46,833 bases of DNA from Actinomycetota bacterium (GTDB lineage: Bacteria; Actinomycetota; Acidimicrobiia; Acidimicrobiales; Acidimicrobiaceae): NCBI GenBank assembly GCA_027366165.1, contig DAHXKX010000032.1, positions 1 through 46,833 of the forward strand, written 5' to 3'. Position numbers and translations under genes: made by a program. The notes below the pieces were generated by a model that saw only the letters and a program-made list of their open reading frames with translations, made no database searches and was not told the DNA's origin. Numbering within the stretch: the first letter of the stretch is position 1; each line of letters begins with the position of its first letter. Below, one piece after another: positions 1 to 46,833 of the stretch.

Positions 1-84
1 TAGAATACGTTGACCAACGGAACTTGGCGGAATCATTGAATGCCAAGCCGTTCAAGGTCGCTAGGATGATGGAGCTATGAAGTC
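1..84. repeat. Left arm of a perfect 84-bp inverted repeat
   Basis: Bases 1-84 are the exact reverse complement of bases 406-489. The right arm covers the rho stop codon, the rho-rpmE spacer and the first codons of rpmE, so the left arm carries an inverted copy of the same junction, including a second plus-strand ATG AAG at 77-82. Identity ends abruptly after base 84. The repeat starts at the first base of the window, which fits a contig end folded back on itself (assembly or amplification chimera) as well as a true duplication. The plus-strand reading frame from ATG 77 closes after about 30 codons and resembles nothing I know. Confidence 0.95.
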
Positions 85-197
85 AAATCTTGAAACGCAC
101 GAACGAAGGGCCCCCCTCCAAAGGGAACCCTTCTCAGATCTGTCTATCTCTGGCAATGCTTCTACCTAACCTCGGAAGGCTAAATCAGACGGCTCCT

Positions 198-413
198 CTA
201 CTTTTTCGAGGACCTTCTCTCGCCATAACGCCGCTGGAAGCGCTCTACTCGTCCTCCGGTGTCGACGAGCTTTTGCTTACCCGTGTAAAAGGGATGGCAC
301 TCGCTGCAGAGCTCTACGTGGAGTTCCGACATAGTAGATTTTGTCACAAAAGTATTGCCACATGAGCAGTGGACGTTTGCAACCACGTAATTTGGGTGAA
401 TTTCAGACTTCAT
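198..413 (-). CDS. rpmE: 50S ribosomal protein L31
   Basis: Encodes 71 residues, the normal size for L31 of the large ribosomal subunit. It begins [10 protein letters not shown], and carries the zinc-binding form of the family: Cys17 and Cys19 (CSC) with Cys36 and a following His ([10 protein letters not shown]). Such C+ L31 proteins bind one zinc and are often replaced by a C- paralogue under zinc starvation; no paralogue is seen here. It lies directly downstream of rho on the same strand, with about 70 bp between them, as in many actinomycetes, where prfA and prmC usually follow. That continuation is missing because the window ends. The start codon and leader are part of the 84-bp inverted repeat. 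Confidence 0.95.
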
Positions 414-489
414 AGCTCCATCATCCTAGCGACCTTGAACGGCTTGGCATTCAATGATTCCGCCAAGTTCCGTTGGTCAACGTATTCTA
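406..489. repeat. Right arm of the 84-bp inverted repeat
   Basis: This is the arm that sits in its natural context: rho stop codon at 487-489, rho-rpmE intergenic DNA, and the rpmE start codon at 411-413. The loop between the arms (85-405) contains most of rpmE. No base differs between the arms, so the event is either very recent or artificial. Confidence 0.95.
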
Positions 490-2244
490 GTAGTTGTTGG
501 GCACCTGAGACTTGGCGATCTCCTGCAGGAACTCTGCATTTGACTTCGTCGAGCGCACCTTGTCTATCAACAGTTCCAGACTCGGCGCCGAGTTGCCGTC
601 GTTACTCAATGCGTTGAGCACCCTTCGCAGCTTCCACACCAGTGAGAGTTGGTCCTTGTCAAATAGAAGCTCCTCATGCCTGGTCGATGAGGCATTGACA
701 TCAATGGCCGGGTACAGCCTTCTCTCAGCAAGACGACGGTCAAGTCGAAGTTCCATGTTTCCAGTTCCCTTGAACTCTTCAAAAATGACCTCGTCCATGC
801 GTGAACCGGTTTCAACCAGCGCGGTGGCAAGAATCGTTAATGAGCCGCCCTCCTCCACATTTCGCGCTGCTCCAAAGAACTTCTTAGGCGGATACAATGC
901 GCCTGAGTCAACACCTCCAGACATGATCCTGCCTGACGCCGGCTGAGCCAGGTTGTAGGCACGGGCAAGCCGGGTTATGCCATCCAGGATGATCACGACA
1001 TCTTGACCAAGCTCAACCAACCGCTTGGCACGCTCGAGCGCAAGCTCTGACACCGCAGTATGCTCCTCAGCCGGTCTGTCAAAAGTTGAGGCGACGACCT
1101 CACCCTTGACCGACCGCCGCATGTCGGTAACTTCCTCTGGACGCTCATCCACAAGCAACACCATAAGGAACACCTCAGGGTTGTTAGTCTCGATGCAGTG
1201 GGCGATATGCTTCATTATCGTCGTCTTACCCGCTTTTGGCGGTGAAACGATGAGACCCCTCTGTCCCTTGCCGATCGGGGAAACCAGATCCACGATTCGA
1301 GCCGTGACATTGGCTGGATCTTTGGGGGTTTCCAAGACAAGTTTGATATCGGGAAATAAAGGTGTCAACTCCTCGAACTTCGGACGCGACTTCGCCGCTT
1401 CCGGATCCGCGCTGTTCACCTGATCGACTCGAATAAGCGCAGGATACTTTTCGTTCGCGTTGGCAGCGCGGGCACCACCACGTACCTGATCTCCCTTGCG
1501 TAGCCCGTACTTACGAACAACAGAGATGGCCACATAGACATCCTTGGGACTTGGCAGGTATGTGCTCGATCTCAAGAACCCGAAACCCTCTTCGCGCAGA
1601 TCGAGGATCCCCTCGACATCAGTCAACTCCACCGGTGCCGGCGGCTCTGTTGAAACCTCGCGTTCGCGGTCTCCGCGATCCCGCCCTCTTCGCCTTCGGC
1701 TACGCCTTGATGCACCTTCGCCCAACTCGGGAGTGCGGCGGGCCTCTGGAGACTCTTCACTTGGGGCCTTCTCCAACTCTTCCGCTGTCTTGACGGCAAA
1801 CTCTTGATCAATTAGCTCATCGGTCGAGGTTGTGGCCTGTCCATTTGATCCATTGCGCATGGTTGGACTGAGCGGACGGCGTCTCGACATCGTTGAACTT
1901 GTCACAACGATCGGAGGTGGGACCGAAGCATCAATCGCAGACGGCGCCTCCACTGCCTCGGCGACCGCCTTGACACCAAACTCTGACCCATTTGCTGCGG
2001 CTGAACCCTCAGTTTTGATGGATGCAGCCTTTGAACTTCCCACGCCTCGCGTTTTTGCAACAGCGGCGGGTGAGGGAGCCCCAGTGGGAATCATCACTCC
2101 CGCTCCGACCAGAATCAGATCGATCATATCTGACTTCTTCGTCCTTGACGTCGTCTTTATCTGCAATGCTCCAGCAATTTCAGAGAGTTCGCCTCTGTCT
2201 TTTTTCTCGAGAACCGATCGCTCCAGCTGAGACTCAGTGCCCAT
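487..2244 (-). CDS. rho: Transcription termination factor Rho
   Basis: Hexameric RNA helicase that terminates transcription. The order is an N-terminal Rho_N helical domain (LSEIAGALQIK), a long low-complexity, Arg/Glu-rich insertion typical of high-GC Gram-positives (containing RRSRRRRGRDRGDR), the cold-shock-like RNA-binding domain (GILDLREEGFGFLR), then the RecA-like ATPase with P-loop SPPKAGKTT, Walker B VVIILDGITR and Q-loop region SGGVDSGALYPPKKFFG. The open frame reaches a GTG at 2259, but ATG 2244 is preceded by GAAGAGG at a good distance, so I choose 2244 (585 residues). It is the last gene before rpmE and follows thrC after a 387-bp leader, so it probably has its own promoter. Rho commonly autoregulates through its leader. 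Confidence 0.96.
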   Translation of the reverse strand: MGTESQLERSVLEKKDRGELSEIAGALQIKTTSRTKKSDMIDLILVGAGVMIPTGAPSPAAVAKTRGVGSSKAASIKTEGSAAANGSEFGVKAVAEAVEAPSAIDASVPPPIVVTSSTMSRRRPLSPTMRNGSNGQATTSTDELIDQEFAVKTAEELEKAPSEESPEARRTPELGEGASRRSRRRRGRDRGDREREVSTEPPAPVELTDVEGILDLREEGFGFLRSSTYLPSPKDVYVAISVVRKYGLRKGDQVRGGARAANANEKYPALIRVDQVNSADPEAAKSRPKFEELTPLFPDIKLVLETPKDPANVTARIVDLVSPIGKGQRGLIVSPPKAGKTTIMKHIAHCIETNNPEVFLMVLLVDERPEEVTDMRRSVKGEVVASTFDRPAEEHTAVSELALERAKRLVELGQDVVIILDGITRLARAYNLAQPASGRIMSGGVDSGALYPPKKFFGAARNVEEGGSLTILATALVETGSRMDEVIFEEFKGTGNMELRLDRRLAERRLYPAIDVNASSTRHEELLFDKDQLSLVWKLRRVLNALSNDGNSAPSLELLIDKVRSTKSNAEFLQEIAKSQVPNNY

Positions 2245-2631
2245 CTGCACCTCTTCCACGTAATAATAAATCGGTAAAATTCTTCAATATTGCTCCTCTG
2301 CAGCCCGCAACAGCTGAACCACTCCAAAAAATCATCTGATTGCGTGGTTTTTCTTCAGGTATTTTGCCTTTATGAGCCTTTTCCCAGGGATGGGAGTTGA
2401 TTGACCTAGGTAGCGAATAACTCTACTACTCGCACGTTACCTAGTTTCTACCACAACCGGACTCCCTACTCAAATCCAACACCAAACCAAATCGCAGTAA
2501 TTCAGATTGTGCTGATCATAGAAGATTTCGTAAGAGAGTTTACCCGTTGGAACATCCAGTAATCGAAATGATCCGATACACCGCAGGTACCTTAAATCCA
2601 GACTAGCAGGTTTCAGTATGCGACTGTGCCG
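2245..2631 (-). other. Long rho leader / thrC-rho intergenic region
   Basis: This stretch of 387 bases has no convincing gene on either strand. It is AT-richer than its neighbours and holds one clear hairpin (2406-2444). It probably contains the rho promoter and untranslated leader. I could not place -35/-10 boxes with confidence. Confidence 0.5.
2406..2444 (-). promoter_or_regulatory. Inverted repeat / possible leader hairpin upstream of rho
   Basis: CTAGGTA at 2406-2412 pairs with TACCTAG at 2438-2444, and the stem extends by three more pairs (one G-T) to about 10 bp with a 19-nt loop. It lies about 160 bp upstream of the rho start and has no T-run, so it is not a standard intrinsic terminator. 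It could be a leader structure used in autoregulation, or chance. Confidence 0.35.
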
Positions 2632-3708
2632 CTAGACCCCAAGCTCTCTGCATATGGCATCGTATGTCGCGTCGACGGCCTCAGGTACAGATATCTGTGA
2701 AATTGCAGCATCAGGATCCTTCAACCCATGACCGGTCAGTACGCACACGACCACGGAGCCGCGCTTAACGTCGGTCTTTAGCAAACCTGCCACAGATGCC
2801 GCGGACGCTGGCTCACAAAACACAGACTCCTTGGCAGCCAAGAATCGGTAGGCCTGAAGAATCTCGCTGTCAGTTACCGAGGAGATGGCCCCTCCAGACT
2901 CATCTCTCGCCTGTACCGCATGGTCCCATGATGCCGGATTGCCAATCCGGATCGCCGTCGCGATCGTTTCTGGATGTTCAACGACATGACCCAGAACAAT
3001 CGGGGCTGCACCCGCAGCCTGAAAACCCATCATCTTTGGAGCTGACGCCGTAATCCCGCTCTTCAAGTACTCCTTGTAACCCTTCCAGTATGCGGTGATA
3101 TTGCCAGCATTGCCTACCGGAATGAAATGGTAATCCGGAACAACTCCCAAGGTGTCGACAATCTCAAAGGCGCCGGTCTTCTGACCCTCGATACGGTACG
3201 GGTTAATCGAGTTGACGACGGTTATCTTTGCCGAGTGTTCACCAAGCTCACGTACGATCTGAAGTGCCTGGTCGAAATTGCCCCTTACCTGCATAACCTT
3301 GGCGCCATAGATCAGGGCCTGAGCAAGCTTGCCAAGGGCTATATAGCCCTCCGGGATCAACACCGCGCAAGTCATTCCTGCCTTGGCAGCGTACGCTGCT
3401 GCTGAAGCCGAGGTATTCCCGGTCGAGGCACACACAACAGTCTGGCTACCTTCCTCTGCGGCCTTGGAAATCGCCAGGGTCATCCCTCTATCCTTGAAGG
3501 ATCCGGTTGGATTCCCACCTTCATACTTGAGATACACATCAGCCGACTTGAGACTTGACAGTTCTGGTGCATAAATTAGCGGGGTCCTTCCCTCCCCCAG
3601 GGTGATTACGGGTGTATTTTCGTCGACTGGGAGAAAACTTCGGTACTCCTCGACCACACCACGCCAAACCAATCGTTCGTGATCCGGCCGTTTGGGATCT
3701 TCTGCCAT
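2632..3708 (-). CDS. thrC: Threonine synthase
   Basis: PLP enzyme converting O-phosphohomoserine to threonine. It has 358 residues, typical of the short class without a zinc ribbon. The PLP lysine is Lys72 in [11 protein letters not shown], and the phosphate-binding loop is seen as [15 protein letters not shown]. The start ATG has GAGG about 10 nt upstream. It follows hom by 32 bp and precedes rho, the standard actinomycete order, except that thrB (homoserine kinase), often next to thrC, is absent. A second ThrC-like gene lies at 35921-37162; this one is the better candidate for the real threonine synthase because of its size and its place behind hom. Confidence 0.93.
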
Positions 3709-3740
3709 CTATTCAGGACCTCATCACTAATTCGCCCAAG

Positions 3741-5057
3741 TCAGCCTTGGGCCGATCCATTACCTAACACCCTTATGAAGCCGACGAGCCGCCTAACTGC
3801 GCCGAGCTCCCGGACCTCGGCCAGTGTCATCTGGACCGCGCGCTCCTTTGCCTGGTGCGTTATAAATATCAGCCTGGCCTCTTGTCCAAGACCGACCTGC
3901 TCCATCGACATGATCGAAACCCCGTTGGCTCCAAACACCGTTGCTACCTGGGCGAGCACTCCGGGACGGTCACTCACGTCGATCGCGATATAAAACTGGT
4001 AATCCAGTTCGTCAAATGGAAGAATCTGCGCGGCCGGACGGACAACGTGACGCTCTGTGGATCCATAGCGAAGATTATGTGCTGCATCTACGATGTCCCC
4101 GAGTACGGCCGAAGCGGTGGGCATGCCGCCAGCCCCCCTACCGTAGAACATCAGCTCACCGACCGAATCGCCTTCCACAAAAATTGCGTTAAAAGCATCC
4201 CGGACTGCCGAGAGTGGGTGAGTTAGCGCCACCATTGTTGGGTGAACCCTAACGGATACGCTTCCCTCCTCTCCCTCCGCCCCCTCGATCCACTCACATA
4301 TCGCAAGGAGTTTGAGGGTAAAACCATGCCGCTTGGCAAAGGCAAAGTCATCCAGGGTTACAGAGGTTATCCCTTCCCGGTAGACATCGCTGTACTGAAC
4401 CTTGCGGCCGAATGCGATGGAAGCGAGGATTGCCGCCTTCGCACTTGCGTCTATGCCACCGACATCTGCCGTAGGATCGGCTTCCGCGTAACCAAGTTCC
4501 TGAGCACTCTTCAGCGCATCCTGGTACGAAGTGGCGTCTTCAGACATTCTCGTGAGTATGTAGTTGGTTGTCCCATTGACAATCCCAGTCACGCGACGCA
4601 CCCGCTCAGCGGCCAAAGACACCTTCAAAGATCGTATGAGAGGAATACCTCCGGCCACGGCGGCCTCGAAAAAGATGTCACGGCCCTGACTTCGAGCCAG
4701 TTCCGAAAGCTCTTCACCAAAATCGGAGAGCAGGGTCTTGTTGGCAGTCACAACCGACTTCTTTGACCTGAGTGCCTCCTCGATCAGAGCCTTGGCCGGA
4801 TCATAGCCTCCCATGACTTCAACGACAATATCGATCGAAGGATCGGTGACCACCGAAAACGGATCGAGCGTGAGCAACTCCCGGGGGACCCACCTGGGAC
4901 GTTCGACGGAAAGATCTCTGACAGAAATCGCGGCAATCTCCAAAACCTCACCAGTTTGCGACTCTATCAGGCTCTGGTCCTCGAGGATGATTTTGACCAG
5001 GGCTGCACCAACATTGCCGCAACCCAGTATTCCCAAACGAACCGGTATTGAACTCAC
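3741..5057 (-). CDS. hom: Homoserine dehydrogenase
   Basis: NAD(P)-dependent reduction of aspartate semialdehyde to homoserine, the branch point for threonine and methionine. Of 438 residues, the N-terminus is a Rossmann fold (GILGCGNVGAALV), the catalytic domain follows (VNGTTNYILTRM, and a Lys/Asp-rich active site region around AEADPTADVGGIDA), and an ACT domain ends the protein (VSDRPGVLAQVATVFGANGV), which in this family senses threonine. The start is a GTG whose Shine-Dalgarno-like GGAGG almost touches it, so the exact start is uncertain by a few codons. It lies between lysA (109 bp upstream) and thrC (32 bp downstream), forming an aspartate-family cluster. Confidence 0.95.
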   Translation of the reverse strand: MSSIPVRLGILGCGNVGAALVKIILEDQSLIESQTGEVLEIAAISVRDLSVERPRWVPRELLTLDPFSVVTDPSIDIVVEVMGGYDPAKALIEEALRSKKSVVTANKTLLSDFGEELSELARSQGRDIFFEAAVAGGIPLIRSLKVSLAAERVRRVTGIVNGTTNYILTRMSEDATSYQDALKSAQELGYAEADPTADVGGIDASAKAAILASIAFGRKVQYSDVYREGITSVTLDDFAFAKRHGFTLKLLAICEWIEGAEGEEGSVSVRVHPTMVALTHPLSAVRDAFNAIFVEGDSVGELMFYGRGAGGMPTASAVLGDIVDAAHNLRYGSTERHVVRPAAQILPFDELDYQFYIAIDVSDRPGVLAQVATVFGANGVSIMSMEQVGLGQEARLIFITHQAKERAVQMTLAEVRELGAVRRLVGFIRVLGNGSAQG

Positions 5058-5166
5058 CCCTCCAACTTAGCGCCTCGAAAGACCGCTATCTCTTAAGAGC
5101 CGGCATTGGCGTCTACTAGCGGCGTAAACCTGCCAGGCGCACAAAGACCCGCTGAGAACCGTGACC

Positions 5167-6492
5167 TTAACTCACGTCCAGGGATAGCAGATCACTAATT
5201 GTCTCTCTCCGCAACACCAGCCGATAGCCATGACTGTTCACAAATACGACTGCCGGACGACCCACCTTATTGTAATTCGACGCCATTGAATACCCATACG
5301 CTCCAGTGACTGGCGTTGCTATATAGTCCCCCACCATTGTGGATGAGGGTAGATGGCCATCTCTGACAAGGATATCACCAGACTCGCAGTGCTTTCCGAC
5401 TACAGTCACCTGCCAATCGCGCCGGGCTAGAACGTCATCCACAAGAAATGTCTCGTATCCACTGTCATATAGGACAGGCCTTGGATTGTCGCTCATTCCG
5501 CCATCCACGCTTACATAGGTCCGGATGCCCTGAATCCTCTTTATCGTCCCAACCTCATAGACCGTGATCGCAGCCGGTCCAACCAGGGAACGGCCCGGTT
5601 CGACCATGATCCGGGCCGACGACGGAATCCCCGCAGCTCTGGCACTTTCCTTGAGTGCCCAAGCCCAGTCGGCGAAGCCCAGGACTGGCTCACCAGCCAT
5701 GTACGGGATTCCCAAACCTCCGCCAAAATTGAGTTCCTCAACACCCGATGAGGAAAAGAACGGCGCCAGCACCTCCACCTCTTTGACGAAAGAATCAAGA
5801 GAAAAGATCTGGCTTCCGATATGAGCGTGCATTCCGACCAGTTCCAATTTGCTGGAAAGTCTCAGACGGTCCAACGCCAGTTTTGCGTCACCTGAAAGAA
5901 GTCCAAAGCCAAACTTGGAGTCGTCCTGTCCCGTCATGACGAACTCATGCGTATGGGCCTCTACGCCCGGAGTCACCCTTATCCAAACCTTCACATGGCT
6001 ATCTGGCGGAAGTAGCTCCTCCAAGCGGTCGATCTCATCGAAAGAATCAATCACTATCCTGCCGACACCTGCGGAAACAGCCAGTTCAAGCTCTGCAACC
6101 GACTTGTTGTTGCCGTGCATGACGATACGGTCAGGAGGAAAGTCGGCGCTGAGTGCTACAGAAAGCTCTCCGCCTGAGGCCACATCAATATGTAGTCCTT
6201 CTTCGGCGACAAGCTTGGCCATCGCCTTGCACAAGAACGCCTTTGAAGCGTAGGCAACATCATTCCCGAAATGCTCCTTCAGCTCTCTCGCCCGAGACCT
6301 GATCTGATCTTCGTCATAGATGAAAAGCGGGGATCCAAACTCGTCGACCAGATCCGATACTTTCTGTCCTCTAATCCATAGGGCACCATCACGGTCCACG
6401 CCGGATCCTTGGGGCAGAAGGTAGAGGGGAATTGGATCACTTGGATCGGCCTTTTCGGCTGGGCTGCTGAACAATCCTTCTGACTCGTTCAT
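5167..6492 (-). CDS. lysA: Diaminopimelate decarboxylase
   Basis: Fold-type III PLP enzyme that decarboxylates meso-diaminopimelate to lysine. Visible marks: PLP lysine in VAYASKAFLCKAM, HIGSQ, the glycine loop FGGGLGIPY, EPGRSLVGPA, and the substrate-side CESGDIL. About 441 residues, normal for the family. The start is either GTG 6495 or ATG 6492, both served by a GGAG just upstream; the ATG overlaps the argS stop codon in TGATG, so the two genes are translationally coupled. argS-lysA-hom-thrC is the usual actinomycete arrangement. Confidence 0.95.
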   Translation of the reverse strand: MNESEGLFSSPAEKADPSDPIPLYLLPQGSGVDRDGALWIRGQKVSDLVDEFGSPLFIYDEDQIRSRARELKEHFGNDVAYASKAFLCKAMAKLVAEEGLHIDVASGGELSVALSADFPPDRIVMHGNNKSVAELELAVSAGVGRIVIDSFDEIDRLEELLPPDSHVKVWIRVTPGVEAHTHEFVMTGQDDSKFGFGLLSGDAKLALDRLRLSSKLELVGMHAHIGSQIFSLDSFVKEVEVLAPFFSSSGVEELNFGGGLGIPYMAGEPVLGFADWAWALKESARAAGIPSSARIMVEPGRSLVGPAAITVYEVGTIKRIQGIRTYVSVDGGMSDNPRPVLYDSGYETFLVDDVLARRDWQVTVVGKHCESGDILVRDGHLPSSTMVGDYIATPVTGAYGYSMASNYNKVGRPAVVFVNSHGYRLVLRRETISDLLSLDVS

Positions 6493-8117
6493 CACATCTG
6501 CTCCAATGCCTCAACACCAAGAAGTGACAGTGCCACCCGGATTGCCACTTTGCATCCAGCAACAAGATACAGTCTGGCATAGGTGAGCTCGATTTCGACT
6601 GCGTCGGAAATCACATAGCAGTCATGATAGAAGCTGTGGAACAGTCCGGAAAAATCCTTCAGCCAATTGGCGATTTTGTAAGGCGCCCTGTCTAATCCCG
6701 CCTCCTCGACAACCTCCGGCAGCGACATCAACTCTCTCATCAATGCAAGCTCCCTCGGGTGCACCAAAAGCGAGAGGTCCACTTCGGAAATAGCAGGCAA
6801 AATGATTCCCCGCTGATCTTTCACCCTCTCAATGGATGCCATGCGAGCATGAGCATACTGGATGTAGTAGACCGGGTTGTCCATCGATTCAGCCTTGACC
6901 TTGTCCAGGTCCACCGAGGTTGCCCGATCTATCGAGGTGGACAGCGAGAGGAGCCTCGTTGCGGCCGGACCAAGATCATCCACAAGATCCTCGAGCGGAA
7001 TCAGATTTCCTTTCCGCTTTGAGAACTTCAGCCGATCGCTTCCCGAAAGTAGCGATACCATCTGCCCAAGTAGGATTTCAAGCTTTTCAGAACCAACTCC
7101 CACCGCATCCATTGCTGCTTTGAGCGAGGCAACCTGGCCATGGTGGTCGGCACCAAAGATGTCGATCACCCTTTGAAAGCCTCTCACTACAAACTTGTTG
7201 TAGTGGTATGCGATGTCACCGGCCAGGTAGGTGAAGTCGCCCTCCGCCTTTACCAGGTAGCGGTCCCGGGAGTCGCCAAACCTGGTGGAAAGGAAGATCT
7301 TCTTCGAATCCTCCTCTGCAATCAGCCCCTTCGAGTCCAACAGATCCAGGATCTCTTCAACTGCACCGGACTCCTCGATCGACGCCTGTGAAAACCAAAC
7401 GTCAAAGTGTATGCCAAGTTTGTCGAGTGAGATCTTGATCGTCTTCAGGTTCCGCTCAGCCGCCCACTTTCCAGCCGCCACAACATCTTCCGGTCCGGAA
7501 TACTCGGCTGCCAACTCCTTGACATAGTCGCCCTGATACCCCTCTTCTTCCACTTCACGACCCGCCCGCCGGGCAAGAAGGGACTCGCCAAGACGGCGTA
7601 TCTGCCCACCGGTATCATTTACGTAATACTCTGTTGACACCGCGTATCCGCAACGCCTCAGCAAACGGGCAAGTGCGTCGCCATATGAGGCCCACCATCC
7701 GTTTCCCACATGCAGAGGTCCGGTAGGATTTGCCGAACAGAACTCCAGCAATACCCGCTCACCGCCACCAACGCCAGACAGTGCGAAGGAGTCTTCACCC
7801 TTGAGGACGGCCTGGGCCAACTCTTCGTGAAGATACCCGCAATTCAAAAAAAAGTTGATGAACCCAGGACCAGCAATCTCTAACCTCTCCTGGTGCCTGA
7901 TCGGATTCTCATTGAGGTAGCCGCAAATTTTCTCCGCAAGCGATCTGGGACTTACTCCGAGCCGCTTGGCGGCAACCATTGCCACATTGGTGGAAAATTC
8001 TCCATGTTCGATACGCGCGGGCCTCTCCACAACAAACAGGGAGGGGTCAATTTCCAGACCCATACTCTCCATCGCTGCGCCAAGCGCTTCCGCGATCCTG
8101 TCTCGAACACCGTTCAC
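6492..8117 (-). CDS. argS: Arginyl-tRNA synthetase
   Basis: Class I aminoacyl-tRNA synthetase charging tRNA-Arg. The HIGH-type motif is HVGN in ANPTGPLHVGNGWW, with the KMSK-region counterpart DRLKFSKRKGN; the N-terminal Add1-like domain and the C-terminal anticodon-binding helices (DALR domain) are present. The frame can be read from TTG 8168, but GTG 8117 has AGGTGG five bases upstream and gives 541 residues starting VNGVRDRIAEAL, which matches where the family usually starts. It is divergent from tRNA-Arg(CCG), its own kind of substrate, about 110 bp away. Confidence 0.95.
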   Translation of the reverse strand: MNGVRDRIAEALGAAMESMGLEIDPSLFVVERPARIEHGEFSTNVAMVAAKRLGVSPRSLAEKICGYLNENPIRHQERLEIAGPGFINFFLNCGYLHEELAQAVLKGEDSFALSGVGGGERVLLEFCSANPTGPLHVGNGWWASYGDALARLLRRCGYAVSTEYYVNDTGGQIRRLGESLLARRAGREVEEEGYQGDYVKELAAEYSGPEDVVAAGKWAAERNLKTIKISLDKLGIHFDVWFSQASIEESGAVEEILDLLDSKGLIAEEDSKKIFLSTRFGDSRDRYLVKAEGDFTYLAGDIAYHYNKFVVRGFQRVIDIFGADHHGQVASLKAAMDAVGVGSEKLEILLGQMVSLLSGSDRLKFSKRKGNLIPLEDLVDDLGPAATRLLSLSTSIDRATSVDLDKVKAESMDNPVYYIQYAHARMASIERVKDQRGIILPAISEVDLSLLVHPRELALMRELMSLPEVVEEAGLDRAPYKIANWLKDFSGLFHSFYHDCYVISDAVEIELTYARLYLVAGCKVAIRVALSLLGVEALEQM

Positions 8118-8227
8118 CTTTCCCACCTTTAAGAGCACCTCAAAACCGTCTAACGAAACCCAACACAATCATTACATCGCACATACTGTGACGAACCTCA
8201 AAATTGCCACACTACTCTGGCTTATGT

Positions 8228-8300
8228 GCCCTCGTAGCTCAGGGGATAGAGCATCGGCCTCCGGAGCCGTGTGCGCAGGTTCGAATCCTGCCGAGGGCGC
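8228..8300 (+). tRNA. tRNA-Arg (anticodon CCG)
   Basis: Cloverleaf is complete: acceptor GCCCTCG (8228-8234) pairs with CGAGGGC (8292-8298), D-arm TAGCTCAGGGGATAGAGC, anticodon loop CTCCGGA with anticodon CCG reading CGG codons, and T-arm GCAGGTTCGAATCCTGC. The discriminator base is G and the CCA end is not encoded. It lies between argS and the MurE-like gene and is transcribed away from argS. Confidence 0.95.
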
Positions 8301-8577
8301 AAATCTTAACTAGCCAGCCTAGATGGACACCCGACTTTTCCGCAGGAAAAGACGCAGATTGACGCCCGGAGGAGTTCTGGACCGACAGCATGCGCCTTGG
8401 ACTAACCACCCCACGCCCCATCAGAATTGCTCCCAAGAAGTGCGATCTCATATCCGGACCCGTCCTGACAATCAACCAGTAATGTGAAAGACTTTGATAG
8501 CTTGGAATTGAATATATGAGGTTTTTCTTCCTAATCCTTGTCTTATGCGAAGCAGGTAAATATATAACGACAGCAAT

Positions 8578-10101
8578 TTGAAATCGAGGACAAGAACGGT
8601 TGATCATTTGAGTTATTCTCTTTCACACCTTGCAACTCAGATCCCCGGAGCACAGCTTGTTGGTGCCGACCTTGATGTCTCTGGCGTAGCGAGCGACTCA
8701 CGTCTCGTCAAACCAGGAGACATTTTCGCTGCAATGAAGGGTACGCACCTCGATGGCCACGACTTCGCACACGAGGCATACATCAACGGAGCCAGCTCGC
8801 TTGTGACATCTCGCAAGTTACCGATCGATCTTCCCCAGCTAATTGTTCCGTCAGTTCGCCGCGTGTTGGGCAGGGTATCTTCACTGGTGTACGGGATCCC
8901 TTCAACAAAGCTCAACGTCATCGGAATCACAGGAACAAACGGCAAAACGACAACCTCCTACATGATTGAGAATGCTCTTGAGCACGCCGGAATTCGGTCC
9001 GGACTGATTGGAACGATCGAAACCAAGATTGCAGGTCAGTCCGTTCCAGCCCTCTTCACCACCCCGGAAGCTCCGTCACTGCAAGGATCTCTTGCAGAAA
9101 TGCTTAGACACGACGTAGAAGTGGCGGTTATGGAGGTCTCTTCCCACGGCATCGACCAGCACAGAATTGATGGCACCCTGTTCGAACTTGGAATATTCAC
9201 CAACCTATCGGCAGAGCACTTGGACTACCACGGCACCATTGAACAGTATTATGCCACCAAAGCGCAGCTGTTCGAACCATCCCGATGCAAGAGGGCGCTG
9301 GTTTGCGTCGATGACGAATGGGGATTACGGCTCAGTCACCAGGTCCAAATACCTGTTGTGACTTTCGGATCCACTCCCTTGGCCGACTACCGGATTCAGG
9401 ACATAACAATAACTCACGACGGCACCTCCTTCACCTTGAATGGCCCGGATGTCCGCACCGAAATATTCTCCCCGATCGTTGGCGCCTGCAATGCTCAAAA
9501 TGCCGCAGCAGCCTTTCTGACTCTTCATCTGCTAGGACTCGATACCGAGGCCGCCCTTGCAGGAATCAAGAGCTGCCAGAAAGTCTCAGGGCGCTTTCAG
9601 AGAGTCGAGCTTGGTCAACCAATGGAAATCATCATCGACTATGCCCATACTCCAGGAGCAATAGTGTCTTTAATCGAAACTGCGAGATCCCTCCGTGCCG
9701 CCGATTCGGAAGTCTATATAGTCGCTGGTGCCAGAGGAGGCCGGGACAGGCTCAAGAGGCCTGAACTTGGACGAGCCCTCGCCAAGGCGAACCACGTGAT
9801 ACTCACGGTTGATTCTCCTGGTGACGAAGACCCCGTCGCTATCATAGAGCAGCTCATTGCAGGAACCATAGACGTACCGCAAGGCCGGATATCCATAGTG
9901 CTAGACCGGGAAAAAGCGATCCAACTTGCCATCAGCTCAGCCGCTCCAGATGACACTGTTCTGATCGTCGGACGAGGTCATGAGAAGAGTCTGCGCATAG
10001 GAAACCGAAAAATACTTCTTGACGATGTGGAAGCCGCCAAAAAAGCGGTGGAGATGCTCGACCTGGCAAGAAACCAAACATCAGCCTATGCATCAAGGTA
10101 G
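8578..10101 (+). CDS. MurE-like Mur ligase with altered amino-acid-binding motif
   Basis: The 507-residue protein has the three-domain Mur ligase layout. Visible: N-terminal UDP-substrate domain (VASDSRLVKPGDIFAAMKG), P-loop GITGTNGKTT (116-125), TTPEAP (161-166), EVSSHG, the presumed carbamoylated Lys228 in YYATKAQLF, and DYAHTPGA. These mark the MurE branch (UDP-MurNAc-Ala-Glu:diamino acid ligase). However the diaminopimelate signature DNPR is replaced by DSPG (412-415), the usual GCGGDRD is GARGGRD, and NLTRDHLDYHG is NLSAEHLDYHG; the late GHE is kept. The gene is away from any division/cell-wall cluster. It may be a MurE paralogue for another amino acid or a divergent MurE. The start (TTG 8578) has no clear ribosome site; TTG 8608 is an alternative. 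Confidence 0.8.
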   Translation: MKSRTRTVDHLSYSLSHLATQIPGAQLVGADLDVSGVASDSRLVKPGDIFAAMKGTHLDGHDFAHEAYINGASSLVTSRKLPIDLPQLIVPSVRRVLGRVSSLVYGIPSTKLNVIGITGTNGKTTTSYMIENALEHAGIRSGLIGTIETKIAGQSVPALFTTPEAPSLQGSLAEMLRHDVEVAVMEVSSHGIDQHRIDGTLFELGIFTNLSAEHLDYHGTIEQYYATKAQLFEPSRCKRALVCVDDEWGLRLSHQVQIPVVTFGSTPLADYRIQDITITHDGTSFTLNGPDVRTEIFSPIVGACNAQNAAAAFLTLHLLGLDTEAALAGIKSCQKVSGRFQRVELGQPMEIIIDYAHTPGAIVSLIETARSLRAADSEVYIVAGARGGRDRLKRPELGRALAKANHVILTVDSPGDEDPVAIIEQLIAGTIDVPQGRISIVLDREKAIQLAISSAAPDDTVLIVGRGHEKSLRIGNRKILLDDVEAAKKAVEMLDLARNQTSAYASR

Positions 10102-10331
10102 CGCCACAACTCTGCGAAAGTCAAAGCTGGCACCATTATCGGCCATGGATTGCGGTTATAATCCGGATACCACGGCAATCCTAAAGGTACCATTTGTTCA
10201 GTTCGAATAGCAGACCGGCGCAAAAATGCGATTTCAAATAACTGAAGCGTGTCATTGGCCTTCCGCATGAATAGATACCCAGTCATTTTTAGATCAAAAG
10301 GAGCGAGGAGATTGAGCAGGCAAGTGTCCAA
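10086..10331 (-). CDS. Possible small hypothetical protein
   Basis: The open frame of 81 codons on the minus strand fills the gap between the MurE-like gene and the glycosyltransferase and overlaps the MurE-like stop by 16 bp. Its sequence looks protein-like in the second half (VPLGLPWYPDYNRNPWPIMV), rich in Trp, Tyr and Pro. I do not recognise the family. Starts could be TTG 10331 or ATG 10286; neither has a good Shine-Dalgarno site. It may be a short gene, a decayed fragment, or chance. Confidence 0.3.
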   Translation of the reverse strand: MDTCLLNLLAPFDLKMTGYLFMRKANDTLQLFEIAFLRRSAIRTEQMVPLGLPWYPDYNRNPWPIMVPALTFAELWRYLDA

Positions 10332-10341
10332 TTAGACACTT
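10322..10341. promoter_or_regulatory. 7-bp perfect inverted repeat upstream of the glycosyltransferase
   Basis: AAGTGTC and GACACTT are separated by CAATTA, ending 27 bp before the glycosyltransferase ATG. The dyad could be an operator or a short leader hairpin. It also overlaps the 5' end of the possible minus-strand ORF. Confidence 0.35.
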
Positions 10342-10368
10342 CCACAATATGGCAACTCCGTGATTTTC

Positions 10369-11313
10369 ATGACCAGACCCACAGTGAGCGTCGTAATTCC
10401 CACCTACAACTCGCAGGACACCATAAAGGCCGCCCTGGAATCCGTTTACTCTCAGACCGTCCAACCAGACGAGATCATCGTCATCGATGACGAATCGGGT
10501 GACAACACCTGCGCCATAGTCACAGCAAACTTCCCTCGAGTCAGGCTGATAAAGAAACAGAACGGCGGTCCATCATCAGCGAGGAATCTGGGGATCAAGA
10601 ATGCCAGATTCGAATGGATCGCCTTTCTGGATGCCGACGATATCTGGGCCAAGGACAAGAGCGACATCCAACTCCATGAAATCACCGAGAACCCGAAAGC
10701 TGTTCTTATCGCCTCCAACTGGTCGGGCTCGGCGAAAACTCTGCTGAGCTTGGAAAATGCAAGGCCGCCCCTCAACCAGGTCAAAAAGCTATGGACCTCG
10801 GACATCCTCGTTTTGAATCGGTTCCAAACCTCGACAGTCATGGCCAAAAGGGCTCAGTTGGAGCAGCTCCATGGATTTCGAAGCGAATTAGACGGAGCCG
10901 AAGACTGGGACATGTGGCTAAGACTTTCAAGGCTCGGTGAAATCATCCTGGTTCAAGAGCAACTGGTCTTCTACAGAGATACCAACGGCGGCTACTCCAA
11001 AGACCTATTACGCCTCATGTTGGCTATGCAGAAGATGATGCTCCGGGAGGCGGCCGACGAGAGGATCAATCCACGCCTGTTGAAAAAGATCTGGGCCTGG
11101 CATTACCTACGATTCTGTGTCGGATTCATTTTGGCAAAGGACGGTCGGAATGCAGCGACTAGCATCATCTCCGCCATCAAGGCTGGCGTCGGCCCCCAGA
11201 TTCCGTCGGCATCTTGGGACTATCTGATCCCGTTCCTCGCTTCTAGAGCCCGCCGGCGAATTGCACGACAGCCCTTCAGTCGAGGGAGCAGCCAAACCAC
11301 ATCATTCTCCTGA
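10369..11313 (+). CDS. Family 2 glycosyltransferase
   Basis: GT-A fold glycosyltransferase of 314 residues using a nucleotide sugar. The N-terminus is typical: VSVVIPTYNSQDTIKAALES, IIVIDDESGDNT, GGPSSARNLGIKNA and the metal-binding DXD as FLDADDIWA; a later ED-type motif (GAEDWDMWLRLS) is the likely catalytic base. No membrane segment is obvious. ATG 10369 is preferred over GTG 10360 because homologues start just before VSVVIPTYN; no strong ribosome site precedes either. It converges with dedA, overlapping it by 12 bp. The acceptor is unknown; the neighbouring Mur-like ligase hints at a cell-envelope role but this is inference. Confidence 0.88.
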   Translation: MTRPTVSVVIPTYNSQDTIKAALESVYSQTVQPDEIIVIDDESGDNTCAIVTANFPRVRLIKKQNGGPSSARNLGIKNARFEWIAFLDADDIWAKDKSDIQLHEITENPKAVLIASNWSGSAKTLLSLENARPPLNQVKKLWTSDILVLNRFQTSTVMAKRAQLEQLHGFRSELDGAEDWDMWLRLSRLGEIILVQEQLVFYRDTNGGYSKDLLRLMLAMQKMMLREAADERINPRLLKKIWAWHYLRFCVGFILAKDGRNAATSIISAIKAGVGPQIPSASWDYLIPFLASRARRRIARQPFSRGSSQTTSFS

Positions 11314-11961
11314 TCTCTGGCTCCGTCTTATCCTTCTTTCATAGCTCTTGTCGACGGCCATCTCCTTGCGCTTGCGATAAAAAAGAAACACCGCCAAAGC
11401 GACGACGACCACTCCCAAGATCACGTACGAGATATCGCCCGCGATCTTTTCAACCTGCTTGTAACTCTGGCCGGCAGCAAATCCCAAAAACGACATTGAA
11501 ACCGCCCAGGCGATGCCACCGGAAATGTTGTACATTGCGAAAGTCCTGTACCTCATTTTGGCCACCCCGGCCATACCTGGAACCAGCACCCTCAGGACGG
11601 TGGTAAAGCGTCCAATGAAGACGCCGGGTCCTCCCCTTTTCACCATGAACTCTTCGGCTCTGGCCACATGGGCTGGCTTGACAAACCTGGACAGCTGATT
11701 GTTGACTAGCGAGCGGCCCCACTTCTTGCCTATGAAATAACCCGCGCTATCACCGAGAATCGCTCCCAGAGATGCTGCCGCCATAATCATGACCAACGAT
11801 TCCCGGTGCTCAGAAGCCAATACACCGGCCACGATCACTGCAGTCTCTCCCGGAAACACAAAACCGAGGAAGATGGACGATTCGGCAGCAGGCAGAAGAA
11901 ATACCAGAAGCAGCACCACCCAACCATGGAGGGTCAAGACGTAATTAGCGATACTGCTCAT
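11302..11961 (-). CDS. DedA family membrane protein
   Basis: Polytopic inner-membrane protein of 219 residues in the DedA/SNARE-associated (VTT) family, some members of which flip undecaprenyl phosphate or phospholipids. Characteristic pieces are FPGETAVIVAGVLAS, a re-entrant glycine-rich GDSAGYFIGKKWG, and FIGRFTTVLRVLVPGMAGVAKM, with the two conserved arginines of the R(F/Y)xxxxR type. Hydrophobic segments lie near residues 10-35, 50-75, 135-160 and 175-195. The C-terminus is a basic cytoplasmic tail. It converges with the glycosyltransferase and follows ctaF on the same strand after 86 bp. Confidence 0.9.
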   Translation of the reverse strand: MSSIANYVLTLHGWVVLLLVFLLPAAESSIFLGFVFPGETAVIVAGVLASEHRESLVMIMAAASLGAILGDSAGYFIGKKWGRSLVNNQLSRFVKPAHVARAEEFMVKRGGPGVFIGRFTTVLRVLVPGMAGVAKMRYRTFAMYNISGGIAWAVSMSFLGFAAGQSYKQVEKIAGDISYVILGVVVVALAVFLFYRKRKEMAVDKSYERRIRRSQRSGE

Positions 11962-12047
11962 TCCTAGAACCCTAGCCTTTCAAGCAGTGAGCAAGCTGAA
12001 AAGCAACTCTGAGCTAAACAAGATGCCCCGGGACTTGGTGTTGACGC

Positions 12048-12440
12048 TCAGACCATCCCACCACGGCGGGATTCAAGCGACACGTTTAACGCGGTGGAGA
12101 TTATGAAGGCCAAGCCCACAACCGCAAGCCAAACGCCAAATACCAGACTCAGCGCAGTCAGCGCAGCGCCCATACCAAGAACAAATGGCCAAATCGTATT
12201 AGCAGGAAACGTTCCAACCGGTCCTGATCCATCAGATAAAGTCGCATCCGCACGGTCCTCTGGCCTGGGAGGCATTCTATGGGCCCACCAGGCGAAGTAT
12301 AAACCTGGCATGATTCCCAATCCTGCCGCAGCAAAGAGCATTATGCTTCCGCCAGCCTCACCAGACCACAGGAAGTAGATCACCATGATCAAAAAGAAAA
12401 AGGCTCCAATCAGCAGATAGATTCCCCGTTCACTCTTCAT
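12048..12440 (-). CDS. ctaF: Cytochrome c oxidase subunit IV, actinobacterial type
   Basis: Small four-helix membrane subunit of the aa3 oxidase in Actinomycetota. The frame is open from 12497, but ATG 12440 has GGAG seven bases upstream and starts [16 protein letters not shown], the normal start of the family; this gives 130 residues. Hydrophobic helices are near residues 7-27, 33-50, 83-102 and 105-122, with the linker [13 protein letters not shown]. It overlaps the end of ctaD by 11 bp and ends the respiratory run. Confidence 0.88.
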
Positions 12441-14136
12441 TTGAAGTCTCCGTGCTTTCAGCGAGGACACCGCCGTGAGAAACTCTGTGGTCGGCATACT
12501 CAGGATGATTCATATCCCAAACAGGACGCTGTGACCTGATAGGAGGCAGCCTGTCAAAGTTGTGGTGCGACGGGGGGGAATCCGTCGCCCACTCGAGAGT
12601 ATGACCATCCCAAGGGTTCTTTGGCGCCGCGATAGGCTTTCTCCAAGAAATCCAAAGATTGATCATCCAGACTACGAAGGCAAATCCCGTCAAATAGGCA
12701 CCCACAGAGGATATCTGATTCAGAGTAGTGAAATGGTCTGCTGGGAGATACTCGGCGATGCGCCGAGGCATTCCCTTTAAACCAAGAAGGTACTGGGGCA
12801 AAAACGTCACGTTGAAACCGACGAATGTCAGCCAAAACTGAAGCTTTGCAAGCTTTTCCCTGTACATGCGCCCGGTTAGTTTGGGGTACCAATAGAAGAA
12901 ACCGCCAAATCCGGCAAAGACCGTCGTCCCGAATAACACCTGATGGAAGTGGGCGACGACAAAGTAGGTGTCGTGAGTGGCAAAGTCAATAGGTGGAGAC
13001 GCCAAAAGCACTCCGGTTATCCCACCCATTGTGAACACGATGATGAACCCAATGCAAAAAAGCATTGGAGCGCTGTAGTCAACCTGACCCCGCCACATTG
13101 TTCCGATCCATGTAAAGATCTTTATCCCTGTTGGAACCGCGATCAAAAGTGACAGGGCACTGAAGAATGGCAGTAAAACGGTTCCTGTAGTGAACATGTG
13201 GTGAGCCCACACACCGGTTGACAGTCCGGCAATCGCCATGGTTGCAAATACCAGTCCCTTATAACCGAAGACCGGCTTCCTGGAAAATACCGGCATAATT
13301 TCACTTACGATTCCAAAAAATGGAAGTGCGAGTATATAGACCTCAGGGTGGCCAAAGAACCAAAACAGGTTCTGCCATAGTACCGGTACTCCGCCCCCGG
13401 CAACCGAATATATGTGGGTCCCAAGGTGCCTGTCTGCCCAAAGCATGATCAATGCAGCAGTCAAGACAGGAAATGCAATGAGTATCAGAATTCCTGTCAC
13501 AAGCATATTCCACACAAATATTGGAAGCCGGAACATCGTCATACCCGGAGCACGGAGATAGAAGGTGGTGGTCACCAGGTTGACTGCAGTGAAAATACCG
13601 GAAAAACCAACCAACGCGATGGATACTATCCAAAGATCAGGCCCAGCACCCGGTGAATTCGTCGCACTTGAAAGTGGCGCATAGGCCACCCAACCAAACG
13701 CGGCGGCCCCAGACGCCGTCAGAAATCCCAAAAGCATGCTGATGCCACCTGTCAAGTACAACCAGTATGACAGAGCATTCAATCTTGGAAAAGCCATGTC
13801 CGGGGCCCCAATTTGGAGCGGAAGAATGTAGTTTGCGAATCCGCCGAACGCGAATGGTCCGGCAAACAGATAAAGCATCATCGAACCGTGGATCGTGAAG
13901 AGCTCGTTATAGGTCTGCGGAGACACAAAGTGGTTGTTGGGAGCGAAAAGCTGAGTCCTTATCAGCATTGCCAGCGCTCCGGCGATGATGAAAAACACCA
14001 GCGACGTATACATGTAGCTCTTGCCAATGATCTTATGATCGGTCGATGTCAACCATAGAAGGATGCCCTTTGGCTGCTCCTCATGATGAGCCTCTTCATG
14101 GTGATGAGAACCAATTTCCTCTGCGATTATTGTCAT
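12430..14136 (-). CDS. ctaD: Cytochrome c oxidase subunit I
   Basis: Heme-copper oxidase catalytic subunit of the aa3 type; 568 residues from ATG 14136. The CuB/heme a3 site is visible as [14 protein letters not shown] (His-Tyr pair), WAHHMFTTG and [10 protein letters not shown], and the D-channel region as [17 protein letters not shown]. About twelve membrane helices. A His/Glu-rich N-terminus ([13 protein letters not shown]) precedes the first helix. The start is chosen because the ATG overlaps the ctaC stop codon in ATGA and has AAGGTG upstream; the frame itself is open further to 14169. Confidence 0.97.
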
Positions 14137-14933
14137 GCTGTCACCTTTTGTTGCTGGGTGGCTAACCAACCGGAAAACTCCGTCGCACTCACCACTTTTA
14201 CATTAAAGAGCATCTCTGCGTGGTAAAGGCCACACAGCTGAGAACAGCGCCCGACAAAGCTTCCTGTCTTTGTTGGCGTGAAGTCGAAATAGTTGGTCAC
14301 GCCTGGAAGCGCATAGCGCGAGAAGTTGAACGCCGGGATGTAGAAACCGTGAACCACATCGTTCGAAACCAACTTGATCGTCGTAGTCTTGCCTTCGGGA
14401 AGTTCGAGAGTTGGATAGGTCGATCCCTTTGGAATGATAGTGACTCCGCCCGGGTACTCGAACTTCCAACCCCATTGGAATCCAACGACAGTGACCCTAA
14501 GTGCTGGATTTGCGCTGACGGCATCGATCTGGTTCTCCGACACAAAAGTCGCGGCGAAAAGTCCGATAACTATGAGAACAGGGATGATGGTATAGATAAG
14601 CTCCCACTTCAAATTCGAATGTGTCTGTACTGGTATATGATCCCCACGCCGTCGGAACTTGAACACAGCATAAAACAGGACTCCCCAAGTGATCCCACCA
14701 ACAAAAATCGCCGTGATAATGAATCCCTGCCACAGATGGAATTCATTTTGCCCTTGAGTAGTTGCACCCCTGAACGCGCCAAAAGTTGGCAACTTACAGG
14801 CACTTAGCAGTAATGCCCCCGCCGCCAATGCAACAGCATTTCTCTTGCTTTCAAAGAAGCGTCGCCGCTTCACCACCTCACACGTACCCTCACAGGCACT
14901 CGGCTTACCTAGCTGCACGATACCCAGTTCCAT
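14133..14933 (-). CDS. ctaC: Cytochrome c oxidase subunit II
   Basis: CuA-bearing subunit that takes electrons from cytochrome c. From ATG 14933 it has 266 residues: a lipobox-like LLLSAC with Cys46 as possible lipidation site, two membrane helices (about 68-92 and 109-132), and a periplasmic cupredoxin domain with CuA ligands His195, Cys230, Cys234, His238 and Met241. A later start at GTG 14876 or 14873 would remove about 20 residues that do not look like a signal peptide; GAGGG lies about ten bases before 14876. The ATGA overlap couples it to ctaD. A 141-bp spacer separates it from qcrB. Confidence 0.95.
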
Positions 14934-15075
14934 TCATGTTAATTTCCAACGCACCTGACACTTTGTGGCCCGCAGCTGGACCTAGACATTTAACCATCTG
15001 CAACGAGGTCTGCTTACCGACCATTGCCTCGATTTGACACTTGAAATCGGCGGTTGTGGTGCAGATCTGTTGCAT
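14905..15075 (-). CDS. Possible 56-residue ORF between qcrB and ctaC
   Basis: An ATG at 15075 overlaps the qcrB stop as TGATG, and the frame stays open for 56 codons, ending inside the first codons of the long ctaC frame. The product would start MQQICTTTADFKC, has three cysteines and no membrane helix. I know no family. The junction resembles the stop-start overlaps used elsewhere in this operon, which is the only argument for it; it would require ctaC to start further downstream. Confidence 0.22.
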   Translation of the reverse strand: MQQICTTTADFKCQIEAMVGKQTSLQMVKCLGPAAGHKVSGALEINMNGTGYRAAR

Positions 15076-16736
15076 CACTTTTCATCCTCAGAATCACTGA
15101 CTTCTTTGGACTGGCTTGGACCCCGAGGACTGAACATGCCTCCACCCGATCCCGGAGCTCCACGTGGAACTTCATAGACACCGCTGCCACCGCTCGGCCG
15201 CTCTCCGATCTCCTCTGCCAGCACAGCCGCTATAGAAGAGCCTGAAAATGCGTAGTCCTCGCCATCGTCTGCCGCTTCTATCGCTTCCCCGTGGAGACGA
15301 GACTCCTCTGGCAAGGACTGAGCGATGTCTCCGTGCATTGCGTGTCGCTTGAATTCGAGTTCAGGCCTTGGATCCGACTCCTCAGTGGTGTACTCGCCCT
15401 CTTTCGACCTGGACACCACCATTGCCTTCCTTGGCCTGCCGGCACTTTGCACCGATCCCGCCTCTACCGCCAGCTTGTGGGCCACTAAGGCCGCGACGGG
15501 AGGAATGACGAAAACAAGCACCCTGAAAGCCCAGAGAACGAAGTTGAGGGACACCTCGAACGTGTTTGCCAGGACATCTGTCGACGAGGCAAAGAATAGC
15601 ACCATGTAGAAGGCCATGACCCCTACGCCAATTGATGTTCTCCATGGATTATCCCGTGGATTATCCAGCAGATTATGAGCGGCGGTGTCCTTGGTGAAAA
15701 TTCGTTCAATCCATGGCCAGGCCATCAGGAGTCCAAAAGTAACTCCAGGTAACAGGACCGCTGGGAAAAAGACTGTGGGAATCATATGGCCAAAACCGGT
15801 GATCTCCCACGATGGAAACAGCCTGAGCGCACCATCCAGCCATCCCATGTACCAGTCCGGTTGAACGGCGTACGAGACTTTATAGGGGATATAGGGACCA
15901 TACAGCCAAATTGGATTTATCTGGACAAGACCACCCAGGGCCGCGAGCACCGACGCCGTAAGAAAGAAGAAACCTCCCGCCTGCATGGCGTAGGCTGGCC
16001 ACATTGCAATGCCAACCACATTCTTTTCGGTCTTGCCCTTGCCCTTGTACTGAGTGTGCTTCTGATGCCACATTATGGCCAAGTGGGCACCGAGAAGGCC
16101 TGCCATCAGGGCTGGAATGAGAAGAATGTGAATGGTGTAGAACCTCGGAATTATCGTGTTCCCAGGGAATTGACCACCAAATAGGAACGACGCAAGGTAG
16201 CTTCCTACAACTGGTATCGATAGAGTAATCGAATACGCAATCCTGATTCCTGTACCAGAGATGAGGTCATCCGGAAGCGAGTAGCCAAGGAACCCCTCAA
16301 ATATTGCCATCATCAGAAGTAGCGAACCAACCAGCCAATTGATTTCGCGAGGTTTGCGAAACGCCCCGGTGAAAAACACTCTCAGCAGATGGACAACAAT
16401 TGCCGCAATGAAAACGTTGGCTGCCCAGTGGTGCATTTGGCGCATTACCAGACCGGCACGCACGCTGAAGGACAGATTCAGCGTTGAGGCGTATGCCTGT
16501 GAAACAACATGCCCGTCCATCGGTGCGTAGCTTCCGTGATAGACGGTATCGGCAGACGACGGCACGAAGAAAAAGGTCAGAAAGACTCCGGTGGCCAAAA
16601 GTATGAAAAACGAATACATGGCGATTTCACCAAGCATGAACGACCAGTGGTCGGGAAAGATCTTATTCAAAGACTTTCTGGTGAACTTGGCGGTGCCAAG
16701 TCTCTCATCCACCCAATCAATCGGCTTGTAGTTCAT
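15075..16736 (-). CDS. qcrB: Cytochrome bc1 complex, cytochrome b subunit
   Basis: Quinol:cytochrome c reductase subunit holding hemes bL and bH; 553 residues from ATG 16736. Heme ligand histidines lie in MRQMHHWAANVFIAAIVVHL and in IHILLIPALMAGLLGAH..MWHQKH. A PEWY-like loop of the quinol site appears as QPDWYMGWLDG, the form seen in actinomycetes. The long C-terminal extension (about 150 residues beyond the core, ending in a Gly/Ser-rich acidic tail) is also typical of the group. Start overlaps the qcrA stop as ATGA, with GGGAG upstream. Confidence 0.96.
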   Translation of the reverse strand: MNYKPIDWVDERLGTAKFTRKSLNKIFPDHWSFMLGEIAMYSFFILLATGVFLTFFFVPSSADTVYHGSYAPMDGHVVSQAYASTLNLSFSVRAGLVMRQMHHWAANVFIAAIVVHLLRVFFTGAFRKPREINWLVGSLLLMMAIFEGFLGYSLPDDLISGTGIRIAYSITLSIPVVGSYLASFLFGGQFPGNTIIPRFYTIHILLIPALMAGLLGAHLAIMWHQKHTQYKGKGKTEKNVVGIAMWPAYAMQAGGFFFLTASVLAALGGLVQINPIWLYGPYIPYKVSYAVQPDWYMGWLDGALRLFPSWEITGFGHMIPTVFFPAVLLPGVTFGLLMAWPWIERIFTKDTAAHNLLDNPRDNPWRTSIGVGVMAFYMVLFFASSTDVLANTFEVSLNFVLWAFRVLVFVIPPVAALVAHKLAVEAGSVQSAGRPRKAMVVSRSKEGEYTTEESDPRPELEFKRHAMHGDIAQSLPEESRLHGEAIEAADDGEDYAFSGSSIAAVLAEEIGERPSGGSGVYEVPRGAPGSGGGMFSPRGPSQSKEVSDSEDEK

Positions 16737-17632
16737 GCTCGCTCCCAAAATCCGGGGCCGATCGGTTCATCGAAACCAGCTTGAGCCCTCAGATAACCCT
16801 GGGAATCAATCTCCAATGGAAGTTGCGGTAGAGGCCTTGGCGCAGGACCGAACACTGGATTCGCGCCTGTCATAACGTCGAAAAGAGACTGATGGCATGG
16901 ACACAACAGCTGCTGAGTCAGCTCCTGATATAAGCCGACCGGACAGCCCGCATGCGTGCATACCTTTGAATAAGCCAGGTACCCCTGGGGTCCCCATGTA
17001 TCCCGCCCAGGTTTGGTGACAATGTCCTCGAACGAAGGCCTGATCAGTATCGACTGGGAGATCGCTCCACCCGCATGTCCCTCTGGAAACACCGTTAGCA
17101 CGCCGCCAACCTCAAGGTCGGTTGAGTGGACCTTGGTTCCATCACTCTTCACCAAAGCGGAACCCTTCTTCCAGTTGGTTACATATAGCATCTTCTTGGG
17201 CTGGGGCCCAAGAGACCGGATGAACGGGAAGAGAGTAATCACTCCAAACGCAGCGACTGATGCCCCCAACAACTTGGCTAGGAAGCTTCTCCGCTGGATG
17301 AGCTTATTCCCCCGCTCGAAAGACTCCACAAACGCTTCACGCTCGGATTCAGTGCTCTGCAGCTCTTCGCGTTCCTGAACGTAGGGACCCTGCGGCACCA
17401 GATACTTGCCCCAGGCTACGATCCCGAAACCAATGCCGCCCAAAGCCACGAATAGCAGGGCTCCTTCAATCTGAGTCTGACCACCCTGCCAATACACAAC
17501 CCCAAGCCCTATCGTCGCCAAGAATGAGAGGGCGAAACTAACTCCCACAGCTCTTTCAAAACGACGTTCAGAAGCCTTTAAAAGACTCTCCCCATCTAGT
17601 TCTTGTTCCAGTTCCGGAGTCGAGCCACTCAA
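16733..17632 (-). CDS. qcrA: Cytochrome bc1 complex, Rieske iron-sulfur subunit
   Basis: Carries the high-potential [2Fe-2S] cluster of the bc1 complex. The cluster motifs are CTHAGC and CPCHQS with the Pro loop near GPAPRPLPQLPL. The 299 residues include an N-terminal region with three hydrophobic segments (about 31-50, 56-75 and 119-140), as in actinobacterial QcrA, which has three membrane helices instead of one. The gene overlaps qcrC upstream and qcrB downstream by 4 bp each (ATGA), so QcrC, QcrA and QcrB are made in a coupled way. Confidence 0.96.
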   Translation of the reverse strand: MSGSTPELEQELDGESLLKASERRFERAVGVSFALSFLATIGLGVVYWQGGQTQIEGALLFVALGGIGFGIVAWGKYLVPQGPYVQEREELQSTESEREAFVESFERGNKLIQRRSFLAKLLGASVAAFGVITLFPFIRSLGPQPKKMLYVTNWKKGSALVKSDGTKVHSTDLEVGGVLTVFPEGHAGGAISQSILIRPSFEDIVTKPGRDTWGPQGYLAYSKVCTHAGCPVGLYQELTQQLLCPCHQSLFDVMTGANPVFGPAPRPLPQLPLEIDSQGYLRAQAGFDEPIGPGFWERA

Positions 17633-18483
17633 TGCGCCCGACCTCCAATCCAGTATCCAGCTATCATCAATGACCCCAAACCAATCAAAATTCCTACAAA
17701 ACCTTCAGTAACAGGCCCAACATGGCCAAGTCCGATACCACCAGCATTATTTGGATGCTGAAGGTATTTGACGTACTTCACAATGTCCGCAACTTGCTGG
17801 TCGCTCAGGTTACCGGTACCAAACCTCGGCATGTTGCCGGGTCCGGTCCTAATCGCCTCAGCAACCTGTGTTGTGGTCGCAGGATAAAGAGAGGGCGCAT
17901 AAACACCACCTGCCAAGGCATCGCCAACACCGGTTATGGTGTGACAGGCAGCGCAGTTTGTGGAGAACAAACCTTCCCCTGCACTGATCGATGCCGAACC
18001 AAGATTTACCTGGGGAATTTTCGGTCCGCCCGATGCCAGCGAGGACACGTACGCATCAATTGCCAGGGTCTGCTGTCTAGTAAACCTTGACGGCTTTACG
18101 GTTGCCTGCACCGTCGGGTCAGCAAGCGGCATCCGACCGGTGGAAACCCAGAAGTCAATCGTAGCAGCACCAAGACCCTGAAGGTTTGGAGCCCTACTTG
18201 TACCCGATGCGGCGTCACCATGACAACTCGAGCAGTTTTCGACAAACAGCGTCTTGCCAAGCGCGATCGTGGCCGGATCCAGCTTCACATTCGTAACTGG
18301 CGCGCTACCAGCGCCTAAAGTACCACCATAAGTTATGGAATTGGCACCCCTTGCACTCGAAGAGCCTGTTGATGTTGCCGCAACCGCCCCTTGCGAAAAC
18401 AGGGCCATTCCACCTACTGAAGCAGCAACACCCAGCGCTACCGGGACAACGACGCGCCCACCCAACTTCTTTCGGAATTTCAA
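17629..18483 (-). CDS. qcrC: Diheme cytochrome c subunit of the bc1 complex
   Basis: Actinobacterial bc1 uses a membrane-bound diheme cytochrome c that passes electrons straight to CuA of the oxidase. The two heme motifs are CSSCH (84-88) and CAACH (177-181); axial methionines are probably in GRMPL and GNMPRFG. A signal/anchor helix lies near residues 10-35 and a C-terminal helix near 255-278 (GFVGILIGLGSLMIAGYWI). At 284 residues it is of normal length. It starts 11 bp after ctaE. Confidence 0.95.
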   Translation of the reverse strand: MKFRKKLGGRVVVPVALGVAASVGGMALFSQGAVAATSTGSSSARGANSITYGGTLGAGSAPVTNVKLDPATIALGKTLFVENCSSCHGDAASGTSRAPNLQGLGAATIDFWVSTGRMPLADPTVQATVKPSRFTRQQTLAIDAYVSSLASGGPKIPQVNLGSASISAGEGLFSTNCAACHTITGVGDALAGGVYAPSLYPATTTQVAEAIRTGPGNMPRFGTGNLSDQQVADIVKYVKYLQHPNNAGGIGLGHVGPVTEGFVGILIGLGSLMIAGYWIGGRAH

Positions 18484-18494
18484 CGGATTATCTC

Positions 18495-19094
18495 CTAGTG
18501 GACCAGGAATAATGTCGCATAAAGCGCTATCCAGACAATATCGACAAAGTGCCAGTAGTAGCTGATTGACTGCATAACTGGAAGGAGTCCCGGATCCCTA
18601 GACCTGCCCGCAATTCTGATCAAGAGAAATACCATTGCGACAAGCCCGAGGAAAACGTGCAGACCGTGTAAACCGGTCATCAGAAAAAATAGCGAGCCAA
18701 ACGCATTTGTCGATGGAGAAAACGCCACGTGTGTCCACTCGTAAAGCTGGTTTCCCAAAAACGCAAATCCCATGACCATGGTGACTCCAATCCAAAGCCG
18801 TGCGGACCTCCGTCTGCCATGCTCAAGATCGAAAACAGCTTTTTGCATTGAAAATGAGCTGAGAACAAGAACCACCGTGAAAATCCCAGACTGGATAACA
18901 TCAAGCTTGATGCCTCCCAAGGGCCAAGGACCAGTCGCGTTCGCTCGTATGGAGTAGTATGCGGCGAAAAGTCCGGAGAAAAACATCAGCTCCGAACCGA
19001 GCCAAACCATGGTGCCAACGCCGAGCATGGTTGGTTTGTTGAACCTTATTCCTCCTTGTACCGGCTCAACAGAAGCTGCAATTGCCTGAGTCAT
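18495..19094 (-). CDS. ctaE: Cytochrome c oxidase subunit III
   Basis: Membrane subunit of the aa3 oxidase, 199 residues, about five helices as in actinomycetes. Family marks: MVWLGSELMFFSGLFAAYYSIRA, FFLMTGLHGLHVFLGL and the end YYWHFVDIVWIALYATLFLVH. ctaE ahead of qcrCAB is the standard order. Unusual here is that its ATG overlaps the helD stop codon as ATGA, so it is tied to the helicase gene upstream. Confidence 0.96.
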   Translation of the reverse strand: MTQAIAASVEPVQGGIRFNKPTMLGVGTMVWLGSELMFFSGLFAAYYSIRANATGPWPLGGIKLDVIQSGIFTVVLVLSSFSMQKAVFDLEHGRRRSARLWIGVTMVMGFAFLGNQLYEWTHVAFSPSTNAFGSLFFLMTGLHGLHVFLGLVAMVFLLIRIAGRSRDPGLLPVMQSISYYWHFVDIVWIALYATLFLVH

Positions 19095-21355
19095 AAAACC
19101 GTCAAATTACCCTTCATCCCCGATTCGCCCAATAACAAATTATTCGGCATTTCTTTCCCATTACCTGATTTTTGCTGTGATATCAAATCAACAATAACAT
19201 CCGGCACATCGCTATTGTGCACAAAAACTAATCGCTTGGTAGTTCGAGTCATGGCCACGAATAGAGCCTGAAGATTCAAGGCACCGGCCGGTAGCAGCCG
19301 ATTTGCCCCTGAGATCACCACCGAATCGAACTCCAGACCTTTTGCCTCACGGATCGATAGTACCGACAGAGGCTCCTGCGGAAATGCGGAGGCGTTCAAC
19401 CCGGCGCGGGCAAGTTCCTCCAGGTAAACAACCTTTTCTACATCAGGAACGATCAGCGCAACCGTCCCAGGTTCCACCAAGCCAACCTCATTGCGCACCA
19501 CGTCCGCCAAAAGACCAAAAAACTTTTCAGTCCCGACCGAAGTCATGACCACCGGCTCTCCGCTGTGGCGAATTGAAATCGCCGGCTTGAGTTCCGGAGC
19601 GAACTCCTCCAGCAGGCCACCAGCAATATCCATCACCTCCTGGGGTGTCCTATAATTCACCTTCAGCTCAACCAGTTTGAACGAATCCACTTTTTGCATC
19701 GGTGAAACGATCTCCTGCCATGTACGTTGACCAAAAGGAGAGGTGGCCTGGGCTACATCGCCAACGAGAGTCATTGATCCAGATAGCGAATTTCTGCCGA
19801 CCATCCTGGCGGCAAGTGGAGTTAGGTCCTGCGCTTCATCCACGATGAGGTGCCCGTAGGCCCGCTCGTCGTCGGCTTCGTCTGACCTTTTCTGATAGCT
19901 CCCCAAATGGACTTTTGCCTCATTGAGCAACACAAGGTCTGACCTTGACCATGATTTGGCCTTTCCGCCGGACGACCCAGGCCGATAAAGGAGCTTCATC
20001 TCAGCTTCTGAAAGGATCGACTTGCCGGCCAAGCGAATCAAAGGCAAATGCGAATAGAGATCTGCCACCAGCATCTCAGGTGACAGTCTTGGCCAGATCC
20101 TCTGAATCAGCCTTTGGAACTCTGGAGACTTCCTGACACGAAGAGCCAAAGCTCGTTTTGCCTGATTCTCCTCGGCCGCTCCCGCCTCGCCAAAATTAAC
20201 CAACTCTTCATCGAATTCACCATCGCCTGACCCCGGTTCACTGAAACGCACGTCACTCTTGGCAAGATACTTGTCAGCAATCTTCACAGCGAGTAATGAC
20301 TCAACGAACCTATGCCTCTGGTTATGGGTACCACTGCGACGTTTGGTAGTTCGTATCGCCTCAGCCGTATCCTCAGGGGTGACTGTGACGACATAGGCTC
20401 CGAGAGCAACTTCCACCGGATGTTTCAGAGGCCTCTCGCGATCACGAATTGCCTTGGTTATGAAGCCGATCATCCTCAGGTCGCCTTTGAGACGGGCCTC
20501 CTCCTCGCTCTCGTTCAAAGTCGCCTCTCCAAATCCTGCCAGCCCGTGGACCGTCGTAATCTGCACACCGGTCTCACCGAGCGATGGGAGCACGTGATCT
20601 ATGTATCGTGCGAATATCCGACTGGGTGCGACAACGAGAACTCCTTGACGCTCGAGCCGCATCCTATAGGTATACAGGAGGTAGGCGGCACGATGAAGGG
20701 CGACAGCGGTCTTGCCTGTTCCGGGACCGCCCTGGACAATGAGCATCCCGGAAAGGGGGGAACGGATCACCTCGTCCTGCTGAGCCTGAATTGTGGAGAC
20801 GATATCCACCATCCTGCCGGTTCGAGTTCGGGTAACTGCCGCAAATAGAGAGCCGGGTCCAGCCAGCCTGAGTTCCCCAGAGTCTTGCTGGCCGGAAATT
20901 TCCCCGTCAGAATCGAACAGCTCATCTTCGATTGAAACCAGCACCTTATGCTCCAAGGCAAAGTGCCTTCTCCTAGAGAGACCCATTGGCTCCTTGCCTG
21001 TCGCCCGATAAAAGGGCTCCGCTACCGGAGCCCTCCAGTCAACCACGAGTGGCTCCATGGTTTCATCGGAGACAGCAAGCCGGCCAATGTGATAGGTGCA
21101 CACTTGCGCAAGAACGGTGTCGTAGTCGATACCTCCGAAACTGAGCGCTTGGTCACCAATCTCGAGCTGTTCGAGTCGGGCGAGACTCTGCCGAACAATG
21201 ACGTCCCGCTCAGCTCTAGCCTGATGAGTTCCTCCGCGTGGAGTGCCAAGAACCGACTCCATCATCTCTCTCGCAGATACCCTCATTGCTTCCAAATGAT
21301 CGTTTGCTTTGGCAAGATACTTTTGTTCTGCAGCCAAATCTGGATTTAGCGACAC
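19091..21355 (-). CDS. helD: HelD-type RNA polymerase recycling motor (UvrD/Rep-like ATPase)
   Basis: Superfamily 1 ATPase of 754 residues. HelD binds stalled RNA polymerase, pries its clamp open and releases nucleic acid; some actinobacterial members protect against rifampicin. Seen: an N-terminal coiled-coil region (about 1-65), the HelD segment with EPLVVDWRAPVAEPFYRAT, Walker A GGPGTGKT (209-216), Walker B HLIVDEAQDLTPLAARMV, GDVAQATSPFGQRTW and late helicase motifs with LSIREAKGLEFDSVV and VAMTRTTKRLV. The WRAP and GLSRRRHF stretch separates it from true UvrD/PcrA. GTG start with AAAGG five bases upstream. It is the first gene of the respiratory run and divergent from hemE. Confidence 0.9.
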   Translation of the reverse strand: MSLNPDLAAEQKYLAKANDHLEAMRVSAREMMESVLGTPRGGTHQARAERDVIVRQSLARLEQLEIGDQALSFGGIDYDTVLAQVCTYHIGRLAVSDETMEPLVVDWRAPVAEPFYRATGKEPMGLSRRRHFALEHKVLVSIEDELFDSDGEISGQQDSGELRLAGPGSLFAAVTRTRTGRMVDIVSTIQAQQDEVIRSPLSGMLIVQGGPGTGKTAVALHRAAYLLYTYRMRLERQGVLVVAPSRIFARYIDHVLPSLGETGVQITTVHGLAGFGEATLNESEEEARLKGDLRMIGFITKAIRDRERPLKHPVEVALGAYVVTVTPEDTAEAIRTTKRRSGTHNQRHRFVESLLAVKIADKYLAKSDVRFSEPGSGDGEFDEELVNFGEAGAAEENQAKRALALRVRKSPEFQRLIQRIWPRLSPEMLVADLYSHLPLIRLAGKSILSEAEMKLLYRPGSSGGKAKSWSRSDLVLLNEAKVHLGSYQKRSDEADDERAYGHLIVDEAQDLTPLAARMVGRNSLSGSMTLVGDVAQATSPFGQRTWQEIVSPMQKVDSFKLVELKVNYRTPQEVMDIAGGLLEEFAPELKPAISIRHSGEPVVMTSVGTEKFFGLLADVVRNEVGLVEPGTVALIVPDVEKVVYLEELARAGLNASAFPQEPLSVLSIREAKGLEFDSVVISGANRLLPAGALNLQALFVAMTRTTKRLVFVHNSDVPDVIVDLISQQKSGNGKEMPNNLLLGESGMKGNLTVL

Positions 21356-21519
21356 GTAAACCTTTTCTTCGCTAGAAAACTTAAATAACTATTCATTTTA
21401 TCTTCGTTTGGACCAGCTTCCTCAACATTACGGTTTTGCCCAACCGAGGCACATGCAGAATTGGCGGGTGTCCACAGAATGAATTTCCCTTTTCGAATCT
21501 AAGCTTCTAATAGCGTTTT

Positions 21520-22596
21520 ATGAAGGGCCAGGGTTTGTCCCATAAATTAGAAAATGATCTGGTAATCAGGGCCGCCATGGGCGAGCGTACGCCAAATGTC
21601 CCGGTATGGTTCATGCGTCAGGCAGGACGTTCGCTTCCTGAATACAGAGCAGTCAGGAAACGCGGGTCAATTTTGGACACAATTCAAGACCCGCAGTTGA
21701 GCGCTGAAATCACGCTCCAACCGGTGAGGCGCTACGGGGTGGACGCTGCAATTCTCTACTCGGACATAATAGTTCCAACCTTCGCCGTGGGCTTCGGGAT
21801 AGAGGTGGTCGAGGGCAGGGGTCCGGTTATCAGAGACCCATTCCGCTCCGAAGATGACCTCAAGCGCCTTCGCGATCTTGAACCCGAGACTGACACCGCA
21901 TATGTCATTGAAACCATCAAAATCCTTGCAAATGAACTCAGCGTTCCCCTGATCGGATTCGCAGGTGCACCTTTCACCGTTGCCAGCTACCTGATCGAAG
22001 GTGGCCCGAGTAGGACCTACGTCAAGACTAAGTCGCTCATGCGTTTGAACCCTGTGCTGTGGCACCAGCTCATGGAACGACTTACCAGACTGGCGATCGC
22101 ATCTCTCGAATCACAGATCAGAGCCGGAGCCGCAATGTTCCAGCTATTTGACTCTTGGGTGGGTATCCTCTCCCCATCCGAATATCGCGAGATGGTCGCT
22201 CCACATTCAAACGCCATATTCCGAGGGCTGGCACACCTCAATATACCGTCGATCCATTTCGGCGTGGGAACAGCGAGTCTTTTGGAGCAAATGGCCAAGT
22301 CAGGTTGCACCGTGGTCGGCGTCGACGATCGGACCGGCCTAGACGACGCTTTTCGAATCACTAAAGGGAAAGTGGCGCTTCAAGGCAATCTAGATCCGGT
22401 CAACATCCTCATAGGCACTGAAGCTGCGCTGAATGAGTCCAGAAAGGTTCTTTCGGCATCGGCGATCTCTCCAGGCTACATTTTCAATCTGGGACATGGA
22501 ATACTTCCTGAATCAGACCCTGAGGTGATCAAAGCCGTTGTCGACCTTGTCCACGAAAAGGGCGCCGGCCTCAGGGAAGACGCGTCAAAACCATAA
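21520..22596 (+). CDS. hemE: Uroporphyrinogen decarboxylase
   Basis: Cytosolic enzyme converting uroporphyrinogen III to coproporphyrinogen III. Signature VWFMRQAGRSLPEYR lies at the N-terminus, with the catalytic Asp region AILYSDIIVPTFAVG, FAGAPFTVASYLIEG, and the late NLGHGILPESDPE. The length of 358 residues is normal. No Shine-Dalgarno site precedes ATG 21520; TAATAG at 21508-21513 would suit a -10 box of a leaderless transcript, common in actinomycetes, but this is only suggestive. The next gene starts 15 bp downstream, so the two heme genes form an operon. Confidence 0.96.
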   Translation: MKGQGLSHKLENDLVIRAAMGERTPNVPVWFMRQAGRSLPEYRAVRKRGSILDTIQDPQLSAEITLQPVRRYGVDAAILYSDIIVPTFAVGFGIEVVEGRGPVIRDPFRSEDDLKRLRDLEPETDTAYVIETIKILANELSVPLIGFAGAPFTVASYLIEGGPSRTYVKTKSLMRLNPVLWHQLMERLTRLAIASLESQIRAGAAMFQLFDSWVGILSPSEYREMVAPHSNAIFRGLAHLNIPSIHFGVGTASLLEQMAKSGCTVVGVDDRTGLDDAFRITKGKVALQGNLDPVNILIGTEAALNESRKVLSASAISPGYIFNLGHGILPESDPEVIKAVVDLVHEKGAGLREDASKP

Positions 22597-22611
22597 ATAT
22601 TTAGGAGAGCA

Positions 22612-23991
22612 GTGACTAAGGTTGTTGTCATAGGAGGAGGCATATCAGGCCTCACATCGGCATATTTTCTATCGCAGCAGATTGACCCGCGCGACATAAC
22701 GGTGATCGAATCCGACGATCACCTCGGCGGCACCGTCAGTGCAGTGGAGTTTGGCTCCCATTTGGCGGAGACTGGTCCGGACTCTTTCATAACAAGAAAT
22801 CCATCCGCCATCGATCTGGCGGCAGACCTTCATCTGTCTGAAAGGCTCATATCCCCTGCGACAAACTCGGCTTTCATTTATTCCCGCTCAGCACTCCATC
22901 CAATTCCGTCCGGAACCGTTTTTGGAGCGCCAAGTGACTTCAATAAATTCTTTGGAAATTCGCTGTTATCAAAGACTGGACAGCTGAGAGCAGCCATGGA
23001 GCCACTATTGGGTCACGCAAAGATCCAAGGCGATACAACGGTTGGGTCCTTCGCCAAAAAGAGATGGGGTAAAGAGGTAACCGACAGACTGATTGAACCG
23101 CTTGTCGGGGGCATCCATGCCGGGACTGTCTATGAACTCTCATTGGCTCAGTGCGCTCCGCAATATTTAGACGCCGCCCAAACAAAGAGGTCGGTTTCAA
23201 AAGGTCTCAAATCCCAGATGGCCAATTACACGCCAAGCGGACATCCTATGTTCTACTCTCTTGAGGGTGGCCTTTCCGGTCTGGTTGACGGCCTGGTCAG
23301 TCTTTTGGAAGAACGAAACGTGGAGATCCTCACAAGATGCGAATCCGCAGAGATCCGGCCTTTGGCTGACGGCTACAGAATAACCACAGAAAAAAGGTCC
23401 TTCGATGCGGAGGGCATTATCTGCGCCACCCCTGCCTTTGTGGCGTCACGGCTTCTAAAGGCTGTGAGCAGCACGGCATCAGAGCTTCTAGATACCATTG
23501 ACTATGCGTCGCCGATAATGACCCTGCTCGGCTACGAAGACGCTTCTTTTGGCGAGCCTCTTCGCGGATCCGGGGTGCTTGTTCCAAGACAAAATAAAAC
23601 ACTAACGACGGCCATCACCTTCGCAACCAACAAATGGCCTGGCTGGAAGAGCGAAGGCGAGACGATCCTTCGGGTGTCGGCTGGGCGAATCGGAGACAAC
23701 CGAGTTTGGGAATTCGATGACAGAAGTCTTGTTGCAACCCTCGAAGCCGAGATGACAAAGATCCTGGGGGTTAGGTCACGATCTATTCGAAGCAAGGTCG
23801 CCCGATGGCAGAAGCGAATTCCCCAGTTCAAGCCATATCATGCACAGTTGATCCAACGCATCAGGGAAAGTCTCCCCTCAGGTGTTGAACTGGCCGGAGC
23901 ACCGTTCCTGGGAGTCGGAATACCCGCATGCATTTCAAGCGCATCGCTTGCGGCTGATCGACTGGTCAAAACCCTGTCTAAGCCTCGCTGA
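22612..23991 (+). CDS. cgoX: Coproporphyrinogen III / protoporphyrinogen oxidase (HemY family)
   Basis: FAD enzyme with N-terminal dinucleotide fold VVVIGGGISGLTSAYFLSQQ and a C-terminal FAD-binding ending (GAPFLGVGIPACISSA). The 459-residue size and sequence match the HemY/PPOX family. In Actinomycetota this family oxidises coproporphyrinogen III to coproporphyrin III, and a coproheme decarboxylase gene is present at 32.2 kb, so I favour CgoX over a classical protoporphyrinogen oxidase. GTG start with AGGAG five bases upstream. It converges with cobT, overlapping by 14 bp. Confidence 0.9.
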   Translation: MTKVVVIGGGISGLTSAYFLSQQIDPRDITVIESDDHLGGTVSAVEFGSHLAETGPDSFITRNPSAIDLAADLHLSERLISPATNSAFIYSRSALHPIPSGTVFGAPSDFNKFFGNSLLSKTGQLRAAMEPLLGHAKIQGDTTVGSFAKKRWGKEVTDRLIEPLVGGIHAGTVYELSLAQCAPQYLDAAQTKRSVSKGLKSQMANYTPSGHPMFYSLEGGLSGLVDGLVSLLEERNVEILTRCESAEIRPLADGYRITTEKRSFDAEGIICATPAFVASRLLKAVSSTASELLDTIDYASPIMTLLGYEDASFGEPLRGSGVLVPRQNKTLTTAITFATNKWPGWKSEGETILRVSAGRIGDNRVWEFDDRSLVATLEAEMTKILGVRSRSIRSKVARWQKRIPQFKPYHAQLIQRIRESLPSGVELAGAPFLGVGIPACISSASLAADRLVKTLSKPR

Positions 23992-25033
23992 CTCCGGCAG
24001 AGTCAAAAGTGGCCATCTCAATTAGGGTTCTGACCGCAGACTGAATGATAGGGACGCTGAGACATGCCCCGGTACCCTCACCCAGCCGCAGATCCAGTAC
24101 CAGCACCGGCTTCAGACCAATGTAGTCAAGTGATATCTTGGCGCCAGGCTCTTGAGAAAGGTGGCCGGCAAACATGTAATCCTTGACGTTTCGGTTTAGT
24201 TCGTAGCTGACAACCGCTGCGGCATCCGCAATCACCCCGTCCAGGACCACTGGTATTCGTCGCGAAGACCCGGCCAAAATGAGTCCGACCATCCCGGCAA
24301 TCTCCAACCCGCCAATTGACGCAAGCACCTCGAGCGGGTCTGAAGTACCGTTATCCGACAGGCGCGAGTGCGCGGCCTTGATCGCCTTGATTTTCAGGAC
24401 CATCCGTTCGTCGTCAATGCCAGTTCCCCTACCAGTGGTCTCCTCGACTCCAGACTTGGTGAACCAGGAGATAAGTGCCGCCGACGGTGTGGTGTTGCCT
24501 ATCCCCATGTCGCCAATTAATAGGAGGTCACAACCATCGTCGATCACCGAGTTTGCAACCTCAAAGCCTGCCTGAATCGCATCTTCAGCTTCGCGCAAAG
24601 TCATTGCCGGGCGCCGGGCCAGATTATCGGTACCAGGACGGATCTTTCTGTTGATAATCCCTGAGAAACCGGAGGTGTCGCCAGCAACACCGATATCTAT
24701 CACTGACACTTCGGCTCCTACCTGCTTTGCAATTGCGTTGATGGCTGCCCCGCCATTCAAGAAGTTGGCAACCATCTGTAAAGTCACCTCCTGGGGCCAC
24801 GGAGTGATACCTTCCTCCAAAACGCCATGGTCAGACGCAAAAACGCAGACAACCGAAGATGACGGGACGGAAGGGGGAAAATCCGGTGAAATAGCGCAAT
24901 ATTTACTGGCAATTTCCTCAAGAAATCCGAGAGCACCTGCGGGTTTCGTCAACTGCGATTGCCTTTCGAGGCCCTTCTGATAGTTGGACGCCGAAGCCGG
25001 TTCAATCGAATTGATTACATCTTTGAAGTTCAA
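23978..25033 (-). CDS. cobT: Nicotinate-nucleotide-dimethylbenzimidazole phosphoribosyltransferase
   Basis: Makes alpha-ribazole phosphate for the lower ligand of cobalamin. Motifs: LTKPAGALGFLEEIA, the FASDHGVLEEGITPWP loop, NFLNGGAAINAIA, and DMGIGNTTPSAALI; the catalytic Glu region is near the end (GEGTGACLSVPIIQSA). 351 residues, normal. The start is TTG 25033 with AGGAG seven bases upstream. No cobalamin riboswitch is seen in the 72 bp before it. It stands alone from other cob genes in this window. Confidence 0.95.
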   Translation of the reverse strand: MNFKDVINSIEPASASNYQKGLERQSQLTKPAGALGFLEEIASKYCAISPDFPPSVPSSSVVCVFASDHGVLEEGITPWPQEVTLQMVANFLNGGAAINAIAKQVGAEVSVIDIGVAGDTSGFSGIINRKIRPGTDNLARRPAMTLREAEDAIQAGFEVANSVIDDGCDLLLIGDMGIGNTTPSAALISWFTKSGVEETTGRGTGIDDERMVLKIKAIKAAHSRLSDNGTSDPLEVLASIGGLEIAGMVGLILAGSSRRIPVVLDGVIADAAAVVSYELNRNVKDYMFAGHLSQEPGAKISLDYIGLKPVLVLDLRLGEGTGACLSVPIIQSAVRTLIEMATFDSAGVSEA

Positions 25034-25105
25034 TGCTGGTCTCCTAGCTGACTGCAGAACGTATTAATCGGGCGCTATGCAATTGATAGGATAAACCGCC
25101 GCCGC

Positions 25106-25606
25106 CTAGTCGAGCAAACTGACTAGGTCAGAATCGTCCTTGTTGGCAAAAAGCAGCTTGTTGAAGATGATGAATTTGCCAACCCAAAGAACGCCAAAAG
25201 CAGCAATTGACGCGGCATTGACAAGCACTGCGACTTCAATATGACGATAGTGGTGCACCAGCGCGAAATGCTCGGCAGCGGCCACAGCCCACAGAGACAG
25301 AACGAGCCCTAGGAAGGCCAGGCCCCAAAATGGAAGGATTTCCCGGAAAAGGTGGGATTTCCCGGTCTTTCCCCATGCCCACGCCCGATTCATGTAATAT
25401 GAGGGCAAGGCTGACACGGCAACTGCCACAAAGTTGGACGTAGTTGCAGACCACAGATGCAGCACGCCAAAAGCCAGGAACAGAATGACCTGAGAGATCA
25501 CAACCGAAACTACCGAAGCTACCGTGTATTTGAAGGCCTTCAGCGCAGTTTCTGAGCGATCAAGTCGGTTGAGTATTGGCTGGGGAACCAGGTTTCGCAA
25601 AAACAC
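25106..25606 (-). CDS. GtrA-like membrane protein
   Basis: 166 residues with four hydrophobic segments (about 27-47, 52-70, 93-112, 126-148), the layout of the GtrA family (PF04138), small membrane proteins often linked to translocation of lipid-linked sugars. The piece NFVAVAVSALPSYYMNRAWAWG is characteristic (YxxNRxWxF type). The C-terminus is short and acidic. It lies 72 bp upstream of cobT on the same strand. Its partner glycosyltransferase is not adjacent, so the substrate is unknown. Confidence 0.85.
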   Translation of the reverse strand: MFLRNLVPQPILNRLDRSETALKAFKYTVASVVSVVISQVILFLAFGVLHLWSATTSNFVAVAVSALPSYYMNRAWAWGKTGKSHLFREILPFWGLAFLGLVLSLWAVAAAEHFALVHHYRHIEVAVLVNAASIAAFGVLWVGKFIIFNKLLFANKDDSDLVSLLD

Positions 25607-25684
25607 TTAAATAAGCCTACCGTATCCAACTATCTATTCGTTAATCAACACTTTGCGTGAGGAACCGGCCGCCCAAAATAAAGT

Positions 25685-25725
25685 GACTTTGATCTGACAC
25701 TAGGTGCCCAGGCCAAATCAAAGTC
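25685..25725 (-). terminator. Probable intrinsic terminator after gltA
   Basis: GACTTTGAT (25685-25693) and ATCAAAGTC (25717-25725) form a 9-bp stem. On the minus strand the stem is followed by ACTTTATTTT. It starts ten bases after the gltA stop codon. The loop is long (23 nt), so the terminator may be weak. Confidence 0.5.
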
Positions 25726-25734
25726 CATTATTGA

Positions 25735-27051
25735 CTAGCGTTGATCAATCGGCACATACTTCCGCTCTGGCTCGCCGGTGTAGATCTGCCGAGGGCGGAC
25801 AATTTTTGAATCCTGTTCCAGCAACTCCACATAGTGTGTCAACCATCCTGACACCCTAGGTATTGCGAACAGAACCGGGAACATCTCAATCGGAAAGCCC
25901 ATAGCCTGATAAATCAATCCCGAGTAAAAATCGACGTTCGGATAGAGCTTCCTGGATATGAAGTAGTCATCAGAAAGCGCTACCTCTTCCAACTTGAGTG
26001 CGATGTCAAGAAGCGGGTTCTTGCCGGTCACCTCAAAAACGTCATAAGCGACTTTCTTGATAATTCTCGCCCGTGGGTCATAGTTCTTATAAACCCTGTG
26101 GCCAAAGCCCTGGAGCCTCTGTCCGGCCTTGCCCTCTTTGACACTCTTTATGAAGGGTTCGACGTTCTCAAGCGAGCCAATCTCGGTCAACATCTTCACA
26201 ACAGCCTCGTTGGCACCACCGTGACGCGGCCCATATAGCGCGGCGCATGCCGCGGCGGTGGAAGAGTACGGGTCCGAATGCGCCGACCCCGCGGTCCTCA
26301 TCGCAGTGGTCGAACAGTTCTGTTCATGATCAGCGTGAAGGATAAACAAAATGTCTATCGCGCGAACCAGCACGGGATCAGCCTCGAAATGCGGCTCCGC
26401 AATCTTCCACATCATTGACAGGAAGTTGGCTGGGAACGACAGCTCGTTGTCAGGATAGACGAACGGCATACCAACTGAGAATCTGTGAGCCGCAGCCGCC
26501 AATGTCGGCATCTTGGCTATCAAACGCACAATTTGCTTCTCTCGGATCTCCGGATCAGAGATTTGTTTGGCATCAGCGTAGAAAGTGGAGAGCGCCGCAA
26601 CAGCAGACACCAGCATCCCCATTGGGTGAGCATCGTAGTGGAAACCCTCAAGGAATCTCTTTCTGACATTCTCGTGGATGAAGGTGTGATGTGTAACGTC
26701 TCGAACCCACTGGTCATATTGCGTAGGTGTCGGCAACTCTCCCTTCAACAAGAGATAGGCCACCTCAAGGTAGGTGGAATCCTCTGCTAGCTGTTCAATT
26801 GGGTAACCCCGGTACCGCAAGATCCCTTCATCCCCGTCAAGGTATGTAATTGAACTTGAAGTCATTGCTGTGGAGGTGAGTCCCGGATCGTAAAACCAGA
26901 TCCCGGGTAGCAGCTTTGACCACTCTGCTGAAGACACCCCACCGTTCTCAATAGGAATATCGATGGACTTACCAGATCGATTATCCGTTATCGTAATGCT
27001 CTCAGGCACGATCCCGCCTTCCTCGGCTAAATCTCCGTTCCACAAGGGCAT
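25735..27051 (-). CDS. gltA: Citrate synthase
   Basis: First step of the TCA cycle, acetyl-CoA plus oxaloacetate to citrate. 438 residues, type II-like hexameric family. Active-site pieces: HADHEQNCSTTAMR, the catalytic His in YGPRHGGANEAV, GFGHRVYKNYDPRA, and the catalytic Asp in NVDFYSGLIYQAMG. The N-terminal beta-rich segment (ITITDNRSGKSIDIPI) is typical of GltA from actinomycetes. Start ATG 27051 has AGGAG six bases upstream. It is a single-gene unit ending in a probable terminator. Confidence 0.96.
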   Translation of the reverse strand: MPLWNGDLAEEGGIVPESITITDNRSGKSIDIPIENGGVSSAEWSKLLPGIWFYDPGLTSTAMTSSSITYLDGDEGILRYRGYPIEQLAEDSTYLEVAYLLLKGELPTPTQYDQWVRDVTHHTFIHENVRKRFLEGFHYDAHPMGMLVSAVAALSTFYADAKQISDPEIREKQIVRLIAKMPTLAAAAHRFSVGMPFVYPDNELSFPANFLSMMWKIAEPHFEADPVLVRAIDILFILHADHEQNCSTTAMRTAGSAHSDPYSSTAAACAALYGPRHGGANEAVVKMLTEIGSLENVEPFIKSVKEGKAGQRLQGFGHRVYKNYDPRARIIKKVAYDVFEVTGKNPLLDIALKLEEVALSDDYFISRKLYPNVDFYSGLIYQAMGFPIEMFPVLFAIPRVSGWLTHYVELLEQDSKIVRPRQIYTGEPERKYVPIDQR

Positions 27052-27199
27052 ATCACGCTCCTTGCAGAATGCTTATTAAATCTGCGGCACCTTTATTGCG
27101 ACAGATACAGTTCGAATCTTAGAGGCTCTTAGGCCACAAGTACAAAATTCGTTTGCTTCCAATCTACAATAGACAGCTCCTTTACTTACAAACGCTTCA

Positions 27200-27655
27200 C
27201 TAGTTGCCGACGAATCGGTAGACGTTCGTTTCCCTGAGCTCAAACCCCAAACTCTGATACAGCGAATTAGCTTCCACCCTGGAAGGCCGTGATGTCAAAT
27301 CCACTGTCTTGGCACCCGCTGACCCAGCTATTTCTATCGCCCTTCTGGTCAGAAGTTTGCCAATTCCTTTGCCCCGAGCATTCGAATCCACTATGACATC
27401 TTCGATCCATGCTCTGGTGCCAGTGGGAATCGGGAAAACCACCAGGGTCAAAGTCCCCAGTATCTCTCCTGTGTCTTCATCAATGGCGAGAAGAAAGTTC
27501 ACGCAATCTATGCCGACGAGTCTTTTGAGATCCTCCAAGTCAAGCGGCCGAGCCGAGCCGGAAAGCTGAGGAACCAAGCGATTGATTGCCGTTAATACTT
27601 CCTCCGACGCTTTGTCAACACGAGTTACTTCTATCAATTCCCGTCCAACCCCCAT
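27200..27655 (-). CDS. GNAT family N-acetyltransferase
   Basis: About 151 residues. The acetyl-CoA binding motif A is clear: IEDVIVDSNARGKGIGKLL, followed by a motif B with SRVEANSLYQSLGFELRETNVYRF. This is a RimI/ElaA-like single-domain acetyltransferase; the substrate cannot be told from sequence. The frame opens at GTG 27673, while ATG 27655 is a likelier start; neither has a strong ribosome site. It is divergent from the PAC2 gene. Confidence 0.88.
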   Translation of the reverse strand: MGVGRELIEVTRVDKASEEVLTAINRLVPQLSGSARPLDLEDLKRLVGIDCVNFLLAIDEDTGEILGTLTLVVFPIPTGTRAWIEDVIVDSNARGKGIGKLLTRRAIEIAGSAGAKTVDLTSRPSRVEANSLYQSLGFELRETNVYRFVGN

Positions 27656-27807
27656 GCGTCGGGACGCAACCACACCACCAAGTTGAATAATCTATCGCCA
27701 AATTTTCCAAGATGCTATGCACATGCCGAAAGATCGTTGTGAGGCTATCGTGCGATCGTAGGTGCACCAGATTTCTATAGTCCCCATAAACGAGGTATCC
27801 TTTAGGG

Positions 27808-28707
27808 ATGGAAGATTTAGTGTGGCTGGATCAAATCCCATCTGAGCTGCGCAGGCCAATCTTAATTTCTGCCTTTGCTGGATGGAATGATGCTGCCGAA
27901 GCCGCAACGCTGGCAGTTGACTTTTTGAGAAAAAAACTGAACGCCAAAGTGATCGCTGAAATAGATCCGGAGGAATTCTACGACTTCACTTCAATTAGGC
28001 CCCAGGTGATTCTTGAAGACTCAATCAGCAGAAAGATTCGGTGGCCGAGAACTTCCATCGCAGTAGCCCACCTTGAGTACACTGATAGAGATCTCATCTT
28101 TGTAAAAGGTCCGGAACCCCAACTCAAATGGAAAAGATTTGCCTCAACTCTATTCGAGCTGGCCGAAGATTTTGAAGTCGAAATGATCGTTTCGCTCGGC
28201 GCCCTGCTCGCTGATTATCCCCACACCCGGCCGGTGAGGGTTGCGGTAACCTCCAACAACTCAGATCTCGTCAAGCAACACGGCCTTATTCCTTCTTCAT
28301 ATGAGGGTCCTACTGGAATAATCGGAGTCCTGACCGCCTGGTTTGAAAAGGGCGGAATCCCTGGGGCGTCGCTGTGGGCAAATATTCCTCATTATGTTAC
28401 CCAGACTCCTTCCCCTAAAGGGGCCAGGGCGCTGGTGGAAAAACTGCTGGAACTCCTGGCTTTTAGAGTTGACACCCTTGAGCTTGACCTGGCCACGGCC
28501 GAATACGACCGCCAAATCGCCTCGATAATTGACAATGACGACGAGGCTAAGGCATACATTGCGCAGCTAGAAGCCTCCAGGGACCTTGAAGAGGGCGACG
28601 ACGAGATCGTCGATCCAAATGTGTTTGAACAGCAGCTAGAATCGGGATCGATCGATTCTCTCACCGAAGAGGTACAAAACTTCCTGAGAAATCACAAGAA
28701 AGACTGA
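27808..28707 (+). CDS. PAC2 family protein
   Basis: 299 residues in the PAC2 family (relatives of eukaryotic proteasome assembly chaperone 2), common and single-copy in actinomycetes. Family marks are LISAFAGWNDAAEAAT near the N-terminus, the VLEDSISRKIRWPRT region, and SLGALLADYPHTRPVRV with the following SYEGPTGIIGVL. The C-terminus is acidic and helical (RDLEEGDDEIVDPN). Whether it acts on a proteasome is unproven; no proteasome gene lies in this window. Start ATG 27808. Confidence 0.88.
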   Translation: MEDLVWLDQIPSELRRPILISAFAGWNDAAEAATLAVDFLRKKLNAKVIAEIDPEEFYDFTSIRPQVILEDSISRKIRWPRTSIAVAHLEYTDRDLIFVKGPEPQLKWKRFASTLFELAEDFEVEMIVSLGALLADYPHTRPVRVAVTSNNSDLVKQHGLIPSSYEGPTGIIGVLTAWFEKGGIPGASLWANIPHYVTQTPSPKGARALVEKLLELLAFRVDTLELDLATAEYDRQIASIIDNDDEAKAYIAQLEASRDLEEGDDEIVDPNVFEQQLESGSIDSLTEEVQNFLRNHKKD

Positions 28708-29185
28708 CCCGCATCATAGGACATGGTGCACAAGGTCTACCAGACCTCCAGTTGATCTCCCCAGCACCTTTAGCATGATGAAGACCTGTTCCGATTTGAT
28801 TGGCACGAATTTCGGACATCAATCCGAGGACTCCTGAACTGCGGTCGGAGAGTTCACATGTAGGCGATATGCCAGGGTCATGGAACTACACAGTTCCAAC
28901 AACGGTGTCGTGACCGAGGTGACAGGACGTCGAAGGCGACGGCTGGCGGCAAAGGAGCCGCAAATTGTCAAAGTTCGTACACGTTCGTCCTCACATTGAA
29001 AAACAAGGACAGTCCGCTATCCGCAATAAATGTGATCAGCTGGCCCGTCCCGGTCAAATGCCGATGGCCGACGTACGGACGCCACGATCCTGAACGGCGG
29101 TGGAGGTATCCCTATTCGGGACAGACAATGAATATCGGCCCAGTCGATACACCAAATCCGGCCAGATTATGGCTCTAAGACTTTT
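28708..29185. other. 478-bp region without a recognised gene
   Basis: No frame here gave a product I recognise. A plus-strand frame (about 28855-29178) is open for more than 100 codons without a good start, and another short frame (28880-28999) encodes a basic peptide with five consecutive Arg. The dyad TGGAACT-ACAC-AGTTCCA at 28881-28898 is the clearest structure. The region could be a decayed gene. Confidence 0.5.
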
Positions 29186-29899
29186 TTACTCGGTTGGTGA
29201 CGCCCACAGCGGATCCCTGGGTGGGTCAAAATATGTTTCTGAGTATTCACCATCAATTGCCGAAAATGCCATTGACACCCAGCTTCCAAATGCAGCAAGC
29301 GGACTTGGCAAAGACTCCTCACTAAACCATCCGACGTCGAGACACTCAAGAGGGTGGGCCTTGAGATCTCCGCTTACGTGTTCGCAATAAAAGATCATCG
29401 AATACATTGGGACCGAGGTGAACCCCTTCTGCATGCCATCCACTACCGAAAGCAGCTTTGTAGGCTTAACCCTTATTCCAGTCTCTTCGAGAACCTCTTT
29501 AGCAACGATTTCTGCGGGGCTGTATCCTACATCGGCCCAACCTGTTGGATACAGCCATACGCCGGAGTCAGCTCTCTGAACAAGCAGCAGCTCCTTGCGG
29601 TCATTACCAACGATCGCGCCAACCGCTGTCTTTGGAGTGACATACCCTGGAATACCTCTTCCAACAGATGACTTCCAGAATTCAAATATCTCGTCAACAT
29701 AGCGTCCACCGGGATCGGGCTGTCCACGCAGGTATGCCTTCATCTCGGCGGCAATATGCAGAATCTCCTCAAAGCGCTCCTTTTCATAGAGACTGTCGGT
29801 GAAGGACAGCCCCGTACTGGCCACACCAGCGAGGGCTTCACTCCATCTAACAAGCGCTGATTTAGGAACATCCACATAGATGAAGCTAGTGAGATTCAT
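29186..29899 (-). CDS. NUDIX hydrolase with N-terminal Nudix_N_2-like domain
   Basis: Pyrophosphohydrolase of 237 residues from ATG 29899. The Nudix box is GWADVGYSPAEIVAKEVLEETG, with Lys in place of the usual Arg before the glutamates (KEVLEETG). A helical N-terminal domain (SALVRWSEALAGVASTGLSF, then YEKERFEEILHIAAEM) matches the Nudix_N_2 domain found in hydrolases acting on nucleoside diphosphate-linked substrates or pyrimidine metabolites. The C-terminus contains CLDVGWFSEESLPSP. The longer start at 29917 is less likely. Divergent from the small cysteine protein. Substrate unknown. Confidence 0.88.
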   Translation of the reverse strand: MNLTSFIYVDVPKSALVRWSEALAGVASTGLSFTDSLYEKERFEEILHIAAEMKAYLRGQPDPGGRYVDEIFEFWKSSVGRGIPGYVTPKTAVGAIVGNDRKELLLVQRADSGVWLYPTGWADVGYSPAEIVAKEVLEETGIRVKPTKLLSVVDGMQKGFTSVPMYSMIFYCEHVSGDLKAHPLECLDVGWFSEESLPSPLAAFGSWVSMAFSAIDGEYSETYFDPPRDPLWASPTE

Positions 29900-29985
29900 C
29901 ACACAATGTGACGGCAAATCCCCCAGAATTCACAAAATGACAGCGGGCGGATCAGATTTCCCACGAAATCTATCTAAGATCGAAG

Positions 29986-30168
29986 ATGATGGCGGTAAAT
30001 GTAGATTGCAAGCACTACATAATGCAAACTGTGAAGTCAGGCGACAAGCTGGAAAAGTGTCGCCTCGGAGCCAATGAACCTTTTCCGTTCGCCTGTCCCG
30101 AAAACTGCATCTTCTTTGAACCCAGGGATGGGATCTCCAAGGCGGGCTGGCACCAGCCGAGGCACTAG
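29986..30168 (+). CDS. Small four-cysteine protein
   Basis: 60 residues with Cys8, Cys25, Cys37 and Cys41. The segments VDCKHYIMQTV, EKCRLGANEPFPFACPENC and IFFEPR look like a conserved actinobacterial short protein I have seen as hypothetical. The DC..RC..ACPxxC spacing suggests a bound zinc or an iron-sulfur cluster. ATG 29986 is followed at once by a second ATG; no strong ribosome site. It ends 182 bp before mscL. Function unknown. Confidence 0.65.
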   Translation: MMAVNVDCKHYIMQTVKSGDKLEKCRLGANEPFPFACPENCIFFEPRDGISKAGWHQPRH

Positions 30169-30350
30169 GGCAATCTCGAGGGTTTTTCGGGGATTTCTTT
30201 TAGTCTATCGACGCGAGATTGACTATAGAAAGCCCCAACCATGCAAAATGTGTAATAGATGCGACCGTAATTATTTTTTGGGAACTTTCGAGCCCCACTT
30301 TATTGCTACCCTCTCTCTATGGCGAGCATCTTACACAGGAGGCATTTGCA

Positions 30351-30758
30351 ATGAGTGGATTTAAGAAATTCTTGTTGCGGGGTAACCTCGTAGACTTGGC
30401 GGTTGCGGTTGTAATCGGAACCGCGTTTGCAAAGGTAGTGACAGCCGTTGTCGCAGACCTGGTCACACCGATAATTGGCGCGTTTGGCAAGAAGCCGGAT
30501 TTCGCTCAACTGTTCTTCTCCATTAATTCATCCAGATTTGCCTATGGCGACCTGATCAACAACCTGATAACCTTCATCGTCGTTGCCGCCGTCATCTACT
30601 TCGTGGTTATCGTGCCGGTGGCTAAGATGACGGGAAGACTTTCCAAGACCAACGACCCGACCACTCCCATGCGCGAATGCCCGGAATGTCTTTCCTCGAT
30701 TCCAGTTGCGGCTTCTAGATGCATGTATTGCACTGCGGTTGTGACTCCCTCCGAATGA
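30351..30758 (+). CDS. mscL: Large-conductance mechanosensitive channel with C-terminal zinc ribbon
   Basis: Homopentameric pore that opens under membrane tension to release solutes during osmotic downshock. 135 residues: N-terminal amphipathic segment GFKKFLLRGNLVDLAVAVVI, TM1 to about residue 44, periplasmic loop, TM2 about 70-92. The usual C-terminal helix is replaced or followed by a zinc ribbon with CPEC (110-113) and CMYC (124-127), a variant known in actinomycetes. ATG 30351 is chosen because AGGAGG lies eight bases upstream; the frame opens earlier at 30219. Confidence 0.95.
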   Translation: MSGFKKFLLRGNLVDLAVAVVIGTAFAKVVTAVVADLVTPIIGAFGKKPDFAQLFFSINSSRFAYGDLINNLITFIVVAAVIYFVVIVPVAKMTGRLSKTNDPTTPMRECPECLSSIPVAASRCMYCTAVVTPSE

Positions 30759-31023
30759 CATGACTTATCTGAACAACTCGATCTCCTTATTGAGTCAGCC
30801 ATTAGCTCGGTCCCAACACCATTTCTGTCGCCCAGATCGCCAGGTTGAAATATCCTGCGATACTAGTGGTAGCAGCACTTCAGCACACAGCTCACCGTAG
30901 TCAGCACCGCTTCAGGCTGCGAAACAACGCCGGTCCCTTTGAAATGCCGTACGAAGACCCAGTCCAAGAGGAACAATCAAATAGCCAGATCACAATGAAC
31001 GACACTCGACGGTAAAGCCTTGA

Positions 31024-31263
31024 TCAGCTCTCTACTACGTCGCTGAGACCCTCGACTTCGACCCCGAGCGAGGCCATCCAAGCAACAGCCTGCTTAATCG
31101 CAGGCGCCTCTCCGTCGAGTTCGCAGATGATCCAACCGCTACCCTCGTCCACCGCCGCGCGGCGTATATTGGACATTACTTTGAACTGAATCGCTGCCTC
31201 AGACAAGACGGGCCTTGTTATCAGGGACTCTGGATAGATCAGCTTGACTCTTTGAGTTGCCAT
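31024..31263 (-). CDS. NIL domain protein
   Basis: 79 residues, almost entirely a NIL domain (PF09383), the ferredoxin-like fold found at the end of the methionine ABC transporter ATPase MetN and in some sulfur-metabolism proteins. Seen: QRVKLIYPESLITRPVLSEA, the namesake-region VMSNIRRAAVDEG, and AVAWMASLGVEVE. ATG 31263 is preferred over the longer frame because GGAGG lies six bases upstream. It lies 46 bp after larE on the same strand, so the two are probably co-transcribed. Methionine binding is only inferred. Confidence 0.85.
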   Translation of the reverse strand: MATQRVKLIYPESLITRPVLSEAAIQFKVMSNIRRAAVDEGSGWIICELDGEAPAIKQAVAWMASLGVEVEGLSDVVES

Positions 31264-31309
31264 GACTTGCCTCCGAGGTTCAAGCACATTGAAACACATT
31301 AGAGACTAG

Positions 31310-32197
31310 TTAGCAACGGTCTTCTTTGGATACTTCTGGAGCAATCTCGGTATTTAAATTCCCAGACCTAAACCCCTCTAGGTCCACGGTAACATAGCGA
31401 TATCCTGCGCTCTTCACGGCATCCACGATCTGTGAACGCTTTTCGACTAAAGCTTCAAAATCCTCCAATAAGAATTCAATCCTGGCCAGCGTGTCGTAGT
31501 GTCTCACTCGAACCTGCGCGAAACCAAGCCTCTTCAGAGCTGCCTCGGCCCGGTCGAGCTGGGAAAGAATCGGCACCGACACAGACGTTCCGTAGGGAAT
31601 CCGAGAGGCTAGGCAGGCCGACTGCGGTCGGTTCCACGTCGATAGCCCAAGTATACGCGAATGCGCTCTTATCAGCTCTTTTGTGTATCGGGCATCCACG
31701 AGTGGAAATATGGCACCGGCTTCAAGGGCGGCCTTCTGCCCTGGTCTAGAGTCACTTAGATCATCGAGATTCACTCCAAGAATGACCGTGGCGATGGTTG
31801 CTTCGATAATGGGACTAATGGAATTCATCAGCTCAACTTTGCACCAGTAGCAGCGATCATGCCCATTCGCGACGTAGTTGGGATTATCCATCTCCGAAGT
31901 CGCCACAGTGGAGAATGGGATGTCCCATGCTCTGGCCGAGTCCCTGCAATGCTCAAGCTCCCCACTGCCCAGCGAAGGGGACACGGCGGTAACAACCTTC
32001 ACCGACTCCCTGCCAAGCGCCGACCGTGCCACATAGGCAAGAAACGCTGAATCAGCTCCCCCCGAGAAAGCCACGACTACCTGGTCCAACTCCTGTAGCC
32101 GGGAGACGAGGGCAGAGAATGCGGTGTCGCTCAGTAGTGACTGAACTCTCGGATCTGACAGCACCTCAGATCGTGATATGGTGATCAACTCGCTCAT
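31310..32197 (-). CDS. larE: ATP-dependent sacrificial sulfur transferase LarE
   Basis: PP-loop enzyme that sulfurates the pyridinium dicarboxylate precursor of the nickel-pincer cofactor of lactate racemase and relatives. Motifs: PP-loop VVAFSGGADSAFLAYVA, RCYWCKVELM, VNLDDLSDSRPG, and NRPQSACLASRIPYG; the cysteine in ACLASR lies where the sacrificial Cys (Cys176 of the Lactiplantibacillus enzyme) is expected. About 295 residues. larB, larC and an intact larA are absent from this window. It follows chdC by 39 bp and precedes the NIL gene. Start ATG 32197 or 32203. Confidence 0.9.
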   Translation of the reverse strand: MSELITISRSEVLSDPRVQSLLSDTAFSALVSRLQELDQVVVAFSGGADSAFLAYVARSALGRESVKVVTAVSPSLGSGELEHCRDSARAWDIPFSTVATSEMDNPNYVANGHDRCYWCKVELMNSISPIIEATIATVILGVNLDDLSDSRPGQKAALEAGAIFPLVDARYTKELIRAHSRILGLSTWNRPQSACLASRIPYGTSVSVPILSQLDRAEAALKRLGFAQVRVRHYDTLARIEFLLEDFEALVEKRSQIVDAVKSAGYRYVTVDLEGFRSGNLNTEIAPEVSKEDRC

Positions 32198-32236
32198 TTG
32201 CATCTTTCTCAATAGACCAGGCGGAAAAGACCGAAA

Positions 32237-33364
32237 CTAGTTTGAACCTAAAAGACAGACACCTAAAGCCGCCGCCGGTTCATCGACAATGCCAACATAG
32301 AAGGGACCGAACTCCCCATACACAGCAGACACTTCGTCAAACCTCAACGTGTAGACGACCTCCTTGATATCATCAATTCGCTGTCCAAAAAGAGTGACTC
32401 CCCATTCGAAGGCGTCCAAACCTGTGGAGCCGGTGATCAGCTGGACTATCCGGCCCCCAAACTTGCGCCCTGAGGTTCCGTGGGCTGCCATGAGCTTTTC
32501 GCGATCCTCATAGCTGAGCATGTACCAGTTCGCACCGTGATGGCGTCGCTTCGACATCGGATAAAAGCAGAACGCCCTCTTGCCAGCCGGAGGCAGCACG
32601 GGATAGAGCCGTGGAATTTTTCGATCTTGCGGAACGTCCTTCGCATATTCGGATACTTCGGTCAAAGAAACATAGGAATCCACGAGGAACAAACCCGAAC
32701 CCTGCAGCTCACTTTGGAGGCGTCTCAACCTGGCCAAGTCCGGCCCTAATGCCATGACCGCAAAGTCAGCCTTATGACCCATCAGTGAAGCCGTCACGAC
32801 CTGATAACCATCACCTGATGCAGCTCTGAGGGCTCCAACCACCTGCTCTTTGTCTACCGGGGATCCCACATGGAAGAAAAGATGCAGCACCGACCAGCCC
32901 TCGCCGGGAACGCCAGGCTCCGCTACTTGGATCTGCGACGTGACCTCACTCATCTGAACTATCTCCTCGACGGCTTGACTTGACCCGACAGCACTGTGAT
33001 CCTGCAACCCCACCGTAGCAGCCGCATCAGCAGAAACGGTCTCGGCGGGAAGATCGGTATTCACGAACAGGTGCGTCTGATGAGCGACTGCCGCATGCTC
33101 GCAATACTCCTCCAGCTCCTCCAGAAGCGCTGGGTCGGCACAGATCCAACCGTCTATTGGGGTACCCTGGACACGGTCAACTATCACCATCATGTCCTCG
33201 CCAGTGACAGTCAGGTTTATTTCCGGTGCATGGGCCACCGCCAGGACAGACGACTTGCTGTCCTCGAGGAGATCCATTGCCCTTTTGCACGATTGATCGA
33301 GAAGCTCAAGTCGCACGAGTCGGGGAACGCCTATGCTGTCGAAGTATTTCACCGCAAGGACCAT
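32237..33364 (-). CDS. chdC: Coproheme decarboxylase, with an in-frame N-terminal extension
   Basis: Last enzyme of the coproporphyrin-dependent heme route, turning coproheme into heme b; chlorite-dismutase fold. The family domain starts about residue 157 and includes FYPMSKRRHHGANWYMLSYE with the likely catalytic Tyr in WYML, and EWGVTLFGQRIDDIKEVVY plus EFGPFYVG. Normal family size is about 230-250 residues, but this frame is open for 375. An internal ATG at 32953 (residue 138) has GAGGAG nine bases upstream and would give 238 residues, the usual length. So the first 137 codons are either a real extra domain or upstream DNA that happens to be open. ATG 33364 has no ribosome site. Confidence 0.9.
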   Translation of the reverse strand: MVLAVKYFDSIGVPRLVRLELLDQSCKRAMDLLEDSKSSVLAVAHAPEINLTVTGEDMMVIVDRVQGTPIDGWICADPALLEELEEYCEHAAVAHQTHLFVNTDLPAETVSADAAATVGLQDHSAVGSSQAVEEIVQMSEVTSQIQVAEPGVPGEGWSVLHLFFHVGSPVDKEQVVGALRAASGDGYQVVTASLMGHKADFAVMALGPDLARLRRLQSELQGSGLFLVDSYVSLTEVSEYAKDVPQDRKIPRLYPVLPPAGKRAFCFYPMSKRRHHGANWYMLSYEDREKLMAAHGTSGRKFGGRIVQLITGSTGLDAFEWGVTLFGQRIDDIKEVVYTLRFDEVSAVYGEFGPFYVGIVDEPAAALGVCLLGSN

Positions 33365-33380
33365 CTGAACACGCGTTCGG

Positions 33381-33780
33381 CTACATTGCGACCAAGCGGT
33401 TGCCTATTCCCGCCGCCAAAGCCGCCAGCTCATAAGTAGCCGCTCCTGGGTGACACATGTAATCTTTTGGGTACATTCTCTGCGTCAGAGGTTCCTTTGT
33501 TCGAGACCGAGGTCGCATACAAAATAGGCATCGGAGCAGTGTTTCGAAAGTGCAAGTGAGAGCTTACTCTCGGGGTACAGGCGTTGGTGGATGCGCACGG
33601 TGTCAGCCCATCTTGGGGGTGAATCAACTAGTCCTATAACGTCTTCGCCATTAGTGCTGTCCTTTCCCCCTCTTAAGGACTTGGTTTGTCGCATTGATCG
33701 ATGATTTACAAAAAAGAAATAAACCGGGGCTTATCCGAAACCATTCGACCGAAGGAAATTCAGTTCGCCGACCCAGGGTC
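33381..33780 (-). pseudogene. Possible remnant of a larA-like (lactate racemase family) gene
   Basis: On the minus strand, three successive pieces in different frames read like one decayed protein: TEFPSVEWFR (about 33730-33775), then IGLVDSPPRWADTVRIHQRL and SDAYFVCDLGLEQRN (frame ending 33485), then YPKDYMCHPGAATYELAALA and GNRLVAM (ending 33381). The order and spacing resemble the C-terminal part of LarA/DUF2088 proteins (W..W motif, predicted strand ending VTDL, then HxxPAxSLEEALA). This is by-eye pattern matching. The adjacent intact larE makes the idea attractive but does not prove it. Confidence 0.3.
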
Positions 33781-33800
33781 AAAGGATCCGCGGATGTGGT

Positions 33801-33833
33801 TAAAAAAGAAAGAGGGAGGCTTTCGCCTCCCTC
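33801..33833 (-). terminator. Intrinsic terminator of groEL
   Basis: GAGGGAGGC (33812-33820) pairs perfectly with GCCTCCCTC (33825-33833) around a TTTC loop, and on the minus strand the stem runs into TTTCTTTTTTAA. It lies 26 bp after the groEL stop codon. A textbook Rho-independent terminator. Confidence 0.93.
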
Positions 33834-33858
33834 AAGGTTCGACTCCCACCTTTGAGAT

Positions 33859-35541
<1,683 letters not shown>

Positions 35542-35639
35542 TCACGATAGATGAAAATTTGCATATCGCGAACACATTTCTGGAAATTTTCTAAATCAAT
35601 TGATCAAAAGTTTTCTGACCAGGAATAACGACGAGTGTT

Positions 35640-35921
35640 TTAAAAGGCTCCACCTGCAACAGCGGGGACAATGGAGAGAACCTGGTTTTCCTTGACCGAA
35701 GTGTCCAAGCCATCCATGAAGCGCACATCCTCGTCGGCCAGAAACACATTCACGAACCTTCTCAGTGACCCGTTCTCGTCAAAGATTCTCTCGCCCAGAC
35801 CTGGATATTGAGAATCGATTTTCTTGAGTACCTCGCCCACGGTTGAGCCATCGATTTGAAGCTCCGCCAATCCACCAGTTAGGGATCGCAGCTGGCTTGG
35901 AACCCGGACCGTAGCGCTCAT
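35640..35921 (-). CDS. Sulfur carrier protein, MoaD/ThiS family (MetO/CysO-like)
   Basis: 93-residue ubiquitin-fold protein. The core reads VRVPSQLRSLTGGLAELQID, the middle RRFVNVFLADEDVRF and the end SIVPAVAGGAF. Compared with mycobacterial CysO, which ends PAVAGG, two residues (Ala-Phe) follow the diglycine. Carriers of this kind become active after a metalloprotease trims them and an E1-like enzyme makes the thiocarboxylate; neither enzyme is in this window. The start overlaps the upstream ThrC-like stop as TAATG and has AAGGAG upstream, so the two proteins are made together. Role: sulfur donor to that enzyme, as described for Streptomyces MetO, is inferred. Confidence 0.88.
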   Translation of the reverse strand: MSATVRVPSQLRSLTGGLAELQIDGSTVGEVLKKIDSQYPGLGERIFDENGSLRRFVNVFLADEDVRFMDGLDTSVKENQVLSIVPAVAGGAF

Positions 35922-37162
35922 TAATTGCTCCTTATAGATTCATAAACCTCGGCAAATGCCTCCAAGGTTGGTTTGATTACAAAGGTTGGACCCTGCGAGC
36001 TCTCAAGGGCTTCCACGGTCTTGAGGCCGTTACCGGTGATATAAGCAACCACGGTCTCGTCGGGCCTGATGATGCCTTCTTTGGCTAGACTTGCAAGTGT
36101 CGCAATGGTCACTCCACCAGCGGTTTCCGCGAAGATCCCCTCAGTACGGGCAAGTAGGCTCATTCCTTCGATTATCTCTTCGTCCGTAACCGATCCAAAT
36201 CCGCCGCCCGTCTTTCTAACGACGTCGAGAGCATAGAAGCCATCGGCGGGGTTGCCAATTGCAAGCGATTTGGCAATAGTGTTCGGCTTGACTGGACGGA
36301 CGTAATCCTGTCCAGACGCGAACGCTGTGGCAACGGGCGCACATCCAGCAGCTTGCGCACCGGAAATTCTCACGTGAGGCTCTTCATCAAGCAATCCAAC
36401 CTGGTAAAGCTCATTGAAGCCTTTGTGAATCTTGGTCAGCTGGCTTCCGGAACCCACTGGCACTACCACGTGATCTGGAGCCTTCCAGCCAAGCTGCTCG
36501 GCTACCTCGTAGGCTAGGGTCTTCGAACCCTCGGAGTAGTACGCCCTCACGTTGACGTTGGCGAAAGCCCAGGTAGGCTCCTCGGAAGCAAGCTCAGCGC
36601 AAAGCCTGTTCACATCGTCGTAGTTTCCGTCTATCGCGATAACGTTCCCGCCGAAGATCGAAGTGGTAATGATCTTTGCCCTTTCCAGGTTGGCTGGTAT
36701 GAACACATACGACTCCATCCCTGCCCACGCGGCATGTGCGGCCACCGAGTTTGCCAAATTGCCGGTCGATGCACAAGCGGCAACCTTGAGGCCCAACTCC
36801 TTCGCCTTGGAAAGCGCAACCGACACAACCCTGTCTTTGAACGACCCCGTTGGATTCACAGTGTCATTTTTCAACCATAGGTTGGGAAGGCCCAGCTCCG
36901 CGCCCAGGCTCCGCGCCTTCACCAGAGGGGTGAAGCCGACACCCAGCGAAACATAATCTGTGCCATCCAAAGGAAGGAGATCTGCATATCGCCAAATAGT
37001 TGGCGGTCCGCTAGCAATCTTCGCCTTGGATATTGAACTGGCTATGCCTTCGTAATCGTATGCAACTTCCAGAGGACCAAAACAAAACTCACAGACGTGC
37101 AGAGCCTCTATGGGATACGTCTTATGACACTCACGACACTTCAAAGATTGAACAAAAGCCAC
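35921..37162 (-). CDS. Threonine-synthase-like PLP enzyme, probable homocysteine synthase (MetM-like)
   Basis: 413 residues. An N-terminal zinc ribbon (Cys9, Cys12, Cys24, Cys27) precedes the fold-type II PLP domain with Lys109 in [11 protein letters not shown] and the glycine loop VPVGSGSQLTKI. By homology alone it would be called thrC. But a normal thrC is present at 2632-3708, and this gene is coupled by TAATG to a sulfur carrier. In Streptomyces a ThrC homologue (MetM) with such a carrier (MetO) makes homocysteine from O-phosphohomoserine, and this pair fits that description. GTG start with AGGAG seven bases upstream. It might still be a second threonine synthase. Confidence 0.88.
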   Translation of the reverse strand: MAFVQSLKCRECHKTYPIEALHVCEFCFGPLEVAYDYEGIASSISKAKIASGPPTIWRYADLLPLDGTDYVSLGVGFTPLVKARSLGAELGLPNLWLKNDTVNPTGSFKDRVVSVALSKAKELGLKVAACASTGNLANSVAAHAAWAGMESYVFIPANLERAKIITTSIFGGNVIAIDGNYDDVNRLCAELASEEPTWAFANVNVRAYYSEGSKTLAYEVAEQLGWKAPDHVVVPVGSGSQLTKIHKGFNELYQVGLLDEEPHVRISGAQAAGCAPVATAFASGQDYVRPVKPNTIAKSLAIGNPADGFYALDVVRKTGGGFGSVTDEEIIEGMSLLARTEGIFAETAGGVTIATLASLAKEGIIRPDETVVAYITGNGLKTVEALESSQGPTFVIKPTLEAFAEVYESIRSN

Positions 37163-37269
37163 TTAACACTCCTCATCGATCGGGCTTTGGCACCTGGTAG
37201 TCAGACACTGGTTGCCGCGGTATCGAAGGGCCCGTCCCTAAACCGCTCTTGATGATGTCTCAATTACTG

Positions 37270-38090
37270 CTAAATGATAATCGGAGCAATTATTTCACTC
37301 GACACTTAATTTGGGCATACGGCCAAATTTCAATCGTTCGAAACCATCCAAACAAACAGAAGCCGGTTATTCAAGCCCAGACAAAAGCGAGTGCAATTGT
37401 GGCGACTACGAGCGAACTATCGGAAACATAGTGGTTCAACTGGCAAAACGGTATTCTGGCAGCCAAGTAAGGCTTATCGAATCAGTGGCGATCGACGATC
37501 ATTCCACCGGTTCCATCGCCGCCGTGGCAGCCAAATCTGGGCCAAACGTCATCAGACGGATGGGTCAGAACGAACCTACCGGCAAGGTTGGGACAATGGC
37601 TGAAGGCATCCGACGGCCTCCGAGCGATGTCTTTGCACTCTTTGACCGGGATATGTCCAACCTCAATCCGGGCCCTGGCTTGAGCTCATCCGCACGAAAC
37701 TCAACGAGTCCGAAGCCATAATTGCCAAGGGAACCTACAACCGGCCCGCAAATACCGTTTCGAAAATTAACAAAGATCCCTAGACAGCCGCGTCAGCAAA
37801 CTCGTTGCAAGACCGCTGCTCCCCATGTTCTTTCCTAAGTTGGCCTACCTTTGGCCAGCCGCAGAGTGGGACTCTGGCATTTTGACACGATTTGATGAAG
37901 GCCGATCCCTTGTGCGTTGGGTACACCGTTGACGTTGGAGCGCGCATCGCCAGCTTCATCAGATATGGGATCGACTCAATCTTGGAGTTCGAACTTGGGG
38001 AACGGACTCACAACCACCAAAAGGTGTCGGCGCTCTCGTACCAAACCAGTCAGGGAGGGGTTCGCTTCGACCATCCATCTGACGGCCAGG
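37270..38090 (+). pseudogene. gpgS: Frameshifted glucosyl-3-phosphoglycerate synthase (GpgS) pseudogene
   Basis: Successive frames on the plus strand give a GpgS-like GT81 protein in order: ERTIGNIVVQL, VAIDDHSTGSIAAVA, GKVGTMAEGIRRPPSDVFAL, FDRDMSNLNPG (frame 0, to about 37675); LELIRTKLNESEAIIAKGTY and NRPA (next frame, stop TAG at 37781); RVSKLVARPLLPMFFPKLAY (third frame, 37783-37932); then VGYTVDVGARIASFIRYGID and LEFELGERTHNHQKV (frame from 37892). These match the nucleotide-sugar site, DXD region, the LVARPLL block and the PGYGVEI/LGxRxHRN block of the family. At least three frame changes and a stop show it is dead. The 5' end is unclear. Confidence 0.85.
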
Positions 38091-38170
38091 ATTGGCATTC
38101 AGCTCCATTTGGGGCTAATCGGCCGATTCGACACGGCAGGCCGGACAAGTCCGTCGCCACCCTTGGTTTG

Positions 38171-39187
38171 TTAAACGCTCCAAAGCCCATTTGAAATAAG
38201 AGCCGACTTCAGAACCTCCTTGACGGAATCTAGCGTTGACTCAAACGCGAGTTCCTCTCCAACCTGTGCTACGAGCGAGAATATTTTCGATGTGTCCCCC
38301 CTTTGGGCCAACACTTCCTGGTCGCAATCCCCAACTATCACGAGAAGTGGAATCGAGTGGTCCGATGCGATTGAGGTGACATGACCCACTACCTTGCCTC
38401 TGTAGCTCTGAGCGTCAAGATAGCCTTCTCCTGTGACTATCAGAGACGCGCCTTCCAGGGCCTCGTATATGCCATTGGCCTCAGCCACCACCTCGAAACC
38501 GGAAACCAGCCGCCCCCCGATCGCAGCCAAGCCTCCGGCGAGTCCACCAGCTGCTCCGCCACCCTTCAACGAAGAGACGTCCACTCCAAAACGCGACCTG
38601 TACTGCCGCTCCAGAGCCTCCAGCCTGAGACTCAATAATGCAACCTGAGCAGGAGTTGCGCCTTTTTGCGGAGCAAACTCTCGGGCGGCGTTACGAAAGA
38701 GTGTCTCCACATCACAGGCCACAACCAGCTCTGTGCCTTTAAGCCGTACCACCGGCTCCAGGGCTTCAATGGCACCAAGTCCTCCGTCGGTAGTCGCAGA
38801 GCCCCCACAGCCAACGATTACTCTCTTTGCGCCCGCAAAGACGGCAGCCTTGATCAGCTCTCCGACCCCTCTGGTCGTTGCAGCCATTGGATCATAATTA
38901 AGTGCCCCTCCAACCAGTGCCAAACCAGCGGCCGTTGCCATTTCGACGATCGCCGTATCGCCGTGCATCTTGTAGCTGGCGCTGATCCTCTTTCCCGTTG
39001 CGGAAGTGACCAAAACCTTCTTCAGCGAACCGTCAAAAACTTCCAGCAAACCCTCCCCTCCGTCAGACATTGGAAAGGTCTCTACCTCATAACCGGCACT
39101 TAGGAGTACTGCTGACATACTCTGCGCCACATCCGACGCCGAGGCTGTACCCCGAAATTTGTCCGGTGCCACCAATACCCTTTTCAA
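38171..39187 (-). CDS. glxK: Glycerate kinase (GlxK/GarK family)
   Basis: Phosphorylates D-glycerate, in this family usually to 2-phosphoglycerate. 338 residues; family marks VLVAPDKFRGTASASDVAQS at the start, FPMSDGGEGLLEVF, VIVGCGGSATTDGGLGA, LKGGGAAGGLAGGLAAIGG, and LIVTGEGYLDAQSYRGKVVGHV. Start TTG 39187 aligns with the normal family start, though no strong ribosome site is visible. It converges with the gpgS pseudogene, whose product would have used 3-phosphoglycerate, so the two may once have served a glycerate/glucosylglycerate pathway; this is inference. Confidence 0.93.
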   Translation of the reverse strand: MKRVLVAPDKFRGTASASDVAQSMSAVLLSAGYEVETFPMSDGGEGLLEVFDGSLKKVLVTSATGKRISASYKMHGDTAIVEMATAAGLALVGGALNYDPMAATTRGVGELIKAAVFAGAKRVIVGCGGSATTDGGLGAIEALEPVVRLKGTELVVACDVETLFRNAAREFAPQKGATPAQVALLSLRLEALERQYRSRFGVDVSSLKGGGAAGGLAGGLAAIGGRLVSGFEVVAEANGIYEALEGASLIVTGEGYLDAQSYRGKVVGHVTSIASDHSIPLLVIVGDCDQEVLAQRGDTSKIFSLVAQVGEELAFESTLDSVKEVLKSALISNGLWSV

Positions 39188-39236
39188 AGGAGTAACCCAC
39201 CAGGCCCTAATAGCGGAGACATCCGCGTGTCAGCCA

Positions 39237-39683
39237 TCACTTATCTTTGGGATAGACAACCAGCTGGGTACACCGGAACTCCGCCATGGTCTTGCCGGTC
39301 AGGCCGCTTGTGACTTGACAGTCCCAAACCTGCGTGGTCCTGCCACCATGGACCATGTGGGCGATTCCATAGATGGTGCCCGTTCTTGCCGTCGAAAGAA
39401 AATTGGTCTTTAGTTCGACGGTGGTGAAACCGGTGGCCCCGCCGGGCAACAGAAGTTGACATCCGATTCCACATAGCGTGTCGGCCAACGACACGACCAC
39501 GCCGGCATGGAGATATCCATTTGGCGCCTGGTGTTTATCACCGACCTCAACCTGCCCATAAAGCCTCGTATCGTCAAAACCAGTCAGACTGATCCCAATC
39601 GCTCCCAAAAGACCGTACGAACTGAGCTCCTTGAGCTTCTCCGGCGTGACTGGGAGCAGGCCTGCCGTGTCAAAGTGTGCCAT
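39237..39683 (-). CDS. PaaI-type hotdog thioesterase
   Basis: 148-residue acyl-CoA thioesterase of the PaaI/DUF4442-like hotdog family. Signature HAGVVVSLADTLCGIGCQLL includes the His-Ala-Gly and the acidic residue (Asp) of the active site, followed by GFTTVELKTNFLSTARTG. It probably works as a tetramer on a small aryl- or acyl-CoA; substrate unknown. It lies 49 bp upstream of glycerate kinase on the same strand. Confidence 0.88.
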   Translation of the reverse strand: MAHFDTAGLLPVTPEKLKELSSYGLLGAIGISLTGFDDTRLYGQVEVGDKHQAPNGYLHAGVVVSLADTLCGIGCQLLLPGGATGFTTVELKTNFLSTARTGTIYGIAHMVHGGRTTQVWDCQVTSGLTGKTMAEFRCTQLVVYPKDK

Positions 39684-39777
39684 ATGATAAGCCTAACCAA
39701 ATTGAAGTGCGACCAAACAGGAGGATAGCTAGCCGTGCCCGCACGTGGATGGCCAGGTAATCACTAATTATGTTGAA

Positions 39778-40611
39778 TCAGCCGGCCTTGTCGGTGCCAA
39801 GCACGATATTCAAATCCGAAGGTTGCACTGCCGGAATTGGAGCAGAAAACGATATCTGCTTGACTGATGTGGCGCCAAGGCCAAGGACCAGGGCAAGGTG
39901 ATCGGCCTGTGGCTGGTATCCCGGTGAGTAGTAAATGTCGGTAACAGTTATGTTCTGAGTCGTAGCATTTGCCGCAGCCACAACATCATATCCAAGCTGC
40001 GCCAATTGGTTCGTAACCTTTCCTGCGGCCCCAGCAACGTTGGTACCATTGAATACGCGCACCGTCACCAGCGAGTTGCCTGAGGATGTACCGGAGGTGG
40101 TTGCGGCCTTCACAGTCGTTGTGGTAGATGACTTACTCAGCGACGTCGTGCTTGAACTTGAACTAGAAGACGGTCCGGAGGGCGAGATTTGAGGCAGCAC
40201 CACTTGGTCAGGACTCACCGACCCTCCGGTGATTCCAGAGTTTGAAGTGCGCGGCCCCGACGAGATCGACGAGGCAAAAGTCGTTGTGGTAGATGATACG
40301 ACCTTTGAAATTCCGAGGCTCTTGTCTGCTGAGGTTTTTACGGTCGAAGGCAGCGATGAGAAGGCCTTGATCGCAATGAGCGATATCGCAAGAATCAAAA
40401 TTGCGCCTTTGCCTGCCGCCTTGTTGGAACGCTGCGTCTTGGTTGAGACCGCCTCCCTATCCCGCTGAGCCCTTATTCTGTCAGATGAACTGGGTCCGGA
40501 CCTTGATCTAGGAACTCTGGCACCTGAGGCCCTTCCGGAGGAAGTCTGCCCTCGATTTCGCGACGCGCCGGAACTGCTCGATCGTCGAGATTCCCCGTTG
40601 CCAGCTGGCAA
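39778..40611 (-). CDS. Membrane-anchored protein with LytR C-terminal domain
   Basis: About 277 residues. A basic, Ser/Arg-rich cytoplasmic N-terminus, one membrane helix (AILILAISLIAIKAFSS), a long Ser/Thr-rich extracytoplasmic linker (many Ser and Thr runs), then a LytR_C domain (PF13399): VTVRVFNGTNVAGAAGKVTN, QLAQLGYDVV, DIYYSPGYQPQADHLA. Such domains occur at the end of LytR-CpsA-Psr proteins or alone, in the cell envelope. I place the start at TTG 40611 because AAGGAG lies six bases upstream; the frame continues to 40659. The catalytic LCP domain is absent. Confidence 0.85.
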   Translation of the reverse strand: MPAGNGESRRSSSSGASRNRGQTSSGRASGARVPRSRSGPSSSDRIRAQRDREAVSTKTQRSNKAAGKGAILILAISLIAIKAFSSLPSTVKTSADKSLGISKVVSSTTTTFASSISSGPRTSNSGITGGSVSPDQVVLPQISPSGPSSSSSSSTTSLSKSSTTTTVKAATTSGTSSGNSLVTVRVFNGTNVAGAAGKVTNQLAQLGYDVVAAANATTQNITVTDIYYSPGYQPQADHLALVLGLGATSVKQISFSAPIPAVQPSDLNIVLGTDKAG

Positions 40612-40852
40612 GTCGCACTCCTTCCAAGTCAATACAACAATTTGACAATAAGTTGCCAAGCCCTACTTAGATTATAGCCAACTTACGTGGTTGTAATTAC
40701 ATAATCTACCTAATCGGCTTCACGGCAAGTCATCGGCAGTTCGTATTTTGACCTGTACAGAACACCTAGCAAAGCGGCAATCCGGTTCAGCAATATCGGC
40801 TGGCTCCAGATTCCGATCGGATTCGATGCCTCCGCCAACCAGTTTTCTGAAT

Positions 40853-40882
40853 TTGTCATGGTTTTGCCGGGCCACATATAAA
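40853..40882 (+). promoter_or_regulatory. Sigma-A/70-type promoter of tRNA-Thr
   Basis: TTGTCA (40853-40858), an 18-base spacer, and TATAAA (40877-40882) stand 12 bp before the 5' end of the mature tRNA. Each hexamer differs from consensus by one base. Confidence 0.72.
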
Positions 40883-40894
40883 CTCGTTTGCCTA

Positions 40895-40967
40895 GCCGGT
40901 GTGGCGCAGCTGGTAGCGCAGGCGATTTGTAATCGTCAGGTCGTCGGTTCGAGTCCGACCACCGGCT
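40895..40967 (+). tRNA. tRNA-Thr (anticodon TGT)
   Basis: Acceptor GCCGGTG (40895-40901) pairs with CACCGGC (40960-40966), discriminator T. D-arm GCGCAGCTGGTAGCGC, anticodon loop TTTGTAA with anticodon TGT (ACA codons), T-arm GTCGGTTCGAGTCCGAC. CCA is not encoded. It converges with rlmB. Confidence 0.95.
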
Positions 40968-41031
40968 CATAGCAGGTGCAGGTACAGCATGCTTACAGTA
41001 GTGCTGACCGGGCAGCCGCCAACTCTGCGCG

Positions 41032-41901
41032 TCAAGCCCTTGCGCGAGCGACCTCGAACATTGCCAGAGCCGCCGCATTGGAGACATTCAGTGATGGAAT
41101 GTGACCATGCTGCGGTATGGAGGCGACAATATCGCAGCGCTGCTTTACCAGCGGTGAAAGTCCTTTCCCTTCTGCTCCAAATACTAAGGCCACCGGCTGA
41201 TCGTATAACGAGACATCGTAAATACTTTGAGGCCCGTCACCGTCAAGACCGACGCACCATACGCCGGCTCTGGACAACTCCTGCAAACAGTTGGGAATCC
41301 CCGGAACGAGTGCAAATCGCAGATATTCGATGGCTCCTGCGGCAGACTTCGTTGCGGCAGGCGTCACGTGCACTGACCTATGCTCGGGAACGATAATTCC
41401 AGTCACTCCCGCACACTCGGCACTTCGCAAGATCGCACCCAGGTTATAAGGGTCTGTCACTCCGTCGAGCACTGCCAGAAATGGCTTCACCCCATTTACC
41501 GGTTTCAGGAGCTGCTCCAGAAATACCTCGTTCAGCTTCTCGGTGAAGGCGATCACGCCTTGAGAACCTTCTGAACCGGCTGCCTTGTCCAATTTGACAC
41601 GGGACACCGTTACTACTGGAACCCGCGCTTTGATGGCAAGGTCGAGGATCTCCTCCACGATGCCGACTCTTTCAACCGAATCTGAAAGCCAAATCTCCTT
41701 GACTCTGCGTCTGTTGGCACGGAGAAGTTCTCTTACCGCCTGTCGGCCCTCAACTTGGTCCCCGCCAAGACCTCTGTCCCTGGAAACATAGGGCCTCCTT
41801 TCCACCTGACCCAACGGTCCTGAGACCCTCCTATTGCCAGAGGAACTCCGACTTTGACTCGGCTTTGGACCGCTCGCTGAAACTCTCCGCGCGTTCGCCA
41901 T
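41032..41901 (-). CDS. rlmB: 23S rRNA (guanosine-2'-O-)-methyltransferase RlmB / TrmH family
   Basis: SPOUT-fold RNA 2'-O-methyltransferase using SAM; RlmB methylates G2251 of 23S rRNA. An N-terminal basic, disordered stretch of about 45 residues precedes the L30e-like substrate domain (VEGRQAVRELLRANRRRVKE), then the SPOUT knot with DPYNLGAILRSAECAG, ALVFGAEGKGLSPLV and IPSLNVSNAAALAMFE. ATG 41901 has AAGGA seven bases upstream, so I reject the longer frame to 41928. It lies 14 bp after ispF in the carD-ispD-ispF-rlmB unit. Confidence 0.93.
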   Translation of the reverse strand: MANARRVSASGPKPSQSRSSSGNRRVSGPLGQVERRPYVSRDRGLGGDQVEGRQAVRELLRANRRRVKEIWLSDSVERVGIVEEILDLAIKARVPVVTVSRVKLDKAAGSEGSQGVIAFTEKLNEVFLEQLLKPVNGVKPFLAVLDGVTDPYNLGAILRSAECAGVTGIIVPEHRSVHVTPAATKSAAGAIEYLRFALVPGIPNCLQELSRAGVWCVGLDGDGPQSIYDVSLYDQPVALVFGAEGKGLSPLVKQRCDIVASIPQHGHIPSLNVSNAAALAMFEVARARA

Positions 41902-41915
41902 GCAACCATCCTTTT

Positions 41916-42410
41916 CTAGGGCTGCCACAATAGGGCGCTTGCCAACGCAACCATGCCGAGATTCTCACCAAGTGATCCAACCCTTTCGGGACTCTTCGCC
42001 TTGACCGACACTGGAGCCGAAACTGTCGATGAGACCGATGACGAGATCTCGACGAGAAAACCCGACAAACGGGGCTTTTGAGCTATCACCGTCACATCGG
42101 CGTTGATCAGATACCAGCCCTTTTCAGCCGCCATTTGAACACACTTGGATAACAGAATGAGGCTGTTCGCTCCCTTCAAAGACGGGTCGTCATCCGGGAA
42201 ATGATCCCCGATTCCTCCGAGACCGACCGCCCCGAGGACGGCATCCGAGATGGCGTGGCAGACCACGTCGGCATCCGAGTGGCCCGCTAGACCGAAGCTC
42301 GAGGATACTTCCACCCCACCCAGAATCAAAGGCCTCGACGGATCATTTGACACAGGGTGAATATCGAACCCGTTTCCTATCCTAAGTTTGGGAGGATTAG
42401 GCAGTTCCAC
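41916..42410 (-). CDS. ispF: 2-C-methyl-D-erythritol 2,4-cyclodiphosphate synthase
   Basis: Fifth enzyme of the MEP isoprenoid pathway. 164 residues, starting with the zinc-site DxH of GFDIHPV, then the His of GLAGHSDADVVCHAISDAVL, and HFPDDD. The usual LGDIGxHFPD reads LGGIGDHFPD, so the conserved Asp is Gly. The end VKAKSPERVGSLGENLGMVA is a recognisable though variant form of the CDP-binding region. GTG start inside the end of ispD (14-bp overlap). Confidence 0.92.
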   Translation of the reverse strand: MELPNPPKLRIGNGFDIHPVSNDPSRPLILGGVEVSSSFGLAGHSDADVVCHAISDAVLGAVGLGGIGDHFPDDDPSLKGANSLILLSKCVQMAAEKGWYLINADVTVIAQKPRLSGFLVEISSSVSSTVSAPVSVKAKSPERVGSLGENLGMVALASALLWQP

Positions 42411-43044
42411 GATCTCTCATCAGTTCCCTGACCCGCTCCAGGTCAGAAGATGTAGTTATTTTGAAGTTGTTCTCATCGCCCAAAATCGCTTCCACGATAA
42501 CACCAATCTGCTCCACCGCCTGCGAATCGTCCGTCGCGTCAACAGGACCATCGTACGCAAGCTGAAGAATAGGCTTCTGAAACCCCTGCGGAGTCTGAAC
42601 CCTGAACAGCGTGGACCGGTCCAAGGTGGCCACAACCTTGTTTCCGACAACCTCTTTCACGGTATCGGTAATGCCAATTACCGGGATCACCGCAGGTGCG
42701 CCATCTTCCAAACGACCAAGAATTCTCTCAAACAACCCCATAGATGCCAAAGGTCGGGCCGCATCGTGCACGAGAATCCATTTCACGTCATGTGGAACCA
42801 CTGCAAGCCCGGCACGAACTGAGTCAGATCTTGTTTCACCACCATCAACAACCACATCGGCCTTAAGTTCACCGAAATCTGTCCCAGGAACCTTCACACA
42901 GATAACATAGTCGACGCACTTTCTTGCGATCGCCAAAGTAATGTCAATAACCCTGCGGTCCCCGATCGGTTCCAGTTGCTTGAGGCCACCAAATCTGACG
43001 CCTTTACCTGCTGAAACCACTATTGCGGCACTCCTAATGCTCAC
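42397..43044 (-). CDS. ispD: 2-C-methyl-D-erythritol 4-phosphate cytidylyltransferase
   Basis: Third enzyme of the MEP pathway, coupling CTP to MEP. 215 residues with the nucleotide-binding start AIVVSAGKGVRFGGLKQ, DGGETRSDSVRAGL, ILVHDAARPL, ITDTVKEV and QTPQGFQ. GTG 43044 has AGGAG nine bases upstream. carD precedes it by 77 bp and ispF overlaps its end, an order seen in many actinomycetes. Confidence 0.95.
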   Translation of the reverse strand: MSIRSAAIVVSAGKGVRFGGLKQLEPIGDRRVIDITLAIARKCVDYVICVKVPGTDFGELKADVVVDGGETRSDSVRAGLAVVPHDVKWILVHDAARPLASMGLFERILGRLEDGAPAVIPVIGITDTVKEVVGNKVVATLDRSTLFRVQTPQGFQKPILQLAYDGPVDATDDSQAVEQIGVIVEAILGDENNFKITTSSDLERVRELMRDRGTA

Positions 43045-43121
43045 GCAGACCAGCTCCTAGCAAAACCACGGACCAAGTAAAAGCGGATGGAGGTCTTCGC
43101 CCTCGCCGCTTCGTCAAAAGA

Positions 43122-43601
43122 CTAAGGTAGAGCTGCGTTTAATTTTGCCTCAGCCTCTTCTTCGCTGACCCCACATGCAAAAGTCAATTCTGAAATCAGG
43201 ATCTGACGTGCACGAGCCAACATCCGCTTTTCGCCGGCGGACAAACCCTTGTCTTTGTCTCTAATGGACAGATTGCGAACCACTTCCGCGACCTGGTAGA
43301 TGTCACCGGACTTCAGTTTCTCAACATGGTTCTTGTACCGACGTGACCAGTTAGTGGGCATCCTGGCTTCCTTCTTGCGAAGGACGGCAAATACCTCTTC
43401 AACTTCCTCATCGTTAATTACTTCGCGAAGTCCAACTTCATCTGTGTTGTCCGCGGGAACCATCAGCGTTAAATCACCATAGGCCAACCTGAGAACAAGG
43501 TATTCGCGCTTCTCGCCAAATGCCTCTTTGGTCTCTCGCCTCTCAATCACCGCCGCACCGTGATGAGGATAAACTACCTTGTCGCCAACTTCAAAAGCCA
43601 T
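43122..43601 (-). CDS. carD: CarD family RNA-polymerase-binding regulator
   Basis: 159-residue protein. The N-terminal RNAP-interaction domain (Tudor-like) begins MAFEVGDKVVYPHHGAAVIE; the C-terminal helical DNA-binding domain contains RMPTNWSRRYKNHVEKLKSG with the conserved Trp that wedges at the upstream edge of the -10 bubble. In mycobacteria CarD stabilises open complexes at rRNA and many other promoters and is essential. ATG 43601 has AGGAG four bases upstream, better than the 43628 frame start. Divergent from the Crp-type gene. Confidence 0.95.
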   Translation of the reverse strand: MAFEVGDKVVYPHHGAAVIERRETKEAFGEKREYLVLRLAYGDLTLMVPADNTDEVGLREVINDEEVEEVFAVLRKKEARMPTNWSRRYKNHVEKLKSGDIYQVAEVVRNLSIRDKDKGLSAGEKRMLARARQILISELTFACGVSEEEAEAKLNAALP

Positions 43602-43747
43602 CTCTCTCCTGCCAAATGGAAGCGCCAACTACTAGCGTAAAACTAAACGACTACGTTCACAAGTATGAAGGCCATTCCAGCCTAGTTGAATAACATGAGA
43701 CTCTAGACCTCACAATTCACCCAGATCTACCACTAGTTTGAATAGAC

Positions 43748-44407
43748 ATGGATCCACGACAACTATTGCGCCAGACAACACTGTTCAGCATGCTCGATGA
43801 GGCAACACTTGATGAAGTACTTCAGACACTCCGAGTCATCAATATAAAGCGGGGAACCGACCTGTTTTTGGAAAATGACGAGGCAAGCACCCTTTATATC
43901 GTAGCTGAAGGCCGCATCGCCATCATCAAGTCGTTCGTTGACCGAAAAGATTCAATGGTGGCTCTGATCGAGCCAGGAGACCTCTTCGGTGAAATGGGGC
44001 TTTTTGAAGACCAGCTCAGATCCGCCACAGCCAGAGCTGTGGAAAACTCTCAGTTGATCGAAGTGCCATACCCACCTATCAGACGCGCGCTGGAGGCCAG
44101 GCCTACGCTTTTGTGGACACTGGTGTCTCTTCTCGCACAGCGCCTCCGTTCTACAGACGATGCCCTGGCCGATGCCATGTTCCTCGACGTGACGGGCAGA
44201 ACCGCCAAGAGAATCCTCGAGATAGCTGGGGACTCCGACGAATTCGTAATTCCACTTACTCAAGAAGAGCTTGCCGGACTTGTCGGGGCATCTCGGGAAC
44301 GTGTTAACAAGACCCTGGCCTCATTTGTAAAATCAGGATTTCTCGACATAAACGACAGGCGTTACAAGATACTCCAAAGAGACAAGCTGGAACAAATCTC
44401 CAGTTGA
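43748..44407 (+). CDS. Crp/Fnr family transcription regulator
   Basis: 219 residues: a cyclic-nucleotide-binding beta roll with GDLFGEMGLFEDQLRSATARAV, which has the Glu and Arg-Ser/Thr contacts of a cAMP-binding cassette, a dimerisation helix, and a winged helix-turn-helix with LTQEELAGLVGASRERVNKTL. It resembles GlxR/Crp of actinomycetes; Fnr-type cysteines are absent. ATG 43748 has no ribosome site and a TAGTTT lies about 10 bases upstream, so the message may be leaderless. Convergent with disA, divergent from carD. Confidence 0.92.
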   Translation: MDPRQLLRQTTLFSMLDEATLDEVLQTLRVINIKRGTDLFLENDEASTLYIVAEGRIAIIKSFVDRKDSMVALIEPGDLFGEMGLFEDQLRSATARAVENSQLIEVPYPPIRRALEARPTLLWTLVSLLAQRLRSTDDALADAMFLDVTGRTAKRILEIAGDSDEFVIPLTQEELAGLVGASRERVNKTLASFVKSGFLDINDRRYKILQRDKLEQISS

Positions 44408-44460
44408 TTGCCATCTGATTCAGTTGTCAACCACACCCTGGGGAAATCCGGCCGTGTGCA

Positions 44461-45549
44461 TCACCCATACTGACTGAAAAGATCCTTTATGGCTTTGGCC
44501 CAATGATTCCCAACGCCCGGCAGAGATGCAATTTCCAATTCAGCCGCTTCAACAATTGGAAAAAGCGAACCGAGTTTCGAGATGACCGTTTGTTTCACAT
44601 CCTCAGGCATGCGGGATACCCTGCTGAGGATTCGGTATCCTCTCGGCTCCATGAAGGTTCCAAGCATTGCCTGAAGCGCCTCGTTGGTTCCATCATCCTT
44701 GCGGCGTAGTGTTGAACTGGGCAGTGCCATTTCCCTTAGGCCCATGCCGACCACCGAGACATCAAGCAGCTCATCCGTTTCAAGCGAGGCCAAGTGTGCC
44801 TTGATCTTGTCGACGTCGCCCGCGGTACAGGGACCCAGGTAGTCCTCGATAAGGTTGTTGTACTCGGAACCGACCCCATAACATAGCTCTTCAAGTTGCA
44901 AAGAGATCAAACGACCCTGATCGCCAAGTTCGATCAAATAACTCTCGATCTCCTCGTCGATTCTTCTCACCATCTCAGAACGTTGAAACGCAATTATCAC
45001 ATCCCGATAGGTCACCTGATTCCGGATCTCCAGTAAATCCAGAGTCGACATGACGGTGCTGAGACGGTCTCTGTACCTCTCAAGAGTTGCAAGACCCTGG
45101 TTAGCCCTGGAAAGCAGCACCGGTGTCGGGGCGATGACGCTCTTGTAGCTCTGGCGGTAGACGGTGATGACGGAAAGCTCCTCCGATACAGCGAATACGG
45201 AAACGTCCACACTTCTGGCAACTCTTTCAGCCGTACGGTGTCTCGTGCCGGTTTCTGAAGTTGGGACCATCGCATCCGGTACCAAATGCACGTTGGCCCT
45301 GGCGATACGGGATCCATCCGCGGAAAGTACGATGGCTCCGTCCATCTTCGCCAGTTCAAAGAGCTTCTGAGGTGAGTATTCGGCATCCACCAAGAATCCA
45401 CCTGAACAGATCGAAAGCACCTCAGAACTGTCACCGAGGAGAATCAACGCACCCATTCGCGCCTGCAACACTCTGTCCAGACCTTCACGCAGTCCGGTAC
45501 CTGGAGAGACTTGCCGAAGTGCTTCTATCAATGCTGGTGGTTTTGCCAT
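44461..45549 (-). CDS. disA: DNA integrity scanning diadenylate cyclase DisA
   Basis: Makes c-di-AMP from two ATP and stops when it meets branched DNA. 362 residues: N-terminal DAC domain with DGA (70-72) and GTRHRTAER (101-109), a helical middle, and a C-terminal RuvA-like helix-hairpin-helix domain (ASLPGVGNHWAKAIKDLF). The octameric form is usual. It starts 24 bp after radA. RadA is a known brake on DisA, and the two genes are neighbours in many Gram-positives. Confidence 0.96.
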   Translation of the reverse strand: MAKPPALIEALRQVSPGTGLREGLDRVLQARMGALILLGDSSEVLSICSGGFLVDAEYSPQKLFELAKMDGAIVLSADGSRIARANVHLVPDAMVPTSETGTRHRTAERVARSVDVSVFAVSEELSVITVYRQSYKSVIAPTPVLLSRANQGLATLERYRDRLSTVMSTLDLLEIRNQVTYRDVIIAFQRSEMVRRIDEEIESYLIELGDQGRLISLQLEELCYGVGSEYNNLIEDYLGPCTAGDVDKIKAHLASLETDELLDVSVVGMGLREMALPSSTLRRKDDGTNEALQAMLGTFMEPRGYRILSRVSRMPEDVKQTVISKLGSLFPIVEAAELEIASLPGVGNHWAKAIKDLFSQYG

Positions 45550-45573
45550 ATGGACAGTCTAACCATCTAGTGC

Positions 45574-46833
45574 TCAACGAAAATGTAGCGATGCCTCGGC
45601 AAGAGCACCACGAACGTCTTTTACTCTCACAGTTGACACTCCCGTTACATCATCCACGAAGTTCACTCCTACTATTCCGGTGGTAAACCCAAGTCGGAAA
45701 GCCTCGGAAATCCTCTGTCTGGTGCATGACGCAGTGCGGATTTCACCACCTAGTCCAACCTCTCCAATAAAAACTATCGACGGCGCGACCGGCCTGTCCA
45801 CCAGAGAAGACACAACTGCGGCGATAACCGCTAGATCGGCAGCCGGATCTGAAAGCCTGACTCCACCGGTCACGGAAAGAAAGACGTCCTTGTTATGCAA
45901 ACGGACTCCGATCTTTTTTTCCAAAACTGCGAGAAGAAGCAGAACCCGGCTCATATCGAGTCCAGTCACAACCCGCCTGGGCTGCTCTGAAGCCGTGGGA
46001 ACGACCAGGGCCTGTACCTCCGTCAACATCACCCGCCTACCGTCGAGAGCGGGGAACACAGTGCTGCCGGGCTGTCCCTCAACACGGTCGACAAGGTGAA
46101 CTCCGGTGGCGTTCTCAAGATCCACCAGACCTGCATCTCCCATATCGAACATCCCCAGATCTCCCACCGGTCCAAACCGGTGCTTGATGACTCGCAGGAC
46201 TCTCAAAGTTGAATCCCTGTCTCCTTCGAAATACGCAACAGTATCAACCAGGTGTTCCAAAACTCTGGGGCCCGCCAAAGTTCCGTCTTTGGTGACATGG
46301 CCAACAAGCAAGAGAGCTATCCCCTCGGACTTGGCAATATCGCTCAGCCTTGTCGCGCACTCGCGGACTTGGTTGACACTCCCTGCCGAGGATGCCAAGG
46401 ATGGGTCAGAGACGGTCTGTATAGAGTCAACTACGACAATTTGGGGTTTGTAGCTTAGAATCTGCTCTTCGATGTCCTCGAGTTCACTAGCTATGAGAAT
46501 CCCGATCGACGAATCCGCGCCCCCAAGCCGCGAAATTCGACCAGCAACCTGTGGCTGAGACTCCTCAGCGCTCACGTAGAGACAGCGGTGACCGCCAAGA
46601 GCCGCAGTGGCCAGAAATTGGGTGAGCAGCGTTGATTTCCCGATACCTGGTTCTCCACCGATCAGCGTGACCGATCCAAGAGTCACACCTCCACCCAGTG
46701 ACCTGTCAAACTCAAACGAACCAGTCGATATGGTCTCCAATACAAAAGGCGTTGATCCCAGGTCCTGAGAGTCAAAAATGTAGGGACGATTCGCTACCCT
46801 GTGGATACGCACCACGTTTCCCAGATTCACTCC
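45574..46833 (-). CDS. radA: DNA repair protein RadA (Sms), 5' end cut by the window
   Basis: RecA-like, DnaB-type branch-migration helicase acting in recombination. At least 418 residues are visible: Walker A GGEPGIGKST, YVSAEESQPQVAGRISRLG, Walker B IVVVDSIQTV, the RadA motif in the form KHRFG (usual KNRFG), and the C-terminal Lon-protease-like domain (SVTGGVRLSDPAADLAVIAA, FIGEVGLGGEIR). The N-terminal C4 zinc finger expected about 40 residues upstream is not visible; the frame stays open to the window edge, so the gene is truncated by the window and not by mutation. Confidence 0.94.
   Translation of the reverse strand, partial: GVNLGNVVRIHRVANRPYIFDSQDLGSTPFVLETISTGSFEFDRSLGGGVTLGSVTLIGGEPGIGKSTLLTQFLATAALGGHRCLYVSAEESQPQVAGRISRLGGADSSIGILIASELEDIEEQILSYKPQIVVVDSIQTVSDPSLASSAGSVNQVRECATRLSDIAKSEGIALLLVGHVTKDGTLAGPRVLEHLVDTVAYFEGDRDSTLRVLRVIKHRFGPVGDLGMFDMGDAGLVDLENATGVHLVDRVEGQPGSTVFPALDGRRVMLTEVQALVVPTASEQPRRVVTGLDMSRVLLLLAVLEKKIGVRLHNKDVFLSVTGGVRLSDPAADLAVIAAVVSSLVDRPVAPSIVFIGEVGLGGEIRTASCTRQRISEAFRLGFTTGIVGVNFVDDVTGVSTVRVKDVRGALAEASLHFR

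Follow-up and report, generated by a model that had tools for sequence, protein, structure and literature searches.

Position and inheritance of helD between heme-synthesis and bc1-aa3 oxidase genes in the Acidimicrobiales

Genes of the locus and the HelD protein

The stretch of DNA analysed here, referred to as the window, comprises 46,833 nucleotides of an Acidimicrobiaceae genome. Within it, helD is the first gene of a minus-strand run that continues into the genes of a bc1-aa3 respiratory chain, and two genes that we take to be hemE and hemY diverge upstream of it (Table 1). In relatives, a ferrochelatase gene (hemH, by Pfam) lies between hemE and hemY. As the first-pass annotation had claimed, the TGA of helD falls within the ATG of ctaE, and the genes that follow are closely packed: 11 nt separate ctaE from qcrC, qcrC and qcrA overlap by 4 nt and qcrA and qcrB by 16 nt, but there is a gap of 141 nt between qcrB and ctaC, after which ctaC, ctaD and the ctaF-like gene overlap again when the starts of the longest ORFs are used. 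The ctaE start is supported by an N-terminus, (M/V)(S/T)QA, that is common to relatives, and a misannotated start was dropped as an explanation on the same grounds.

Table 1. Features of the helD locus, in window coordinates.
Feature	Position	Strand	Remarks
ctaF-like small membrane protein gene	12048-12497	-	by position; 3' of ctaD in several relatives too
ctaD, oxidase subunit I	12430-14169	-	Pfam/NCBIfam; longest ORF, start uncertain
ctaC, oxidase subunit II	14133-14933	-	Pfam/NCBIfam
qcrB, cytochrome b	15075-16748	-	Pfam/NCBIfam
qcrA, Rieske subunit	16733-17632	-	Pfam/NCBIfam
qcrC, diheme cytochrome c subunit	17629-18483	-	Pfam/NCBIfam
ctaE, aa3 oxidase subunit III	18495-19094	-	Pfam/NCBIfam
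ATGA overlap of helD stop and ctaE start	19091-19094	-	4 nt; ctaE ATG at 19094-19092
Block GGGGATGAAGGGTAATTTGACGG 5' of ctaE	19099-19121	-	same in L178 except for 2 bases
TAATTT inside block GGGGATGAAGGGTAATTTGACGG	19104-19109	-	putative -10 or initiation signal for ctaE; resembles the order-wide element only weakly
Codons of the 25-aa HelD tail SGNGKEMPNNLLLGESGMKGNLTVL	19094-19168	-	read through the lost stop
helD	19091-21355	-	754 aa, GTG start, TGA stop at 19093-19091; HelD class II-like, without PCh-loop
helD/hemE divergent intergenic region	21356-21519	.	164 bp
hemE, uroporphyrinogen decarboxylase	21520-22596	+	divergent partner of helD; homologues order-wide by tblastn
hemY, protoporphyrinogen oxidase	22612-23991	+	3' of hemE

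The order ctaE-qcrC-qcrA-qcrB on one strand, with short spacing, is that of an actinobacterial bc1-aa3 operon. Consistent with this, qcrC and qcrB score above the actinobacterial NCBIfam cut-offs, and for ctaE, qcrA, ctaC and ctaD the top NCBIfam model is the actinobacterial one, with scores just below the cut-off. The gene order of ctaE-qcrCAB is identical in Corynebacterium and Mycobacterium; unlike the operon of those genera, the one in the window has helD in front of it and hemE-hemY opposite. Neither helD nor hemE was found within 6 kb of ctaE in the mycobacterial and other actinomycete loci examined.

By sequence and predicted fold, the helD product is a genuine HelD, and it is the only one in its genome at E 1e-30. 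Its strong sequence matches in the PDB are the HelD proteins of M. smegmatis (303 bits, residues 6-724) and B. subtilis (104 bits). The M. smegmatis protein is also the best fold match (Foldseek E 2e-36; Z 23.8) of an AlphaFold2 model with a mean pLDDT of 64, and of about 90 in the clamp arm; HelD structures lead the matches of this model in both Foldseek and VIA-align. The SF1 motor is recognisable from GxPGTGKT and DExQD motifs kept in 10 aligned relatives and from Pfam UvrD/AAA_19 above cut-off, the N-terminal secondary-channel arm from modelled helices 5-37 and 44-63, in a part of low confidence, and the clamp arm from a confident insert at about 270-490.

The similarity to the class II protein of M. 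smegmatis, MSMEG_2174 (HelD/HelR; PDB 6YXU, 8Q3I), extends over the full length, and the two proteins have in common the Walker A motif GGPGTGKT, the DEAQD and YRTP motifs, an N-terminal helical hairpin and a clamp arm inserted in domain 1A. They differ at the PCh-loop, the clamp-arm element that characterises class II HelD (PMC11464796, PMC8655204), of which two residues at the tip, Glu484 and Asp485 in M. smegmatis, are needed for rifampicin resistance (PMC10719064). Residues 461-514 of MSMEG_2174 (about 54, with the tip residues Glu484/Asp485 and Gln490) are without counterpart in the window protein, and the spacing from LLxE to GHxxxDEAQD is 21 residues, compared with roughly 80 in the mycobacterial protein. 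The segment required for displacing rifampicin is therefore missing, and the description of this HelD as being of the rifampicin-protection type is unsupported. The scores are below the curated cut-offs of the NCBIfam models for HelR (NF041258, 410.6 of 1100 bits) and mycobacterial HelD (NF041465, 365.2 of 1051 bits), and the class II-like assignment, made by sequence only, is not one to class II in the strict sense. From what is known of the family, the protein should still act as an RNA polymerase recycling factor. A search upstream of helD for a consensus of the Rifamycin associated element, which is a weak test, gave no match with 3 or fewer mismatches.

In most families, the HelDs encoded next to hemE have 13-30 residues at the PCh-loop position. 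Those of family f4 (L068-L079) are unlike this short form and carry an insert of 42-63 residues. One genome (G079) encodes a second HelD away from hemE (L081:8199-10484, minus strand) with an insert of 104 residues at the same position, in which two CxxC-type pairs (CPRCGS...CEYATCG) resemble a zinc ribbon.

Gene order, overlap and inheritance

Gene order was surveyed in 138 genomes of Acidimicrobiales, with membership of the order resting on MAG records labelled Acidimicrobiaceae, Acidimicrobiales, and with linkage defined as divergent helD and hemE within 6 kb. By this measure, the two genes are linked in 98 of the 116 genomes that have both, representing 47 of 52 families, and in 62 of these 98 genomes they are less than 600 bp apart. 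In 30 genomes from 12 families, helD is followed on the same strand, within 12 kb, by a ctaE of the window's type, and among the 148 genomes surveyed for the class, every member of families f1 and f4 has helD adjacent to ctaE. The adjacency is thus not unique to the window's genome, which the first-pass annotation had singled out as the point to be checked; its recurrence in 12 of the order's families puts it far beyond chance. Contamination or an assembly artefact was dropped as its cause in view of the many independent assemblies. The pairing of helD with the hem genes is the wider of the two conserved linkages. Outside the order, none of the 21 genomes with both genes in a phylum sample, for which coordinates were compared by eye, has helD and hemE within 6 kb.

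Maps of about 90 loci delineate a conserved block, in which hemY-(hemH)-hemE is divergent from helD-ctaE-qcrC-qcrA-qcrB. Near hemE in 59 loci, which were picked around the cluster and so favour helD, cobT occurs 11 times and gltA 3 times, compared with 51 times for helD and 58 for hemY. An identical cluster, hemY-hemE opposite helD-ctaE-qcrCAB, is found in the genome that we take to be Acidimicrobium ferrooxidans (G014); Ilumatobacter coccineus is presumably also among the order genomes surveyed. The A. ferrooxidans HelD, Afer_1829, appears in a paper from which the words operon and synteny are absent (PMC8655204).

Conservation of the gene order does not extend to the ATGA overlap. In the nearest relative found (MAG FW021_bin.20, locus L178), whose CtaE is 90% identical to that of the window, the alignment places the end of helD about 70 nt before ctaE; a gap of 40 nt, obtained when tblastn read past the stop, was discarded. 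Where L178 has AAA TAA, the window has AAA TCA, and the 25 additional HelD residues that follow, SGNGKEMPNNLLLGESGMKGNLTVL, are absent from relatives and have a pLDDT under 35. The overlap would thus have arisen by loss of the helD stop codon in the window's genome, with the reading frame continuing to the ctaE start. At loci where helD and ctaE are close, nearly all gaps are of 3-72 nt, and only one other locus has a value of -4 (G126). The overlap is therefore local to this species, and the translational coupling proposed from it is unsupported. Because overlaps of 4 nt are common in bacterial operons, such an overlap taken alone is weak evidence.

In families f10 and f74, helD and ctaE are separated by genes on the opposite strand. 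One such gene encodes a sigma-70-family factor with regions 2, 3 and 4 (L065:9905-11624 and L115:8761-9639), and in f10 the two genes also have between them a gene for a LuxR-type regulator, in the orientation of helD.

The history of the cluster was traced in a tree of concatenated QcrB, CtaE, QcrA and QcrC (51 rows, 1190 columns), which replaced a HemE tree whose long branches left too little resolution for the ancestral state. The deep branches of the order have the helD-linked state, and the HelD tree has 21 of 36 splits in common with the operon tree (permuted mean 0.2, maximum 2); the cluster is thus old and vertically inherited. Loci without helD are nested at no fewer than three places forced by well-supported branches, so that helD has been lost from the cluster at least three times while ctaE-qcrCAB remained opposite hemE. 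In nine helD-less genomes, ctaE faces hemE directly at a distance of 75-340 bp. Incompleteness of the helD-less genomes was dropped as an explanation, given these nine loci and the 80-97% completeness of the 15 genomes that lack any HelD at E 1e-5. It follows from the retention of the operon after these losses that helD is dispensable for the operon keeping its place. Horizontal acquisition of helD by Acidimicrobiia has been proposed (PMC8655204), and since the position of helD is common across the order, its entry into the Acidimicrobiales, if by transfer, preceded the order's radiation. One genome of family f61 (G172), with no helD between hemE and ctaE (L157:about 5976-8378), has a HelD on another contig, which represents a relocation or a paralogue.

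Candidate start signals

In 78 hemE-helD intergenic regions, -10-like hexamers of the form TANANT directed toward helD are found in 41, compared with 14 expected, and TAGACT in the same direction occurs 12 times, compared with 1.2 expected. Most of the -10-like hexamers lie 25-70 nt before helD, and there is no excess of TANANT toward hemE in the 78 regions. The window and L178 have a block of this region in common. A k-mer search of 78 hemE-helD/ctaE regions for a common operator found nothing convincing beyond the TAGACT-like and -10-like hexamers, and no sigma-70 consensus match of 9/12 or better was found in the helD-hemE region, the best match in the window being an uninformative 7/12. 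On the hemE side, the start context in the window (21505-21522, ctaatagcgttttATG) has TAGCGT a few bases before the ATG, and a motif search upstream of hemE yielded a similar weak consensus, TAGCGTC, near the start, which may represent a leaderless promoter.

The region 5' of ctaE contains a bipartite element, (A)TGTG or TTGG followed after about 17-20 nt by cgaCTA(A/G)(A/G)AA, that ends 5-8 nt before the start codon, both in families that have helD and in those that lack it. With each family represented by a single sequence, expectation maximisation reached a log-likelihood of 158, compared with 69-86 for shuffled sequences, and placed the element at a fixed position in 17 of 19 families. Furthermore, when training was confined to loci that contain helD, the resulting model scored highest at 4-8 nt upstream of the start codon in 9 of 11 helD-less loci (1.5 expected); the reverse hold-out, trained on 7 helD-less families, returned an off-register motif and is left out as support. 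In the window's own family the element is weak, with a best score of 1.5 bits in the window and -5.8 in G014, and the sequence GGGGATGAAGGGTA.TTT.ACGG before the window's ctaE is kept in L178. We read the element as a leaderless promoter, but it could be a translation-initiation signal instead. Taken with the hexamers directed toward helD, it suggests that helD and ctaE each have a start of their own, with possible read-through.

These observations bear on the first-pass proposal that HelD is made together with the respiratory chain. A promoter-like element stands at a fixed distance before ctaE in the majority of families, genomes that lack helD among them, and the operon was kept after the three or more losses of helD, which is thus not needed there. 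Of the strong internal promoter and the terminator that were named as features that might separate the two genes, the former has a promoter-like candidate in relatives that is weak in the window, and for the latter no terminator-like site was found between helD and ctaE in the window. Given the weak ctaE element of the window's family, read-through from helD could matter most there. The further suggestion that the arrangement simply gives helD a strong promoter fails on gene order: helD lies upstream of ctaE, and therefore only ctaE could gain by read-through.

Interpretation of the cluster

The reading that we favour, with a probability of about 0.68, is that of an ancestral cluster of heme, helD and respiratory genes, inherited vertically as separately promoted units between which read-through is possible. 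In the ancestral Acidimicrobiales arrangement, hemY-(hemH)-hemE would occupy one strand, with helD and then ctaE-qcrCAB divergent from it, and with ctaCD-ctaF in addition in the window's family. HelD would be a housekeeping protein whose gene is transcribed independently, most likely from a promoter in the hemE-helD divergent region, and ctaE-qcrCAB would start from its own signal immediately 5' of ctaE, with helD transcription adding at most read-through. We infer both the promoter nature of the elements and the separate regulation of the units. Points against this reading are the weak ctaE element in the window's family, the lack of a terminator-like site between helD and ctaE, the possible translational role of the element, and the persistence of helD at this spot across the order, which is stronger than one would expect of a gene that is simply carried along.

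Pure hitchhiking, in which helD is unrelated to its neighbours and has been kept between essential operons by slow rearrangement, is compatible with much of the favoured reading, and the two partly overlap, as a hitchhiking gene can also be independently promoted. Vertical inheritance fits it, as do the repeated losses of helD that left the operon unaffected and the location of HelD genes elsewhere in the genome in other classes and orders. As the whole account we think it somewhat unlikely, for slow rearrangement sits poorly with the outer neighbours cobT, gltA and GNAT, which occur in far fewer loci than the core of hemY-hemE and helD. Translational coupling and co-transcription of helD with the bc1-aa3 operon, such that rescue of RNA polymerase follows the energy state, would agree with the overlap in the window, with the lack of a terminator-like site there and with helD-ctaE gaps that do not exceed 72 nt at most of the loci in families f1, f4, f52, f58, f70 and f72. 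It is very improbable given the missing overlap in L178, the opposite-strand genes in f10 and f74, the positioned element before ctaE and the dispensability of helD.

A reason for the proximity of heme and oxidase genes comes from Corynebacterium, where ctaE-qcrCAB is an operon of its own and where the regulator HrrA represses hemE, hemA and hemH and activates ctaE-qcrCAB (PMC7337898). A hem/cta cluster is therefore reasonable, but helD is not accounted for and is the odd member. A further proposal is that a heme-, iron- or oxygen-responsive regulator acts at the hemE/helD divergent promoter and controls heme synthesis, HelD and, via read-through, the oxidase, so that recycling of RNA polymerase is tuned to respiratory capacity. 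The pairing in 47 families across mostly short intergenic regions speaks for such shared regulation, as do the position of HelD as the only member of the locus that belongs to neither heme synthesis nor respiration and the existence of one Corynebacterium regulator for both hemE and ctaE-qcrCAB (PMC7337898). Even so we consider it unlikely, because the 78 intergenic regions have no operator-like motif in common beyond the -10-like hexamers, because ctaE stayed opposite hemE through three or more losses of helD, and because many families have helD-hemE without ctaE. Its more specific form, in which a HelD without PCh-loop and the heme-synthesis genes answer to one divergent promoter, as does the bc1-aa3 operon via read-through, so that RNA polymerase recycling is tied to heme and respiratory status, is more doubtful still. 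Shared control at the region between hemE and helD is nonetheless, at low odds, the most interesting possibility; if true, it would give HelD a physiological role unrelated to rifampicin. The first-pass annotation knew of no established link, and our search of the accessible literature likewise found none that connects HelD with cytochrome oxidase or with heme operons.

For annotators, the locus carries a caution, namely that an ATGA overlap seen in one genome may be missing even in its closest relatives. For the biology of HelD, whose cellular role beyond rifampicin protection is little defined, the Acidimicrobiales offer a clean comparative system for studying the protein in ordinary growth: an order-wide, vertically inherited position of helD by heme genes, no drug-displacing loop, and several independent losses.
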